Below, in pieces: positions 1-41,153 of a DNA stretch of 41,153 nt. Below the pieces are notes generated by a model. It was not told the DNA's origin and ran no database searches. It saw only the letters and a list, made by a program, of their open reading frames with translations. The stretch is from a virus. Position 1 is the first letter of the stretch. Every line of letters begins with the position of its first letter. A program made the position numbers and the translations under genes. Where the stretch lies: positions 1 to 41,153 of the IMG/VR virus record IMGVR_UViG_3300045912_000272; one strand, given 5' to 3'.

Positions 1-127
1 AAACGTCATACAGCTCCTGGAAACGAAAACGCCCGGCGGCGACTCCTCCGAAGAGCAGCCACCGCCGGACGTTGAAAACGGTCGACGTCGTCATCCATGG
101 TGCAACTATAGCACAGCAGCGCGCCCA
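1..127. repeat. 127-bp terminal direct repeat (contig closure overlap), left copy
   Basis: Bases 1-127 are identical to bases 41027-41153. The repeat runs through the leader hairpin and the -10 box of the late promoter and ends inside the spacer of that promoter, so it has no natural boundary. A length of exactly 127 matches the largest k-mer commonly used by de Bruijn assemblers. I infer that the contig is circular with a unit length of 41,026 bp and that this is not a packaging repeat. Confidence 0.95.
28..73 (-). terminator. Terminator-like hairpin with UUCG tetraloop in the late leader
   Basis: The 12-base arms at 28-39 and 62-73 pair with one mismatch. An inner stem closes on 49-52, which reads TTCG between C and G on the minus strand, a very stable cUUCGg tetraloop. 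On the minus strand the hairpin is followed by TTTTCGTTTCC and then by the AGGAG site of the amidase gene. It lies between the late promoter (105-133) and the first late gene. It may be an intrinsic terminator that must be read through, a stop for transcripts arriving from the 188-2992 genes, or an mRNA-stabilising leader. The same element recurs at 41054-41099 in the repeat copy. Confidence 0.6.
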
Positions 128-133
128 CGTCAA
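105..133 (-). promoter_or_regulatory. Late promoter, leftward
   Basis: On the minus strand there is a -35 box TTGACG (128-133), a 17-bp spacer and a -10 box TATAGT (105-110). The -10 is preceded by TGC, giving an extended -10. Transcription would start near 98 and run through the hairpin at 28-73 into the amidase gene (start at 41035, equivalent to position 9) and on through the whole lysis, head and tail cluster. An 11-bp inverted repeat overlaps the -35. Confidence 0.7.
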
Positions 134-151
134 GATGTAGCGTGGGCGCGC
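119..151. promoter_or_regulatory. Inverted repeat overlapping the late promoter -35
   Basis: Perfect 11-bp arms at 119-129 and 141-151 (GCGCGCCCACG and its complement) flank an 11-base centre. The left arm covers part of the late promoter spacer and the end of its -35. It could be an operator controlling late transcription or a hairpin terminating the upstream leftward genes. No T-run follows on the minus strand, which favours the operator reading. Confidence 0.45.
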
Positions 152-187
152 GCGAGTCCTACGACGGGTAGGGGTGACGCGTTCGTG

Positions 188-721
188 TCACGTCAGCGCT
201 CCAGCGGGGATGCCCACGCGTTTGCGCAGGCTTTGCTGCGCGATTGCACACGTCTGCGCACCGTGTACCGTGCGCAGCGCATTGCGCAGCAGTGTGTCGA
301 TCCATTTCGGCACGCCTTCGTCGGTGGTAAATCCGCCGACGAAATTGTACAGCACACACGAGACGGCGCCACGCGCGGCGGCGGCGCACAGATCAGACAA
401 CGCGGATGCGCCCATGGCGCGCGCCGCTTCCGCGACTGCGCGGATGTTGTCCATCGTGATCTTCGCATATGGCAGCATCCATGCCCCTCCCGCACAATGC
501 CGCATCTCAGCCGCTGCCTCGCCCGCGATCCGGCAAGCGATGTCTTGCCGAATGTCCTCGGAGGCGACCTGGTCGATCAGCCACGCCAAATCGTATGCAT
601 TGTCGTGGTGTTCGGCGATCGCCGACAACGTCTGCGGCTCATCTTCCGCCCATGCGCAAAAGCGATCAATACCTTCCTGGCATGCGTTGTGCATTGTGAG
701 CCAGCGCCAATCGATTTGCAT
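188..721 (-). CDS. Hypothetical protein, 177 aa
   Basis: I do not recognise this protein. It starts at an ATG with a good AGGAGAAGAGGA site a few bases upstream. The predicted product is soluble and mostly helical, rich in Ala and Ile, with an acidic Trp-containing N-terminal half (residues 1-60) and no membrane segment or obvious catalytic motif. It is the last gene of the leftward small-gene group that begins at 2992, and it is separated from the gene upstream by a GC hairpin at 746-770. Downstream lies only the late promoter region. Its place among short genes that are neither structural nor replicative suggests an accessory, host-directed role, but that is inference. Confidence 0.7.
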   Translation of the reverse strand: MQIDWRWLTMHNACQEGIDRFCAWAEDEPQTLSAIAEHHDNAYDLAWLIDQVASEDIRQDIACRIAGEAAAEMRHCAGGAWMLPYAKITMDNIRAVAEAARAMGASALSDLCAAAARGAVSCVLYNFVGGFTTDEGVPKWIDTLLRNALRTVHGAQTCAIAQQSLRKRVGIPAGALT

Positions 722-745
722 AAGATTCCTCTTCTCCTGTACTGT

Positions 746-770
746 GCCCCGCGTCGCGGTGACGCGGGGC
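746..770 (-). other. Intercistronic GC hairpin
   Basis: Perfect 10-bp arms (GCCCCGCGTC at 746-755, its complement at 761-770) flank a 5-base loop. It lies between the stop of the 779-997 gene and the ribosome binding site of the 188-721 gene. No T-run follows, so an RNA-processing, stability or rho-type role is more likely than intrinsic termination. It is one of four such hairpins in this gene group. Confidence 0.6.
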
Positions 771-778
771 GATGATGG

Positions 779-997
779 CTACGCTTTTGGCGCGGGCGCG
801 GGCGCGATTGCCGCACGCACGATCCGCGCGATCTCTTGCTGCTCTTCCTCTGGCGTGGCCGGGCGGCCATACGTTGCCCAACACCACAGCCGAAAGGACA
901 ACGCGACCTCGTGGGGAAGCGTGAACGAACGGCGCAGCGGCCGCCCACGACGCGGCCCCCGATTCCCACTGCGTTTATTGCCACTCATTGTCATCAT
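779..997 (-). CDS. Small basic DNA-binding-type protein, 72 aa (RHH-like)
   Basis: The start ATG at 997 follows GAGGAGGACA at ideal spacing; a second in-frame ATG lies 6 bases further on. The N-terminal 25 residues are strongly basic (KRSGN, RGPRRGRPLRR). They are followed by a short beta-like stretch RSFTLP and two helices, the layout of a ribbon-helix-helix repressor. The RGRP...S.TL.P pattern is shared with the gene at 10447-10668, so the two look like distant paralogs, and each is the second gene of a two-gene module with its own promoter. It overlaps the end of the upstream gene (stop at 975). A DNA-binding regulator is my inference; no family was confirmed. Confidence 0.65.
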   Translation of the reverse strand: MMTMSGNKRSGNRGPRRGRPLRRSFTLPHEVALSFRLWCWATYGRPATPEEEQQEIARIVRAAIAPAPAPKA

Positions 998-1259
998 TGT
1001 CCTCCTCGTCCACGTCGTCCACGTGGACGGTCAGCTCCAAAATTTCCTCCGCATCTTCGCCGTCACTATTGCAGTCTTCGTAATCCAGGTCGCACGCCTG
1101 GTAGAAGTCATGTACCGTCGCCAGGCAGCGGTCGTTCTGCCAGTTTGGGCGCGGTGCCCAATACGTTTCCCACGTGTTGGGCGTGCCGTACACCTTCATG
1201 GCATTGTCGTCCATGGCTCCAAGTCGTTCGCGTGTGATTGTAATCGTAATAGTGGTCAT
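975..1259 (-). CDS. Small acidic protein, 94 aa
   Basis: I chose the second of two adjacent ATGs (1262 and 1259) because AAAGGA then stands 6 bases away. The N-terminus is a Thr/Ile repeat (MTTITITIT). The C-terminal 45 residues are extremely acidic, with runs such as DVDEEDNDDNE, resembling a DNA-mimic or an acidic partner of a basic protein. The next gene (779-997) encodes a very basic product, so the two could neutralise or bind each other; this is inference. It is the first gene behind the promoter at 1297-1325. The module parallels 10922-10447, where a protein starting MTTYYT precedes a basic RHH-like protein. Confidence 0.65.
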   Translation of the reverse strand: MTTITITITRERLGAMDDNAMKVYGTPNTWETYWAPRPNWQNDRCLATVHDFYQACDLDYEDCNSDGEDAEEILELTVHVDDVDEEDNDDNEWQ

Positions 1260-1282
1260 CATCGTTCCTTTCATTATCAATC

Positions 1283-1317
1283 GCCTCAATGATAAGAGTG
1301 TACCACAACGTTGAGGC
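1283..1317. promoter_or_regulatory. Candidate operator around the 1297 promoter
   Basis: GCCTCAA at 1283-1289 and TTGAGGC at 1311-1317 form a perfect 7-bp inverted repeat flanking the -10 box. A direct repeat GAGGCATTG / GAGGCAATG continues through the -35 (1313-1334). The positions suggest repressor sites; the likely repressor would be the RHH-like product of the same operon. Confidence 0.5.
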
Positions 1318-1325
1318 ATTGTCAA
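1297..1325 (-). promoter_or_regulatory. Promoter, leftward
   Basis: The minus strand carries a perfect -35 TTGACA (1320-1325), a 17-bp spacer and a -10 TACACT (1297-1302). It drives the 975-1259 / 779-997 / 188-721 genes. The hexamer pair and spacing are the same as those of the rightward promoter at 11437-11465. Confidence 0.75.
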
Positions 1326-1340
1326 GAGGCAATGTGATAA

Positions 1341-1727
1341 TTACTCCAGCCATCCCCCGTCGACCGCCTCCCGTGCCCAAACCACCAGCTCGGACACCGG
1401 ATCGATGGCCACGCGCCGCCAATGGTCGCGGGTGCCCCAATCGTGGAGCAACACGATCCGGTGCTCATACAGCGCTGGCGTGCCCAGGACGCGCGCCTCG
1501 GCCAGCGCGTACCATGCCTCATCGTCGAGGCAGTCGACGCTCCCTGACCAATCCCGCAGCCGCGCCCGCAAGGCCGGATCGTGCGCCGGCACCGCTTCGC
1601 GGTGTGTTGGGCGGTAATTTACCCACGCGTCGCGCAAGCGGCGCTGGGAAAACGCGCCATAGCGGGTGGCGCGGGTGCCGTTGTTGATCGTCGTGTTGCC
1701 GTAGGGGTTTTCGATGGCATAAAACAT
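1341..1727 (-). CDS. Hypothetical protein, 128 aa
   Basis: The ATG at 1727 sits behind GAGGAGACGACT, so longer upstream extensions are not needed. The product is soluble, rich in Trp, Arg and Asp, with no transmembrane segment and no motif I recognise. The N-terminus (MFYAIENPYGN) and the Trp-rich C-terminal half (residues 70-128) look like a compact globular domain. It lies in the leftward small-gene group, separated from the next upstream gene by the hairpin at 1744-1764, and it ends just before the promoter at 1297-1325. The function is unknown. Confidence 0.7.
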   Translation of the reverse strand: MFYAIENPYGNTTINNGTRATRYGAFSQRRLRDAWVNYRPTHREAVPAHDPALRARLRDWSGSVDCLDDEAWYALAEARVLGTPALYEHRIVLLHDWGTRDHWRRVAIDPVSELVVWAREAVDGGWLE

Positions 1728-1743
1728 AGTCGTCTCCTCACTG

Positions 1744-1764
1744 CCCCGCCGGGCGCGGGCGGGG
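1744..1764 (-). other. Intercistronic GC hairpin
   Basis: CCCCGCC (1744-1750) pairs with GGCGGGG (1758-1764). It sits directly after the stop codon of the 1768-2079 gene and before the ribosome binding site of the 1341-1727 gene. Its sequence is closely related to the hairpins at 2100-2120 and 2752-2780. Confidence 0.55.
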
Positions 1765-1767
1765 TGA

Positions 1768-2079
1768 TTAGCGGCATTCCCGGCACTGATACACACCGAG
1801 TGCGTTTGCGACCGCCGTTGATGCGACGGGCTGGCCACAGTAGTGGCACCGCGCCGCGCTCGCAAGCTCCTGCTGCGCCTGTGCGACGACCGCGGCCATC
1901 GCCGCGTGATAGTCGGCAATCGCATCAGCGGCGGTCGCAAACGTTGCGCCAGTCCCCACCGCCCAGGCGAATCCGTACCGCCAGCGCCCGTTGTCGAGCG
2001 CGGTCACGGGGTGCGACGCCGGCGTCGCATCACGCGCGGCAATCTCGTTGCCAAGCGTGTCGTACCAATACTGCTGCAT
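1768..2079 (-). CDS. Small zinc-ribbon protein, 103 aa
   Basis: The start ATG at 2079 follows AAAGGAGCCAACC. The N-terminal part (MQQYWYDTLGN) resembles the openings of the neighbouring small proteins. The middle is Ala-rich and helical, and the C-terminus ends in CHYCGQP and YQCREC, two CxxC pairs about 18 residues apart that should bind one zinc as a zinc ribbon. Such tiny phage zinc ribbons usually contact nucleic acid or a host polymerase, but no specific family can be named. It is flanked by GC hairpins on both sides. Confidence 0.7.
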   Translation of the reverse strand: MQQYWYDTLGNEIAARDATPASHPVTALDNGRWRYGFAWAVGTGATFATAADAIADYHAAMAAVVAQAQQELASAARCHYCGQPVASTAVANALGVYQCRECR

Positions 2080-2099
2080 GGTTGGCTCCTTTGTGCTCG

Positions 2100-2120
2100 C
2101 CCCGCCGGGTACGGGCGGTG
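2100..2120 (-). other. Intercistronic GC hairpin
   Basis: CCCCGCC (2100-2106) pairs with GGCGGTG (2114-2120) with one mismatch across a GTAC-containing loop. It lies between the stop of the 2121-2732 gene and the ribosome binding site of the 1768-2079 gene, like the sister hairpins at 1744 and 2752. Confidence 0.5.
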
Positions 2121-2732
2121 CTAAACGCGCAACGGATCGGGATCGATCATCACCCGCTCGTCCCACGTCATGCCACGAATTTGCTGGCCATCGAATACAT
2201 AATAATGCGCATCCGGTGCGCCATACAGACGCCCACGCAAAACCACGCGGAAGACCGATCCGCGCGGCACCAGCGCCACAAGCTGAACGCCACTCCCCAT
2301 ATGCCCAGCATCCCCTTGAGCAATGATTCCCTGTGCCAACACCGTGCCAGGAAACGGCAGGAACCCGGTTGGTTTGCCCGTCGCCGGGTCTGTCCCCGCA
2401 CGATCGCCGGTGTGGTTATTGGAGCCCCGAAAACCGATCGGCGTGCGGAACACCACAAGGGCCGCGCTGTGATCGGTTGCCGAATCTGCCGGGATCAGAC
2501 GCGGCTTACTCGCACGCGTCTGGCCAAGGCTCGCCGCCGTCAGCAGCATTCCGCGCTCGCCGGGCGCGTCTCCGGCGACAGGCACAACGCCCAACTGCCG
2601 CCCGCGCCCACTTTCCCCCACCACCACCGCGCCGATCACGGTGGTCTGGTCGGACAGCGGAAACCGCTGTACCTGCGTGCCAACCGAGGCACAGCCCCGG
2701 TTCTGTGCAATTTCGAAAATCATATACGACAT
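2121..2732 (-). CDS. Hypothetical protein, 203 aa
   Basis: The reading frame has normal high-GC codon use and starts at 2732 with a weak A-rich site (AGAAAGAAA). The product looks like a beta-rich single-domain protein: many Val/Gly strands, FPLSDQTTVIG near residue 25 and a C-terminal segment with VVLRGRLYG. There are no membrane segments and no recognisable catalytic residues. It is the second gene of the leftward group and is isolated from both neighbours by GC hairpins, so its mRNA may be processed separately. No family was recognised. Confidence 0.65.
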   Translation of the reverse strand: MSYMIFEIAQNRGCASVGTQVQRFPLSDQTTVIGAVVVGESGRGRQLGVVPVAGDAPGERGMLLTAASLGQTRASKPRLIPADSATDHSAALVVFRTPIGFRGSNNHTGDRAGTDPATGKPTGFLPFPGTVLAQGIIAQGDAGHMGSGVQLVALVPRGSVFRVVLRGRLYGAPDAHYYVFDGQQIRGMTWDERVMIDPDPLRV

Positions 2733-2751
2733 TGTAAATTTCTTTCTGTGT

Positions 2752-2780
2752 CTTGCCCCGCCGTGTACGGGCGGGGCAAG
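2752..2780 (-). other. Intercistronic GC hairpin, perfect 11-bp stem
   Basis: CTTGCCCCGCC (2752-2762) pairs perfectly with 2770-2780 across a 7-base loop. It is the strongest of the four related hairpins and lies between the 2792-2992 and 2121-2732 genes. Only short T-tracts follow on the minus strand (GTAAATTTC is reversed here), so true terminator function is uncertain. Confidence 0.6.
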
Positions 2781-2791
2781 ACGATGTTCAT

Positions 2792-2992
2792 TTACCAGGG
2801 TTTTGCGAACATTTCCAAAACGCGCCGCTCGATCTCGGGCCGTTCCCGGCGCGCGCCTGGATACGCGCGGATGGAGGTTCCGATGTATTCTCCATCTCGA
2901 TCACCTACGTCCCGGTACACTGCGCCGGTCTCGTCCACGATAACCCTGCGGTAATTCCGCGGGTTGCGGTCGATCTGATACACTTTTGTCAT
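2792..2992 (-). CDS. Small hypothetical protein, 66 aa
   Basis: This is the first gene of the leftward block. It starts at 2992 behind AAAGGCAACGACC, about 40 bases below the promoter at 3034-3062. The product is short, charged and Arg-rich (RNPRNYRR near residue 9, RRERPEIERR near residue 48) and is predicted to be a small alpha/beta protein. Its immediate-early position and size fit a host-takeover or regulatory peptide, but this is inference from location only. No domain was recognised. Confidence 0.65.
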   Translation of the reverse strand: MTKVYQIDRNPRNYRRVIVDETGAVYRDVGDRDGEYIGTSIRAYPGARRERPEIERRVLEMFAKPW

Positions 2993-3033
2993 GGTCGTTG
3001 CCTTTCTTTGTTCGTTCGTTCGTTTCTGGACTC

Positions 3034-3062
3034 ATCATACCGCACACCCGCACACAAGTCTA
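3034..3062 (-). promoter_or_regulatory. Leftward early promoter
   Basis: On the minus strand, TAGACT (3057-3062) and TATGAT (3034-3039) are 17 bp apart. The -35 is weak (4 of 6), and directly upstream of it begin four 11-bp tandem repeats (3064-3107). That is where an activator or upstream-element contact would sit. Confidence 0.6.
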
Positions 3063-3063
3063 T

Positions 3064-3107
3064 GATAAATACCTGATAAATACCTGATAAATACCTGATA
3101 AATACCT
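3064..3107. repeat. Four tandem 11-bp iterons (GATAAATACCT)
   Basis: Four perfect copies of GATAAATACCT run head to tail at 3064, 3075, 3086 and 3097, with a partial fifth (GATA) following. The 11-bp period is close to one DNA turn, so a protein bound to each would sit on one face of the helix. The array abuts the -35 box of the leftward promoter and lies between the two divergent operons. It is a candidate activator or repressor array, or a second replication element. Confidence 0.85.
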
Positions 3108-3165
3108 GATACGGCGCACCACGGATCGTTGACATCCCCGGTAGTGCGCCGCTTCCCAGCGCGCG

Positions 3166-3300
3166 CTATTTGACGATCTGCGCTCCGATCTGCAACACGA
3201 CCCGCATCCACAAGTCGCCGCTGATCGTCACGCGTGGGTTCATGACTTCGCACAGGTACGGATTGCGCCGCACGGCATGCAAAGAGTTGGGTGCTTTCAC
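3166..3300 (-). CDS. Possible 44-aa ORF in the divergent control region
   Basis: A minus-strand frame with a GTG start at 3300 and a TAG stop at 3166 reads as plausible protein, with stretches such as RRNPYLCEV and TISGDLWMRVV. There is no convincing ribosome binding site, and a stop codon lies only a few codons upstream of the GTG. It may be a small gene, the tail end of a decayed gene, or chance in GC-rich DNA. The rest of 2993-3398 holds only regulatory DNA, including a 7-bp inverted repeat GGCGCAC / GTGCGCC at about 3113-3151. Confidence 0.25.
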   Translation of the reverse strand: MKAPNSLHAVRRNPYLCEVMNPRVTISGDLWMRVVLQIGAQIVK

Positions 3301-3337
3301 CCAGCCGGCCAACTACCGATGCGCCAAAAAGTTGTGG

Positions 3338-3366
3338 TTGAAGTTCTTTTCTTGATCTGCTATACT
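3338..3366 (+). promoter_or_regulatory. Rightward promoter of the HTH gene
   Basis: TTGAAG (3338-3343) and TATACT (3361-3366) are separated by 17 bp, and TGC before the -10 makes it an extended -10 promoter. The start site would lie about 25 bases before the ribosome binding site of the 3399 gene. Small GATC-containing symmetric motifs surround the -10. Confidence 0.7.
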
Positions 3367-3398
3367 GATCAGCAGCACAATGCAAAAAGAGGAATGCT

Positions 3399-3614
3399 AT
3401 GTTTGATCACTTTTTTGCAACACTCAAGACGTTTGGGCCGCCCGCTGAACAGGCCCGGCGGCTAGGCGTAACAACCCGTGCGATTGATAATTGGAAAAGC
3501 GGCGAAATCCCGAGCTGGCTGCACCGCTTGCGCCGAAATCCCGAACTCCTCATCGCGCTCCTCCAGGATGCGCAAGCAACTGATGAACGGAAGCAATCTT
3601 CAGAAAACGCTTGA
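3399..3614 (+). CDS. Cro-like helix-turn-helix regulator, 71 aa
   Basis: The start ATG follows AAGAGGAATGCT. Residues 15-38 (AEQARRLGVTTRAIDNWKSG) are a textbook helix-turn-helix of the Cro / YdaS type, and the protein has little besides it. The length fits Cro-like phage regulators. It is the first rightward gene, and the -35 of the next promoter (3611-3639) overlaps its stop codon. It probably binds one of the nearby symmetric sites: the 16-bp-arm inverted repeat at 3618-3660, the 11-bp iterons at 3064-3107, or both. The DNA-binding role is well supported by the motif; the target is inferred from position. Confidence 0.85.
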   Translation: MFDHFFATLKTFGPPAEQARRLGVTTRAIDNWKSGEIPSWLHRLRRNPELLIALLQDAQATDERKQSSENA

Positions 3615-3639
3615 CATCTGAACTTTTCTTCTGTATAAT
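3611..3639 (+). promoter_or_regulatory. Consensus rightward early promoter
   Basis: Perfect TTGACA (3611-3616) and perfect TATAAT (3634-3639) with a 17-bp spacer. This is the strongest promoter in the genome and drives the replication operon beginning at 3684. The -35 overlaps the stop codon of the upstream HTH gene, and the -10 sits in the centre of a large inverted repeat. Confidence 0.85.
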
Positions 3640-3660
3640 AACAACAGAGGAAAAGTTCAG
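3618..3660. promoter_or_regulatory. Operator: 16-bp-arm inverted repeat centred on the -10
   Basis: Arms at 3618-3633 and 3645-3660 (CTGAACTTTTCTTCTG and its complement, one mismatch) flank 11 central bases that contain the -10 box. A repressor bound here would occlude RNA polymerase. Most of the left arm lies upstream of the transcription start, so this is DNA symmetry rather than an mRNA hairpin. Confidence 0.75.
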
Positions 3661-3683
3661 TCGTATTCTGGAGGAGCACCGCC

Positions 3684-4370
3684 ATGATCACACAGGCCGC
3701 CGTTAACTGGAACCTCGCTGAATACCATGCGCAGCCGACACGCCGCATACCCGCGGACGCGTTTCGGCCAATTGACACCCTGGCCTGCGGGCCGCGTGTG
3801 CGCGAGCTGGCGCGGCAGGCCCACGCCGCGGTTGCCGCCGGGGATCGCGCCCTGGCGGCGGCGCTGAAGGCCGAGGCGCAGGCGCTGGTGGATGCCGAGC
3901 TGACACCCGCCCCGCCCGTCTACATTCCCACGGTTGATCAGATTGACTACGGCGCACTCACGAACTTTTTGAATGCTTGCGATCAGGCATGCCAACGCCC
4001 GATCCCGCGCCGCAACCCGGTGCTAGATCGGGCGTTGGCATGCCTCGAGTCGCAGGCCGACGACGCCGAGGCGCTGCTGGCTGCCTACGCCCAGCAGGGA
4101 CGCCGCAACAGCCCCGGCGCGGAGGAGCTGCGCTATCAGCGGAGTATCCGCGACCTCAGCCGCAAGGCGGCGGATTTGTTGCGGATCGAAGGCCTGCCGG
4201 AACGCGTCCGGGATGGCTGGCTGGTGCGCAGCGGGTCGACGGTCTACGTCGTGTCGGACACGACGCCCCGGCGCTGCGATTGCCAGGCCGGGCGCGCAGG
4301 CGTGCGCTGCAAGCACACGCTGATGGTCGAGGCAGTGGCGCAGGCCGCGAACGAACGGAAGGCGGTTTAA
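3684..4370 (+). CDS. SWIM zinc-finger protein, 228 aa
   Basis: The ATG follows TGGAGGAGCACCGCC and is the first gene behind the consensus promoter at 3611. The C-terminus carries a SWIM-type zinc finger, CxCx8CxH, with C198, C200, C209 and H211 as ligands inside RCDCQAGRAG...CKHTL. The first 190 residues are helical and Ala/Arg-rich, with no enzyme signature visible. SWIM fingers bind DNA or proteins and occur in helicases, transposases and plant regulators; stand-alone phage SWIM proteins are poorly characterised. The place at the head of the early operon suggests a role in takeover or replication. The domain call is firm; the role is unknown. Confidence 0.8.
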   Translation: MITQAAVNWNLAEYHAQPTRRIPADAFRPIDTLACGPRVRELARQAHAAVAAGDRALAAALKAEAQALVDAELTPAPPVYIPTVDQIDYGALTNFLNACDQACQRPIPRRNPVLDRALACLESQADDAEALLAAYAQQGRRNSPGAEELRYQRSIRDLSRKAADLLRIEGLPERVRDGWLVRSGSTVYVVSDTTPRRCDCQAGRAGVRCKHTLMVEAVAQAANERKAV

Positions 4371-4371
4371 G

Positions 4372-4623
4372 ATGAACGCACTCCAGTGGCATTTGGAACA
4401 GTCCAGCCGGATGGCCGCGTACGTGCGGCTGTTTGAAGCGAAGGCGCTGCGCTACGGCATTGATGTGTCCGACAGCGCGAACGCGATCGGCTTCGCGCAT
4501 ATGATCAGTAGCGAAGCGATGCTCTGGCACGCAGCGCAGGCCGAATGGATCGAACTGACCGCGGCCAAATTTGACGCCGCGAACGACGCGTTTGGCGACG
4601 ACTCGACACACGAAAGCGATTGA
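4372..4623 (+). CDS. Hypothetical protein, 83 aa
   Basis: This frame starts one base after the stop of the SWIM gene, with GGAAGG about a dozen bases upstream. The product is predicted to be all-helical, with aromatic and Met residues on one face (residues 1-60) and a short acidic tail (DDSTHESD). There is no membrane segment, zinc motif or HTH. It is translationally linked to its neighbours in the early operon. No family was recognised. Confidence 0.65.
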   Translation: MNALQWHLEQSSRMAAYVRLFEAKALRYGIDVSDSANAIGFAHMISSEAMLWHAAQAEWIELTAAKFDAANDAFGDDSTHESD

Positions 4624-4624
4624 T

Positions 4625-4891
4625 ATGCAGTATCAGCAGACCGTGCGCCTGGCGCGGATTGTCGCGCGCCAGGCAAACCTCCCCATCCGCCAGGCGCACC
4701 TGGCGGTCTGCGACGTGTTGGTGTGCCGGCGGCCGTCGCGCTACCGCGCCGATGTGCTGCTGGCGCTAGCGGCATCCGATCCGGATGACGCGCCGCTGCC
4801 GACCGATGCGCCGGGCGATGACTGCCCGGAGCACGGGCCGTACGACGGCAGCCCGGGGGACTGCCCCCATTGCCAGGAGGAGAAACCATGA
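4625..4891 (+). CDS. Small protein with C-terminal zinc knuckle, 88 aa
   Basis: I chose the ATG at 4625, one base after the TGA of the preceding gene, over an upstream in-frame ATG at 4571 that lies inside that gene. The N-terminal 55 residues form Arg/Ala-rich helices with a Cys-Val motif (AVCDVLVCRR). The C-terminus has CPEHG and CPHC separated by about nine residues, which would make a small zinc-binding knuckle. It overlaps the next gene by four bases. This is probably a small nucleic-acid-associated protein; the function is unknown. Confidence 0.65.
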   Translation: MQYQQTVRLARIVARQANLPIRQAHLAVCDVLVCRRPSRYRADVLLALAASDPDDAPLPTDAPGDDCPEHGPYDGSPGDCPHCQEEKP

Positions 4892-5163
4892 CGCACACCA
4901 TCGCACCGACCACGTTGCGCCGCGTGTGGGCGCACGTCAGCCGCTATCCGGCGATGTCGTGCGCCGAGCGCGGCGCCGTGCTTGGCATGGCGTCATCGAC
5001 CGTCTGGTGGGCGCTGCGCCGCCTGGCGGCGGCAGGCTACATCGTCATGCCGCCGCCGCACGTGCGCGGTGTGCCGATCACCGTCAACATCCCGCTGATG
5101 GTGCCGGACTCAGCCGGCGAGGAGGAGCGCACGGATGGATCGCGAGGAGGCGCCGATGCTTGA
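4888..5163 (+). CDS. Small winged-helix/HTH protein, 91 aa
   Basis: The ATG at 4888 follows CCAGGAGGAGAAACC and overlaps the previous stop. Residues 8-60 have the pattern of a winged helix: a first helix, then SCAERGAVLGMASSTVWWALR as helix-turn-helix, then LAAAGYIVMP as the start of the wing. This resembles the MarR/Lrp-like reading heads that phages use in regulators and replication loaders. It stands two genes ahead of the replication initiator. DNA binding is likely; the target is unknown. Confidence 0.7.
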   Translation: MTHTIAPTTLRRVWAHVSRYPAMSCAERGAVLGMASSTVWWALRRLAAAGYIVMPPPHVRGVPITVNIPLMVPDSAGEEERTDGSRGGADA

Positions 5164-5566
5164 TCCGGAGTTGGTGATCGCGGTGCTCATGGGCACCGCC
5201 ACCGACAGCGACCGCGCCACGCTGCACATTGCCGCGCTGCAGGCGCTGGTGGCGCGCGAGCAGTGCGAGAGCGCCTACTGGCGCGCGCGCGCGGCGCACG
5301 AACACGACGCGCAGGCGCGCGCGGTCGGCGACTATGAGCGCAGTCTGGCGATCATTGCCAATCTGAGCGCCGACCTGGCAACAGCGCGCACGCTGCATCA
5401 GCAACAATCCGACAATTGTCGGCAATTGAGCGCATTGGCCATGGACGCCGCCGCCCGCGTGGCTCACACCCGCCGCCGGGTGCGCGCGCTCTTGCGGCAA
5501 TGCGCCCGATTGCGCGTCCAGCGCGACGCGGCGGCCACGCCGCAGCACACGGAGAGGCCCACATGA
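5135..5566 (+). CDS. Coiled-coil-type hypothetical protein, 143 aa
   Basis: Two starts are possible. ATG 5135 stands behind GGCGAGGAGGAGCGC, and ATG 5156 stands behind GAGGAGG at better spacing; the second would give 136 aa and a 4-codon overlap with the previous gene. From residue 40 on the product is one long Ala/Arg/Gln-rich helix with heptad-like spacing, and the C-terminal 40 residues are very basic (RRRVRALLRQ). It overlaps the initiator gene by ATGA. It may be a helical accessory factor for the initiator or helicase, which is inference from position. Confidence 0.65.
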   Translation: MDREEAPMLDPELVIAVLMGTATDSDRATLHIAALQALVAREQCESAYWRARAAHEHDAQARAVGDYERSLAIIANLSADLATARTLHQQQSDNCRQLSALAMDAAARVAHTRRRVRALLRQCARLRVQRDAAATPQHTERPT

Positions 5567-6540
5567 GCTGGATCGCACCGATCCCGTCGGATTTCTGGAC
5601 GCGGCCCGACATCGCCGATCTGACCGCGCCCGCGCTGCGGCTGCTCGGGCTCACGTATCAGCGCGTGGACAAGCGCAGCGCCACCGCCGTCGTGCAATTG
5701 CGCGAGATGGCCGAGGATCTGGCCGTGCCCTACGACACGATCCGGCGCGCCTGGCATGCCGTGCGCGCCGGTGTCTGGTTTCGCCAGGTCGACGACCTGG
5801 GTCGCCTGGGGTTTCGAGTCTGGTTCGCCGACGACTGGATTGAGTGGCATGTGATGCCGGCGCCTCAGCGATCAAAAATGATCGTTGAGGCGCATGCGGA
5901 GACGCCGTCACCGGCGCCTCAACGATCAAAAATGATCGTTGAGCATACACAAGCGGTGCCTGAACGGCATTTCAACGGCATTTCAACGGCATTTCAGCGA
6001 TCAAAAATGATCGTTGACGACAACACTATCATTATAGATCCATGGATTCATGAATCCAGCAGCAGCAGCAGCAGCACAAGTCGTAATCAGCACGATCGTG
6101 GGTTGCCGCCGCCGCTGCCGGAATTGCCAACAGCCGAACCGGCCACGACCGAACCGGACTCAGCCGAGCCGATCCTGGCCGAGCCAGATCCAGCCGAGCC
6201 GATCCTGGCCGAACTGCTGAATCGCCCGCTGCGACCGTCTGAACGGCGCGATCTGGCAGCGCTGGCCGGGACGTATGGCGCGGAATGGCTGTTGCTGGCG
6301 GCGATTCAAGCGCGCGATCACCAGGCGCGCGCGCCGATGGCGTATGTGCGCCGGACGCTGATCGATGCGCGGCGTGCGGATGCGCCGCCCGGATCGCCGA
6401 AGCGGGCGCGGGCCAGTCCGGATCGTCGCAGCGATCCGCCGCCCGATCCGCCGCCCGATCCGACCCCGGTGCTGTCACCAGCCGAACGCGCGGCACTGGC
6501 CGCCACACTGCCGAATCCGTTTCTTGCGAGGAGCCGATGA
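5563..6540 (+). CDS. Replication initiator / replisome organiser with internal origin, 325 aa
   Basis: The ATG at 5563 overlaps the previous stop, and GGAGAGG lies upstream. Residues 1-95 look like a winged-helix DNA-binding domain typical of phage initiators (lambda O, replisome organisers). Residues 100-165 are a linker in which QRSKMIV occurs three times (102, 120, 145), an effect of the DNA palindromes below it. A Ser run (165-171) and Pro/Glu repeats (AEPILAE twice) follow. Residues 215-325 form a second helical domain likely to bind the helicase. The DnaB gene follows directly with an ATGA overlap. Gene order and the internal iterons match the lambda O/ori plan. No sequence family was confirmed. 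Confidence 0.75.
   Translation: MSWIAPIPSDFWTRPDIADLTAPALRLLGLTYQRVDKRSATAVVQLREMAEDLAVPYDTIRRAWHAVRAGVWFRQVDDLGRLGFRVWFADDWIEWHVMPAPQRSKMIVEAHAETPSPAPQRSKMIVEHTQAVPERHFNGISTAFQRSKMIVDDNTIIIDPWIHESSSSSSSTSRNQHDRGLPPPLPELPTAEPATTEPDSAEPILAEPDPAEPILAELLNRPLRPSERRDLAALAGTYGAEWLLLAAIQARDHQARAPMAYVRRTLIDARRADAPPGSPKRARASPDRRSDPPPDPPPDPTPVLSPAERAALAATLPNPFLARSR
5860..6060. other. Putative replication origin inside the initiator gene
   Basis: There are three palindromic sites with the core TCARCGATCA-AAAA-TGATCGTTGA: arms 5860-5874/5879-5893 (extended to 15 bp), 5918-5928/5933-5943 and 5994-6003/6008-6017. Between the second and third lie three perfect 11-bp direct repeats ACGGCATTTCA (5964-5996). 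An AT-rich stretch (6018-6047) and a perfect 16-bp palindrome TGGATTCATGAATCCA follow. Iterons in the middle of the initiator gene followed by an AT-rich element are the layout of the lambda origin. The assignment is inferred from this layout. Confidence 0.75.
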
Positions 6541-7928
6541 CATCAACAACCCGAACCGCCGCCGACGCGATGATCCGACCGAATTACCTGGAGTTGCCGC
6601 ATGACCTGGAGGCCGAACAGGCGCTTTTGGGATCGATCCTGCAAAATCGCGATGTGCTGCCCGCCGTGCGCCCGCTCGTGGCGCCGGACGCGTTTTATCT
6701 TGCGCGGCACGCCGATCTGTACGCCGCGATGCTGCGGCTGCTGGATCAGCGCACGCCGCCCGACACGCGCACGCTTGCCATTGCGCTCGGACGTGATGGG
6801 CTGGACCGCATCGGCGGCGTGGCGTATCTGACGGATCTGGCGACCGGCGTGTTTGTGAGCGTCCATGCCGAGCACTATGCGCGCCGCATTCAGACTCTTG
6901 CCATCCAGCGCGCGCTGATCGACGCCGGCGGGCGCATTGCCGCGCTCGCGTACCAGGCGTATCAAGCGCCGGAGCGACCGCTTGACGAGGTTCTTACCGC
7001 GGCGCAGCACCTGCTGACGCAGGTGCGCGAGCGGGCGATTGCGGGCCACGCGCCGGTTGCGATGCTCGACATCGCCGGCGATCTGTACGAGCGCCTGACG
7101 GCCGAAACACCGCCGCGCGGCGCCGCAACCGGATTGACCGAGCTGGATCGCCTGCTGGGCGCGCTGTATCCGGGCAATTTGTACGTGCTGGCCGCGCGGC
7201 CGGGGGTCGGGAAAACTGCGCTGGCGCTCACCATGGCGCTGGCGGCCAGCGACACCGGGCGGGTGCTGATCTGCGCATTGGAGATGACGCGCGCGGAGAT
7301 TGGCAGCCGGGTGCTGGCGCACGCCACGGGTCTGGATGCGCAGCGCTTACACGGGGTGCGCCTGCGCAGTGACGATCTGCCGCGCGTGGTGCAGGGCCTC
7401 GGCACGATTGGCAACGTGCCGATCTGGGTCGACGATCAGGCCGGTGTGTCGGTTGACGAGATTTGCGCCCGCGCGGCGGTGTTTGCGCAGGCAGATGGCC
7501 ATCCGCCTGCGCTGATCGTCATCGATCACCTGGGCCTGATCCGGATCGAGCTGGCGCGCGGCGAAAACGAGGCCGCCGCCGTCGGGCGGGTAACGCGGCG
7601 CTTGAAGCAACTCGCGAAGGACCTGGCGACGCCCGTGCTGCTGCTGGTGCAGCTCAATCGCAACGTCGAGCACCGCACGAATCGGGTGCCACAACTCAGT
7701 GATCTGCGCGACTCGGGCCGGATCGAGGAAGACGCCGATGTCGTGATCTGCATGTATCGCGAGGAGCTCTACGACAAAGCGACCGACCGGAAGGGCATTG
7801 CCGAGCTGCACATTGCCAAGCACCGCAACGGCCCACTGGGCGTGATCACATGCCAGTTCGACGCGCCCACGATGACGTTCCGCGACGCGTGGTTCCGCAC
7901 CCCGGAGGGCTCCTCGGATGGACACTGA
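6537..7928 (+). CDS. dnaB: Replicative DNA helicase, DnaB family, 463 aa
   Basis: This unwinds DNA at the phage fork as a hexamer. The ATG at 6537 overlaps the initiator stop behind GAGGAGCCG. Residues 18-125 are the DnaB N-terminal domain (PHDLEAEQALLGSIL). Residues 195-450 are the RecA-like domain with Walker A ARPGVGKTA at 220-228, the H1a-type CALEMTRAEIGSR at about 246, Walker B LIVIDHLGL, and the DnaB loop/arginine-finger region (QLSDLRDSGRIEEDADVV). The length equals bacterial DnaB, so it should not need the host helicase. No separate primase was found, so priming probably uses host DnaG. The call is very secure. Confidence 0.95.
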   Translation: MTSTTRTAADAMIRPNYLELPHDLEAEQALLGSILQNRDVLPAVRPLVAPDAFYLARHADLYAAMLRLLDQRTPPDTRTLAIALGRDGLDRIGGVAYLTDLATGVFVSVHAEHYARRIQTLAIQRALIDAGGRIAALAYQAYQAPERPLDEVLTAAQHLLTQVRERAIAGHAPVAMLDIAGDLYERLTAETPPRGAATGLTELDRLLGALYPGNLYVLAARPGVGKTALALTMALAASDTGRVLICALEMTRAEIGSRVLAHATGLDAQRLHGVRLRSDDLPRVVQGLGTIGNVPIWVDDQAGVSVDEICARAAVFAQADGHPPALIVIDHLGLIRIELARGENEAAAVGRVTRRLKQLAKDLATPVLLLVQLNRNVEHRTNRVPQLSDLRDSGRIEEDADVVICMYREELYDKATDRKGIAELHIAKHRNGPLGVITCQFDAPTMTFRDAWFRTPEGSSDGH

Positions 7929-8145
7929 TTGGCAGATCGTGCAAGAGCCGCCGTTTGGCGATTGGCGCGCGTATGCGCCGGACGGTCGGCGCCGGACGCG
8001 CTTAAAACGCGCGCGCGCCGATGCGTGCCACGACGCCGCCATTGGGCGGGTGCAGACACGCATCGGCGACGATTGGATCGACGCGATTGACGGACGCCCG
8101 CTGCGCATGCCGGCGCGGCCACATGAACCAGGAGGATCCACATGA
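7918..8145 (+). CDS. Hypothetical protein, 75 aa
   Basis: The ATG at 7918 lies inside the end of the helicase gene behind CGGAGGGCTCCTCGG, giving an 11-base overlap. The product is small, Trp/Asp/Arg-rich and basic in the middle (RRRTRLKRARAD), without membrane or zinc motifs. It is translationally coupled on both sides. No family was recognised; a helicase-associated peptide is possible from the position only. Confidence 0.6.
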   Translation: MDTDWQIVQEPPFGDWRAYAPDGRRRTRLKRARADACHDAAIGRVQTRIGDDWIDAIDGRPLRMPARPHEPGGST

Positions 8146-8729
8146 CCCCACACGACCATTTGCTGCCGGGAACGGATCTGCGGTGTCCGCACTGCGGACA
8201 GTCCGCCGCCGCGCATGGCCGCGCGTTCCGCGATGCGCAGCATGTCGCACAACACGCGATCCGGTGTCGCGCCAACCCGCACCGGATCGCCGGGCGCGCG
8301 CACCAGCCGCGGCTCCGCGACGCCGACGGCCGTGAATACATCGTCTGCCGGACATGCCACCGCATAGCGTACGAAGCCGATTTGTACCGGGACGACTGGC
8401 GTCGCAATAGGCGCGAGTGTAAAAATTGTCAAAACGACCGCAATACACGGTGGCAGGCATCACAGCGCGGCACGTTTGCGCAATCTCCTGCCGCCACGCC
8501 GGCGCCGGCGCCGGTGGTCGTTATCGGCATCCTGCTGGCGCAGACCGTCTATACGTGTGCCTGCGGCCGCGGGTTCGATACGTTGCCGATGTGGCGGCAA
8601 CACACGCACGCGCCCGATGCGTCAGCCGCCTGCCGCGCGTCCCTCCGGGCGTTTCTGGCGCAGGATGCTGCCGCGCGGTGGCAACGCCAATCGGCGCCAC
8701 GACAGGACCAGCCATGCAGAGAGCACTGA
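8142..8729 (+). CDS. Multi-zinc-finger protein, 195 aa
   Basis: The start is behind AGGAGGATCCAC with an ATGA overlap. Three Cys/His clusters are visible: CPHCGQ...H (residues 15-25, with later H and C forming a C2HC-like unit), CRTCH...CKNC near 72-97 as a zinc ribbon, and CACGRGF...H.H near 140-157, resembling a C2H2-type finger with its partner histidines. Between them is a Pro/Ala linker and a hydrophobic stretch (VVVIGILLA). It is probably a DNA- or RNA-binding protein of the replication operon. The exact family was not recognised. Confidence 0.7.
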   Translation: MTPHDHLLPGTDLRCPHCGQSAAAHGRAFRDAQHVAQHAIRCRANPHRIAGRAHQPRLRDADGREYIVCRTCHRIAYEADLYRDDWRRNRRECKNCQNDRNTRWQASQRGTFAQSPAATPAPAPVVVIGILLAQTVYTCACGRGFDTLPMWRQHTHAPDASAACRASLRAFLAQDAAARWQRQSAPRQDQPCREH

Positions 8730-9070
8730 CCGCTGAATCCTTTTTGCGTCACTATCAGGCCGATCCGCGCCGGGCATGTGCGCAGGCGCGCGGCCTGGGC
8801 ACGCGTGCGGCGGCGCTGGCTGTCGCCCTGGCGGCGCACTTTGCATCGCCGCCGCACGCGGACTATACCTATTGGCTCTGGCGTTTTGCCTGTCCGCCGC
8901 TGCCCGAGCGGCTTCGCCGCAGCGGCTGGGCCTGGACACCGCAACAGACGCTCCATCACGCGGCCTGGCGGATCACGCTGCATCGCGACGGTGAGGCAGC
9001 GATCGCGCAGGCCGAACGCCTGACGGCGGCATTGTCGCAGACCAACCTGATGCAGGAGACATTTGTATGA
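8714..9070 (+). CDS. Hypothetical protein, 118 aa
   Basis: The ATG at 8714 lies within the end of the previous gene. The product is helical and Ala/Arg-rich, with a central LRRSGWAWTPQQTLHHAAW segment near residues 67-85. A clearly related segment (LHRIGCAWTPQQTCHRDA) occurs at 10985-11197, so part of this gene has a second, decayed copy 2.2 kb downstream. There are no catalytic or metal motifs. The function is unknown. Confidence 0.65.
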   Translation: MQRALTAESFLRHYQADPRRACAQARGLGTRAAALAVALAAHFASPPHADYTYWLWRFACPPLPERLRRSGWAWTPQQTLHHAAWRITLHRDGEAAIAQAERLTAALSQTNLMQETFV

Positions 9071-9303
9071 CCACGCCAACGCAATGCCGGATGTTCCCGC
9101 CCGATCCGTGGCACCTCGCACGCCACGGCTGGCAGATTGTGGCGGAGGAGCCATCACCGGACGGCGCGCCCGGCTACCGGCTGTTTCCGACGTCGCCACG
9201 CGGCAACCAGGATGCTGCGTGGGTCAGTGCGCGCGAATTGCCGCAGATTGTGGCCGCGTGGGAGCGCTCGACGCGAGGAACATCGAAAGGATTTGCGGAA
9301 TGA
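9067..9303 (+). CDS. Hypothetical protein, 78 aa
   Basis: It starts with an ATGA overlap behind GCAGGAGACATTTGT and ends with an ATGA overlap into the PP-loop gene. The product is a compact Trp/Pro-rich protein (PPDPWHLARHGWQIV near residues 11-25) with a plausible small alpha/beta fold. It is tightly coupled to the 9300 gene, so it may work with it, but no family is recognised. Confidence 0.6.
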   Translation: MTTPTQCRMFPPDPWHLARHGWQIVAEEPSPDGAPGYRLFPTSPRGNQDAAWVSARELPQIVAAWERSTRGTSKGFAE

Positions 9304-10046
9304 TCGCAGTCCTCAGTTATGGCGGGGGGGTGCAGTCGGTGGCCATGGTGCTGCTGGTGCTCGCGGGCAAATTGCCGCGTCCGGATTATTGCGTCTCCGC
9401 CGACACGAGCCGCGAAATGCCGACTACGTGGGAATATTTGCAAACACACATCGCGCCGCGCTTTGCAGCGGCGGGCATGACCATGCACATCGCGGATCAT
9501 CGCCGGGCGGCGGTCGATTTGTACGGGCTGAACGGCGATCTGCTCATTCCGGCCTACACCGCCACGGCGAAACTCCCGACGTACTGCTCGACGGAATGGA
9601 AGGCGCGGCCAGTCGCTCGCCTGGTGGCCGAATTGTCTGGGCGTCCGCAAGCCGAACAGATCCATTGGATCGGATTTTCGCTCGACGAACGCCGGCGCAT
9701 CAAAACCCGCGACCAATCGCGGCGCTATCCGCTCATCGACCTGATGATGACGAGAACGGATTGCGAACGGCTGATCGCTGAGGCTGGATTGCCGTTGCCG
9801 AACAAATCGCGCTGCTGGATGTGCCCGCACCAGAACGCACACGAATGGCGCGAGGTCCTCTCCGACCCCACGTTGCGTGAGCAGGCCGCGCAATTGGACG
9901 CCGAGATCCGCGACAACGACGCGCGCGGCGGGGTGTATTTGCACGCATCGCGCCAGCCACTCGCCGATCTCGATCCGGCCACGCTCACCGACGCCGGGCG
10001 GCGAGGAGCGGATCGCCAGTGTGGTTTGGGATTGTGTTTTGTCTGA
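9300..10046 (+). CDS. PP-loop ATP pyrophosphatase, PAPS reductase-like, 248 aa
   Basis: The N-terminus SYGGGVQSVAM (residues 6-16) is a PP-loop nucleotide-binding motif of the adenine-nucleotide alpha-hydrolase superfamily, which includes PAPS reductase and DndC. Further family features are CVSADTSRE near 31, YCSTEWK near 95, and CWMCP at 172-176, a Cys pair typical of the phage branch. The catalytic reductase Cys context of true CysH is not obvious. Members activate a substrate by adenylation; in phages the substrate is unknown, and DNA or tRNA sulphur or base modification has been proposed. It is coupled to an endonuclease gene. The fold is secure and the reaction open. Confidence 0.85.
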   Translation: MIAVLSYGGGVQSVAMVLLVLAGKLPRPDYCVSADTSREMPTTWEYLQTHIAPRFAAAGMTMHIADHRRAAVDLYGLNGDLLIPAYTATAKLPTYCSTEWKARPVARLVAELSGRPQAEQIHWIGFSLDERRRIKTRDQSRRYPLIDLMMTRTDCERLIAEAGLPLPNKSRCWMCPHQNAHEWREVLSDPTLREQAAQLDAEIRDNDARGGVYLHASRQPLADLDPATLTDAGRRGADRQCGLGLCFV

Positions 10047-10050
10047 TTTG

Positions 10051-10404
10051 ATGACCCGGATTGCCATCCCTCGGCACGACTCTGCGCAGACCGCCGCCGC
10101 ACTCTTGCGGCTGCTCGCTCCCGATGTGCCCCCGGCCGAGCGGGAATATCGCTGCCACCCCACGCGGCGCTGGCGGTTCGATCTGGCCTGGCCAGCACAT
10201 CGGCTGGCGCTGGAAATCGACGGCGGGCAGTGGGCCGCAGGCGGCGGGCGGCATAATCAGGATGGCGACCGCGAGCAACGCAATCAGGCGGCGTGTTTGG
10301 AGTGGCGCGTGCTGCGCTACAGTCCCGCGATGCTCGACGCACCAGATCGCCTGGTGGCTGCGGTGCGGGCGGCGCTGCTGGTTGCGAGCGAGGAGCGGGG
10401 ATGA
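10051..10404 (+). CDS. DUF559/Vsr-like endonuclease, 117 aa
   Basis: I chose ATG 10051, just after the stop of the PP-loop gene; the ribosome binding site is weak. Residues 28-105 have the pattern RRWRFDLAWP...LALEIDGGQW...GGGRHNQDGDREQRNQAA...WRVLRYSPAM, the PD-(D/E)xK core of small Vsr/DUF559-type nucleases: Asp after RF, E-I-D, then the His/Lys-equivalent helix. Phages use such enzymes as nicking or junction-resolving nucleases in replication and recombination. Here it follows a PP-loop enzyme, so processing of modified DNA is a possible joint role. The fold is well supported; the substrate is unknown. Confidence 0.8.
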   Translation: MTRIAIPRHDSAQTAAALLRLLAPDVPPAEREYRCHPTRRWRFDLAWPAHRLALEIDGGQWAAGGGRHNQDGDREQRNQAACLEWRVLRYSPAMLDAPDRLVAAVRAALLVASEERG

Positions 10405-10446
10405 CCATCGCATCCGCTCCGGCCAAAGGAGCGCAGAAGTTGTGTC

Positions 10447-10668
10447 TCAGTCGCGCGGCGTCTGCCGCGCTTCCCATTCCGGCCACAGCAGATGTGACCG
10501 GAGGAGCCGCTCCAATGTCTCGCTGTCACTGAGATCGGCGATCTGGAAGTGCAGCGCGGCGGCGGCAATAAATTCCCAGGCGTCGGGCGTCAACGTGATA
10601 CTGCGCGGTCGCTTGCGCGCGTCGTACCGACGCGGGCGACCGCGCGTGCGGCGGGGCAGGGTAGTCAT
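10447..10668 (-). CDS. RHH-like small DNA-binding protein, 73 aa
   Basis: The gene reads against its surroundings. The ATG at 10668 overlaps the stop of the 10665-10922 gene (ATGA), so the two form an operon. The basic N-terminus (RRTRGRPRRYDARKRPR) is followed by SITLTPDAWEFI, a beta-strand plus helix as in ribbon-helix-helix repressors, and then a second helix. It is a distant paralog of the 779-997 product. As last gene behind the palindromic promoter at 10963-10991 it is the natural candidate for autorepression. The fold is inferred by eye. Confidence 0.65.
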   Translation of the reverse strand: MTTLPRRTRGRPRRYDARKRPRSITLTPDAWEFIAAAALHFQIADLSDSETLERLLRSHLLWPEWEARQTPRD

Positions 10669-10922
10669 CGGGCGAATGCTTCCTCCATCAACATGGTGTT
10701 GATGGAGGCTTCCAGCAGGCGGTCTGCCGTCGCCTGCGAGGCCTTCCGGAATCCCATGCCGCGCAGCGCGGCGACCGGCTTTCCGACCAGCTCCGGGTTC
10801 CCGTTGCCCGTGTAGCGCCCCTGCCGCGCTTCGAGCCACTGCGTGGTAATAACACCGCCGACGGCCTCTACGATCTGCGTGCCATTGCCGTTGTCGATTG
10901 TTCGCGTGTAGTAGGTGGTCAT
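10665..10922 (-). CDS. Small hypothetical protein, 85 aa
   Basis: It starts at ATG 10922 behind GAGGAGAACGACA, below a consensus promoter. The N-terminus MTTYYTRTIDNGNGTQI suggests a short beta hairpin. The C-terminal half (residues 45-85) is helical and Met/Ala-rich (GMGFRKASQATADRLLEASINTML is the helical region). It pairs with the RHH-like gene downstream, mirroring the pair at 975-1259 / 779-997. A toxin-antitoxin-like or repressor/co-factor pair is one possible reading, without direct evidence. Confidence 0.65.
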   Translation of the reverse strand: MTTYYTRTIDNGNGTQIVEAVGGVITTQWLEARQGRYTGNGNPELVGKPVAALRGMGFRKASQATADRLLEASINTMLMEEAFAR

Positions 10923-10959
10923 TGTCGTTCTCCTCTTCGTACTCGATTGCTTCAATACC

Positions 10960-10982
10960 CTAATTATACAGCATATAATTAG
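10960..10982. promoter_or_regulatory. Operator: perfect 9-bp-arm palindrome over the -10
   Basis: CTAATTATA (10960-10968) and TATAATTAG (10974-10982) are perfect complements around the 5-base centre CAGCA. The left arm contains the -10 box of the leftward promoter. It is strikingly AT-rich against the GC-rich background and lies ideally for a repressor. Confidence 0.75.
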
Positions 10983-10991
10983 GTTTGTCAA
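10963..10991 (-). promoter_or_regulatory. Consensus leftward promoter of the embedded module
   Basis: Perfect TTGACA (10986-10991) and perfect TATAAT (10963-10968) on the minus strand, 17 bp apart. It drives 10665-10922 and 10447-10668 against the direction of the early operon, so its transcript is also antisense to any readthrough from upstream. Confidence 0.85.
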
Positions 10992-11197
10992 GCACTTCTT
11001 TTGGCGAGCTGGAAACTGCAGCCGCGCCGCTGCCTGCCCGGTTGCACCGGATCGGCTGTGCCTGGACACCGCAGCAGACGTGCCACCGTGATGCCCGCGA
11101 CTGGTTTCAGCACGACTATCGGCTGACCGCGACCACGGGGCGGGCGCTCTGCCTGTATTCGGTGCGCCATGCGCGCCGGGATCAGAACGGGAAATGA
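10985..11197 (+). pseudogene. Decayed partial copy related to the 8714-9070 gene
   Basis: The rightward frame contains LPARLHRIGCAWTPQQTCHRDARDW, clearly related to LPERLRRSGWAWTPQQTLHHAAW in the 8714-9070 product. There is no ribosome binding site at the possible start, and the beginning runs into the operator/promoter of the leftward module. I read it as the tail half of a duplicated gene whose front was replaced by the embedded module. A short functional product cannot be excluded. Confidence 0.5.
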
Positions 11198-11400
11198 CAA
11201 ACCACACCACCGCCCGCGACGAAGCCCAGGCGCTCGCTCGTCAGGAGATCGCCACGCACAATGCGCTCATCCTCGACACCGAGACGACCGGACTGTACAC
11301 TGATGCCGAGATTGTCCAGATCGCCGTGATCTGGCTTTCGGACGGCTCCACCGCATTCGCGTCGCTCGGCGGTTATCCTCAACATGGCCGATCTGATTGA
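11194..11400 (+). pseudogene. Truncated DnaQ-like 3'-5' exonuclease, 68 aa
   Basis: The ATG at 11194 overlaps the previous frame by ATGA. Residues 24-45 read LILDTETTGLYTDAEIVQIAVI, the ExoI motif (DxE) and first strands of a DEDD-family exonuclease. Full-length members need about 170 residues more, with ExoII and ExoIII, but the frame stops at residue 68 shortly after the second strand. It is probably a remnant of a proofreading-type exonuclease cut by the rearrangement that placed the promoter at 11437 behind it. It cannot be catalytically complete. Confidence 0.75.
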
Positions 11401-11436
11401 TCAGACGACGCGCGAGCGACCCGCAGAAGACACTGC

Positions 11437-11465
11437 TTGACATGTACACCTGGTTGGTGTACACT
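11437..11465 (+). promoter_or_regulatory. Rightward promoter with palindromic operator
   Basis: Perfect TTGACA (11437-11442), a 17-bp spacer and TACACT (11460-11465). The spacer is filled by the perfect inverted repeat TGTACACC-TGGTT-GGTGTACA (11443-11463), an operator placed between and across the two boxes. It drives the genes from 11581 onward, including the membrane-protein cassette. Confidence 0.8.
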
Positions 11466-11580
11466 TTGCACACGCGGACAATCGACGGCACGGCGCGGTG
11501 CGTCCAACGGCATGATGCCACAGCGGATCAAAACGGAGCCGCGCCGGGCCACATCGCTCGCGACACGGGAGGAGAGGAGG

Positions 11581-11805
11581 TTGCACCTGGAGCGCATTGC
11601 GGAGGAGGATTGGATCACGCTGAAACAGGCGCTGGCGCTGAATCCGCGCTTAACGCTTGGTGCGCTGCGCCAGCGCATTCGGCGCGGCAAACTGGCCAGT
11701 CGGCGCGCCGACGTGCGCACCGTCATCACCTACCAGCAAACGCAAACTGTTTTGCTGGTTCGGCGCGATCAGATCGTTGACATACACGCGCCCGGCGGCG
11801 GGTAG
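11581..11805 (+). CDS. HTH DNA-binding protein, 74 aa from TTG (97 aa from ATG)
   Basis: I favour the TTG at 11581, directly behind GGGAGGAGAGGAGG. In-frame ATGs at 11512 and 11515 have no ribosome binding site. The core reads DWITLKQALAL...TLGALRQRIRRGKL...RTVITYQQTQ, the pattern of MerR/excisionase-type winged HTH proteins that read a short site. It is the first gene behind the operator-bearing promoter at 11437, so it may autoregulate through the TGTACACC palindrome. A role as excisionase is less likely because no integrase is present. The fold is inferred from the pattern. Confidence 0.65.
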   Translation: MHLERIAEEDWITLKQALALNPRLTLGALRQRIRRGKLASRRADVRTVITYQQTQTVLLVRRDQIVDIHAPGGG

Positions 11806-11850
11806 GCTCCGCACACCGGGCTTTGCAATCACACGTATGGAGGTGGCACC

Positions 11851-12405
11851 ATGATCACGCCGGAGTCCCCCAACCGCCAGCTGATCATCGGCGCGATCAG
11901 CGCGGTCGTGGCCGTCGCGCTGCTGATCGTCTTCACCGGCGGCACCACGGCGCCGCGGGGCACGGCGCTGGCCCTGCCCACGGCGGTGGTGACACACGCC
12001 CTCCCCACCGCGACCAGCCACACGCCCGAACCCGTCGCCAGCGATCCCCGCCCGGCGCTGCCGTCGCTCACGACCGCGTACGCCGAGCCAAACGGCACGG
12101 CGTTGGGTGCGTTGGAGCGCGGGCGGCGCTATATCGCCGTCGCGCGCAGTGGCGAGGATTGGACACAGATCGATGCCGAGGGGTCGGGGCGCGTCTGGGT
12201 GCCGCTCCGCCTGGGTGATCGCGCCACGTTGCCGGATTTGACGCCCGCACAGCCGGCCCCACCGGCGCCGCGCGCCGTCGCGCCGACGATGGTCTACCGC
12301 TGCGAAGCGGGGATACCAGGCCAGATGGTGAGCGCCACGAGCACCGTGAGCTACGACGATTGCGCGGCGAACGCCGCCGCGCTGTGGAAGGAGCGCTATC
12401 CATGA
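11851..12405 (+). CDS. Membrane-anchored SH3-like domain protein, 184 aa
   Basis: The ATG follows TATGGAGGTGGCACC. Residues 10-29 (LIIGAISAVVAVALLIVFTG) form a single N-terminal membrane anchor or uncleaved signal. A Thr/Pro-rich linker follows to about residue 72. Residues 73-125 (AYAEPNGTALGALERG...AVARSGEDWTQID...GRVWVPL) have the layout of a bacterial SH3 (SH3_3) domain, normally extracytoplasmic and often cell-wall-binding. The tail has two Cys that could form a disulphide. It would face the periplasm or wall; in an early operon this suggests altering the host surface, for example superinfection exclusion. That role is inference. Confidence 0.75.
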   Translation: MITPESPNRQLIIGAISAVVAVALLIVFTGGTTAPRGTALALPTAVVTHALPTATSHTPEPVASDPRPALPSLTTAYAEPNGTALGALERGRRYIAVARSGEDWTQIDAEGSGRVWVPLRLGDRATLPDLTPAQPAPPAPRAVAPTMVYRCEAGIPGQMVSATSTVSYDDCAANAAALWKERYP

Positions 12406-12704
12406 GCGGCAGACACGACCCGGCACCGGGCTATACGATTGAAAACCTGCCGCCGCTTGATTACACGATTGATGGATTCGCGGATGGCATGAGTATTATC
12501 GTGCTGGTGTATTTTGGCACGATCGACGGCTTCGGCTTTGCCGATGGATGCTATCATTTTCGATCGCGATCATGGGTAATTTTTCAGCATAATGGATCGT
12601 GTATCACACTGCCATTAGAAGACGTGTACGGATGGATGCCGCTGCCGACCGATGTTCGCGCGACACCACCGACGTTTGTGTGGCTGCAGGAGCGTGATCA
12701 GTGA
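12402..12704 (+). CDS. Hypothetical protein, 100 aa (DUF551-like features)
   Basis: The ATG at 12402 overlaps the previous stop behind AAGGAGCGC. The protein is aromatic and acidic, and its end YGWMPLPTD resembles the WMPLP signature closing the small phage DUF551 proteins. The N-terminal ENLPPLD and the middle IIVLVYFG fit the same plan of a beta-rich fold. There is no signal peptide. DUF551 proteins have no known function. Moderate confidence for the family, high for being a gene. Confidence 0.65.
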   Translation: MSGRHDPAPGYTIENLPPLDYTIDGFADGMSIIVLVYFGTIDGFGFADGCYHFRSRSWVIFQHNGSCITLPLEDVYGWMPLPTDVRATPPTFVWLQERDQ

Positions 12705-13489
12705 ACGCAGACACCACGACGGCAGGCTCTGCGCCAACGGATGCTGACGGCGATTTCGCAATGGCTCGTGGATGCCGGAGCAATCACGCCATGACCGACC
12801 CGCGTTCCACTTTGGCGCGGCTGCGCTACCTCGCCGTGGTCGTGTCGTTTGCACACATGGCGGCAACGATTCTGCGCTACGCCAGTGGCGACTGGTACGC
12901 GCTGGCCGTGGCGGCGGGGATGACGCTACTGATCGACCTGGTGACCATCCGCCTGATCGATTACCAGATCACGGCGACCTGGCGGGTGTCGCGCTGGATT
13001 GTCGCGTTTCTGGCGCTGTCGCTGGCGCTCTCGATGGCGCTCAACGGCGTCTATCTCTGGACATTCCGCCCGCGTGACATCCCGGACGCGATCAACGCGC
13101 TGATCGCGGTCGCGTTGGCGCTGTTCGTGCCAGGATGGATCGCCGTGAGCGCCGTGATGCACGCGGAATGGACGCGCCACACCGCACCAGTGGCGCGACA
13201 CGGCGCGTCAGCGACAACGACACCATCCGTCAGTGTCGCACCACAGGTGTCACGCCACGCGACGCGTCGCACCACGGGCGACAGCGACGCGCCACCGCAG
13301 GCGCCATCCGTCGTTGTGGCGCCAACGCGTCGCATGCGCGACAGCGCCGAACGCGACACGCGCGACACCGCGCCACCCGTGTCGCGGCGCACGTTGCAGC
13401 GCCGCGCCGCCAAGGCAAAGGCAGCGGCAGCGGCAGCGCATGCACAATCAGCCACGACACCGCCCGTGACGTTGCGCCTGGCGGAATGA
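12701..13489 (+). CDS. Multi-pass membrane protein with basic cytoplasmic tail, 262 aa
   Basis: The start is GTG 12701, overlapping the previous stop behind GCAGGAGCGTGATCA; an internal ATG at 12791 would remove a charged leader. Residues 40-155 hold about four hydrophobic segments (LAVVVSFAHMAATIL, ALAVAAGMTLLIDLV, WIVAFLALSLALSMAL, ALIAVALALFVPGWIAV). Residues 160-262 are a long Thr/Arg/Ala-rich basic tail that would sit in the cytoplasm and could contact DNA or RNA. No channel or transporter family was recognised. The DNA for the tail contains five GCGACAC/GTGTCGC motifs. Confidence 0.7.
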   Translation: MNADTTTAGSAPTDADGDFAMARGCRSNHAMTDPRSTLARLRYLAVVVSFAHMAATILRYASGDWYALAVAAGMTLLIDLVTIRLIDYQITATWRVSRWIVAFLALSLALSMALNGVYLWTFRPRDIPDAINALIAVALALFVPGWIAVSAVMHAEWTRHTAPVARHGASATTTPSVSVAPQVSRHATRRTTGDSDAPPQAPSVVVAPTRRMRDSAERDTRDTAPPVSRRTLQRRAAKAKAAAAAAHAQSATTPPVTLRLAE

Positions 13490-13564
13490 CGACACCGCGC
13501 GGCGAGCATTGGCGAGCAATTGCGTACGGAACCAACCGACACCGTGCACGAACAGGAGTGACTG

Positions 13565-14128
13565 ATGCGACCACTGCGACAACATGACACGGAGCTTGAG
13601 GATGTCTTTCCGCCCCCGCCCCGCCCGCATGCGCCGCCGATCGTCCAGGCGCCGCCGCCCGGCCTGCGTCCGCTGACGCCCCCGCGGCGCCAGATTCGCA
13701 CGGGCGTGGTGCCGGTGAGTGCCATTTCGGTCGCGTTTCGCGTGGGCGTGCAACTGTTGGCAGTGGGATTGATCCTGCTGTCCTGCGTGGGCACGCTCTA
13801 CGGCCTCGCCGGGCAAAGCGTGGTCGTGGATGGCGCGTTTGTCATCCCCGACGTGACGCCCGTCGCCGTAGGCGTAGCATTTTTGGCGCAGTCCATGGTG
13901 TCGCTCGCGCAGTGGGGCGCGCGGGCGTGGGCGCATCAATCCCGCGATTGGCGCTGGCTCCTGCTGTATGCGGCGGCCTTGTGCGTGAGCGTGTACTGGA
14001 ACTGGATCGCGTATGGCGATTTGATCCAGAGTTGGAACCCGCCCGCCGGCATCCCGATGGGGATTGCGCTGCTGATTATCGCGCTCGGCGATCTGCTGCC
14101 CGAGCAGGTGCTTGGCCAATGGAGTTGA
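13565..14128 (+). CDS. Membrane protein, 187 aa
   Basis: The ATG follows CAGGAGTGACTG. The first 45 residues are Pro/Arg-rich and cytoplasmic-like. Three to four hydrophobic segments follow (residues about 58-82, 95-118, 132-150, 158-178). It is spaced 75 bp from the previous gene, a gap in which I see no signal. Together with its neighbours it forms a cassette of consecutive membrane proteins in the early operon. No family was recognised; small phage membrane proteins in this position often block superinfection. Confidence 0.7.
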   Translation: MRPLRQHDTELEDVFPPPPRPHAPPIVQAPPPGLRPLTPPRRQIRTGVVPVSAISVAFRVGVQLLAVGLILLSCVGTLYGLAGQSVVVDGAFVIPDVTPVAVGVAFLAQSMVSLAQWGARAWAHQSRDWRWLLLYAAALCVSVYWNWIAYGDLIQSWNPPAGIPMGIALLIIALGDLLPEQVLGQWS

Positions 14129-14132
14129 TGCG

Positions 14133-14594
14133 ATGGATGTGATTGCACAACTGTTTGTCGCCATGATCACACTCTTAGCAACGGGGATGGTGATCATCGG
14201 GATCTACAACTGGTGGCAACGGGTGCGCCCTGATCTCCCCGACAAACGCGCCGCCGATCCGGTTCCCGCCCAGTCTCAGGCGGCAGACCGGCATCCAGCA
14301 CCGCAGTCCGAACCGGTTCGGGAACCGGTTCGCCCACGCCCGGAACTGGTTCCTATGACCGATCTCGACATAACGACGGTTGTCACCAGCGCCGCGAAAC
14401 GCCGCCCGACGGCGCTGCGGGATGCGCTGATCATCGCCCCCGGCGATCAGGATGGCTATTGGCTCAGCGCCAACCAGGCCGCCGGGTTGATCGGCGGGAG
14501 CAAGGAAAAAGCGCTGGCCACGATCCGCGAGCTCCGCACGAAACGATCCACGCCGACGATCCGGCAGTGGAATAGGACAAAGGACATGCCATGA
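14133..14594 (+). CDS. Membrane-tethered winged-helix-type protein, 153 aa
   Basis: I chose ATG 14133, three bases after the previous stop region with TGGAG upstream; ATG 14112 would add seven residues. Residues 3-28 form one transmembrane helix (VIAQLFVAMITLLATGMVIIG), followed by a Pro/Arg linker with repeated EPVREPV. The C-terminal half (90-150) is soluble, with SANQAAGLIGGSKEKALATIRELR resembling the helix-turn-helix of DNA-binding domains attached to membrane translocases. It would hold DNA or a partner at the membrane. The family is unknown and the layout unusual. Confidence 0.7.
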   Translation: MDVIAQLFVAMITLLATGMVIIGIYNWWQRVRPDLPDKRAADPVPAQSQAADRHPAPQSEPVREPVRPRPELVPMTDLDITTVVTSAAKRRPTALRDALIIAPGDQDGYWLSANQAAGLIGGSKEKALATIRELRTKRSTPTIRQWNRTKDMP

Positions 14595-15454
14595 CGACGA
14601 TTGTCACGCACACCAGCCCGGACTTTGACGCCATCGGCGCGGTCTGGCTGCTGCTTCGTTACACCGAGCTGCGCGATTCCGCCGTTGCGTTTGTGCACAC
14701 CGGCAATCCCGACCCTGACGTGCTCGCCAACGCCGTCGCCGTGGTGGACACCGGACGGGTGTACGATCCAGAGCGGTGGCGCTTTGATCACCACCAGTTT
14801 GGCGGTTCGCACGCGTCGCAAACGAGTGCGACTGAGTTGGTGTGGCAAGCGATTGGCGCGCCGATGGACATCCGCCCGCTGATTGACTTGATCACCGATT
14901 GCGACGGTCGGGACATGCGTTCCTCCGATGCGTTCGCCTCGCAACGCGTGGGTATCCACGCGCTGCTCAGCGCCCTGAAAGCGCAGCGCCTCGATGACAG
15001 GACGCTCCTGGCACGCGGCATGGACATGCTCGATCTCATTGCCGCCACGCTCATCCGCCACGCGCAGGCGGCGCGCGCGCTTGCGGCGCACACGGTCTGG
15101 GTATCGCCCGACATGCGCGTGGTGGCGCTGCTGGACGCACCGAAGGGGGCGACGCATGCCGCGTTCGACCAGGGCGCCGAGCTGGTCGTGTTTGCCGACA
15201 CCACCGAGGCGCACACCGTTGCGGTCGGTTGCGCACGCGCGCACGACAGCACGCTGCACTGCGGCGAGCTGGTACGCCACGCGATGACCATTGCCGCGCC
15301 GGCCATCACCGCCGAGCTGCAACGCTGGTACCAACACGAAGCGGGATTTTTTGCCGGACGCGGCACGGCGAAAGCGCCCGACCCGACGCCGCTGACCGTG
15401 GAGATCGGTGCTATTGCCACCGTCCTCGCGCACGTGCGAGGAGCATTGCTATGA
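14591..15454 (+). CDS. DHH-superfamily phosphoesterase, 287 aa
   Basis: It starts with an ATGA overlap. The metal-binding signature is complete by eye: HTSPDFDAIGA (H7, D11, D13), VVDTG (D53), FDHHQ (D66-H67-H68) and ITDCDGRD (D103, D105). A C-terminal domain of about 120 residues would hold the substrate. The superfamily hydrolyses phosphodiesters in short RNAs, pAp, c-di-AMP or related nucleotides with two Mn ions. The best-matching branch (DHH with VYDP...RFDHHQ) resembles MYG1-type proteins. In a phage it could recycle nucleotides, degrade nanoRNA, or destroy a host signalling nucleotide. The superfamily is secure and the substrate unknown. Confidence 0.85.
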   Translation: MTTIVTHTSPDFDAIGAVWLLLRYTELRDSAVAFVHTGNPDPDVLANAVAVVDTGRVYDPERWRFDHHQFGGSHASQTSATELVWQAIGAPMDIRPLIDLITDCDGRDMRSSDAFASQRVGIHALLSALKAQRLDDRTLLARGMDMLDLIAATLIRHAQAARALAAHTVWVSPDMRVVALLDAPKGATHAAFDQGAELVVFADTTEAHTVAVGCARAHDSTLHCGELVRHAMTIAAPAITAELQRWYQHEAGFFAGRGTAKAPDPTPLTVEIGAIATVLAHVRGALL

Positions 15455-15873
15455 CCACACAGACAACCGCTGCCGATCTGATCGCTACCGAACTCCGCAA
15501 TGCCCGCGCCGCGTGGCCGAACAACCCGTCGCTGGCGCACGGCCTGGCGCTCGTCGCAGAGGAGATTGACGAATACTGGGAGTTGGTCAAGGTCAACCAG
15601 CAGCGCCACGATCATCCAGCAATGATCCGCGAATTGATCCAGGTGGCGGCGATGGCACACCGAGCGTATGAGGATGCGTTCGACGGGTCGCTGTCGCCGT
15701 TGTGCGGTGAGGTCTTTGTGTCGCCGCACGATACCGCGTGGCATCTGCGTCAGGCGATGGTCCGGTTGGCGTACTGCGACGGCACATTAGCAAACGGCGT
15801 GCGCTATTGGCTTCGGGTGATTGTGACGCATGCCACATGCGCAATTGATGGACTGCAAGGAGGATCACGATGA
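15451..15873 (+). CDS. MazG-like nucleotide pyrophosphohydrolase candidate, 140 aa
   Basis: The ATG at 15451 overlaps the DHH stop. The helical pattern LALVAEEIDEYWELVK (about residues 28-43) followed some 20 residues later by RELIQVAAMAHRAYED matches the EExxE...E(x)xD metal-binding helices of all-alpha NTP pyrophosphatases, although the second motif starts RELIQ rather than EELAD, so one ligand may differ. Phage MazG-like enzymes adjust nucleotide or ppGpp pools. The neighbouring DHH and DUF5662 (HD-like) genes support a nucleotide-metabolism cassette. Family assignment is moderate. Confidence 0.6.
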   Translation: MTTQTTAADLIATELRNARAAWPNNPSLAHGLALVAEEIDEYWELVKVNQQRHDHPAMIRELIQVAAMAHRAYEDAFDGSLSPLCGEVFVSPHDTAWHLRQAMVRLAYCDGTLANGVRYWLRVIVTHATCAIDGLQGGSR

Positions 15874-16490
15874 CCTACCACGTTGGGGATCTGGTGTCGC
15901 TGGTCGCCGATAATGTCGCCACATCCGGCGAAATTATCGCTATCCGCGATGGGGACTACCCGTATCAGGTGCGCGATATTCACGGGACTATGGACTGGTA
16001 TCGTGCCGACGAAGTGTATGCCTACGATAGTCGGCATGAAACGCGCAGGCACATTGATCGTGTGCGTGCGCTGCTGCACGTGTGTATTGCTGATCTTACA
16101 CAGCGCGCACGCGCACATGATCGGTCGAAACTTGAATCGCCTGAGCGCGAAATGTTCGACCGCTACACGCCGCTGCTGAGTCGTTTGACCTACGGATCGC
16201 CAGAATATGCGGCGATTCGCCAGGAAATGCTCCAAACGGCACTGCAGCACCACTACGAGCATAACGACCACCATCCAGAACACTATCCAAACGGCATCAA
16301 CGGCATGACGCTCATGGCATTGATCGAAATGCTCTGCGACTGGAAGGCCGCAGGCGAACGGCACGCTGATGGGAGTCTGCACAAGAGTTTGGCGTACAAC
16401 CGCACCCGCTTCGGCGCGGTTGATCTGTATCAAATTATGGAAAACACCGCCCGCGCAATGGGATGGCTAGACACGACTGATCGATCGTGA
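15870..16490 (+). CDS. DUF5662 family protein (HD-like metal-binding), 206 aa
   Basis: The start is behind AAGGAGGATCACG with an ATGA overlap. Residues 60-195 follow the DUF5662 pattern: HDRSKLESPE, YGSPEY, ALQHHYEHNDHHPEHYPNG, MLCDWKAAGERH and the terminal NTA. The dense His/Asp pattern is what is expected of an HD-type metal site, but no activity has been shown for the family. The N-terminal 50 residues (YHVGDLVSLVADN...) look like an added SH3-like barrel. It is the last rightward gene; its end overlaps the convergent 16467-16907 gene by 24 bp. Base composition is slightly lower in GC than neighbours. Confidence 0.85.
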   Translation: MTYHVGDLVSLVADNVATSGEIIAIRDGDYPYQVRDIHGTMDWYRADEVYAYDSRHETRRHIDRVRALLHVCIADLTQRARAHDRSKLESPEREMFDRYTPLLSRLTYGSPEYAAIRQEMLQTALQHHYEHNDHHPEHYPNGINGMTLMALIEMLCDWKAAGERHADGSLHKSLAYNRTRFGAVDLYQIMENTARAMGWLDTTDRS

Positions 16491-16907
16491 CCTCGTGCAG
16501 GCGTGGGCAGCACGCGTCGCGGCGATCACGCGTGTGCCAGAGACCCGGTCATGGCCGCTGGCTGCGGCTCTCTGGCGCGGTGCCACGATCAGCGGCATCC
16601 ACACCCGCGTGGGCGCGCGCACGACGGGCGAGACGGCGAGCAATCGATCGCCGTCCCACGCCTCGGCCACGTAGCCGCGCGGATCCACCGCCCATGCAAT
16701 GATGCGCACCGTCCCCGATCCCCCATCAAACCGCGCCCCGCCTGACGCGCAGCGCCCATCCGCGCCCGCCGGGCACACAAACACCACGTGCGCATCACTC
16801 ACGACGGTGAGCACGAGGTGCTGCCCCGCCCACGTCGCGGTCAGCGTCGGCGGCGGGAACGGCATGACGAGCAGCACCGTGAGCAGCAGCAGGATCGCGC
16901 GCATCAC
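16467..16907 (-). CDS. Putative exported protein, 146 aa
   Basis: This is the last gene of the late operon, starting at GTG 16907 or the ATG directly after it and overlapping the previous stop. Residues 2-23 (RAILLLLTVLLVMPFPPP) form a signal peptide or anchor. The following 80 residues are Val-rich strands with two Cys (FVCPAG, GRCASGG), as in an exported Ig-like domain. The last 35 residues, where the gene overlaps the convergent DUF5662 gene, have odd composition. A virion-associated or late exported protein is likely; the exact role is unknown. Confidence 0.55.
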   Translation of the reverse strand: MMRAILLLLTVLLVMPFPPPTLTATWAGQHLVLTVVSDAHVVFVCPAGADGRCASGGARFDGGSGTVRIIAWAVDPRGYVAEAWDGDRLLAVSPVVRAPTRVWMPLIVAPRQRAAASGHDRVSGTRVIAATRAAHACTRSRSISRV

Positions 16908-17164
16908 GCGGCCACCGACTCAATGATGCGATGTGCCACTGTGGGCGCGATGCACTGGACATGCACCGACCAGTACCCCGGCGCGTCAAACGTTACCTCC
17001 AGATCGATCAGGCCGGTTCCCGCTGACGTACTCGGCACGGTGATCGTGGTCGCATCCGGTTTTGCGACTGTGACGATCACGGCTGATGGCGTCGTAAGCA
17101 CCCCGGCACTGTTGCGCACTTCGATTCGGTAGGCCACGGTCGTATCGGCGGTTATCGTCGTCAT
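16904..17164 (-). CDS. Small beta-rich virion protein candidate, 86 aa
   Basis: It starts at 17164 behind GAGGAGTCTGGA, overlapping the stop of the large adhesin gene by ATGA. The composition (Thr/Val-rich, MTTITADTTVAYRIEV opening, DLEVTFDAPGYWSVHV near the end) fits a small immunoglobulin-like or beta-sandwich domain as found in tail-fibre accessory proteins. The adjacency to the adhesin suggests a chaperone or tip component for it, which is inference. No family was recognised. Confidence 0.6.
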   Translation of the reverse strand: MTTITADTTVAYRIEVRNSAGVLTTPSAVIVTVAKPDATTITVPSTSAGTGLIDLEVTFDAPGYWSVHVQCIAPTVAHRIIESVAA

Positions 17165-19578
17165 TCCAGACTCCTCTTTATCACTATCGTCGGCGGTTGG
17201 CGCGTGACACTGAGTGTTGGCGGCTGACGCGCAACCGCCAGAGTTCCGGCCAGCGACACAACGGTCGGCGCGGTAAACGTGCCCGTGCCCGCAAGGGTGA
17301 TCGCCGGCAGCACCAGATTTCCCGATCCGGTGCCTGTCCCCGCGCTCGTGAACGTGCCCGTGCCAGACAGGACAAACGCGGACATGTCCAGGTTGCCGAT
17401 TCCGGTGTAGACGGGAGCCGTAAACGTGCCGGCACCGGCCATCGTGAGCGCCGGCGTTATCAGATCACCCGATCCCGTGGAGATCGGCGCGACAAACGTC
17501 CCCGTGCCACTTATCGTCAGCGCCGGCGCAACCAGATCGCCCGTGCCGGTATAGGTTGGCGCAACAAACGTGCCGGCACCGGCCATCGTCAGCGCCGGGA
17601 TCGCCAGATCGCCCGTGCCGGTATAGACCGGCGCGACAAACGTCCCCGTGCCACTTATCGTGAGCGCCGGGATCGCCAGATCACCGCTGCCGGTGTAGGT
17701 TTCCGCGCCCGGGGGGACAAACGTCCCCGTGCCGGCCAGCGTCAGGGCCGGGATCGTGAGATCGCCCGTGCCAGTAAAGGGCGCAAGGTCGGGCGCTTGC
17801 CACGTTGGGCCGTTGTTCGCGCCGCCCACCAGCAGGACACCATGCACCCCGCTGGCGTCGTCAGTGGCAATTGTGCCCACGGCGTCGTCAAATTGGTACA
17901 ACCCCACCGTGTGCGCATCAACGCTCAGTTCCCGCGCCGGGCTGAACGTGGTCGTGTAGCGCCGATGATCGGAGATGCGCAGTGCATCAAAGCGACCGGC
18001 AAACCCCGCCCCGACGTCGTGTTTCTCCGTGCCGAGGATAATTGCATCGTTATCCTGCCCGCCCGCATCCGTGCCGTCGTAGCGCAGATCGCCGGTGGTG
18101 TACGTGCCACTCGCATCCAGCACGCCATCCACGTACAGCTCGATCACGCCAGTGCTTTGCTGTCGCACGAGCGCCACGTGATGCGGTTGACCGTCGCCCA
18201 CGTTGGCCGTGCCGTACTGCGTTGTCCAGGTCAGACCCGCCCCGGCCACCGCGAAACAGACCACCAGCACGCCGCCAACCCGCGTGACGCCGATCACGTG
18301 CCCGCGTGTGCTATTCCAGGCATCGCGGTCAAAAAAGATATTGCTATAGCGCGCGTCGCTGATGTTTGCCGTGGTGTTGTCGGCGTAGGCGCACCGCAGC
18401 CAGCACTCATACGTACAATCGCCGGCGCCCACGTCGACGGCGGTCGGACTGCCGCCGTTGCGCAGCGGGATGCGCACGCGGTCAATCCGCCCCGACGCCG
18501 TGCCGTAGAAGCGCAGATGCCCGCCCGCTTCGAGGCGCACGCCCGTGCCCGCCATCGTGAGCGCGGGCATGATCAGGTTGCCACTGCCGGTGTACGTGGG
18601 CGGCGTAAACGTGCCAGCACCGGCCAGCGTCAAAGCCGGGATCGCCAGATCGCCCGTGCCGGTGGAGACCGGCGGCGTGAACGTGCCCGCGCCATCGGCG
18701 GTGAGCGCCGGGATGACCAGATCGCCACTGCCAGTGTACGTGGGCGTTTCGGGATCGGCGAACGCCCCCGTGCCCGCGAGGGTCAGCGCCGGAATTGCCA
18801 GATCACCACTGCCGGTGGAGACCGGCGCGGTAAACGTGCCGGTGCCCGCCATCGTGAGCGCCGGGATGACCAGATCGCCGCTGCCGGTATACGTGCCCGC
18901 CGCCGTTTGCTCACCGCCGCCGAAATCATCGACGCGGGTGGTGTTGGCGTTAAAACCAAACCCGATCCGCCCGGCGGCGATAATGCGCGATCCGCTCGTA
19001 TCGCTGACATCCGCACCCAATTGCGTCCACGATCCGCCGTTGGCGCGGTACCAGATTTGCAGCGTGACGGTCGCGCCCGTGCCCAGCACCACGAGGCCAA
19101 ACGCATCACCGGCACTGACCTCCTGCGACCGGGTGGCGAGCGCTGTTTCGACCTCATCGATGACGCGGCTCAGCGTCCAGGCATCCGTGCCTGCCGAGCG
19201 CTCAATCAGCAACTGATAGCCGTCCGCGCCCGTGGTGCCAAGGCTCTGCCCACGCGCCCACACATACACGTATTGACCCGTGGCGGGCGGCGTGGCAATC
19301 GTGGCATAGACCTCGGATTCGGTGTAGGACGCCGCGTTCCAATGGACCTCGTGAAACAACGCACCGGCGCTAATGCCCGCCGTGTTGCTGATAATCGTCG
19401 GCGCGGTCGTGCCCGAATACAGCCCGGCCGTCCAGTTCGCGCCGAGGCCGCCGTTCGCACGGTTAAAATTATCGAGGACGCCTTGCGTCGGTGCGGCCAT
19501 CGGCTCCCCTCGCCGTCGATCGTCGATCGCTTCCGCCGCCGCCCACAGCACGACCATGCACACTGCGGCCAGCGCCAC
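17161..19578 (-). CDS. Repeat-rich LamG-domain adhesin / tail fibre, 805 aa
   Basis: Two starts compete: GTG 19578 (GGGAAAGGGG upstream; adds a hydrophobic leader) and ATG 19500 (GAGGGGAG upstream; 779 aa), the latter more usual for a virion protein. Domains from ATG 19500: residues 5-195, a concanavalin-like jelly roll (NFNRANGGLG...); five repeats of about 23 aa with consensus TGSGDLxIPALTxAGTGTF; a LamG-type jelly roll of about 230 aa (GQPHHVALVR, LYVDGVL); seven more such repeats; then RQPPTLSVTRQPP. Both lectin folds can bind glycans, so host-receptor binding is likely. Repeat number may vary between phages. Confidence 0.8.
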   Translation of the reverse strand: MALAAVCMVVLWAAAEAIDDRRRGEPMAAPTQGVLDNFNRANGGLGANWTAGLYSGTTAPTIISNTAGISAGALFHEVHWNAASYTESEVYATIATPPATGQYVYVWARGQSLGTTGADGYQLLIERSAGTDAWTLSRVIDEVETALATRSQEVSAGDAFGLVVLGTGATVTLQIWYRANGGSWTQLGADVSDTSGSRIIAAGRIGFGFNANTTRVDDFGGGEQTAAGTYTGSGDLVIPALTMAGTGTFTAPVSTGSGDLAIPALTLAGTGAFADPETPTYTGSGDLVIPALTADGAGTFTPPVSTGTGDLAIPALTLAGAGTFTPPTYTGSGNLIMPALTMAGTGVRLEAGGHLRFYGTASGRIDRVRIPLRNGGSPTAVDVGAGDCTYECWLRCAYADNTTANISDARYSNIFFDRDAWNSTRGHVIGVTRVGGVLVVCFAVAGAGLTWTTQYGTANVGDGQPHHVALVRQQSTGVIELYVDGVLDASGTYTTGDLRYDGTDAGGQDNDAIILGTEKHDVGAGFAGRFDALRISDHRRYTTTFSPARELSVDAHTVGLYQFDDAVGTIATDDASGVHGVLLVGGANNGPTWQAPDLAPFTGTGDLTIPALTLAGTGTFVPPGAETYTGSGDLAIPALTISGTGTFVAPVYTGTGDLAIPALTMAGAGTFVAPTYTGTGDLVAPALTISGTGTFVAPISTGSGDLITPALTMAGAGTFTAPVYTGIGNLDMSAFVLSGTGTFTSAGTGTGSGNLVLPAITLAGTGTFTAPTVVSLAGTLAVARQPPTLSVTRQPPTIVIKRSLE
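17260..17790 (-). repeat. Seven imperfect ~72-bp coding repeats (C-terminal array)
   Basis: The DNA units encode ACTGGCxCxGGCGATCTG...-type repeats of about 24 codons, giving TGSGDLAIPALTLAGTGTF-like peptides in the adhesin. A second array with five units lies at about 18520-18890. The high similarity between units makes slippage or recombination likely and also makes this stretch prone to misassembly. Confidence 0.8.
18520..18890 (-). repeat. Five imperfect ~72-bp coding repeats (N-terminal array)
   Basis: The units have the same consensus as the array at 17260-17790 and are separated from it by the LamG domain. One unit carries an insertion (ADPETPT). The arrangement suggests a modular fibre built from jelly-roll heads and repeat stalks. 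Confidence 0.75.
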
Positions 19579-19599
19579 AAACCCCTTTCCCGGCCATGG

Positions 19600-20037
19600 T
19601 CACTCTCCGGACGGAATCGTGATCGTGAGGCTTGAAATGGCAATCGTGCCACCGGCCACGAACGTCACGTTATCAAAATTGACATCGCTCCCGCTGGTAC
19701 CGATCGCGAAATCAATGCGGCGGTCGGTGGTGTTACCCGCCGATCCTGGCGCGGTATCGTTCGTGCGGTAGATCCGCCCCCAGCCCGCCGTGCCACTCGC
19801 ATCCGCGCTCGTGTCGCTCGTGATCGCGGCAAACGTGATGACGCCGTTACTGGTGGCGCTCGTCACGCTATCACTGGCCAGTGTCAGCGTGCCCAACAGC
19901 GTGCCACTGGCCGCCGTGGCAGCGGTTGCGGGCTGCGTGCCGGTGTAGATATTGATCCGCCCGGTCGAGTCAAACGCGTCCGCCAGCCCCGAATCGCCCA
20001 TTTTGTTCCGCGTCCCTACGGACAATCGCACTGTCAT
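19600..20037 (-). CDS. Phage virion/tail-associated protein, 145 aa
   Basis: It starts at 20037 behind ACGGAGGATTCT. The opening VRLSVGTRNKMGDSGLADAF and the following INIYTGTQPATA...GTLLGTLTL are typical of a family of small proteins found next to tail-fibre genes in many siphoviruses, generally annotated as hypothetical structural proteins. It is beta-rich and Thr/Ser/Gly-rich. It sits between the fibronectin-type tail fibre and the LamG adhesin, consistent with a tail-tip or fibre-network component. The exact role is unknown. Confidence 0.7.
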   Translation of the reverse strand: MTVRLSVGTRNKMGDSGLADAFDSTGRINIYTGTQPATAATAASGTLLGTLTLASDSVTSATSNGVITFAAITSDTSADASGTAGWGRIYRTNDTAPGSAGNTTDRRIDFAIGTSGSDVNFDNVTFVAGGTIAISSLTITIPSGE

Positions 20038-20094
20038 AGAATCCTCCGTATCAAATCAAACGACAAGAATCTTGAGCGCGCCCACGTTGGCGCG

Positions 20095-20277
20095 TCACGC
20101 GGCAGACTCCGCAGACTCCGCAGACTCCGCAGCAGCCTGCATTGCATGCACCATCCGCTCTAATTCCGCGATGACGGCGTGATAAGCCGTCAGTTTTGCC
20201 TCGGCTTCGCGTTGGAACTGATCGCGCTCCGTCTGGAGTTCGGCGATCCGGTTGGTGATAGTTTGTTGGATGTCCAT
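20095..20277 (-). CDS. Short coiled-coil protein, 60 aa
   Basis: It starts directly after the stop of the large tail-fibre gene with GGAGCC upstream. Residues 1-48 form a single amphipathic helix with heptads (IAELQTERDQFQREAEAKLTAYHAVIAEL region). The tail is AESAESAESAA, from three tandem copies of GCAGACTCC. Short helical proteins behind tail fibres often act as fibre assembly chaperones or trimerisation helpers; this is inference. 57 bp without a gene separate it from the 20037 gene. Confidence 0.65.
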   Translation of the reverse strand: MDIQQTITNRIAELQTERDQFQREAEAKLTAYHAVIAELERMVHAMQAAAESAESAESAA

Positions 20278-23010
20278 TCAGGCTCCGATTAATCCGTGAG
20301 TCGTGAGATCGGTAATTAGCGCCGCCACGCGCTCGGCTAATTGTACCAGGGTGACACTCCCCGTCGCAAACGTGGTGCGCGTGAGCGTGCCCGTCGGCGC
20401 ACCCCATCCCGTGCGGCGAGTCGTCAGTATTTGCGTGCCCTGGTGCTGGATGGCTCCCCCGCCAGACGTGAGCAAATTGATCGCCGCGCCACTGATTTCA
20501 TTCGCAATTGTCATGCGATCGTCGCTTGCGGACGGGTAGCCGATGTAGCCGCGTCGCCCCGGCCCTGCTCCGTCCGGATAATACGCGACGTAGGTATGAT
20601 TCGTGCCGTACAGTCGCAGCGACGGCCCGTTGTTCGTAAAGCTTGCCATACCGGCGCTGAGTGTGCCGGTTAGAACCGTTTCCGTCGCGGTGAGGGTAAT
20701 CGTCCCGCCCCCGCCCGCGTAATTCGGGCTACGCATGTCGATGCTCTGACTTCCAAGCGGATCCGTGACGCGCAGGATAATCCCTGCTTGCCCGTCGCCA
20801 AACGCATTTGACCCGCTAGACGCTTCTAATGTGAGGTTTGAGTCTGGCGGTCCCGGCGAACTGGTTCCCCCGCTGAGCCGCAAATAACCGTTTGGTTTGG
20901 TTGTCGTGCCAAGAAACGCGCCGAACACGATGCCGCGCCGGTAATTGACGCCAAACGCGTCATTATTGCCAAGCACCTGCAATCCGTTTTGGTTAAGCGT
21001 GACCGCGCCCGCCCCCGCCGTGAGCACGCCATCGGTGCTGGTTGTGGCCTCTACCTGCACCGCGCCGGTGCTGTCGTACGTGCGCAAGCCGGTGCTGGTC
21101 ATTTCGACTCGCGCCCCACTTGCGGCAGTGCGAATCGTGCCACCCGTGATCGTGCTGCTGGTGATCGTCACGGCGCTGATGCTGCCTGCGGTGATCGTGC
21201 CGAGGTTGGCGCTAATCGCACTGAGGCTACTCACGCTCAATCGATCCGCCGTAATCGACGCCGCCGCGATGTTGATCGCCTTAATCGCCTCGGCCTGGAT
21301 ATCGTCGCTCTGCACGATCCGGCGCGGGTAGAACTCGCGCAGCGTATGTGTGCTGCCGACAAAGCGATGATACAGCCGCACAAACCGCGCGGCGACAATG
21401 GTCGGCAAGTCCACACGGAACAAAACACTGGTTGAGGTTGGCGTAAACGCCGCACTTTCCGCGGCGGCTTGATTGGCCACGCTCGTCAGCACGCGGTTAT
21501 TGGTCAGTGGCCCGCTCCAGTACGACCAGGTGTTGCCGTCGCTGCTCGTTGCCACATACAGCGACATATTGAGCGCCGCGCCAATCGTTATGGCCTGATA
21601 GCGCTCCTCCCAGTCGTTGGTGGCCTCCGCCCACGCCCAGATTCCGTCAGCGTACGACGGGGTGGCCGTGCTTATCGAATCGTCGGCCAGCGCGGCCTTG
21701 AGCGTGGCCGGATTGGTGCCAAGATTATCGCGGTAGCGGATGCCACCGCGCAACTCCGCAATCGTCAGACCATCGAGCACCGCCGCGCTGCTGGTCGTGA
21801 CCGGGCTGAGTTGCGCAAACACATCCTCCACCGCCACATCAGCGGTGTAACTGCCGCTGGTCGTTGCCGCGTAGGTGAGGAGGGTGGCGGTGCCCCAGAT
21901 CGTGTCAATCAGCCCGGCGTCGCGATAGACCCGCACGCGGTAGCGGTGTAGGTCGGTTGCCGTCGACGTGCCGAGGCTGATCGCGATGGTGTTAAAAAAT
22001 GCGGTCAGGCTGACGCTGACGGTTGCGGGCGCGGCGTTCGTCGCGGTGCCGGTGGCGGCGACTGAAATCTGATCAAGACCGTCCACGCTCACCAGGCTGT
22101 AGCTAATCACCGGATCGGGCGTGCCACCATGCTCCTGGCGGTTGAGATTGAGGGGATACTCGTAGCGCAACCCCACCACGTCGCGGGCGATCCCATCGAG
22201 CGTCAGGCGGTAGCCAATCCCATCGGTCACTGCTGCCCAGGTCATGATCAGCGATGGCCCGGTAAAATCCACCGTGACGCTGCCGGGGGTGGTCGGCGCC
22301 GCCTTTGTGACCGTGATCGTGCGCGTCGCACTCATGACATTGTTCCACGAGCGCGCCCGCAAGATGACATACAGCGACGCATCGGGTGCGCCACTGGTGT
22401 CCACGCGGTTCTGTGCGGCGGTGTATAAATAGGATGTGGCAGCGGCGTAGGCCGTGCGCAGCAACGTTCCACCGTTTGCGGTGTACACACGGATCTCAAT
22501 GTCCTTGAGGTTCGCGCTGGTAGGATTCGTCCAGGTGATCAACAGATCCCCATTTGCGCTAAAACTCGCCGCCTGGCTCGTGACCGGATCCGGCGGCGTT
22601 GTGTCGGCGGCGGTGGTGAGGCTGGCCACGCTTGACCACGCGGATTGCAGTTGGTACAACACCGCCGCCACTCGCACATAGTACAGCGTGGCCGTCGTCA
22701 GGCCATCAATCGTGGCGCTGGCCTGCGCCGCACGCCGCCCCACGGTCGTGCCGGTGGCAAAATTGGCATCGGTGCTCGCCTCGATCACATACTCGGTCGG
22801 ATCGTAATCGACCGGTCGGTTCCACGTGGCACTTATGTAGGCCATTGGGGTGGTGGCGCTCCGCAGCAGTCCGGTGGTCAATGCGAGCCCATCCGGCGCG
22901 TCCACCGTACTGATCGCGGGCGGGGCGCTGGGCGTCGCCGCATCCAGCACCGACCCGGCCCCGCCGGTCGTAAGTTTGCGATCAATCGCGAGGGTGAGTT
23001 TCGTTTTCAT
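20278..23010 (-). CDS. Tail fibre / tail-tip protein with fibronectin III repeats, 910 aa
   Basis: I chose ATG 23010 (GCGGAGTATTTGCG upstream, ATGA overlap). Residues 30-430 hold about four FN3-like domains (patterns such as ATWNRP...YVIEASTD..FATGT, LLITWTNP, LIMTWAAV, LHRYRVRVYRD). A discoidin-like region follows (WNYWSGPL-type segment, RFVRLYHRF). Residues 590-680 are the helical EAIKAINIAAASITADRLSV and the repeated TIT.GSI strands typical of gpJ/central-fibre C-termini. The end TGWGAPTGTLTRTTF...LTTHGLIGA matches a widespread phage fibre tail. Host recognition or fibre attachment at the tip. The general call is secure. Confidence 0.85.
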   Translation of the reverse strand: MKTKLTLAIDRKLTTGGAGSVLDAATPSAPPAISTVDAPDGLALTTGLLRSATTPMAYISATWNRPVDYDPTEYVIEASTDANFATGTTVGRRAAQASATIDGLTTATLYYVRVAAVLYQLQSAWSSVASLTTAADTTPPDPVTSQAASFSANGDLLITWTNPTSANLKDIEIRVYTANGGTLLRTAYAAATSYLYTAAQNRVDTSGAPDASLYVILRARSWNNVMSATRTITVTKAAPTTPGSVTVDFTGPSLIMTWAAVTDGIGYRLTLDGIARDVVGLRYEYPLNLNRQEHGGTPDPVISYSLVSVDGLDQISVAATGTATNAAPATVSVSLTAFFNTIAISLGTSTATDLHRYRVRVYRDAGLIDTIWGTATLLTYAATTSGSYTADVAVEDVFAQLSPVTTSSAAVLDGLTIAELRGGIRYRDNLGTNPATLKAALADDSISTATPSYADGIWAWAEATNDWEERYQAITIGAALNMSLYVATSSDGNTWSYWSGPLTNNRVLTSVANQAAAESAAFTPTSTSVLFRVDLPTIVAARFVRLYHRFVGSTHTLREFYPRRIVQSDDIQAEAIKAINIAAASITADRLSVSSLSAISANLGTITAGSISAVTITSSTITGGTIRTAASGARVEMTSTGLRTYDSTGAVQVEATTSTDGVLTAGAGAVTLNQNGLQVLGNNDAFGVNYRRGIVFGAFLGTTTKPNGYLRLSGGTSSPGPPDSNLTLEASSGSNAFGDGQAGIILRVTDPLGSQSIDMRSPNYAGGGGTITLTATETVLTGTLSAGMASFTNNGPSLRLYGTNHTYVAYYPDGAGPGRRGYIGYPSASDDRMTIANEISGAAINLLTSGGGAIQHQGTQILTTRRTGWGAPTGTLTRTTFATGSVTLVQLAERVAALITDLTTHGLIGA

Positions 23011-24425
23011 CGCAAATACTCCGCCGCATACACGACATCGCCTAACAACGTGTAGGTCGTCCCCGGTGGCAGTGCCGCATACGCATCGAACCAGATCTCC
23101 TGCGTTGCGATCGTCTCCGAGCTGGTCAGTGTCTCGGTGTATTGGTATGTGTACGTGCTGTAATCTGGCCCGGTGTCGGTGGTTTCGACGGTGATGGCGC
23201 CCCACGCCAGTTGCACGCCGATTCCTGCGACGATCAGCCGATCACCCCAACGCACGCCGCGCCACACGTATTGGCGGGCAAGGCGGCTATTTTGCGTGTC
23301 GTCCAATACTGGGCGGCGGCGAAACACGCCAATCTGTGCCCATTCGCCCGACGCCGCTGCCAGGCGATTATTAATCGTCGTGAGCATCGTGCCAATCGCA
23401 TTCAGGCGCGTGGTCAGCGTGGCCTGACTGATGCTCGCGTTGCCGTCGAACGCGGGCGGGGGCGTCTGAACTGGCCGCGTGGTCGCTGGCCCGACGTGGG
23501 GCGGATTGATCACGTAGCGACTATTGTACGTTTGGCGGGGATCTTGATTTCCGGCGGCAGTGGTGTCAGCGATGATCTGCACCCGCCGACGAACGCCCAG
23601 CGCGGCTTCGGCGCTGATGTCCAGATTGAGATCAATCGTATAGGCCCCCGGCGTCCAGGTGCTGCCGGTGTAGACGGTGGCACCGTTCACGGTCACGAGC
23701 AATCGCTCCCCGGCGTTGCGGATGATCGCGCTGCCGGTGATGATCAACCGGTCGGTCGTTTCGACGCGCAGCACCCACCACGTGCCGAGCAGTGCCGCCT
23801 CGACCTTGTGCGTGGCCTGGCTCCACTGCTGCGCCGGTGGCACCATGATCGGCACGCGGGCGATCTGGTCGGTCAAATGGGCAATCGCCGTGCGCAGTTG
23901 ATTGAGCGCCGACGCCGGATAGGACGTTGTGAACGTAGGGACGCCGGGCCACGACGCCAGCGCCGGAACAGGCGTGACGGTCATGCCGCTAATCGAAAAA
24001 CGCGCCAATTTGTTGCTGGCCGCATCCGCCCGCACCTCTACCGCCACGATGTCGCCATCGGCAAATCCCAGCGCGTTGATAGCGATGGCCCGCAGAAACG
24101 TCGGGCCGCTCGTGACGGTATCGCGCTCGACGCCGTTGAGGAAAATGCGGAGGATTTCGCTGCCACTCGGCTCGTAGGAGCCTGCGACATACAGCGTGGT
24201 GAGTCCGGTGACAAAGCGAAACGTCCCCCACGTTACGCGGTAAGCTCCCGCCGGGTGTCCGCCCGGCTCGTCGGTGCGGCCAAACGTGCTGACCGTACAC
24301 GGCCAGCGCCGGAAACTGAGTTGATCTAACGCGATCGCCGCCGCACGCAACCGATTGAGATCGGACGCGCTGAGGATGGTCGCGGTATCGATAAACGGCG
24401 CGGGGAGGTCAAATCCAAGCGGCAT
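23007..24425 (-). CDS. Tail-tip structural protein, 472 aa
   Basis: It starts at 24425, three bases after the previous stop, and ends with an ATGA overlap into the fibre gene. The protein is beta-rich throughout. The first 140 residues resemble a jelly-roll domain (TTLYVAGSYEPSGSEILRIFLNG), and the pattern repeats at 205-300 (RLLVTVNGATVYTGS), so two related beta-sandwich domains are likely. A helical linker with repeated LNxLRTAI / LTTRLNAIGTML segments separates them. It lies between the hub-like protein and the fibre, so it is probably a baseplate or tip component. No named family. Confidence 0.7.
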   Translation of the reverse strand: MPLGFDLPAPFIDTATILSASDLNRLRAAAIALDQLSFRRWPCTVSTFGRTDEPGGHPAGAYRVTWGTFRFVTGLTTLYVAGSYEPSGSEILRIFLNGVERDTVTSGPTFLRAIAINALGFADGDIVAVEVRADAASNKLARFSISGMTVTPVPALASWPGVPTFTTSYPASALNQLRTAIAHLTDQIARVPIMVPPAQQWSQATHKVEAALLGTWWVLRVETTDRLIITGSAIIRNAGERLLVTVNGATVYTGSTWTPGAYTIDLNLDISAEAALGVRRRVQIIADTTAAGNQDPRQTYNSRYVINPPHVGPATTRPVQTPPPAFDGNASISQATLTTRLNAIGTMLTTINNRLAAASGEWAQIGVFRRRPVLDDTQNSRLARQYVWRGVRWGDRLIVAGIGVQLAWGAITVETTDTGPDYSTYTYQYTETLTSSETIATQEIWFDAYAALPPGTTYTLLGDVVYAAEYLR

Positions 24426-24428
24426 GCG

Positions 24429-25874
24429 CTACCATCCTAGCCGGCGGGTGAGGCCGCTATAGTTTGTTGTTCCGACCTGGAAATAATCGCCCACGACCGG
24501 CAGCCCGGTGATGTCCAGACAGGTCAGATCCATCTGCGCCCCGGTTTGGCTGACCTGCTGATCCATAATCAGGTGCGCCACCGCATTCAGGCCCCACGTC
24601 GCACACGTCAAGCTCACCACCGTGCCCGGTTCGCGGTTCGGCGCCCATGGCAGCCCGGCCACCGTCCGCACGGATCGCGCCGTGCCGTAATAGGCCAGAG
24701 AGAGATCGATCAGTTGTTGCGCCTGGATTGCTGACTGCACATAAGGCGAGTCCTCCAGGGTGCGCGTGGGATCGGTGTCGACTCCGCCGCTCGTCTGTAT
24801 CCCGCGCTCCCCGGCGGCAATCGGCTGCCCCCGCACTGTGATCCGATGGAGCAGCACGGGGACGGCGGTGGTATTGGTGACGGTCAGCGTCAGGCGCTGT
24901 GCGGCGGTGGTGACACTGGTCGCCAAGCCGGTCGTAACGGGATGGCCGTCAAGCGTGGTGGCCGTCAGCGCGTCCGCCGGGAGGCTACTGCCGTCCAACA
25001 CCCAGGTCGCGATCGGGAGTTGCGGCTCCAGCGGGATCGTCAGACTCGCGCCGTTGGCAATGAGGCGCGGGGTGCTGTCGTCAATCACGGTTTGCACGGC
25101 CACCAACCGACGCGGCGTATAGGCCGCTTGCGCGCGCGTCATGACCTGCTCGTTGCTCTGGCGCTCGTCCATGGATTGCCAGTCCGATTCGCTGTAGGTC
25201 TGCACACTACTGCTGATCATCGTGAGCGGGTTGCGCGCGCGCACCGTCCCATCGGGCTGCACGTACAGCAGCGCCCCGCCCGCCCGCGCAAGCCGCAGGC
25301 ACTCGTCCCAACCGTTTTCGCCGGCGAGCCATGTCCAGTCCGGCGCAATCAACGCCTGATCACAGGAGTAATAGAAGAGCGCCGTGGGATACGTCCCGGC
25401 CTGCTCCAGCGGTCGACCACCGGCCTGCCAGAGCACCCAGTTGATTGGCCCCGCCGCATAGCCATCGGTTGCCGGATTGTCGATGCTTGTCGCGGTGGTG
25501 CGGGTGCAGACCGGACGCCGAAACCACGCCGCGGAGTAGGCGCGTGTCTGCTGGATGCGCGTGCGGATACTCTCGATTTGATACGTGGCCTGATCCTGAT
25601 CGCGTTGACGCTGCGTCAGGATGCCCCGATAGGTGCCGGTGCCGCCGCTCGTGTACTGCACGCGCACGGCGGTATCGATGGTCAGCACGCTCCAGGTGTC
25701 GAGCGTCGTTTTGATCGTCAGACTCGTGGCGTTGTCTTCCCCAAACGCGAGGGCGTTCTCGCGATTACTGCTGGCGTTGGCCTGCACCTGGACATCCAGC
25801 ACCGATCCGGCGCTCAGGCTTGTCCAACTGCCCGAAAGATAGGCCACATCATACGTGATCGTTGTGACAGCCAT
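24429..25874 (-). CDS. Baseplate hub-like tail protein, 481 aa
   Basis: It starts at 25874. The N-terminal 110 residues (beta strands with LTIKTTLDTWSVLTID and YRGILTQRQRDQDQATYQIESIRTRI) and the later domains around IETLYYSCDQALI and VVSLTCATW follow the multi-barrel layout of gp27/gpD-like hub proteins. The position after the tape measure and a short distal-tail-like gene supports this. It would form the ring at the tail tip to which fibres attach. No peptidase motif was seen. The specific family is inferred from synteny. Confidence 0.7.
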   Translation of the reverse strand: MAVTTITYDVAYLSGSWTSLSAGSVLDVQVQANASSNRENALAFGEDNATSLTIKTTLDTWSVLTIDTAVRVQYTSGGTGTYRGILTQRQRDQDQATYQIESIRTRIQQTRAYSAAWFRRPVCTRTTATSIDNPATDGYAAGPINWVLWQAGGRPLEQAGTYPTALFYYSCDQALIAPDWTWLAGENGWDECLRLARAGGALLYVQPDGTVRARNPLTMISSSVQTYSESDWQSMDERQSNEQVMTRAQAAYTPRRLVAVQTVIDDSTPRLIANGASLTIPLEPQLPIATWVLDGSSLPADALTATTLDGHPVTTGLATSVTTAAQRLTLTVTNTTAVPVLLHRITVRGQPIAAGERGIQTSGGVDTDPTRTLEDSPYVQSAIQAQQLIDLSLAYYGTARSVRTVAGLPWAPNREPGTVVSLTCATWGLNAVAHLIMDQQVSQTGAQMDLTCLDITGLPVVGDYFQVGTTNYSGLTRRLGW

Positions 25875-25880
25875 GCGTTG

Positions 25881-26231
25881 CTATGCCTCAAAGATCGTCA
25901 TCTGGATGTCATAATACAACACCACCGCGCCCGCCTGCCGCGCAATCAGGCCCACCGCATAACGCAGCGCCTCGTCTTCGCATTGCACGGTATAGGTCGT
26001 GCCAAACGGATCGACATACGGGAACGTCGTGGTGAGCAGTGCAATTGTCGTGAGCGCCGTCAGGGTGGCAAGCGGTGCCCGTTCCCACGATAACGCGAAT
26101 TGCCGTTTGTGGCCGCGCTGAATCCACCGCCGAGTCCCATTTGCCGCAATAAGACTCGTGCCGTGTTTGCGGATCGTGGTCTCGGTGTTGCTCGGGTAAA
26201 ACACCGCGCCATTGAGTTGGATGTGTGCCAT
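25881..26231 (-). CDS. Small distal-tail-like protein, 116 aa
   Basis: It starts at 26231, directly after the tape-measure stop. The compact beta-rich product (IQLNGAVFYPSNTETTIRKHG opening; FPYVDPFGTTYTVQC near residue 70) has the size and place of a minimal distal tail protein domain that caps the tube and carries the hub. There are two Cys and no membrane segment. The role is inferred from synteny and predicted fold. Confidence 0.65.
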   Translation of the reverse strand: MAHIQLNGAVFYPSNTETTIRKHGTSLIAANGTRRWIQRGHKRQFALSWERAPLATLTALTTIALLTTTFPYVDPFGTTYTVQCEDEALRYAVGLIARQAGAVVLYYDIQMTIFEA

Positions 26232-26232
26232 G

Positions 26233-29115
26233 TCACGTAACCAATCTGCCCTGTAACCCGCGTATTGCCCCGGTCACCTCGCGCAAGCCGCTACTGGTCG
26301 CATCCTGCAAGCGCCGGATCGCCGCCTCGAGCGCGCCCCACGGATCGGCGTCCTCGGGCAGCGCCGCCGCGCCGGGAGTGGCCGTTGGCGCGCGTGGGGC
26401 GGCTCCTGGCGTTGGTGTGCCGGGTGCGGACGCGCCGCGCGGCGCACCGCCGCCAATCTGCTGATACAGCCCGGCTTGCTCGCGCAGCGCGTCGTTCTCA
26501 GCCTGGATCGCCGCCGCGGAACGGTTCGCGGCGGCGATCTTGCGCTCGGCGGCGGTTTCGGCACGGGCAATCGTGGCGTCGTAGTTCGCCGCTTCGTCGG
26601 CGACGGCCTGATCCCGTGCCGCCTGGTTGGCGTCCCCGGCCTGCTGCAATTGCTCGAGTTCGGCGCGTTGGGCGTCCTTGCGCAGTGCTTCCAGCGCGGC
26701 CAGGCGTTGCACCTCCGCCTGATTTCCCTCCGCCTGCGCTTTGGCCTGCGCCGCTGCCACCGCCAGATCCTCTTCAAGTTGCGATTGCCGGAGCGCAAGA
26801 TATTCCGCCGCGAGTTTCTGTTGCCCGGCCTGCGCCATCCGCTGCGACTCGGCGTAGGCCGCTTCGTAGGCGGCGCCAATCTGCTGCGCCGCCTGATCAA
26901 ACGCCGCGCGACTGCTGCCGCTCAGATCGCCACCCGCCTGTGACAATTGTGCATAAAACGCGTATCGGCTTTTGCGCTTGCCGACCTCGTTGGCCTGGCG
27001 CTGCTGCTCGGATTTGGCGTAAAAATCGCGCTCAATCGCGAGCAAACGCTCCTGGTGTTGTTGCGCGGCGTCTTCCATCTTCTGGTAGCCCGTCTGCGTC
27101 GCCTGCTGCTCCACGCGCATCGCGGTGGCACGCGCCGCTGCCCGCCCGCCCCCCGATGCCGCGATGATTTTTGTCGTTTGTTGCTCAGCGGCTTTTTGGG
27201 CGTCCACCTGGCGCTGATACACCGCCGCTACTCCGCCGTCCCCGCCTGGGCCGCGCCCGGGATCACCCGCCAGCGAGCCACGTCCGCCGGTCAAATCGAC
27301 CACGTTCTTCGCCTGGGCCGCGATCCGGCTGGCGTTCAGCGCGGCGGCGGCCTCGCGGGACGCTGCCGCCAGTTGCAGTTGCGCGGCAATCAGCGCCGAG
27401 GCCTCGCCCGCCAATTGCGGATAGCGCGCACTGAGCATGGCCACGGCCTGCTCCTGCGTCTGCACGCCCGTGACGACGTTGAGCGCCGCTTGCGTCAGCG
27501 CATCCTCCACCCGCGCCAGTGCTTGCGCGGCCAGGGCAGATTGTTGTTTCGCCTGGATCTGCGCGATGAGTTGGTCGGTTGCGGCTTGCGTCGCCTGCGT
27601 CTGGGTATCGATGGCGGCGGTAAGCGCCGGCGCGGTGCTCGCGGCCTGCGATTCGGCCTGCGCGAGTTGGGCAATCGCCGTCGCATACTGCTCCGACGTG
27701 ATGCGCCCGGCGGCGAACGACTCGATCAAAGCGACGCGGGTCGCCGTGTTGGCGGCAACGGTGGCGGCGGCGGCGGCTTCCGACGCGGCAAGGGCGTCGG
27801 CAGCCATCTGCGCCTGATTTTTAATGCCAATGCCCGCGAGCATTTGCGCGGCCATGTGCCGTTCCGCCGCGGTCAGTCCCTGCACATCGCCCGACAAGAT
27901 GCGGAACGTGGAGGCCAGGCCGATCAGGGTTTCCTGGACGTTTTGCCCCTGCAGGGCATTCGTCAACGCCGTCAGGCCTTGCGCCGCCGGGGTCAACGCA
28001 TCGGCCAATCCCGCGCCAAGCCCGACTTGCAACCCCTCCAGGCTTGCGCCAAGCGCATTAAACGCAAGCGTGGACCTGGGAATTGTGCCGCTGACCGCTT
28101 CGCTGGTAATGCCAATGTCATTGAGATATTGGTCAATGACCGCGAGCTTTTCACTCGTGCTCGTGCTCGTATCCCGCAGCGCCGCGAGTGCCGCCTTGGG
28201 GATTTCGTAGCGCCGTGCCAGCGCGGTCGGATCGCCGGACAGCGCTTCGTTCAGTGCGATCCGCGCGCCCTGGATTCCTTGCGACGGGTCTTTGACTGCG
28301 AGGCGCTGCGAGAGGTCGATCAGGGTTTCGAGCGCCGCGCCGGATGCGCGCGAAACCGTCACGAGACCAGTGAGCCCATCTACGGTGTCCGCGAGCGAGC
28401 CACCAAACAATTGCTGCTGTCGCCGGGCGGTGGCCATGGCCGACTCATACGCGGCGGTGCTGCCGGCCAGCACCCGCAACGTGTTCTGCGCTTTTTGCAG
28501 GTGCAACGAGGCCGTGAGTGCCTCCTGCCCCATTGCGGTCAGCTGCGAAACACCAAACGACAAACCCGCCGCTCCCGCGAGACTGGCCAGCGCTTGCCCG
28601 GCTTTCAGCGCCGATCCGCTCAGGCCATCAATCGTGCGCGGCAACGTGACCGGCCCCTTCGCGTTGGAGAGCCGATTTTCCATGTCCGCCAGTTGCCGCA
28701 TCGCGTTGAGCGCGGCGGTGCTGGTCTGACTGCTAGCCGCAATCGCCTGGGCAAGGATGCGGGTGCCCTCACTGGCGTTGCCCTGTGCTTGCGCGAGCCG
28801 CGCCGCCGCAATCGCGTGCCGCAGGGTCGCGGCCTCCGCACGCTCAGCGTCGCGTGCCAGCTTCGCCGCTGCGGCTGCAGCCGTCTCCGATCCGGCGCGG
28901 CTCGCTTTGCCCGCCTGGTCGTGCGCCTGGGCGGCGCGTTGCGCCGCGTGCGCCGCCCGATCCTGCGCTTTGACAAGGGACTGCTCAATCGCCGCCGCAC
29001 TCGAATCGGACGCCGCGGCCAGACGTTGCAGGCGCTTTTCCATCTGCAACAGCAATGCGCCAAGGCCCGTGTCCTTGCCCTTGACATGCGTGACGAGTTC
29101 AGCGACGACGGTCAT
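26233..29115 (-). CDS. Tail tape measure protein, 960 aa
   Basis: It starts at 29115 with an ATGA overlap. It is the longest gene. Residues 1-160 are Ala/Gln-rich coiled coil. Residues 180-330 have the conserved tape-measure globular pattern (LAGAAGLSFGVSQL..., GLVTVSRASGAALETL, DPSQGIQGARIALNEALSG, IVSRRYEIPK-type context). Residues 550-870 are again long coiled coils with QA-rich heptads. There is a Gly/Pro-rich linker near the C-terminus. About 960 residues predict a tail of roughly 140 nm at 0.15 nm per residue. A hydrophobic segment near 185 may be the membrane-insertion part. The call is very secure. Confidence 0.93.
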   Translation of the reverse strand: MTVVAELVTHVKGKDTGLGALLLQMEKRLQRLAAASDSSAAAIEQSLVKAQDRAAHAAQRAAQAHDQAGKASRAGSETAAAAAAKLARDAERAEAATLRHAIAAARLAQAQGNASEGTRILAQAIAASSQTSTAALNAMRQLADMENRLSNAKGPVTLPRTIDGLSGSALKAGQALASLAGAAGLSFGVSQLTAMGQEALTASLHLQKAQNTLRVLAGSTAAYESAMATARRQQQLFGGSLADTVDGLTGLVTVSRASGAALETLIDLSQRLAVKDPSQGIQGARIALNEALSGDPTALARRYEIPKAALAALRDTSTSTSEKLAVIDQYLNDIGITSEAVSGTIPRSTLAFNALGASLEGLQVGLGAGLADALTPAAQGLTALTNALQGQNVQETLIGLASTFRILSGDVQGLTAAERHMAAQMLAGIGIKNQAQMAADALAASEAAAAATVAANTATRVALIESFAAGRITSEQYATAIAQLAQAESQAASTAPALTAAIDTQTQATQAATDQLIAQIQAKQQSALAAQALARVEDALTQAALNVVTGVQTQEQAVAMLSARYPQLAGEASALIAAQLQLAAASREAAAALNASRIAAQAKNVVDLTGGRGSLAGDPGRGPGGDGGVAAVYQRQVDAQKAAEQQTTKIIAASGGGRAAARATAMRVEQQATQTGYQKMEDAAQQHQERLLAIERDFYAKSEQQRQANEVGKRKSRYAFYAQLSQAGGDLSGSSRAAFDQAAQQIGAAYEAAYAESQRMAQAGQQKLAAEYLALRQSQLEEDLAVAAAQAKAQAEGNQAEVQRLAALEALRKDAQRAELEQLQQAGDANQAARDQAVADEAANYDATIARAETAAERKIAAANRSAAAIQAENDALREQAGLYQQIGGGAPRGASAPGTPTPGAAPRAPTATPGAAALPEDADPWGALEAAIRRLQDATSSGLREVTGAIRGLQGRLVT

Positions 29116-29480
29116 CGCGGTGTGTCTTTCGCGGCCTGTCGCGCCAGTTCGAGCGCCCAGGCCGCCTGCTGTTCGGCGGCTTCGATGGCGTTGCGGTCGG
29201 CGTCGATGGCCTGGTAGATCGCCTGCGCGAGACGGCCTTCAAGGGTGATCGTCGGTGTCGGCGTTTTGCGCTCGCGGATCAGCGCGTGGGCTGCCGCCAT
29301 GGATCGCGCCACCACCACCGCGGCGTAGGCTTCGCGAAACGCCGCGGGGGTGCGCAGCGATCGACGCAACAGCGGCACAGGTATGTCAGTCGCCCGTGCG
29401 ATCTCCGTCATCCGGCGCATGCGCAGGCGGCTCAGGCGTTCGCTCATCAGCGGGCTCGGTTGTCGGTAGTGCCACTCCAC
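29112..29480 (-). CDS. Tail assembly chaperone, second frame, 122 aa
   Basis: It lies between the first chaperone frame and the tape measure, overlapping the first frame by 95 bases. GTG 29480 stands behind GGGAGACCTGA; an internal ATG at 29447 is the alternative. The product is helical (RLSRLRMRRMTEIARATDI; IDADRNAIEAAEQQAAW). In most siphoviruses the equivalent frame is reached by a ribosomal frameshift, gpG/gpGT type. Here the frame is +1 relative to the first, and I see no slippery heptamer, so independent initiation looks more likely. Confidence 0.65.
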   Translation of the reverse strand: MEWHYRQPSPLMSERLSRLRMRRMTEIARATDIPVPLLRRSLRTPAAFREAYAAVVVARSMAAAHALIRERKTPTPTITLEGRLAQAIYQAIDADRNAIEAAEQQAAWALELARQAAKDTPR

Positions 29481-29898
29481 TCAGGTCTCCCGCCATCGAT
29501 TCCAGTTCATCTTCATCAAACGCACTCAGCAACCACAGATAATCGCACAACATTTCCACAATGCGCGGGTTCTTACGCCGCAACAGCCCGGCTTGCGCGG
29601 GGGTCAGTTTCGGCACCACAACGCCCTCGCGGATACTCGCTTCCACAAATCGCACCCGATCCTCGACCACTTCCTGAGTCACGGGATGCTTGATGAGGCT
29701 TTCGCGCCGAATGCGCGCCTCCTGCTCGAGATCAAACGCGCGGACGCGCAGACGTAACGACGCGCCGTTCCGGCGCCAGCGGCGGATGATGACGTCCTGC
29801 TCGGGCAGGTCGGGGCAGGCGAGCACATCGTCTACCCCGGCGTAGTTCCCCGGCGTTGCGGCCGGGGTGAGTTCGTTTAACATAGCACGCACGTTCAT
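29386..29898 (-). CDS. Tail assembly chaperone, first frame, 170 aa
   Basis: It starts at ATG 29898 overlapping the previous stop. The size, the position between the tail tube and the tape measure, and the pattern of a basic beta-start (VIIRRWRRNG.SLRLRVRAFD) plus acidic C-terminus (AFDEDELESMAGDL...EPADERTPEPP) are typical of gpG-like chaperones, which coat the tape measure during tube assembly and are absent from the virion. The overlap with the next frame supports this. The call rests on synteny and layout. Confidence 0.7.
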   Translation of the reverse strand: MNVRAMLNELTPAATPGNYAGVDDVLACPDLPEQDVIIRRWRRNGASLRLRVRAFDLEQEARIRRESLIKHPVTQEVVEDRVRFVEASIREGVVVPKLTPAQAGLLRRKNPRIVEMLCDYLWLLSAFDEDELESMAGDLSGVALPTTEPADERTPEPPAHAPDDGDRTGD

Positions 29899-30302
29899 CC
29901 GGCGTCGATCCCGATTGTCCACGTCCCGGAGCCGTTCGAGCCTTCGATGCTAAACGTCTGCGAGCCATCGGCGGCCACCTGGAGGTTGCACGAGGCGAAC
30001 CGTGCCGCGGTGAAACTGATGTAGTAGCCGTTATACTGCCGCAGTTCCAACGGCACCGTGAGACGCGACTCGGCGGCGTTGATCAGGACCATCTGGCCGG
30101 GATCGCCGCCCGCCGGAACTGTGCCGTTGATGGTAAACGTGCGCTTTTGACTCGTATCAACCTCGTAGAGCGTGGGATCGCCAATATGCGGGCCAAGCTC
30201 CTGGCTCGCATTCTCCAGCTGCGACTCCCAATCGGCGATCCATTGCACGCTCACATTGTTGGCCTGGATGCGCCCAGACGTGCCTTTCAGTGGGGTTGGC
30301 AT
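29895..30302 (-). CDS. Major tail tube protein candidate, 135 aa
   Basis: It starts at 30302 behind CAGGAGACACGCGT. It is beta-rich, with ANNVSVQWIADWESQLENAS, a central FTINGTVPAGG and a C-terminal QTFSIEGSNGSGTWTIG, the strand-loop-strand pattern of tail tube proteins. It lies between the completion proteins and the tail assembly chaperones, exactly where the tube protein is expected. The neighbouring 30317 gene is the other candidate. Moderate to good confidence. Confidence 0.75.
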   Translation of the reverse strand: MPTPLKGTSGRIQANNVSVQWIADWESQLENASQELGPHIGDPTLYEVDTSQKRTFTINGTVPAGGDPGQMVLINAAESRLTVPLELRQYNGYYISFTAARFASCNLQVAADGSQTFSIEGSNGSGTWTIGIDAG

Positions 30303-30316
30303 ACGCGTGTCTCCTG

Positions 30317-30652
30317 TTAGCTCGCGGGCAGCGTGTATGCGGCAATCGTGAGCGCCGTGACGCCGGAATAGGTCAAATTCAGTTGCCCGCTGGCGTTATT
30401 CCAGTCCATCGGGAACGGCCCGATAATCCGTCCTTGCCCATTTGTGACCGCCACCGAGCGCACCGTCACCCATGCGCCTTCGATCCAGGCCTGCACGTTC
30501 ACCGTTTGTGCACTGGTATGTCCGTTGTCCAATTCGATAAATGTGCGGCCATCGTTCGAAAACACATCGCCGCCCGCCGCACACGCGGTTCCGGCCCCGG
30601 CGTCATTGCGCAGCCCGGCGCGCGTCAGGGTTTGTACCGTTAAGGTTGCCAT
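30317..30652 (-). CDS. Small virion structural protein, 111 aa
   Basis: It starts at 30652 behind ACGGAGGATCTGCT. The pattern MATLTVQTLTRAGL, GGDVFSNDGRTFIELDNG and RIIGPFP recurs in a widespread family of about 110-aa phage structural proteins (immunoglobulin-like beta sandwich), usually found near the major capsid or tail tube genes and annotated as hypothetical. It may decorate the capsid or tube. The family recognition is from memory of the pattern, without a search. Confidence 0.7.
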   Translation of the reverse strand: MATLTVQTLTRAGLRNDAGAGTACAAGGDVFSNDGRTFIELDNGHTSAQTVNVQAWIEGAWVTVRSVAVTNGQGRIIGPFPMDWNNASGQLNLTYSGVTALTIAAYTLPAS

Positions 30653-31056
30653 AGCAGATCCTCCGTATACTGATAAATGGCCCCGGCCGTCCAGACATCG
30701 CCGGCGGCGGTGGTATCCCGATCCTGTTGATAGCGCCCCCCGGCCGACTCCAGCGCCGGGCGGCATTGATTGAGCAGGCGCTCCGCTTCGCTTGCCGACT
30801 CCGCCTGCACCACACACAGCACATTCACCGTCACAATCTCGCGCCCGATAAACCGTTGCACCGTGCCACCCGCATCGGGTGCCCGGAGCACAATGAGCGG
30901 GCGCTTCACCTGTTTCCGCGCTTGCCGCCAGAACGCCTTGAGTGCGGGCGTGCTCTGTCCATGCCATACGCCGTAGAGCGTTGGCTCCGCGCTCGCCAGC
31001 AGCGTACTGGCCAGCGCCGCAAGGCAGCGATCCCGAATGGCGGTGAGCGCACTCAT
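30640..31056 (-). CDS. Tail completion / tail terminator-like protein, 138 aa
   Basis: It starts at 31056, overlapping the HK97-gp10-like gene by ATGA, and its end overlaps the start of the next gene by 13 bases. The predicted alpha/beta fold (N-terminal helix ALTAIRDRCLAALAS, then strands with REIVTVNVLCVV, then a C-terminal helix SEAERLLNQCRPALES) has the layout of lambda gpU / DUF3168-type tail terminators. It would cap the finished tail tube and join it to the head. Synteny supports this; no conserved signature. Confidence 0.7.
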   Translation of the reverse strand: MSALTAIRDRCLAALASTLLASAEPTLYGVWHGQSTPALKAFWRQARKQVKRPLIVLRAPDAGGTVQRFIGREIVTVNVLCVVQAESASEAERLLNQCRPALESAGGRYQQDRDTTAAGDVWTAGAIYQYTEDLLWQP

Positions 31057-31385
31057 AGCGCGTTCGCCTGATAGAGCCGCCGCAGCGCCTCGGTCGTGCC
31101 CGGCCCCGGCTGGACGACCGTACTGGCCGGCTCCAGAAACGGTTGATCCGGCTCGACATACGGCGCGTAATCGATCTCCGGCGGATCACCGGCGATCACC
31201 TGCCGTTCCGGCGCGCCCTCCGCCGCATCCAGGCGGATACTGCTTTTGAGCGCTCCCGTGTCGACGGGCACGATCTGGCGAGCCACATCGGCAATATCGC
31301 CCGCGTCCTGTTCGACGCCCCAGGCAATGGCGTCTGCAATCCCGCTTGCGATGGTTCCCAAATTGCTGCGCAGGGTGGTTTTCAT
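31053..31385 (-). CDS. HK97 gp10-like tail/neck protein, 110 aa
   Basis: It starts at 31385 with an ATGA overlap. The hallmark IVPVDTGALKSSIRL lies at about residues 38-52, and YAPYVEPDQPFLEPA near 75-90 corresponds to the YAxxVExGT...PF(L/M)xPA motif of the HK97 gp10 / minor tail family. The length is typical of the short members. It functions in the neck between head and tail terminator. The family call is good. Confidence 0.85.
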   Translation of the reverse strand: MKTTLRSNLGTIASGIADAIAWGVEQDAGDIADVARQIVPVDTGALKSSIRLDAAEGAPERQVIAGDPPEIDYAPYVEPDQPFLEPASTVVQPGPGTTEALRRLYQANAL

Positions 31386-31732
31386 AGTCCTCCATCCTCC
31401 TCGGCGTCACAGACGTATCCAAGGGACAGCGCCGTGGTCGGGGCGGGCGGCAACAGGCGATACGTGCGCCCCTGCGCCACCACGCGCATCGTTTCGTTGA
31501 CCGTGACCGGCACCGCGTTTGTGTCAATGACCTGCCCACTAGTGTTCAATTCGAGCACCACCTGATACCGACCCGTCGCTTGCCGAGTCGTGTCATCGGT
31601 CAGCGCCGGCTGGCGAGCGACCACGATCCCCCGCACCGCCGCCAGCACGGTGCCACTGGCATCCGCAAGGTGCACCACCTCGGTGAGCAGCCGATCAGCA
31701 TAGGCGCGGCGGTAGCGTGCGGCGGTGGTCAT
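31382..31732 (-). CDS. Head-closure protein candidate, 116 aa
   Basis: It starts at 31732 with an ATGA overlap. A helical N-terminus (AARYRRAYADRLL) is followed by beta strands with GIVVARQPALTDD, YQVVLELNTSG and RVVAQGRTYRLLPPAPTT, the small beta-barrel layout of SPP1 gp16-like head-closure (stopper) proteins. It lies between the adaptor gene and the gp10-like gene, as expected. It would seal the portal after packaging. The assignment is by synteny and fold. Confidence 0.7.
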   Translation of the reverse strand: MTTAARYRRAYADRLLTEVVHLADASGTVLAAVRGIVVARQPALTDDTTRQATGRYQVVLELNTSGQVIDTNAVPVTVNETMRVVAQGRTYRLLPPAPTTALSLGYVCDAEEDGGL

Positions 31733-32076
31733 GACCACACCCCGGTGGTGCGCAGGCTGCCACTGGTGCCCGCCGCGCGCGATCCGGGTGCACTGGCCGC
31801 CTGCTCGGTGCGCAGGCGCGCCAGCAGCGCCTGCAGCGCCGTGCGCCGCGCGCGCATGTCGATGCGACCGGCCGGGCCATCCAGCACATCCGGCTCGTTG
31901 GCCCAGCGTGCCAGGAGCGCCTCGCCCATCATGATGGTGGCGGCCCGCTCGTCGCCGGCCGCGGTCGTCAGCACGGCGGTGTAGGTCGAGTCGGGATACC
32001 ACTCGGGATCGGTGGTATCTCCCAACGCAAAGCGTACGCGATCTTTGGCGGTTGGCAGTGTCGCACTAAAGCCCAT
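31729..32076 (-). CDS. Head-tail adaptor candidate, 115 aa
   Basis: It starts at 32076. The opening PTAKDRVRFALGDTTDPEWYPDSTY is characteristic of SPP1 gp15/HK97 gp6-like adaptors, which bind under the portal; the rest is helical (RAATIMMGEALLARWA, RARRTALQALLARL). It directly follows the major capsid gene in transcription order. The call is well supported by sequence pattern and synteny. Confidence 0.75.
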   Translation of the reverse strand: MGFSATLPTAKDRVRFALGDTTDPEWYPDSTYTAVLTTAAGDERAATIMMGEALLARWANEPDVLDGPAGRIDMRARRTALQALLARLRTEQAASAPGSRAAGTSGSLRTTGVWS

Positions 32077-32086
32077 GGTGCACCTT

Positions 32087-33205
32087 TTACGCGCTCACGT
32101 CAGATGTGGCGATGACAATCCGGCTCGCGCTCTTGCTATCAATCACCGGCAACACATTCGCGGCGGTCTCGCCGACGAGCTGCCACGGTCGCTGCTCGGG
32201 CGTGTAGACCCGTGCCCAACGCCCCGGCGCGCCGCCCGCCTCCACAGTGGGGGCCAGGTGCGTATAGCCCAGCTCCCATTCGGTGGGCGGGCGCGAACCG
32301 GCACCGACAACATAGCCCGTGTTGACTGTTGCGCCAATCGCCACCATTTTGGTGCGGGGCCAGAACGAAACCAGTTGCGTAGCGGTCGGATTGGCAGGGT
32401 CGATCACCTCGCCCTGCAGGCCGTATTTGTACAGCATCACCGTATCGCGGGCGTCGCTGCTTGGCACAGTGTTGCCGCCGATGGTCTCATATTTGCGGAT
32501 GGTAATCATCCCGTCCTGATCGTTCACCACCTGCACCGCGTTCACGCTGTTGGTAATGATATCATCGACCAGATCTGGATGAGCGATCCGAATGATGTTC
32601 GACGCGTTCCGCAACAACCGGTTCTGCGCCCGCACATCCGTCCAAAACTTCGACGTGCTGCCCGCATACGCATCGTTGCCGGTGCGGGCGGTCAGTTGGT
32701 TGCTTACCGGCACGCCGTAGTCAATGGACAATGTGACGTTGCCGAACGTCCAGGCGATCGCGCCGGTGCCGAGCGCCTGCCCGCGCAGCCATTCGGCCAC
32801 ATCCAGCTGCGGCTGCACCAGCACCGCATTGGTAAAATTGAGCACCTCTTCCACCAGGATCTGATTGGTGGAGGCCCCGCTTGCCATCAGGTACAGCATC
32901 TGTTCCTGGAGCGTGCGCAGCGATTCCTCGTTCATCACCACCGTCGAGCCGATCTTTGCCGTGTTCTCCAGGAACGTTGACACGTCGATCTTGCCGGTCG
33001 GCGGGTAGGGCGAGTCCATGCCAACCAGGCCGGGCATAGCACTGCGCACGGTCATGGCGGCGTTCTTGGCCTGATACGAGCGCACGGCGCGCTCTGGGAG
33101 GATCGTGGCGAGGAGATACGCGTTCCCTGGCCGCGCCTGGTTGATGATGCGCAGGGCGACATCGCTGCCGAGCGTGCGCAATGCATCGGTAAATATGATC
33201 TGCAT
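32087..33205 (-). CDS. Major capsid protein (lambda gpE-like), 372 aa
   Basis: It starts at 33205 behind AGAAGGAGATCATCCGT, one of the best ribosome binding sites in the late operon, as expected for a highly made protein. The size and layout fit the HK97-fold gpE family: N-terminal arm (RTLGSDVALRIINQARPG), an E-loop region around DSPYPPTGKIDVSTF, a helical spine (EESLRTLQEQMLYLMASGAS), and a C-terminal P/A domain with IDPANPTATQLVSFWPRTKMVAIG. It is flanked by a decoration-type gene and scaffold upstream and adaptors downstream. The call is strong. Confidence 0.88.
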   Translation of the reverse strand: MQIIFTDALRTLGSDVALRIINQARPGNAYLLATILPERAVRSYQAKNAAMTVRSAMPGLVGMDSPYPPTGKIDVSTFLENTAKIGSTVVMNEESLRTLQEQMLYLMASGASTNQILVEEVLNFTNAVLVQPQLDVAEWLRGQALGTGAIAWTFGNVTLSIDYGVPVSNQLTARTGNDAYAGSTSKFWTDVRAQNRLLRNASNIIRIAHPDLVDDIITNSVNAVQVVNDQDGMITIRKYETIGGNTVPSSDARDTVMLYKYGLQGEVIDPANPTATQLVSFWPRTKMVAIGATVNTGYVVGAGSRPPTEWELGYTHLAPTVEAGGAPGRWARVYTPEQRPWQLVGETAANVLPVIDSKSASRIVIATSDVSA

Positions 33206-33225
33206 ACGGATGATCTCCTTCTGCG

Positions 33226-33852
33226 CTAAATGGCGCGGCTATCCACATAGCGCACAAATTTAAACGTGCAGCCCGCCGTCGCTAACTCGGCTTTATACGC
33301 CGCTGGCACCGCTTTCGGCGTGCCAGTCGCATCGGGCAGCACATTGTCGTACACCACGCCGCCACCCAGGAGCGAGTAGCCCGACAGGCTGTCGGCGGGC
33401 GCCTGATCGTGCGCATCTGTTTCCAAAATGCCCACGGCGACCCGCGCGCCGACAATCGTGCCAGTCGCACTAGCGTTGGCGCCAGTGGCCGGGAAGGTGA
33501 TCGTGTTTGCGTCGGTCACGGTCACAGTTTTGACGCCGTTGACATAGGCGAGGCTTGCCCCGGACACCGTGATCGAGTCGCCCGTGGTGAGGCCATGCGC
33601 CACACTGGTAGCCGTGGCGACATTACTACTCACGCTGACATTGGTCAACGCGAACGTGGCCGAACGCGGCACCAGCAAGCCTGATGCGGTGACGCGACTC
33701 ATCACGGTGCCGGACGGGACGACCTTGCGGTTGTCCGCGTCCACCGCCGTGACGCGCGTCCAATCAATTTGCGCGCCGCCAAGCCGTTCGAGGCTGGTTT
33801 CATCGGCAGCAAAGCGCAATCGCGAGAGATTGCGCGACGTGGTCGTTGCCAT
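33226..33852 (-). CDS. Capsid decoration / head protein, 208 aa
   Basis: It starts at 33852. Residues 1-75 and 135-208 resemble a decoration-type fold (a gpD-like VPSGTVMSRV...GLLVPRS and GARVAVGILETDAHDQAPADS). Between them is an inserted Ig-like module (VSSNVATATSVAHGLTTGDSITVSG...NTITFPATG) that recurs in many phage surface proteins. The place between scaffold and major capsid protein matches lambda gpD. It probably stabilises the expanded head and may display the inserted domain outside. Good confidence in the class. Confidence 0.78.
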   Translation of the reverse strand: MATTTSRNLSRLRFAADETSLERLGGAQIDWTRVTAVDADNRKVVPSGTVMSRVTASGLLVPRSATFALTNVSVSSNVATATSVAHGLTTGDSITVSGASLAYVNGVKTVTVTDANTITFPATGANASATGTIVGARVAVGILETDAHDQAPADSLSGYSLLGGGVVYDNVLPDATGTPKAVPAAYKAELATAGCTFKFVRYVDSRAI

Positions 33853-33857
33853 ACAAA

Positions 33858-34535
33858 TTACCTCCGTGTGCGCAGTAGCGGGTTAGGCACCGCCGACCGC
33901 GCCTGATTCGTCTGCTCCACAAAGCGATCGACCAGATCGCCACCACCGCCCGACCCTGCGGGCGCCTGGTGCGGCATGTGTGTGCCGGTTGGTGCGCTCG
34001 CCTGGAGCGCCGGGAGAAATGCACGCCACTGGTGTTCGGCGTAAACCGTCAGGGGCGTGGGTTGGCCGTTCGGCGGTGTCACGAGCGCCGTGCGCACCGT
34101 TTGACCATCCTGTATCGTCTCCTGCATGCTGACCGTCAGTCCATCCGCCTGCACCAGTTTGGCGAGCGCCGCCGCGTGATAGCCGTGGGCTGCGGCCGCG
34201 GCCATGATGGCTTGCTCCCGTTCCAGTCGAGTCAATTGCTCGCGCGTGTGATCGCGCTCCTGCAGCGCGGTCGCCAACACATCGGGCGCACCAAGCGCCT
34301 GATACGCCGCCCACGCCGTCGCCTGCTCTGCCGTCAACACCGTCGCGCCCGGGGGCGGCAGTTGCGCCGTGACGTGTCGCACCCGCTCGCGCAACTCGTA
34401 ATTATCGCGGTAGAGGTGCTCGGCCAGGCGCGTGCCGTCGCCGTTGTGGCGATCCAGCACGCGCTGGAACGCACTGGCAATCGTGGCGTCGGTCGGTGCG
34501 GTTGGCGGTGCCAATGGGGTCGTGTCGTCACTCAT
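33858..34535 (-). CDS. Scaffold protein, 225 aa
   Basis: It starts at 34535 with an ATGA overlap to the portal gene. The product is largely helical: an acidic Pro-rich N-terminus, a central coiled coil (residues 40-140, with DNYELRERVRHV and ERDHTREQLTRLEREQAIM), and a basic C-terminal tail (VNRFVEQTNQ-type region ending LLRTRR) that would contact the capsid protein. No protease motif is visible, and no separate head protease gene was found. The position between portal and decoration protein is standard for a scaffold. Confidence 0.75.
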   Translation of the reverse strand: MSDDTTPLAPPTAPTDATIASAFQRVLDRHNGDGTRLAEHLYRDNYELRERVRHVTAQLPPPGATVLTAEQATAWAAYQALGAPDVLATALQERDHTREQLTRLEREQAIMAAAAAHGYHAAALAKLVQADGLTVSMQETIQDGQTVRTALVTPPNGQPTPLTVYAEHQWRAFLPALQASAPTGTHMPHQAPAGSGGGGDLVDRFVEQTNQARSAVPNPLLRTRR

Positions 34536-35980
34536 ACGGTATCCCCTCCCTGTGGGATCGTTGCGGTGCTGCCCGTCCCTGCGGGCGCGGTATCGGCCGA
34601 TGCGGCAATGATCGCCATCTCCGCATCGGTATCTTCGACATGCGTATAGGCCATCGCTCGCTGCCTGCTCCACAAGCCCGCGCCGTGCAGCGTGGTGGCC
34701 AGATCGGCATCAGCCTGGGTGAGCGGGCCAAGACTTAGCCGCACCTGGACATCGGCGCGCACATCCAGGATCGGGCGTCGGGCGAGCGCCGACGCCCAGG
34801 CCAGCGCGGTCTCGAGCAGCCATGCAACAGCCGAGCGGATAATGGGCGCGGTCAGCATAAGACTGTTTTCGTAATCAGCTAATGCCTGGCGACGCGATTC
34901 GCTTGACACGCCCGCCGCACCAGAGAGCAGCGCGTGCATCTGTTGCGCCTCGCCCAAAATCCCCGCATACGCCATCTGTTTCTGGCCCTCAAATACGTCA
35001 ATCGGGCTGGGATCGCGATAGACCACGCTGGGCGTCGTGTAGCCCGTCACGTTGCCCATCGTATCGGTGATCGGCGCGCCCATCAGCGCGTTGGTCGTGC
35101 CCGCACCGACGTACAACGGATCGAGCACAAAGCGGTTCGTGCCGTCATGCTCGCGCACGTAGCGGCCTGGCAGTTGCGCGTTCAGGATGATGCGCTCCAA
35201 GAACCCGCCCTGCACCACATTGCGAGACGCCATCGTATAGGCCAGATTAAGCGCCTTCTGCAGCGTCAACATGCCGGGTGTCCAGAGCGGCTCGATGCTC
35301 CACTCGCGCATCGTGAGTCGCCCGCCGAGATCGAGCGGATCGCTCACACGGTCGGTGTCCCCGCCGGTCTGCGTGATGACGGTGTGACCGCGCGGATCGA
35401 GCGCCACGCGCTCCAGTATCGGCGTCTCGGTGCCGACGATGACCACGCCCTCGCTCTGCCAGGTGGCGGCATCGCGGATCACCCCGGCGGTTGCCGGGTC
35501 GGGCACATCCAGCACCAGGCGCGGCAATTGCGCGGCCAGATCGCCGGACGGCACGCGACCATCCACGAGGAGGCCAGACGGCACCAACAATCGCAGCACC
35601 GCCCGCCCCCGACTGCGCAGCGTGCGCACGAACGTCCTGAGCAGCGTCTCAACGTCAGCCGCGTCCCACCAGGCGGTCAGCAGTGCGTTCACGTCGGACA
35701 CCTCCTGATTGTTCCGCAGCATCCGCCACGACGGAGCGCGGCCAATCACCCCGCCCACGTGTCGGTTCAGCACTTCGTTCAACGCGTCGCGCACCACGAG
35801 CGCGGTTTTGATTTCCTCCAACACCGTTTGCGCATCGGCTTCGGTTGGCGCCGGGCGTGGGCCGCTCCAAAACGCGCCTGCCTGCCAGTGGTCGCCCGCG
35901 AGACACGCCTGCCGCACGCGATCATCCGCGGATAAGCGCGCGGCGAGCGCGGTGCGGGCGGCATCCAGGGTCGTGATCAT
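34532..35980 (-). CDS. Portal protein, 482 aa
   Basis: It starts at 35980 with an ATGA overlap to the terminase. Features of SPP1 gp6/HK97-type portals are seen: an N-terminal helical wing (RDALNEVLNRHVGGVIGRAP), strands with VVIVGTETPILERVALD, the helical clip/stem region (QKALNLAYTMASRNVVQGGF), and a late GQKQMAYAGILGEAQQMHALLSGAAGVSSESRR segment before the crown helices. The dodecameric ring forms the DNA entrance and binds terminase. Synteny makes the call secure. Confidence 0.88.
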   Translation of the reverse strand: MITTLDAARTALAARLSADDRVRQACLAGDHWQAGAFWSGPRPAPTEADAQTVLEEIKTALVVRDALNEVLNRHVGGVIGRAPSWRMLRNNQEVSDVNALLTAWWDAADVETLLRTFVRTLRSRGRAVLRLLVPSGLLVDGRVPSGDLAAQLPRLVLDVPDPATAGVIRDAATWQSEGVVIVGTETPILERVALDPRGHTVITQTGGDTDRVSDPLDLGGRLTMREWSIEPLWTPGMLTLQKALNLAYTMASRNVVQGGFLERIILNAQLPGRYVREHDGTNRFVLDPLYVGAGTTNALMGAPITDTMGNVTGYTTPSVVYRDPSPIDVFEGQKQMAYAGILGEAQQMHALLSGAAGVSSESRRQALADYENSLMLTAPIIRSAVAWLLETALAWASALARRPILDVRADVQVRLSLGPLTQADADLATTLHGAGLWSRQRAMAYTHVEDTDAEMAIIAASADTAPAGTGSTATIPQGGDTV

Positions 35981-37425
35981 CGGTAGCTCCGCGCACTCTG
36001 CGAAACAGCGGTCGTATCGGCGTGACGCTGGACGGCGAGGGCGTGCATGAGGCCATAGCGGGCGGCGTCGTACGCATCGTCGCCGCCCTCGCCATCTTCG
36101 TCACAATCGACCTTCAGCACGTCCTCTGGATCGGCGGGATTACTCAGCAGCATCGGCATGGTTTTGATCAAACGTGAACAGCGCGTGGTGATCTGCACGG
36201 AGGGCGCGATCCCCGCCGCCGGATTACCCAATCGCGCGAGCCATTGCGCCGCCCCGGCCTTGCGGTCGATGACTGCTGGCCGCAACGGGAACCCTTCGGC
36301 GTTCCATGCATCGGCAATGGTGAAGCCGCTCGATTCCTTACTAAAGCAGTCGTGCCCGGCCACGAACACCGCCGGACGGCAGTGGCCGTTCCGCGCCAGC
36401 ATCGCCCGCACGGCGGCGGCGTGCTGCGGTACGAGCATACCGCGCCCGGCGTGCTCATCCAGGAACAGCACCGTGCCGTCATCATTGTGCGCCAACAAAT
36501 AGATGACGCACCAGTGGCGGAAGCCATAGTCCATGGCGAGCCAATACGTCCAGTGCGGCGGCGGTGCCGGAATCGGCGGTCGCACAATCTGCGCCGCGTC
36601 CCAGGTCGTGAAAAACGCACCCCCGGCCACGTCCCAATCACCATCGCGCCACATGCGGCCCAGCACGCCCGATAGCCCGCTGAGCCAGCGCCGGTAGCCC
36701 GCATCGAGGTAGCGATTCTCGGCGGCGCTTGCCGGCAGGAAGCGCGTCTCGGTCTCCGTGCCGGCGCGGAACGGCAGCACAAACTGCGTGCGAAACCACT
36801 GATGCCCGATCCCGCCAGGGTTGGTCGTCAAGTAGAGGCGCGGACGCCAGCCCGGCAGGGTCGAACGGATCGAGCCACGGATCATGGTGATCTTGTCTTT
36901 GCTCAGTTGCGTGGCCTCTTCGATCGCCGCCGCGTCGTATTCAATGCCAAGATACTGATCGATGTCTGATTCGGTGCGAAAATGGCCGATGACGATCCGA
37001 CTCCCGTTCGGAAATGCGATCATCCCGGCGTGCACGCGGTACTCGTGCGGCGTGGCGTACAGCACTTTGCGTCGCACATCGTCAAACGATTCTTTACCTG
37101 CCTTTAAAACCCGGCGCAGGAACAGAACCTTCAAGCCGGGCATCCGCTGGCAGTCGTCAAGCGCGATTTGCGCAACCACTGCATGCGTTTTACCCGGCCC
37201 ACGCCGCCCGCCATAGCCGATCAGATCCGGCCCGCCCGCGTGATCGGCCTGACGCGCCACCGCGTGCAATGGCAACTGATGCGCCTGCGCCACGTAGCCG
37301 CCGTGCACAAAACGATCCAACTGATCGCGTGGGACGCCCGCCCGTCGTGCGGCTTGCGCATAGCGCTGCATCAGCGTGAGCGCGGTTGGGCTAGGGTTCG
37401 GTTGTGGGTTCGGGTGGGTTTGCAT
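35977..37425 (-). CDS. terL: Terminase large subunit, 482 aa
   Basis: This is the ATP-driven DNA packaging motor and nuclease. I chose ATG 37425; 37455 would add ten residues with no better ribosome binding site. It overlaps the small-subunit gene by 35 bases. The ATPase has Walker A GYGGRRGPGKT (70-80), Walker B with catalytic Glu YDAAAIEEATQL (163-174) and the coupling motif LYLTTNPGG. The nuclease has the RNase H-like AMDYGF Asp, a central AGHDCFSKES Asp and a final acidic D.DEDGEGGDDAYDAARYGL. The call is very secure. Confidence 0.95.
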   Translation of the reverse strand: MQTHPNPQPNPSPTALTLMQRYAQAARRAGVPRDQLDRFVHGGYVAQAHQLPLHAVARQADHAGGPDLIGYGGRRGPGKTHAVVAQIALDDCQRMPGLKVLFLRRVLKAGKESFDDVRRKVLYATPHEYRVHAGMIAFPNGSRIVIGHFRTESDIDQYLGIEYDAAAIEEATQLSKDKITMIRGSIRSTLPGWRPRLYLTTNPGGIGHQWFRTQFVLPFRAGTETETRFLPASAAENRYLDAGYRRWLSGLSGVLGRMWRDGDWDVAGGAFFTTWDAAQIVRPPIPAPPPHWTYWLAMDYGFRHWCVIYLLAHNDDGTVLFLDEHAGRGMLVPQHAAAVRAMLARNGHCRPAVFVAGHDCFSKESSGFTIADAWNAEGFPLRPAVIDRKAGAAQWLARLGNPAAGIAPSVQITTRCSRLIKTMPMLLSNPADPEDVLKVDCDEDGEGGDDAYDAARYGLMHALAVQRHADTTAVSQSARSYR

Positions 37426-37891
37426 AAGCCGTTTCCAATGCCTGCGTAAAGGCATGGATATGATTCACCGTGCCATCAAGCATGCTCTTCGCCGCCGCAT
37501 CCAGGCCCAACAACTTGCGCCGCGACTCGGACACTTTGATCACGTTCGCCAGATGCGCGGCCTCGCCCGTCGCCGTCTCGGTGCGCTTCGCCACGCGCTC
37601 GCGCCCGTTCGCGCGCTCCACGGTGGTGGTTTCGTGCGCCGCTTTCGAGGTCTCCCACGCTTCGATCGCCTCGCGTTGCACGTAATCAAGCGCCAATAGC
37701 TCACGGGCCAGCGCCTCGTCGCGATTCGCCAGGTGCCGTTGGCGCATCCGTTTCAAGCGCTGGCTCACCGCCGCGTTGCTGATGCCGAGCGTTTTGGCGA
37801 TCTCGGTTTGCAGCGCGCCCCGCAGCAGCAGCGCATCGATCTGGCGATCAATGGCGGCGCTTTGGGCTGGTGTTTTCGCAAGTCGCTCCAT
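37391..37891 (-). CDS. terS: Terminase small subunit, 166 aa
   Basis: It starts at 37891. Residues 22-52 (LLLRGALQTEIAKTLGISNAAVSQRLKRMR) are a clear helix-turn-helix for recognition of the packaging site. A long helical oligomerisation region follows (RELLALDYVQREAIEAWE), and a C-terminal part likely binds the large subunit (LLGLDAAAKSML, a motif frequent in TerS proteins). It sits directly upstream of terL in the operon. The call is secure. Confidence 0.88.
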   Translation of the reverse strand: MERLAKTPAQSAAIDRQIDALLLRGALQTEIAKTLGISNAAVSQRLKRMRQRHLANRDEALARELLALDYVQREAIEAWETSKAAHETTTVERANGRERVAKRTETATGEAAHLANVIKVSESRRKLLGLDAAAKSMLDGTVNHIHAFTQALETAYANPPEPTTEP

Positions 37892-37900
37892 TTTAACGTC

Positions 37901-39232
37901 TCATGGATGTAACGTGACGCTGAGTCCTTCGGCCTCCGCCCGCTTCAGCACAATATCGCCGTAGCGCGGCTCGATCTCGACGCCGTAGCAGCGCCGTCCG
38001 GTGCGATGCGCCGCGATAAGGGTTGTACCAGAGCCGAGAAAAAGGTCAAGCCAAAGATCGGACGGTTCCGAAAAGGCTTGCATAAAAAACGACGGGAGGC
38101 TTGTTGGAAGACTGGCCGGGTGCGGGTTGTCGCGCTCGCCCTGCCCGGTTGGGAGACGATTGCCGGGATACACAAACCCGTTGCCTAATTTGCGTGAGCC
38201 GAACATTGACTTCACACCCTGATATTGTTTCAATGAGGCAGAATATTGTTCGTTTGTGCCGACAAAAGCGTCGTTTGATTCTTTCATAACATTTTCTGGC
38301 AAAAACAACGGTCGCTCCGTTTGCGCAAACCAAAAAACCGGTTCCCATTGATTTTTGAACTTGCCCATTTTATGCGGATCTCCCGGTATCCCAGACCGCT
38401 CCCAACAAAACTCGTCAAGATACACCCACCCGGCAGTGTTAACCAGATGGACAACCAGGTCATGCACATAGACCGACCGTCGAAAATTTTCTGAATGCTC
38501 TTTGATGTTCAGAAAAAACGATCCGTTTGCCTGAAGCGACTGGCGAATCGTGTGTTGTATAGGCCAAAACCACGCGCGGTACGAATCGCTCGCCACGCTG
38601 GTGTAGTGATCTTTTCGCTGCTCGGCATATGGCGGACTGGTGAAACATCCTTGCGCCCGCTCGCCCCCCATCAACCGCGCCACCGCCGTCGGATCGGTGC
38701 TATCGCCAATCAGCAACCGATGCACGCCGCCGATGATCCAGAGATCGCCGGTCTTGCAGCGCGTCTCCCCGGCGTTGTCGGGCGTGGGATCGAATTCGTC
38801 GCCGCCGCCGCCGGGTTCGTGAAGCGTGGCGGTCAGCGCCGCCTCCAGGTCAGCGCGTACCTCATCCAACCCCGCAAGCAACGCGGGGGATTCGGCGTCC
38901 AGTTGCCTGAGCGCCTCCATGTCCCACGTACTCGTATCGCTTGCGGCGTTGTCCAAGAGCGCCGCCCGAATCGACGCGTCGCCAACCAGATCGGGTCGCT
39001 TCACAGCGATCAACTCGTTCGGCTGCGCGATCACCTCGCGGATGGTCAACCCCAACGCCAGCGCCTCGGCATGCACGCCGTTGCCCGCGACAATCGTATC
39101 GTTGCCGTCGATCAAAATCGACCGACCGCCACCGATCTCCGCAAGCGACTGGCGGATCAATGCGCGGTTGCGGTCGGGGTGCAGGCGCGCGTTGCGCGGA
39201 TCGGGGGTGTAGCGCTTGGTCATGGCTGCCAT
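37901..39232 (-). CDS. ParB-like domain fused to DNA methyltransferase, 443 aa
   Basis: I chose ATG 39232 (GGGATTGG upstream); ATG 39223 is nearly as good. Residues 10-80 are a ParB-like nuclease-type domain (NARLHPDRN.ALI, ILIDGNDTIVAGNGVHAEAL). Residues 160-440 are an amino-methyltransferase of the beta class: motif IV TSPPY first, later the AdoMet motif I DLFLGSGTTLIAA, then CYGVEIEPRYGDIV. It methylates adenine N6 or cytosine N4, probably protecting phage DNA from restriction. The central part (38200-38620) is visibly less GC-rich than neighbours, suggesting a separate origin. The ParB-MTase fusion beside terminase is common in phages. Confidence 0.88.
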   Translation of the reverse strand: MAAMTKRYTPDPRNARLHPDRNRALIRQSLAEIGGGRSILIDGNDTIVAGNGVHAEALALGLTIREVIAQPNELIAVKRPDLVGDASIRAALLDNAASDTSTWDMEALRQLDAESPALLAGLDEVRADLEAALTATLHEPGGGGDEFDPTPDNAGETRCKTGDLWIIGGVHRLLIGDSTDPTAVARLMGGERAQGCFTSPPYAEQRKDHYTSVASDSYRAWFWPIQHTIRQSLQANGSFFLNIKEHSENFRRSVYVHDLVVHLVNTAGWVYLDEFCWERSGIPGDPHKMGKFKNQWEPVFWFAQTERPLFLPENVMKESNDAFVGTNEQYSASLKQYQGVKSMFGSRKLGNGFVYPGNRLPTGQGERDNPHPASLPTSLPSFFMQAFSEPSDLWLDLFLGSGTTLIAAHRTGRRCYGVEIEPRYGDIVLKRAEAEGLSVTLHP

Positions 39233-39326
39233 CCAATCCCGGCACGGTGCGCCGGCGCGTGGTTTGCTGCTGCCGCTGCCGCTGCCGACCGCCGGCTGAT
39301 CACGCACATCATGCGGCGATCGTGGG

Positions 39327-39695
39327 TCATACGCGCGCCTCCTGCGGGTTGATCCCGGCGCGATAGGCCAACTGGCTGACCACCGCCCCGAGCAGCGCGG
39401 CAAACGCGACATCAAACGCCGCCAACACATCGCCGCCGGTGAGCCAGGCCAGCGCCGTCGACGCGGCGATGCTCATCGCGCCCGCCAGCAGCATCGCCGT
39501 GAGCAGGGCACCGAGCGGGTTGTACAGCAGCCAGGCCACGAGGCGCACTGGCCAGTGGCGGTACTGTGGCGCCAGGCGCTCGCGCGGGACGGCACGGCGC
39601 AGGGCGCGAAACAGCCACGAGGCGAGCGCCCCGGAGCCGACCGGCCCGGCCAGCAGGGTAAGCCACGGGATCATGGTTTCAAGCGTGTGGGTCAT
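39327..39695 (-). CDS. Holin-like membrane protein, 122 aa
   Basis: It starts at 39695 behind GCGAGGTGACATC. Three hydrophobic segments are seen: residues 8-26 (IPWLTLLAGPVGSGALASWL), 50-85 (VRLVAWLLYNPLGALLTAMLLAGAMSIAAST) and 95-115 (AAFDVAFAALLGAVVSQLAY). The adjacency to another membrane gene and to the amidase makes a holin likely. 94 bases without a gene separate it from the methyltransferase, in which I see only a Gly/Ser-like coding-looking stretch. The class is inferred from topology and position. Confidence 0.7.
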   Translation of the reverse strand: MTHTLETMIPWLTLLAGPVGSGALASWLFRALRRAVPRERLAPQYRHWPVRLVAWLLYNPLGALLTAMLLAGAMSIAASTALAWLTGGDVLAAFDVAFAALLGAVVSQLAYRAGINPQEARV

Positions 39696-40126
39696 GATGT
39701 CACCTCGCGGTGTTTGCCCCAGTGCCAGACCATCAGCGCCGCCCCCAACACCGCACCCAGCACCGCACCCAGCCATTGCTGCACGCGCGGGAGCTTGCGG
39801 CGATCCAGGTGGCCACGCTGCACGAGTCCGGTCTCGAGCACGTCCAGCCGCTGATCAACGTGATCAAAACGCTTCTCGGTCATCCGCCGGATCTCCTGCA
39901 AATTGAAATCGATGGACACGAGCGTTCGCCCGATCAAGTCGATAGCTTGCGCCATTTTCGATTCCGCATCGCCGCGCTGCTTGCGTTCCTCGTCCGCGCG
40001 CTGCCGTTCGCTGGCCGCGCGCGCGTCATACGTGCGTTGGAGCCACGGCCAGATCTCGCGCGCCACCCATGCGAGCGCGCCAACGATCAGCATCAGTTCA
40101 AGCGGCGCGTTCGCCGGGAGGGTCAT
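39692..40126 (-). CDS. Membrane protein with coiled coil, lysis cassette, 144 aa
   Basis: It starts at 40126 behind GGAGGAGCCGACCC. There is a transmembrane segment at residues 9-28 (LELMLIVGALAWVAREIWPWL), a long coiled coil (residues 35-100, RQRADEERKQRG...RRMTEKRFDHVDQRLDVLE), and a second hydrophobic segment near the C-terminus (WLGAVLGAVLGAALMVWHWG). Such proteins in lysis cassettes act as spanins, antiholins or pinholins. Two membrane anchors joined by a coiled coil could bridge or multimerise; which role is unknown. Confidence 0.7.
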   Translation of the reverse strand: MTLPANAPLELMLIVGALAWVAREIWPWLQRTYDARAASERQRADEERKQRGDAESKMAQAIDLIGRTLVSIDFNLQEIRRMTEKRFDHVDQRLDVLETGLVQRGHLDRRKLPRVQQWLGAVLGAVLGAALMVWHWGKHREVTS

Positions 40127-40442
40127 GGGTCGGCTCCTCCATCGTAAGCAATTGTGCCACGCGCAGTAACAGCGCGTGCATCGCGGCCTCAAGCGCCGCA
40201 ACCCGTTCGATGAGCGCCGCGAGCTCCGTGCGCAGTGCCACATCATCACGCCGCGCGGCATTGACACTGCGCGCGTGCAGGATAGTCATTTTTTCGGCCA
40301 CACAGCGCTGCCAGTCGCTGAGCCCGGCAACAAACTCCGCCGATCCGCGGCGCATCCGTTCGTACGCCGCTTCGATCCCGCTATCAAGATCGCTCATGGC
40401 ACCAGGTGCGGCGCTTTCCGTCGCGTGAGACGGGGTGGTCAT
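40098..40442 (-). CDS. Small helical protein of the lysis cassette, 114 aa
   Basis: It starts at 40442 with an ATGA overlap to the amidase gene. The product is mainly helical, with an amphipathic coiled coil at residues 60-100 (DDVALRTELAALIERVAALEAAMHALLLRVAQLL) and no true membrane segment. It overlaps the next gene by 29 bases. It may assist the amidase or the membrane proteins in lysis timing; no family was recognised. Confidence 0.65.
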   Translation of the reverse strand: MTTPSHATESAAPGAMSDLDSGIEAAYERMRRGSAEFVAGLSDWQRCVAEKMTILHARSVNAARRDDVALRTELAALIERVAALEAAMHALLLRVAQLLTMEEPTHDPPGERAA

Positions 40443-41035
40443 AGAAGCTCCGCGTGCAGCCAGCTACGCACCGCGTCCATATCGATCTGCGCGCCGGGGC
40501 AGCTTTTCGCCGAGCCGCACTCGCGGTGCCCCCGGAGCGTGTCCAACGTGACATGGTGCCAGCCCATCCAGCGAAACAATGCGGCCAGCGTGTCGAGCGT
40601 TAAGCGGCGAACGGGCATCGGCCAGGGCGATCGATCGTAGTCGCCCACAACCTCAAGGCCAAAAAAGCGATAGTTCCACAGCCCCGCGTGGATGCCAACA
40701 AGATTGAGCGGGGTCAATTGCCAAATGCCGTCATTGGCCGGATTGGGACTGCCCATCACCACGAACAGATGGGGCCCGGCACTCCAGCCCTTGGTATCTC
40801 GGTAGTACGCACGAATCCCCTCAATGGTGCGCTGCCCGCTCCATTGATCGACCAGGGGGCGCCAGGTGTGATGCAGCGTCACGCCGCTGGGCCGCCCGCC
40901 CTGCCACGCCATGCGCCGTCCCGTCTGCGTATCGCGCCACGTCCCCCAGAGCGACGGCACAGGCGGATGCGCCGCCAGGTGCGCCTGGAACGCGGCGAGC
41001 GTCGGCCAGTGGCGGAGGTCCGCGTGAAACGTCAT
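40439..41035 (-). CDS. N-acetylmuramoyl-L-alanine amidase endolysin, 198 aa
   Basis: This cuts the amide bond between muramic acid and the stem peptide to lyse the host. It belongs to the Amidase_2/PGRP fold: VTLHHTW gives the first Zn ligand (H55 or H56), GHRECGSAKSCPG supplies H170 and C179, and GWSAGPHLFV (83-92) with the central GLEVVGDYD are family strands. The protein is close to the single-domain T7 lysozyme size, so there is no separate cell-wall-binding domain. The start is behind CCAGGAGCTGT. It is the first gene after the late promoter, which is unusual since lysis genes are often last. The call is very secure. Confidence 0.93.
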   Translation of the reverse strand: MTFHADLRHWPTLAAFQAHLAAHPPVPSLWGTWRDTQTGRRMAWQGGRPSGVTLHHTWRPLVDQWSGQRTIEGIRAYYRDTKGWSAGPHLFVVMGSPNPANDGIWQLTPLNLVGIHAGLWNYRFFGLEVVGDYDRSPWPMPVRRLTLDTLAALFRWMGWHHVTLDTLRGHRECGSAKSCPGAQIDMDAVRSWLHAELL

Positions 41036-41153
41036 ACAGCTCCTGGAAACGAAAACGCCCGGCGGCGACTCCTCCGAAGAGCAGCCACCGCCGGACGTTG
41101 AAAACGGTCGACGTCGTCATCCATGGTGCAACTATAGCACAGCAGCGCGCCCA
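41027..41153. repeat. 127-bp terminal direct repeat, right copy
   Basis: Exact copy of bases 1-127, containing the start of the amidase gene, the UUCG hairpin (41054-41099) and the -10 of the late promoter (41131-41136). It should be collapsed onto the left copy when the genome is circularised. Confidence 0.95.

Follow-up and report, generated by a model that had tools for sequence, protein, structure and literature searches.

A candidate theta-replication origin inside the initiator gene of a phage with a probable Chloroflexota host

The locus and its genome

At positions 5563 to 6540 of the window, by which we mean the whole stretch of DNA analysed here (an entire IMG/VR virus record of 41,153 nt), lies a gene for a putative replication initiator. 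It is followed at once by a gene for a complete DnaB-type helicase: the stop codon of the former and the start codon of the latter share a 4-bp overlap, ATGA, which bears out the preliminary description in placing the gene directly upstream of dnaB. The middle of the initiator gene carries the repeated sites that are the subject of this work, and an AT-rich array lies at about 3.06 kb. The features are, in window coordinates:

5563..6540, + strand: putative replication initiator of 325 aa (P0001), an open reading frame that matches nothing in Pfam or PHROGs and no PDB sequence in a meaningful way
5865..5888: palindromic site 1, TCAGCGATCAAAAATGATCGTTGA, from the sequence pattern
5919..5942: palindromic site 2, TCAACGATCAAAAATGATCGTTGA, perfect, with 11-bp arms reaching 5918-5943, from the sequence pattern
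5963..5995, + strand: three tandem 11-bp repeats of AACGGCATTTC, from repeat and half-site analysis
5994..6017: palindromic site 3, TCAGCGATCAAAAATGATCGTTGA, from the sequence pattern
6018..6042: stretch of low stability and candidate DNA unwinding element, from a stability scan
6043..6058: 16-bp palindrome TGGATTCATGAATCCA closing the AT-rich stretch, not significant alone, with a CAG run after it to 6076
6537..7928, + strand: DnaB-type replicative helicase, 463 aa, complete (PF03796, 2.3e-72; PF00772, 4.3e-24; phrog_19, 3e-98)
3063..3111: candidate second site, a perfect AT-rich 11-bp tandem array of 4.5 copies of TGATAAATACC in a divergent intergenic region, from stability and repeat analysis
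3123..3132, - strand: single half-site-like sequence TCAACGATCC beside the AT-rich array, from a half-site search

The record ends in a terminal direct repeat of 127 bp, a sign that the genome is circular or complete; its length is then about 41.0 kb. Early genes occupy the + strand between 3.4 and 16.5 kb, and the structural genes lie on the - strand. The terminase shares 68% identity with its counterpart in viral contig G001, and its nearest relatives among genomes are found in Chloroflexota metagenome-assembled genomes (51-56% identity); because of these relatives, the host of the virus is probably a member of the Chloroflexota. A perfect sigma-70 consensus promoter (TTGACA-17-TATAAT) stands at 3611-3639, ahead of the + strand early genes, and the early region also includes a phosphoadenosine phosphosulfate reductase-like gene (9300-10046; phrog_424, 8e-28) and a DUF5662 gene (15870-16490; 1.5e-33).

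The putative initiator

The layout of the initiator comprises a predicted winged-helix-like N-terminus, a linker encoded by the site-bearing DNA, and a C-terminal part that is of low complexity and helical. Structural models gave a helix-helix-helix-strand-strand order at low confidence (mean pLDDT 43-48); this order of elements fits a winged-helix DNA-binding domain, and a fold search with the low-confidence model returned nothing usable.

Neither the whole protein nor its two ends matched any family in Pfam or PHROGs, including the PF04492 Phage_rep_O and PHROG O-like family profiles, and a comparison with PDB sequences gave no meaningful match. Searches of known phages by tblastn, of genome_contigs with the initiator, and of viral_contigs with both the initiator and its DnaB found nothing when run directly, and 400 Chloroflexota genomes yielded weak matches only. 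The N-terminus was most similar to a Chloroflexota protein of wHTH-like type in L182, and this similarity was itself weak (5.9e-6); in the collections searched, no homologue of the initiator was detectable beyond this wHTH-level similarity.

Palindromic sites under selection at the DNA level

The three palindromes share a 24-bp form, TCARCGATCA-AAAA-TGATCGTTGA. The second is perfect, and the first and third have one mismatched pair in their 10-bp arms. Allowing up to three mismatches, the pattern had no copy elsewhere in the window (shuffle expectation 0.01); it was not found in viral_contigs, and it occurred at one place, with a single mismatch, in 400 Chloroflexota genomes. In 1000 synonymous recodings of the gene, no such palindrome ever appeared even twice, and the real gene holds three copies, so that the three palindromes of common core noted in the preliminary description are both present and above chance.

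The encoded peptide QRSKMIV occurs three times, once per palindrome, and its R, S, K, I and V codons are the same in all copies (CGA, TCA, AAA, ATC and GTT). CGA, TCA and GTT are uncommon in this genome, each making up 5-8% of the codons for its amino acid, and the probability of all these codons being the same is about 2.6e-4 given the codon usage of the genome. These identical and partly uncommon codons agree with the earlier proposal that the peptide is repeated on account of the DNA sites. The palindromes are spaced by 54 and 75 bp, or 5.14 and 7.14 turns, each 0.14 turn beyond a whole number; they therefore face the same side of the helix.

Between palindromes 2 and 3 lie the three 11-bp direct repeats, which run into the start of palindrome 3. 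The period-11 match run of this array is 23 nt, compared with at most 12 nt in 2000 synonymous recodings, and the repeats are out of frame, so that different reading frames are traversed. Since the palindromes exceed what recodings produce, the QRSKMIV codons are identical and the 11-bp repeats cross reading frames, selection on both kinds of site acts on the DNA. The repeats had been described as sites additional to the palindromes. They are indeed present, but they do not clearly form a separate class, as they carry the half-site core of the palindromes: TCAACG at 5972 and 5983 stands two and one 11-bp steps ahead of the TCAGCG that begins palindrome 3 at 5994. We read the repeats as probable phased half-sites for the same protein that would bind the palindromes.

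Directly after palindrome 3, the AT-rich stretch at 6018-6042 is among the least stable 20-60-bp places in the genome, although it is not significantly more AT-rich than the encoded peptide requires (P 0.06-0.18). The 16-bp palindrome that closes it is real, but an arm of 8 or more is present in 37% of synonymous recodings. Thus the stretch and its terminal palindrome exist as first described, while the palindrome is not significant and the AT content does not clearly exceed what the peptide calls for; recoded genes often have arms of this length, and we therefore gave the 16-bp palindrome no weight as evidence for the origin. Cumulative GC skew had also been suggested as a test for the origin. 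The skew follows the direction of the genes and offers no origin signal of its own.

Comparison with known in-gene origins

A close parallel in layout is phage P22, in which the annotated rep_origin lies inside the O-like initiator gene 18, and gene 18 overlaps the DnaB-like gene 12 by 4 bp. As in the window, the P22 iterons stand near the middle of the gene and are followed by an AT-rich tract, which is modest in the window and has short tandem repeats in P22. The iteron and initiator sequences differ between the two, and gp18 matches PF04492, whereas the window protein does not.

Phage lambda has four 18-bp iterons, and its gene P encodes a loader that takes the host DnaB; the window instead has three palindromes of 24 bp, half-sites in helical phase and a DnaB encoded by the phage. 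The likenesses to lambda are inverted-repeat iterons with an A-tract centre between the arms, their position in the middle of the initiator gene, an AT-rich tract after them, and a 4-bp overlap of the initiator by the downstream gene. The mid-gene array and the overlapping replication gene downstream, together with a following tract that is modest in the window, support the comparison with the lambda O/ori plan drawn in the preliminary description. Lambda O binds its mid-gene inverted-repeat iterons, which adjoin the AT-rich tract that is unwound (PMC7466680).

The same description had regarded the use of a full DnaB as making this a distinct variant. That argument fails, because P22 already pairs an origin within the initiator gene with a DnaB of its own, its genes 18 and 12 being laid out as here, including the 4-bp overlap. 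A phage-encoded DnaB next to such an origin is also described for phage L (PMC8022706). Gene 18 of phage L contains six 11-bp repeats, and its gene 12 product is by homology a DnaB-type helicase (PMC8022706), so that in-gene 11-bp repeats and a DnaB-type helicase are common to phage L and the window; however, the six phage L repeats are imprecise copies of TGTCCAACGGA, a different sequence, and no 24-bp palindromes are reported for it (PMC8022706).

In SPP1, oriL lies inside gene 38, and a second, intergenic origin, oriR, is bound by the same protein (PMC6316719). SPP1 and the window thus share an origin position inside the initiator gene (that of gp38 in SPP1) and a phage-encoded DnaB-family helicase (PMC6316719), but SPP1 has a separate loader, gp39, between the initiator and the helicase gp40, and its second origin oriR is known. 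When the rest of the window was searched for these binding sites, as an SPP1-like second origin would need, only one imperfect half-site came up, near 3.1 kb.

Arrays in the initiator genes of other phages

Relatives were reached through the terminase and through alignment of DnaB. The comparison covers those in which the context was similar; DnaBs of L199 and L201-L220 stand in other contexts, that of L199 with a DnaC-like ATPase, and were left out. The DnaB of G001 is 44% identical to that of the window, and those of three further IMG/VR phages, G447 (L198), G448 (L200) and G449 (L221), are 39-43% identical. In these three the gene just before dnaB is a PF04492 Phage_rep_O initiator, and in G001 the corresponding gene has a sub-threshold HTH_36 match together with O-like PHROG matches.

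Each of the eight other phages examined, which include lambda, P22 and the four IMG/VR phages, has an in-gene array, and each has its own site sequence. The repeated site is AAAAGGGGTA in G001, mainly as direct repeats, ACTAGTAACCCTAGGTAACCAGT in G447, ACTAGTCCACCAGGTAGACCAG in G448, as palindromes without a loop, and of the CCCTAGGG type, again palindromic, in G449, where the gene runs over the contig ends in that record. Arrays are likewise present in Thermobifida phage P1312 and in Streptomyces phage Picard, where the gene that follows carries no helicase annotation. In the window, the four IMG/VR phages, P22, P1312 and Picard, the array falls between 0.31 and 0.55 of the length of the initiator gene, mostly in mixed frames; in lambda the annotated iterons span 0.39-0.48 of O. 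Across these phages, then, the order of the genes and the place of the sites are kept, and the sequence of the sites is exchanged along with the initiator.

We also scanned blindly for 9-mers repeated at least three times in 200-bp windows, with P22 as the positive control. The initiator gene ranked first of 2048 windows in our genome, and the P22 origin ranked first in an 11.7-kb P22 stretch. The initiator came first in the stretches of G001 and G447 and tied for first in P1312; in G448 it was outranked by a repeat-protein gene. For metagenomic phages, this suggests a way to find origins independently of homology, by searching the gene ahead of dnaB for the most pronounced cluster of short repeats.

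A ACACAAAAGA-type motif comes right after the last origin site in G447, G448, G449, P22 and lambda, despite their differing sites (L198 3200-3220, L200 3615-3650, L228 1884-1920, L223 2923-2961 and L232 520-560), and the AT-rich tract of the window is without such a motif.

Interpretation and alternative explanations

Taken together, the region is best explained as the origin from which the phage starts theta replication, contained within the gene for its initiator in the manner of lambda O and P22 gp18, a reading to which we assign a probability of about 0.88. The N-terminal domain, predicted to be a winged helix, would bind the three 24-bp palindromes, probably as dimers, and more weakly those half-sites that stand in helical phase within the 11-bp repeats. 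Bound initiator may then assemble into a nucleoprotein complex that occupies a single face of the helix, and strain from it could open the neighbouring AT-rich tract at about 6018-6042, and the C-terminal part of the protein would recruit DnaB from the overlapping downstream gene, presumably with no separate loader. The sites, the constraint on them at the DNA level, their position, the gene order and an architecture common to other phages are observed; binding, melting, helicase recruitment and the lack of a loader are what we infer from them. There is good support for describing this as a replicon of the P22 type, whose origin lies within the gene of an unrecognised initiator and has a recognition sequence of its own.

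The main origin might instead be the array at 3063-3111, with the in-gene sites serving as a secondary origin or as a control locus for titration or autoregulation of the initiator. Of all 60-bp stretches in the genome the least stable, 3053-3112, overlaps this perfect 11-bp tandem array, a half-site with one mismatch lies 11 bp past it, and SPP1 offers a precedent for such a pair in its in-gene oriL and intergenic oriR (PMC6316719). However, the region has no palindrome and only that one imperfect half-site, the array unit is unlike the half-site, and the region, overlapped by promoter-like sites, resembles an early control region; moreover, the feature common to the phages compared is the in-gene array. 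We consider this inversion of roles quite unlikely, and regard 3063-3111 as a possible but unproven second site. Still less probable is that the palindromes serve a repressor or Cro-like regulator as its operators and are not an origin: palindromic 24-bp sites would suit a dimeric regulator, and small HTH genes lie nearby (3399-3614 and 4888-5163), yet all copies fall within one gene, none coincides with either promoter-like site (3338-3366 and 3611-3639), and their position matches that of the lambda and P22 origins.

Two further readings take the repeats to act as RNA or as protein, and we give each of them next to no weight. Folding of the transcript is unusually stable (z -8.5), with each palindrome a hairpin, as would be expected if the sites were hairpins in the initiator mRNA, controlling for instance the translation of the initiator or of dnaB; but any DNA palindrome gives rise to an RNA hairpin, and hairpins are not common to the phages compared, given the mainly direct repeats of G001 and the loopless palindromes of G448. 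The palindrome spacings are multiples of three, with the result that the peptide is repeated, which could reflect a repeated QRSKMIV motif, for example one that binds DnaB, or a palindromic element inserted in frame. A repeated peptide would not account for identical and partly uncommon codons, for 11-bp repeats that are out of frame, or for arrays in mixed frames in relatives, and against an inserted element stands the lack of any copy elsewhere in the window or in viral_contigs, with one single-mismatch place in 400 Chloroflexota genomes.

Within the reading as an in-gene origin, we tentatively put forward a more specific picture, which we rate as doubtful. One half-site would occur in two arrangements, as inverted pairs and as a direct run, phased by one turn, leading into a palindrome beside the unwinding tract. 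The initiator may switch from a dimer to a directional filament, taking melting and DnaB recruitment to one side; the AT-rich 11-bp array at 3.06 kb might be a second unwinding element or origin; and the initiator might represent an unrecognised O-like family. The in-gene origin itself would extend the lambda/P22 plan to a phage that has Chloroflexota prophages among its terminase relatives and whose initiator is recognised by no current profile.

Other repeat-bearing genes

Several additional genes seen during these searches carry repeats. Near the replication genes of L200, a gene at 1043-1909 is made up of repeated ARLTGADLTG units and is pentapeptide-repeat-like. In L182, from a Chloroflexota genome (G356), several apparent wHTH initiator-like genes lie in a row; one has 22- and 30-bp repeats in its linker, and another is the best match to the N-terminus of the window initiator. 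Lastly, L172 (G027) encodes at 166-1986 a 606-aa protein that joins a DnaB N-terminal-like part to a seemingly different ATPase, and the gene has GATC-rich inverted repeats inside it.
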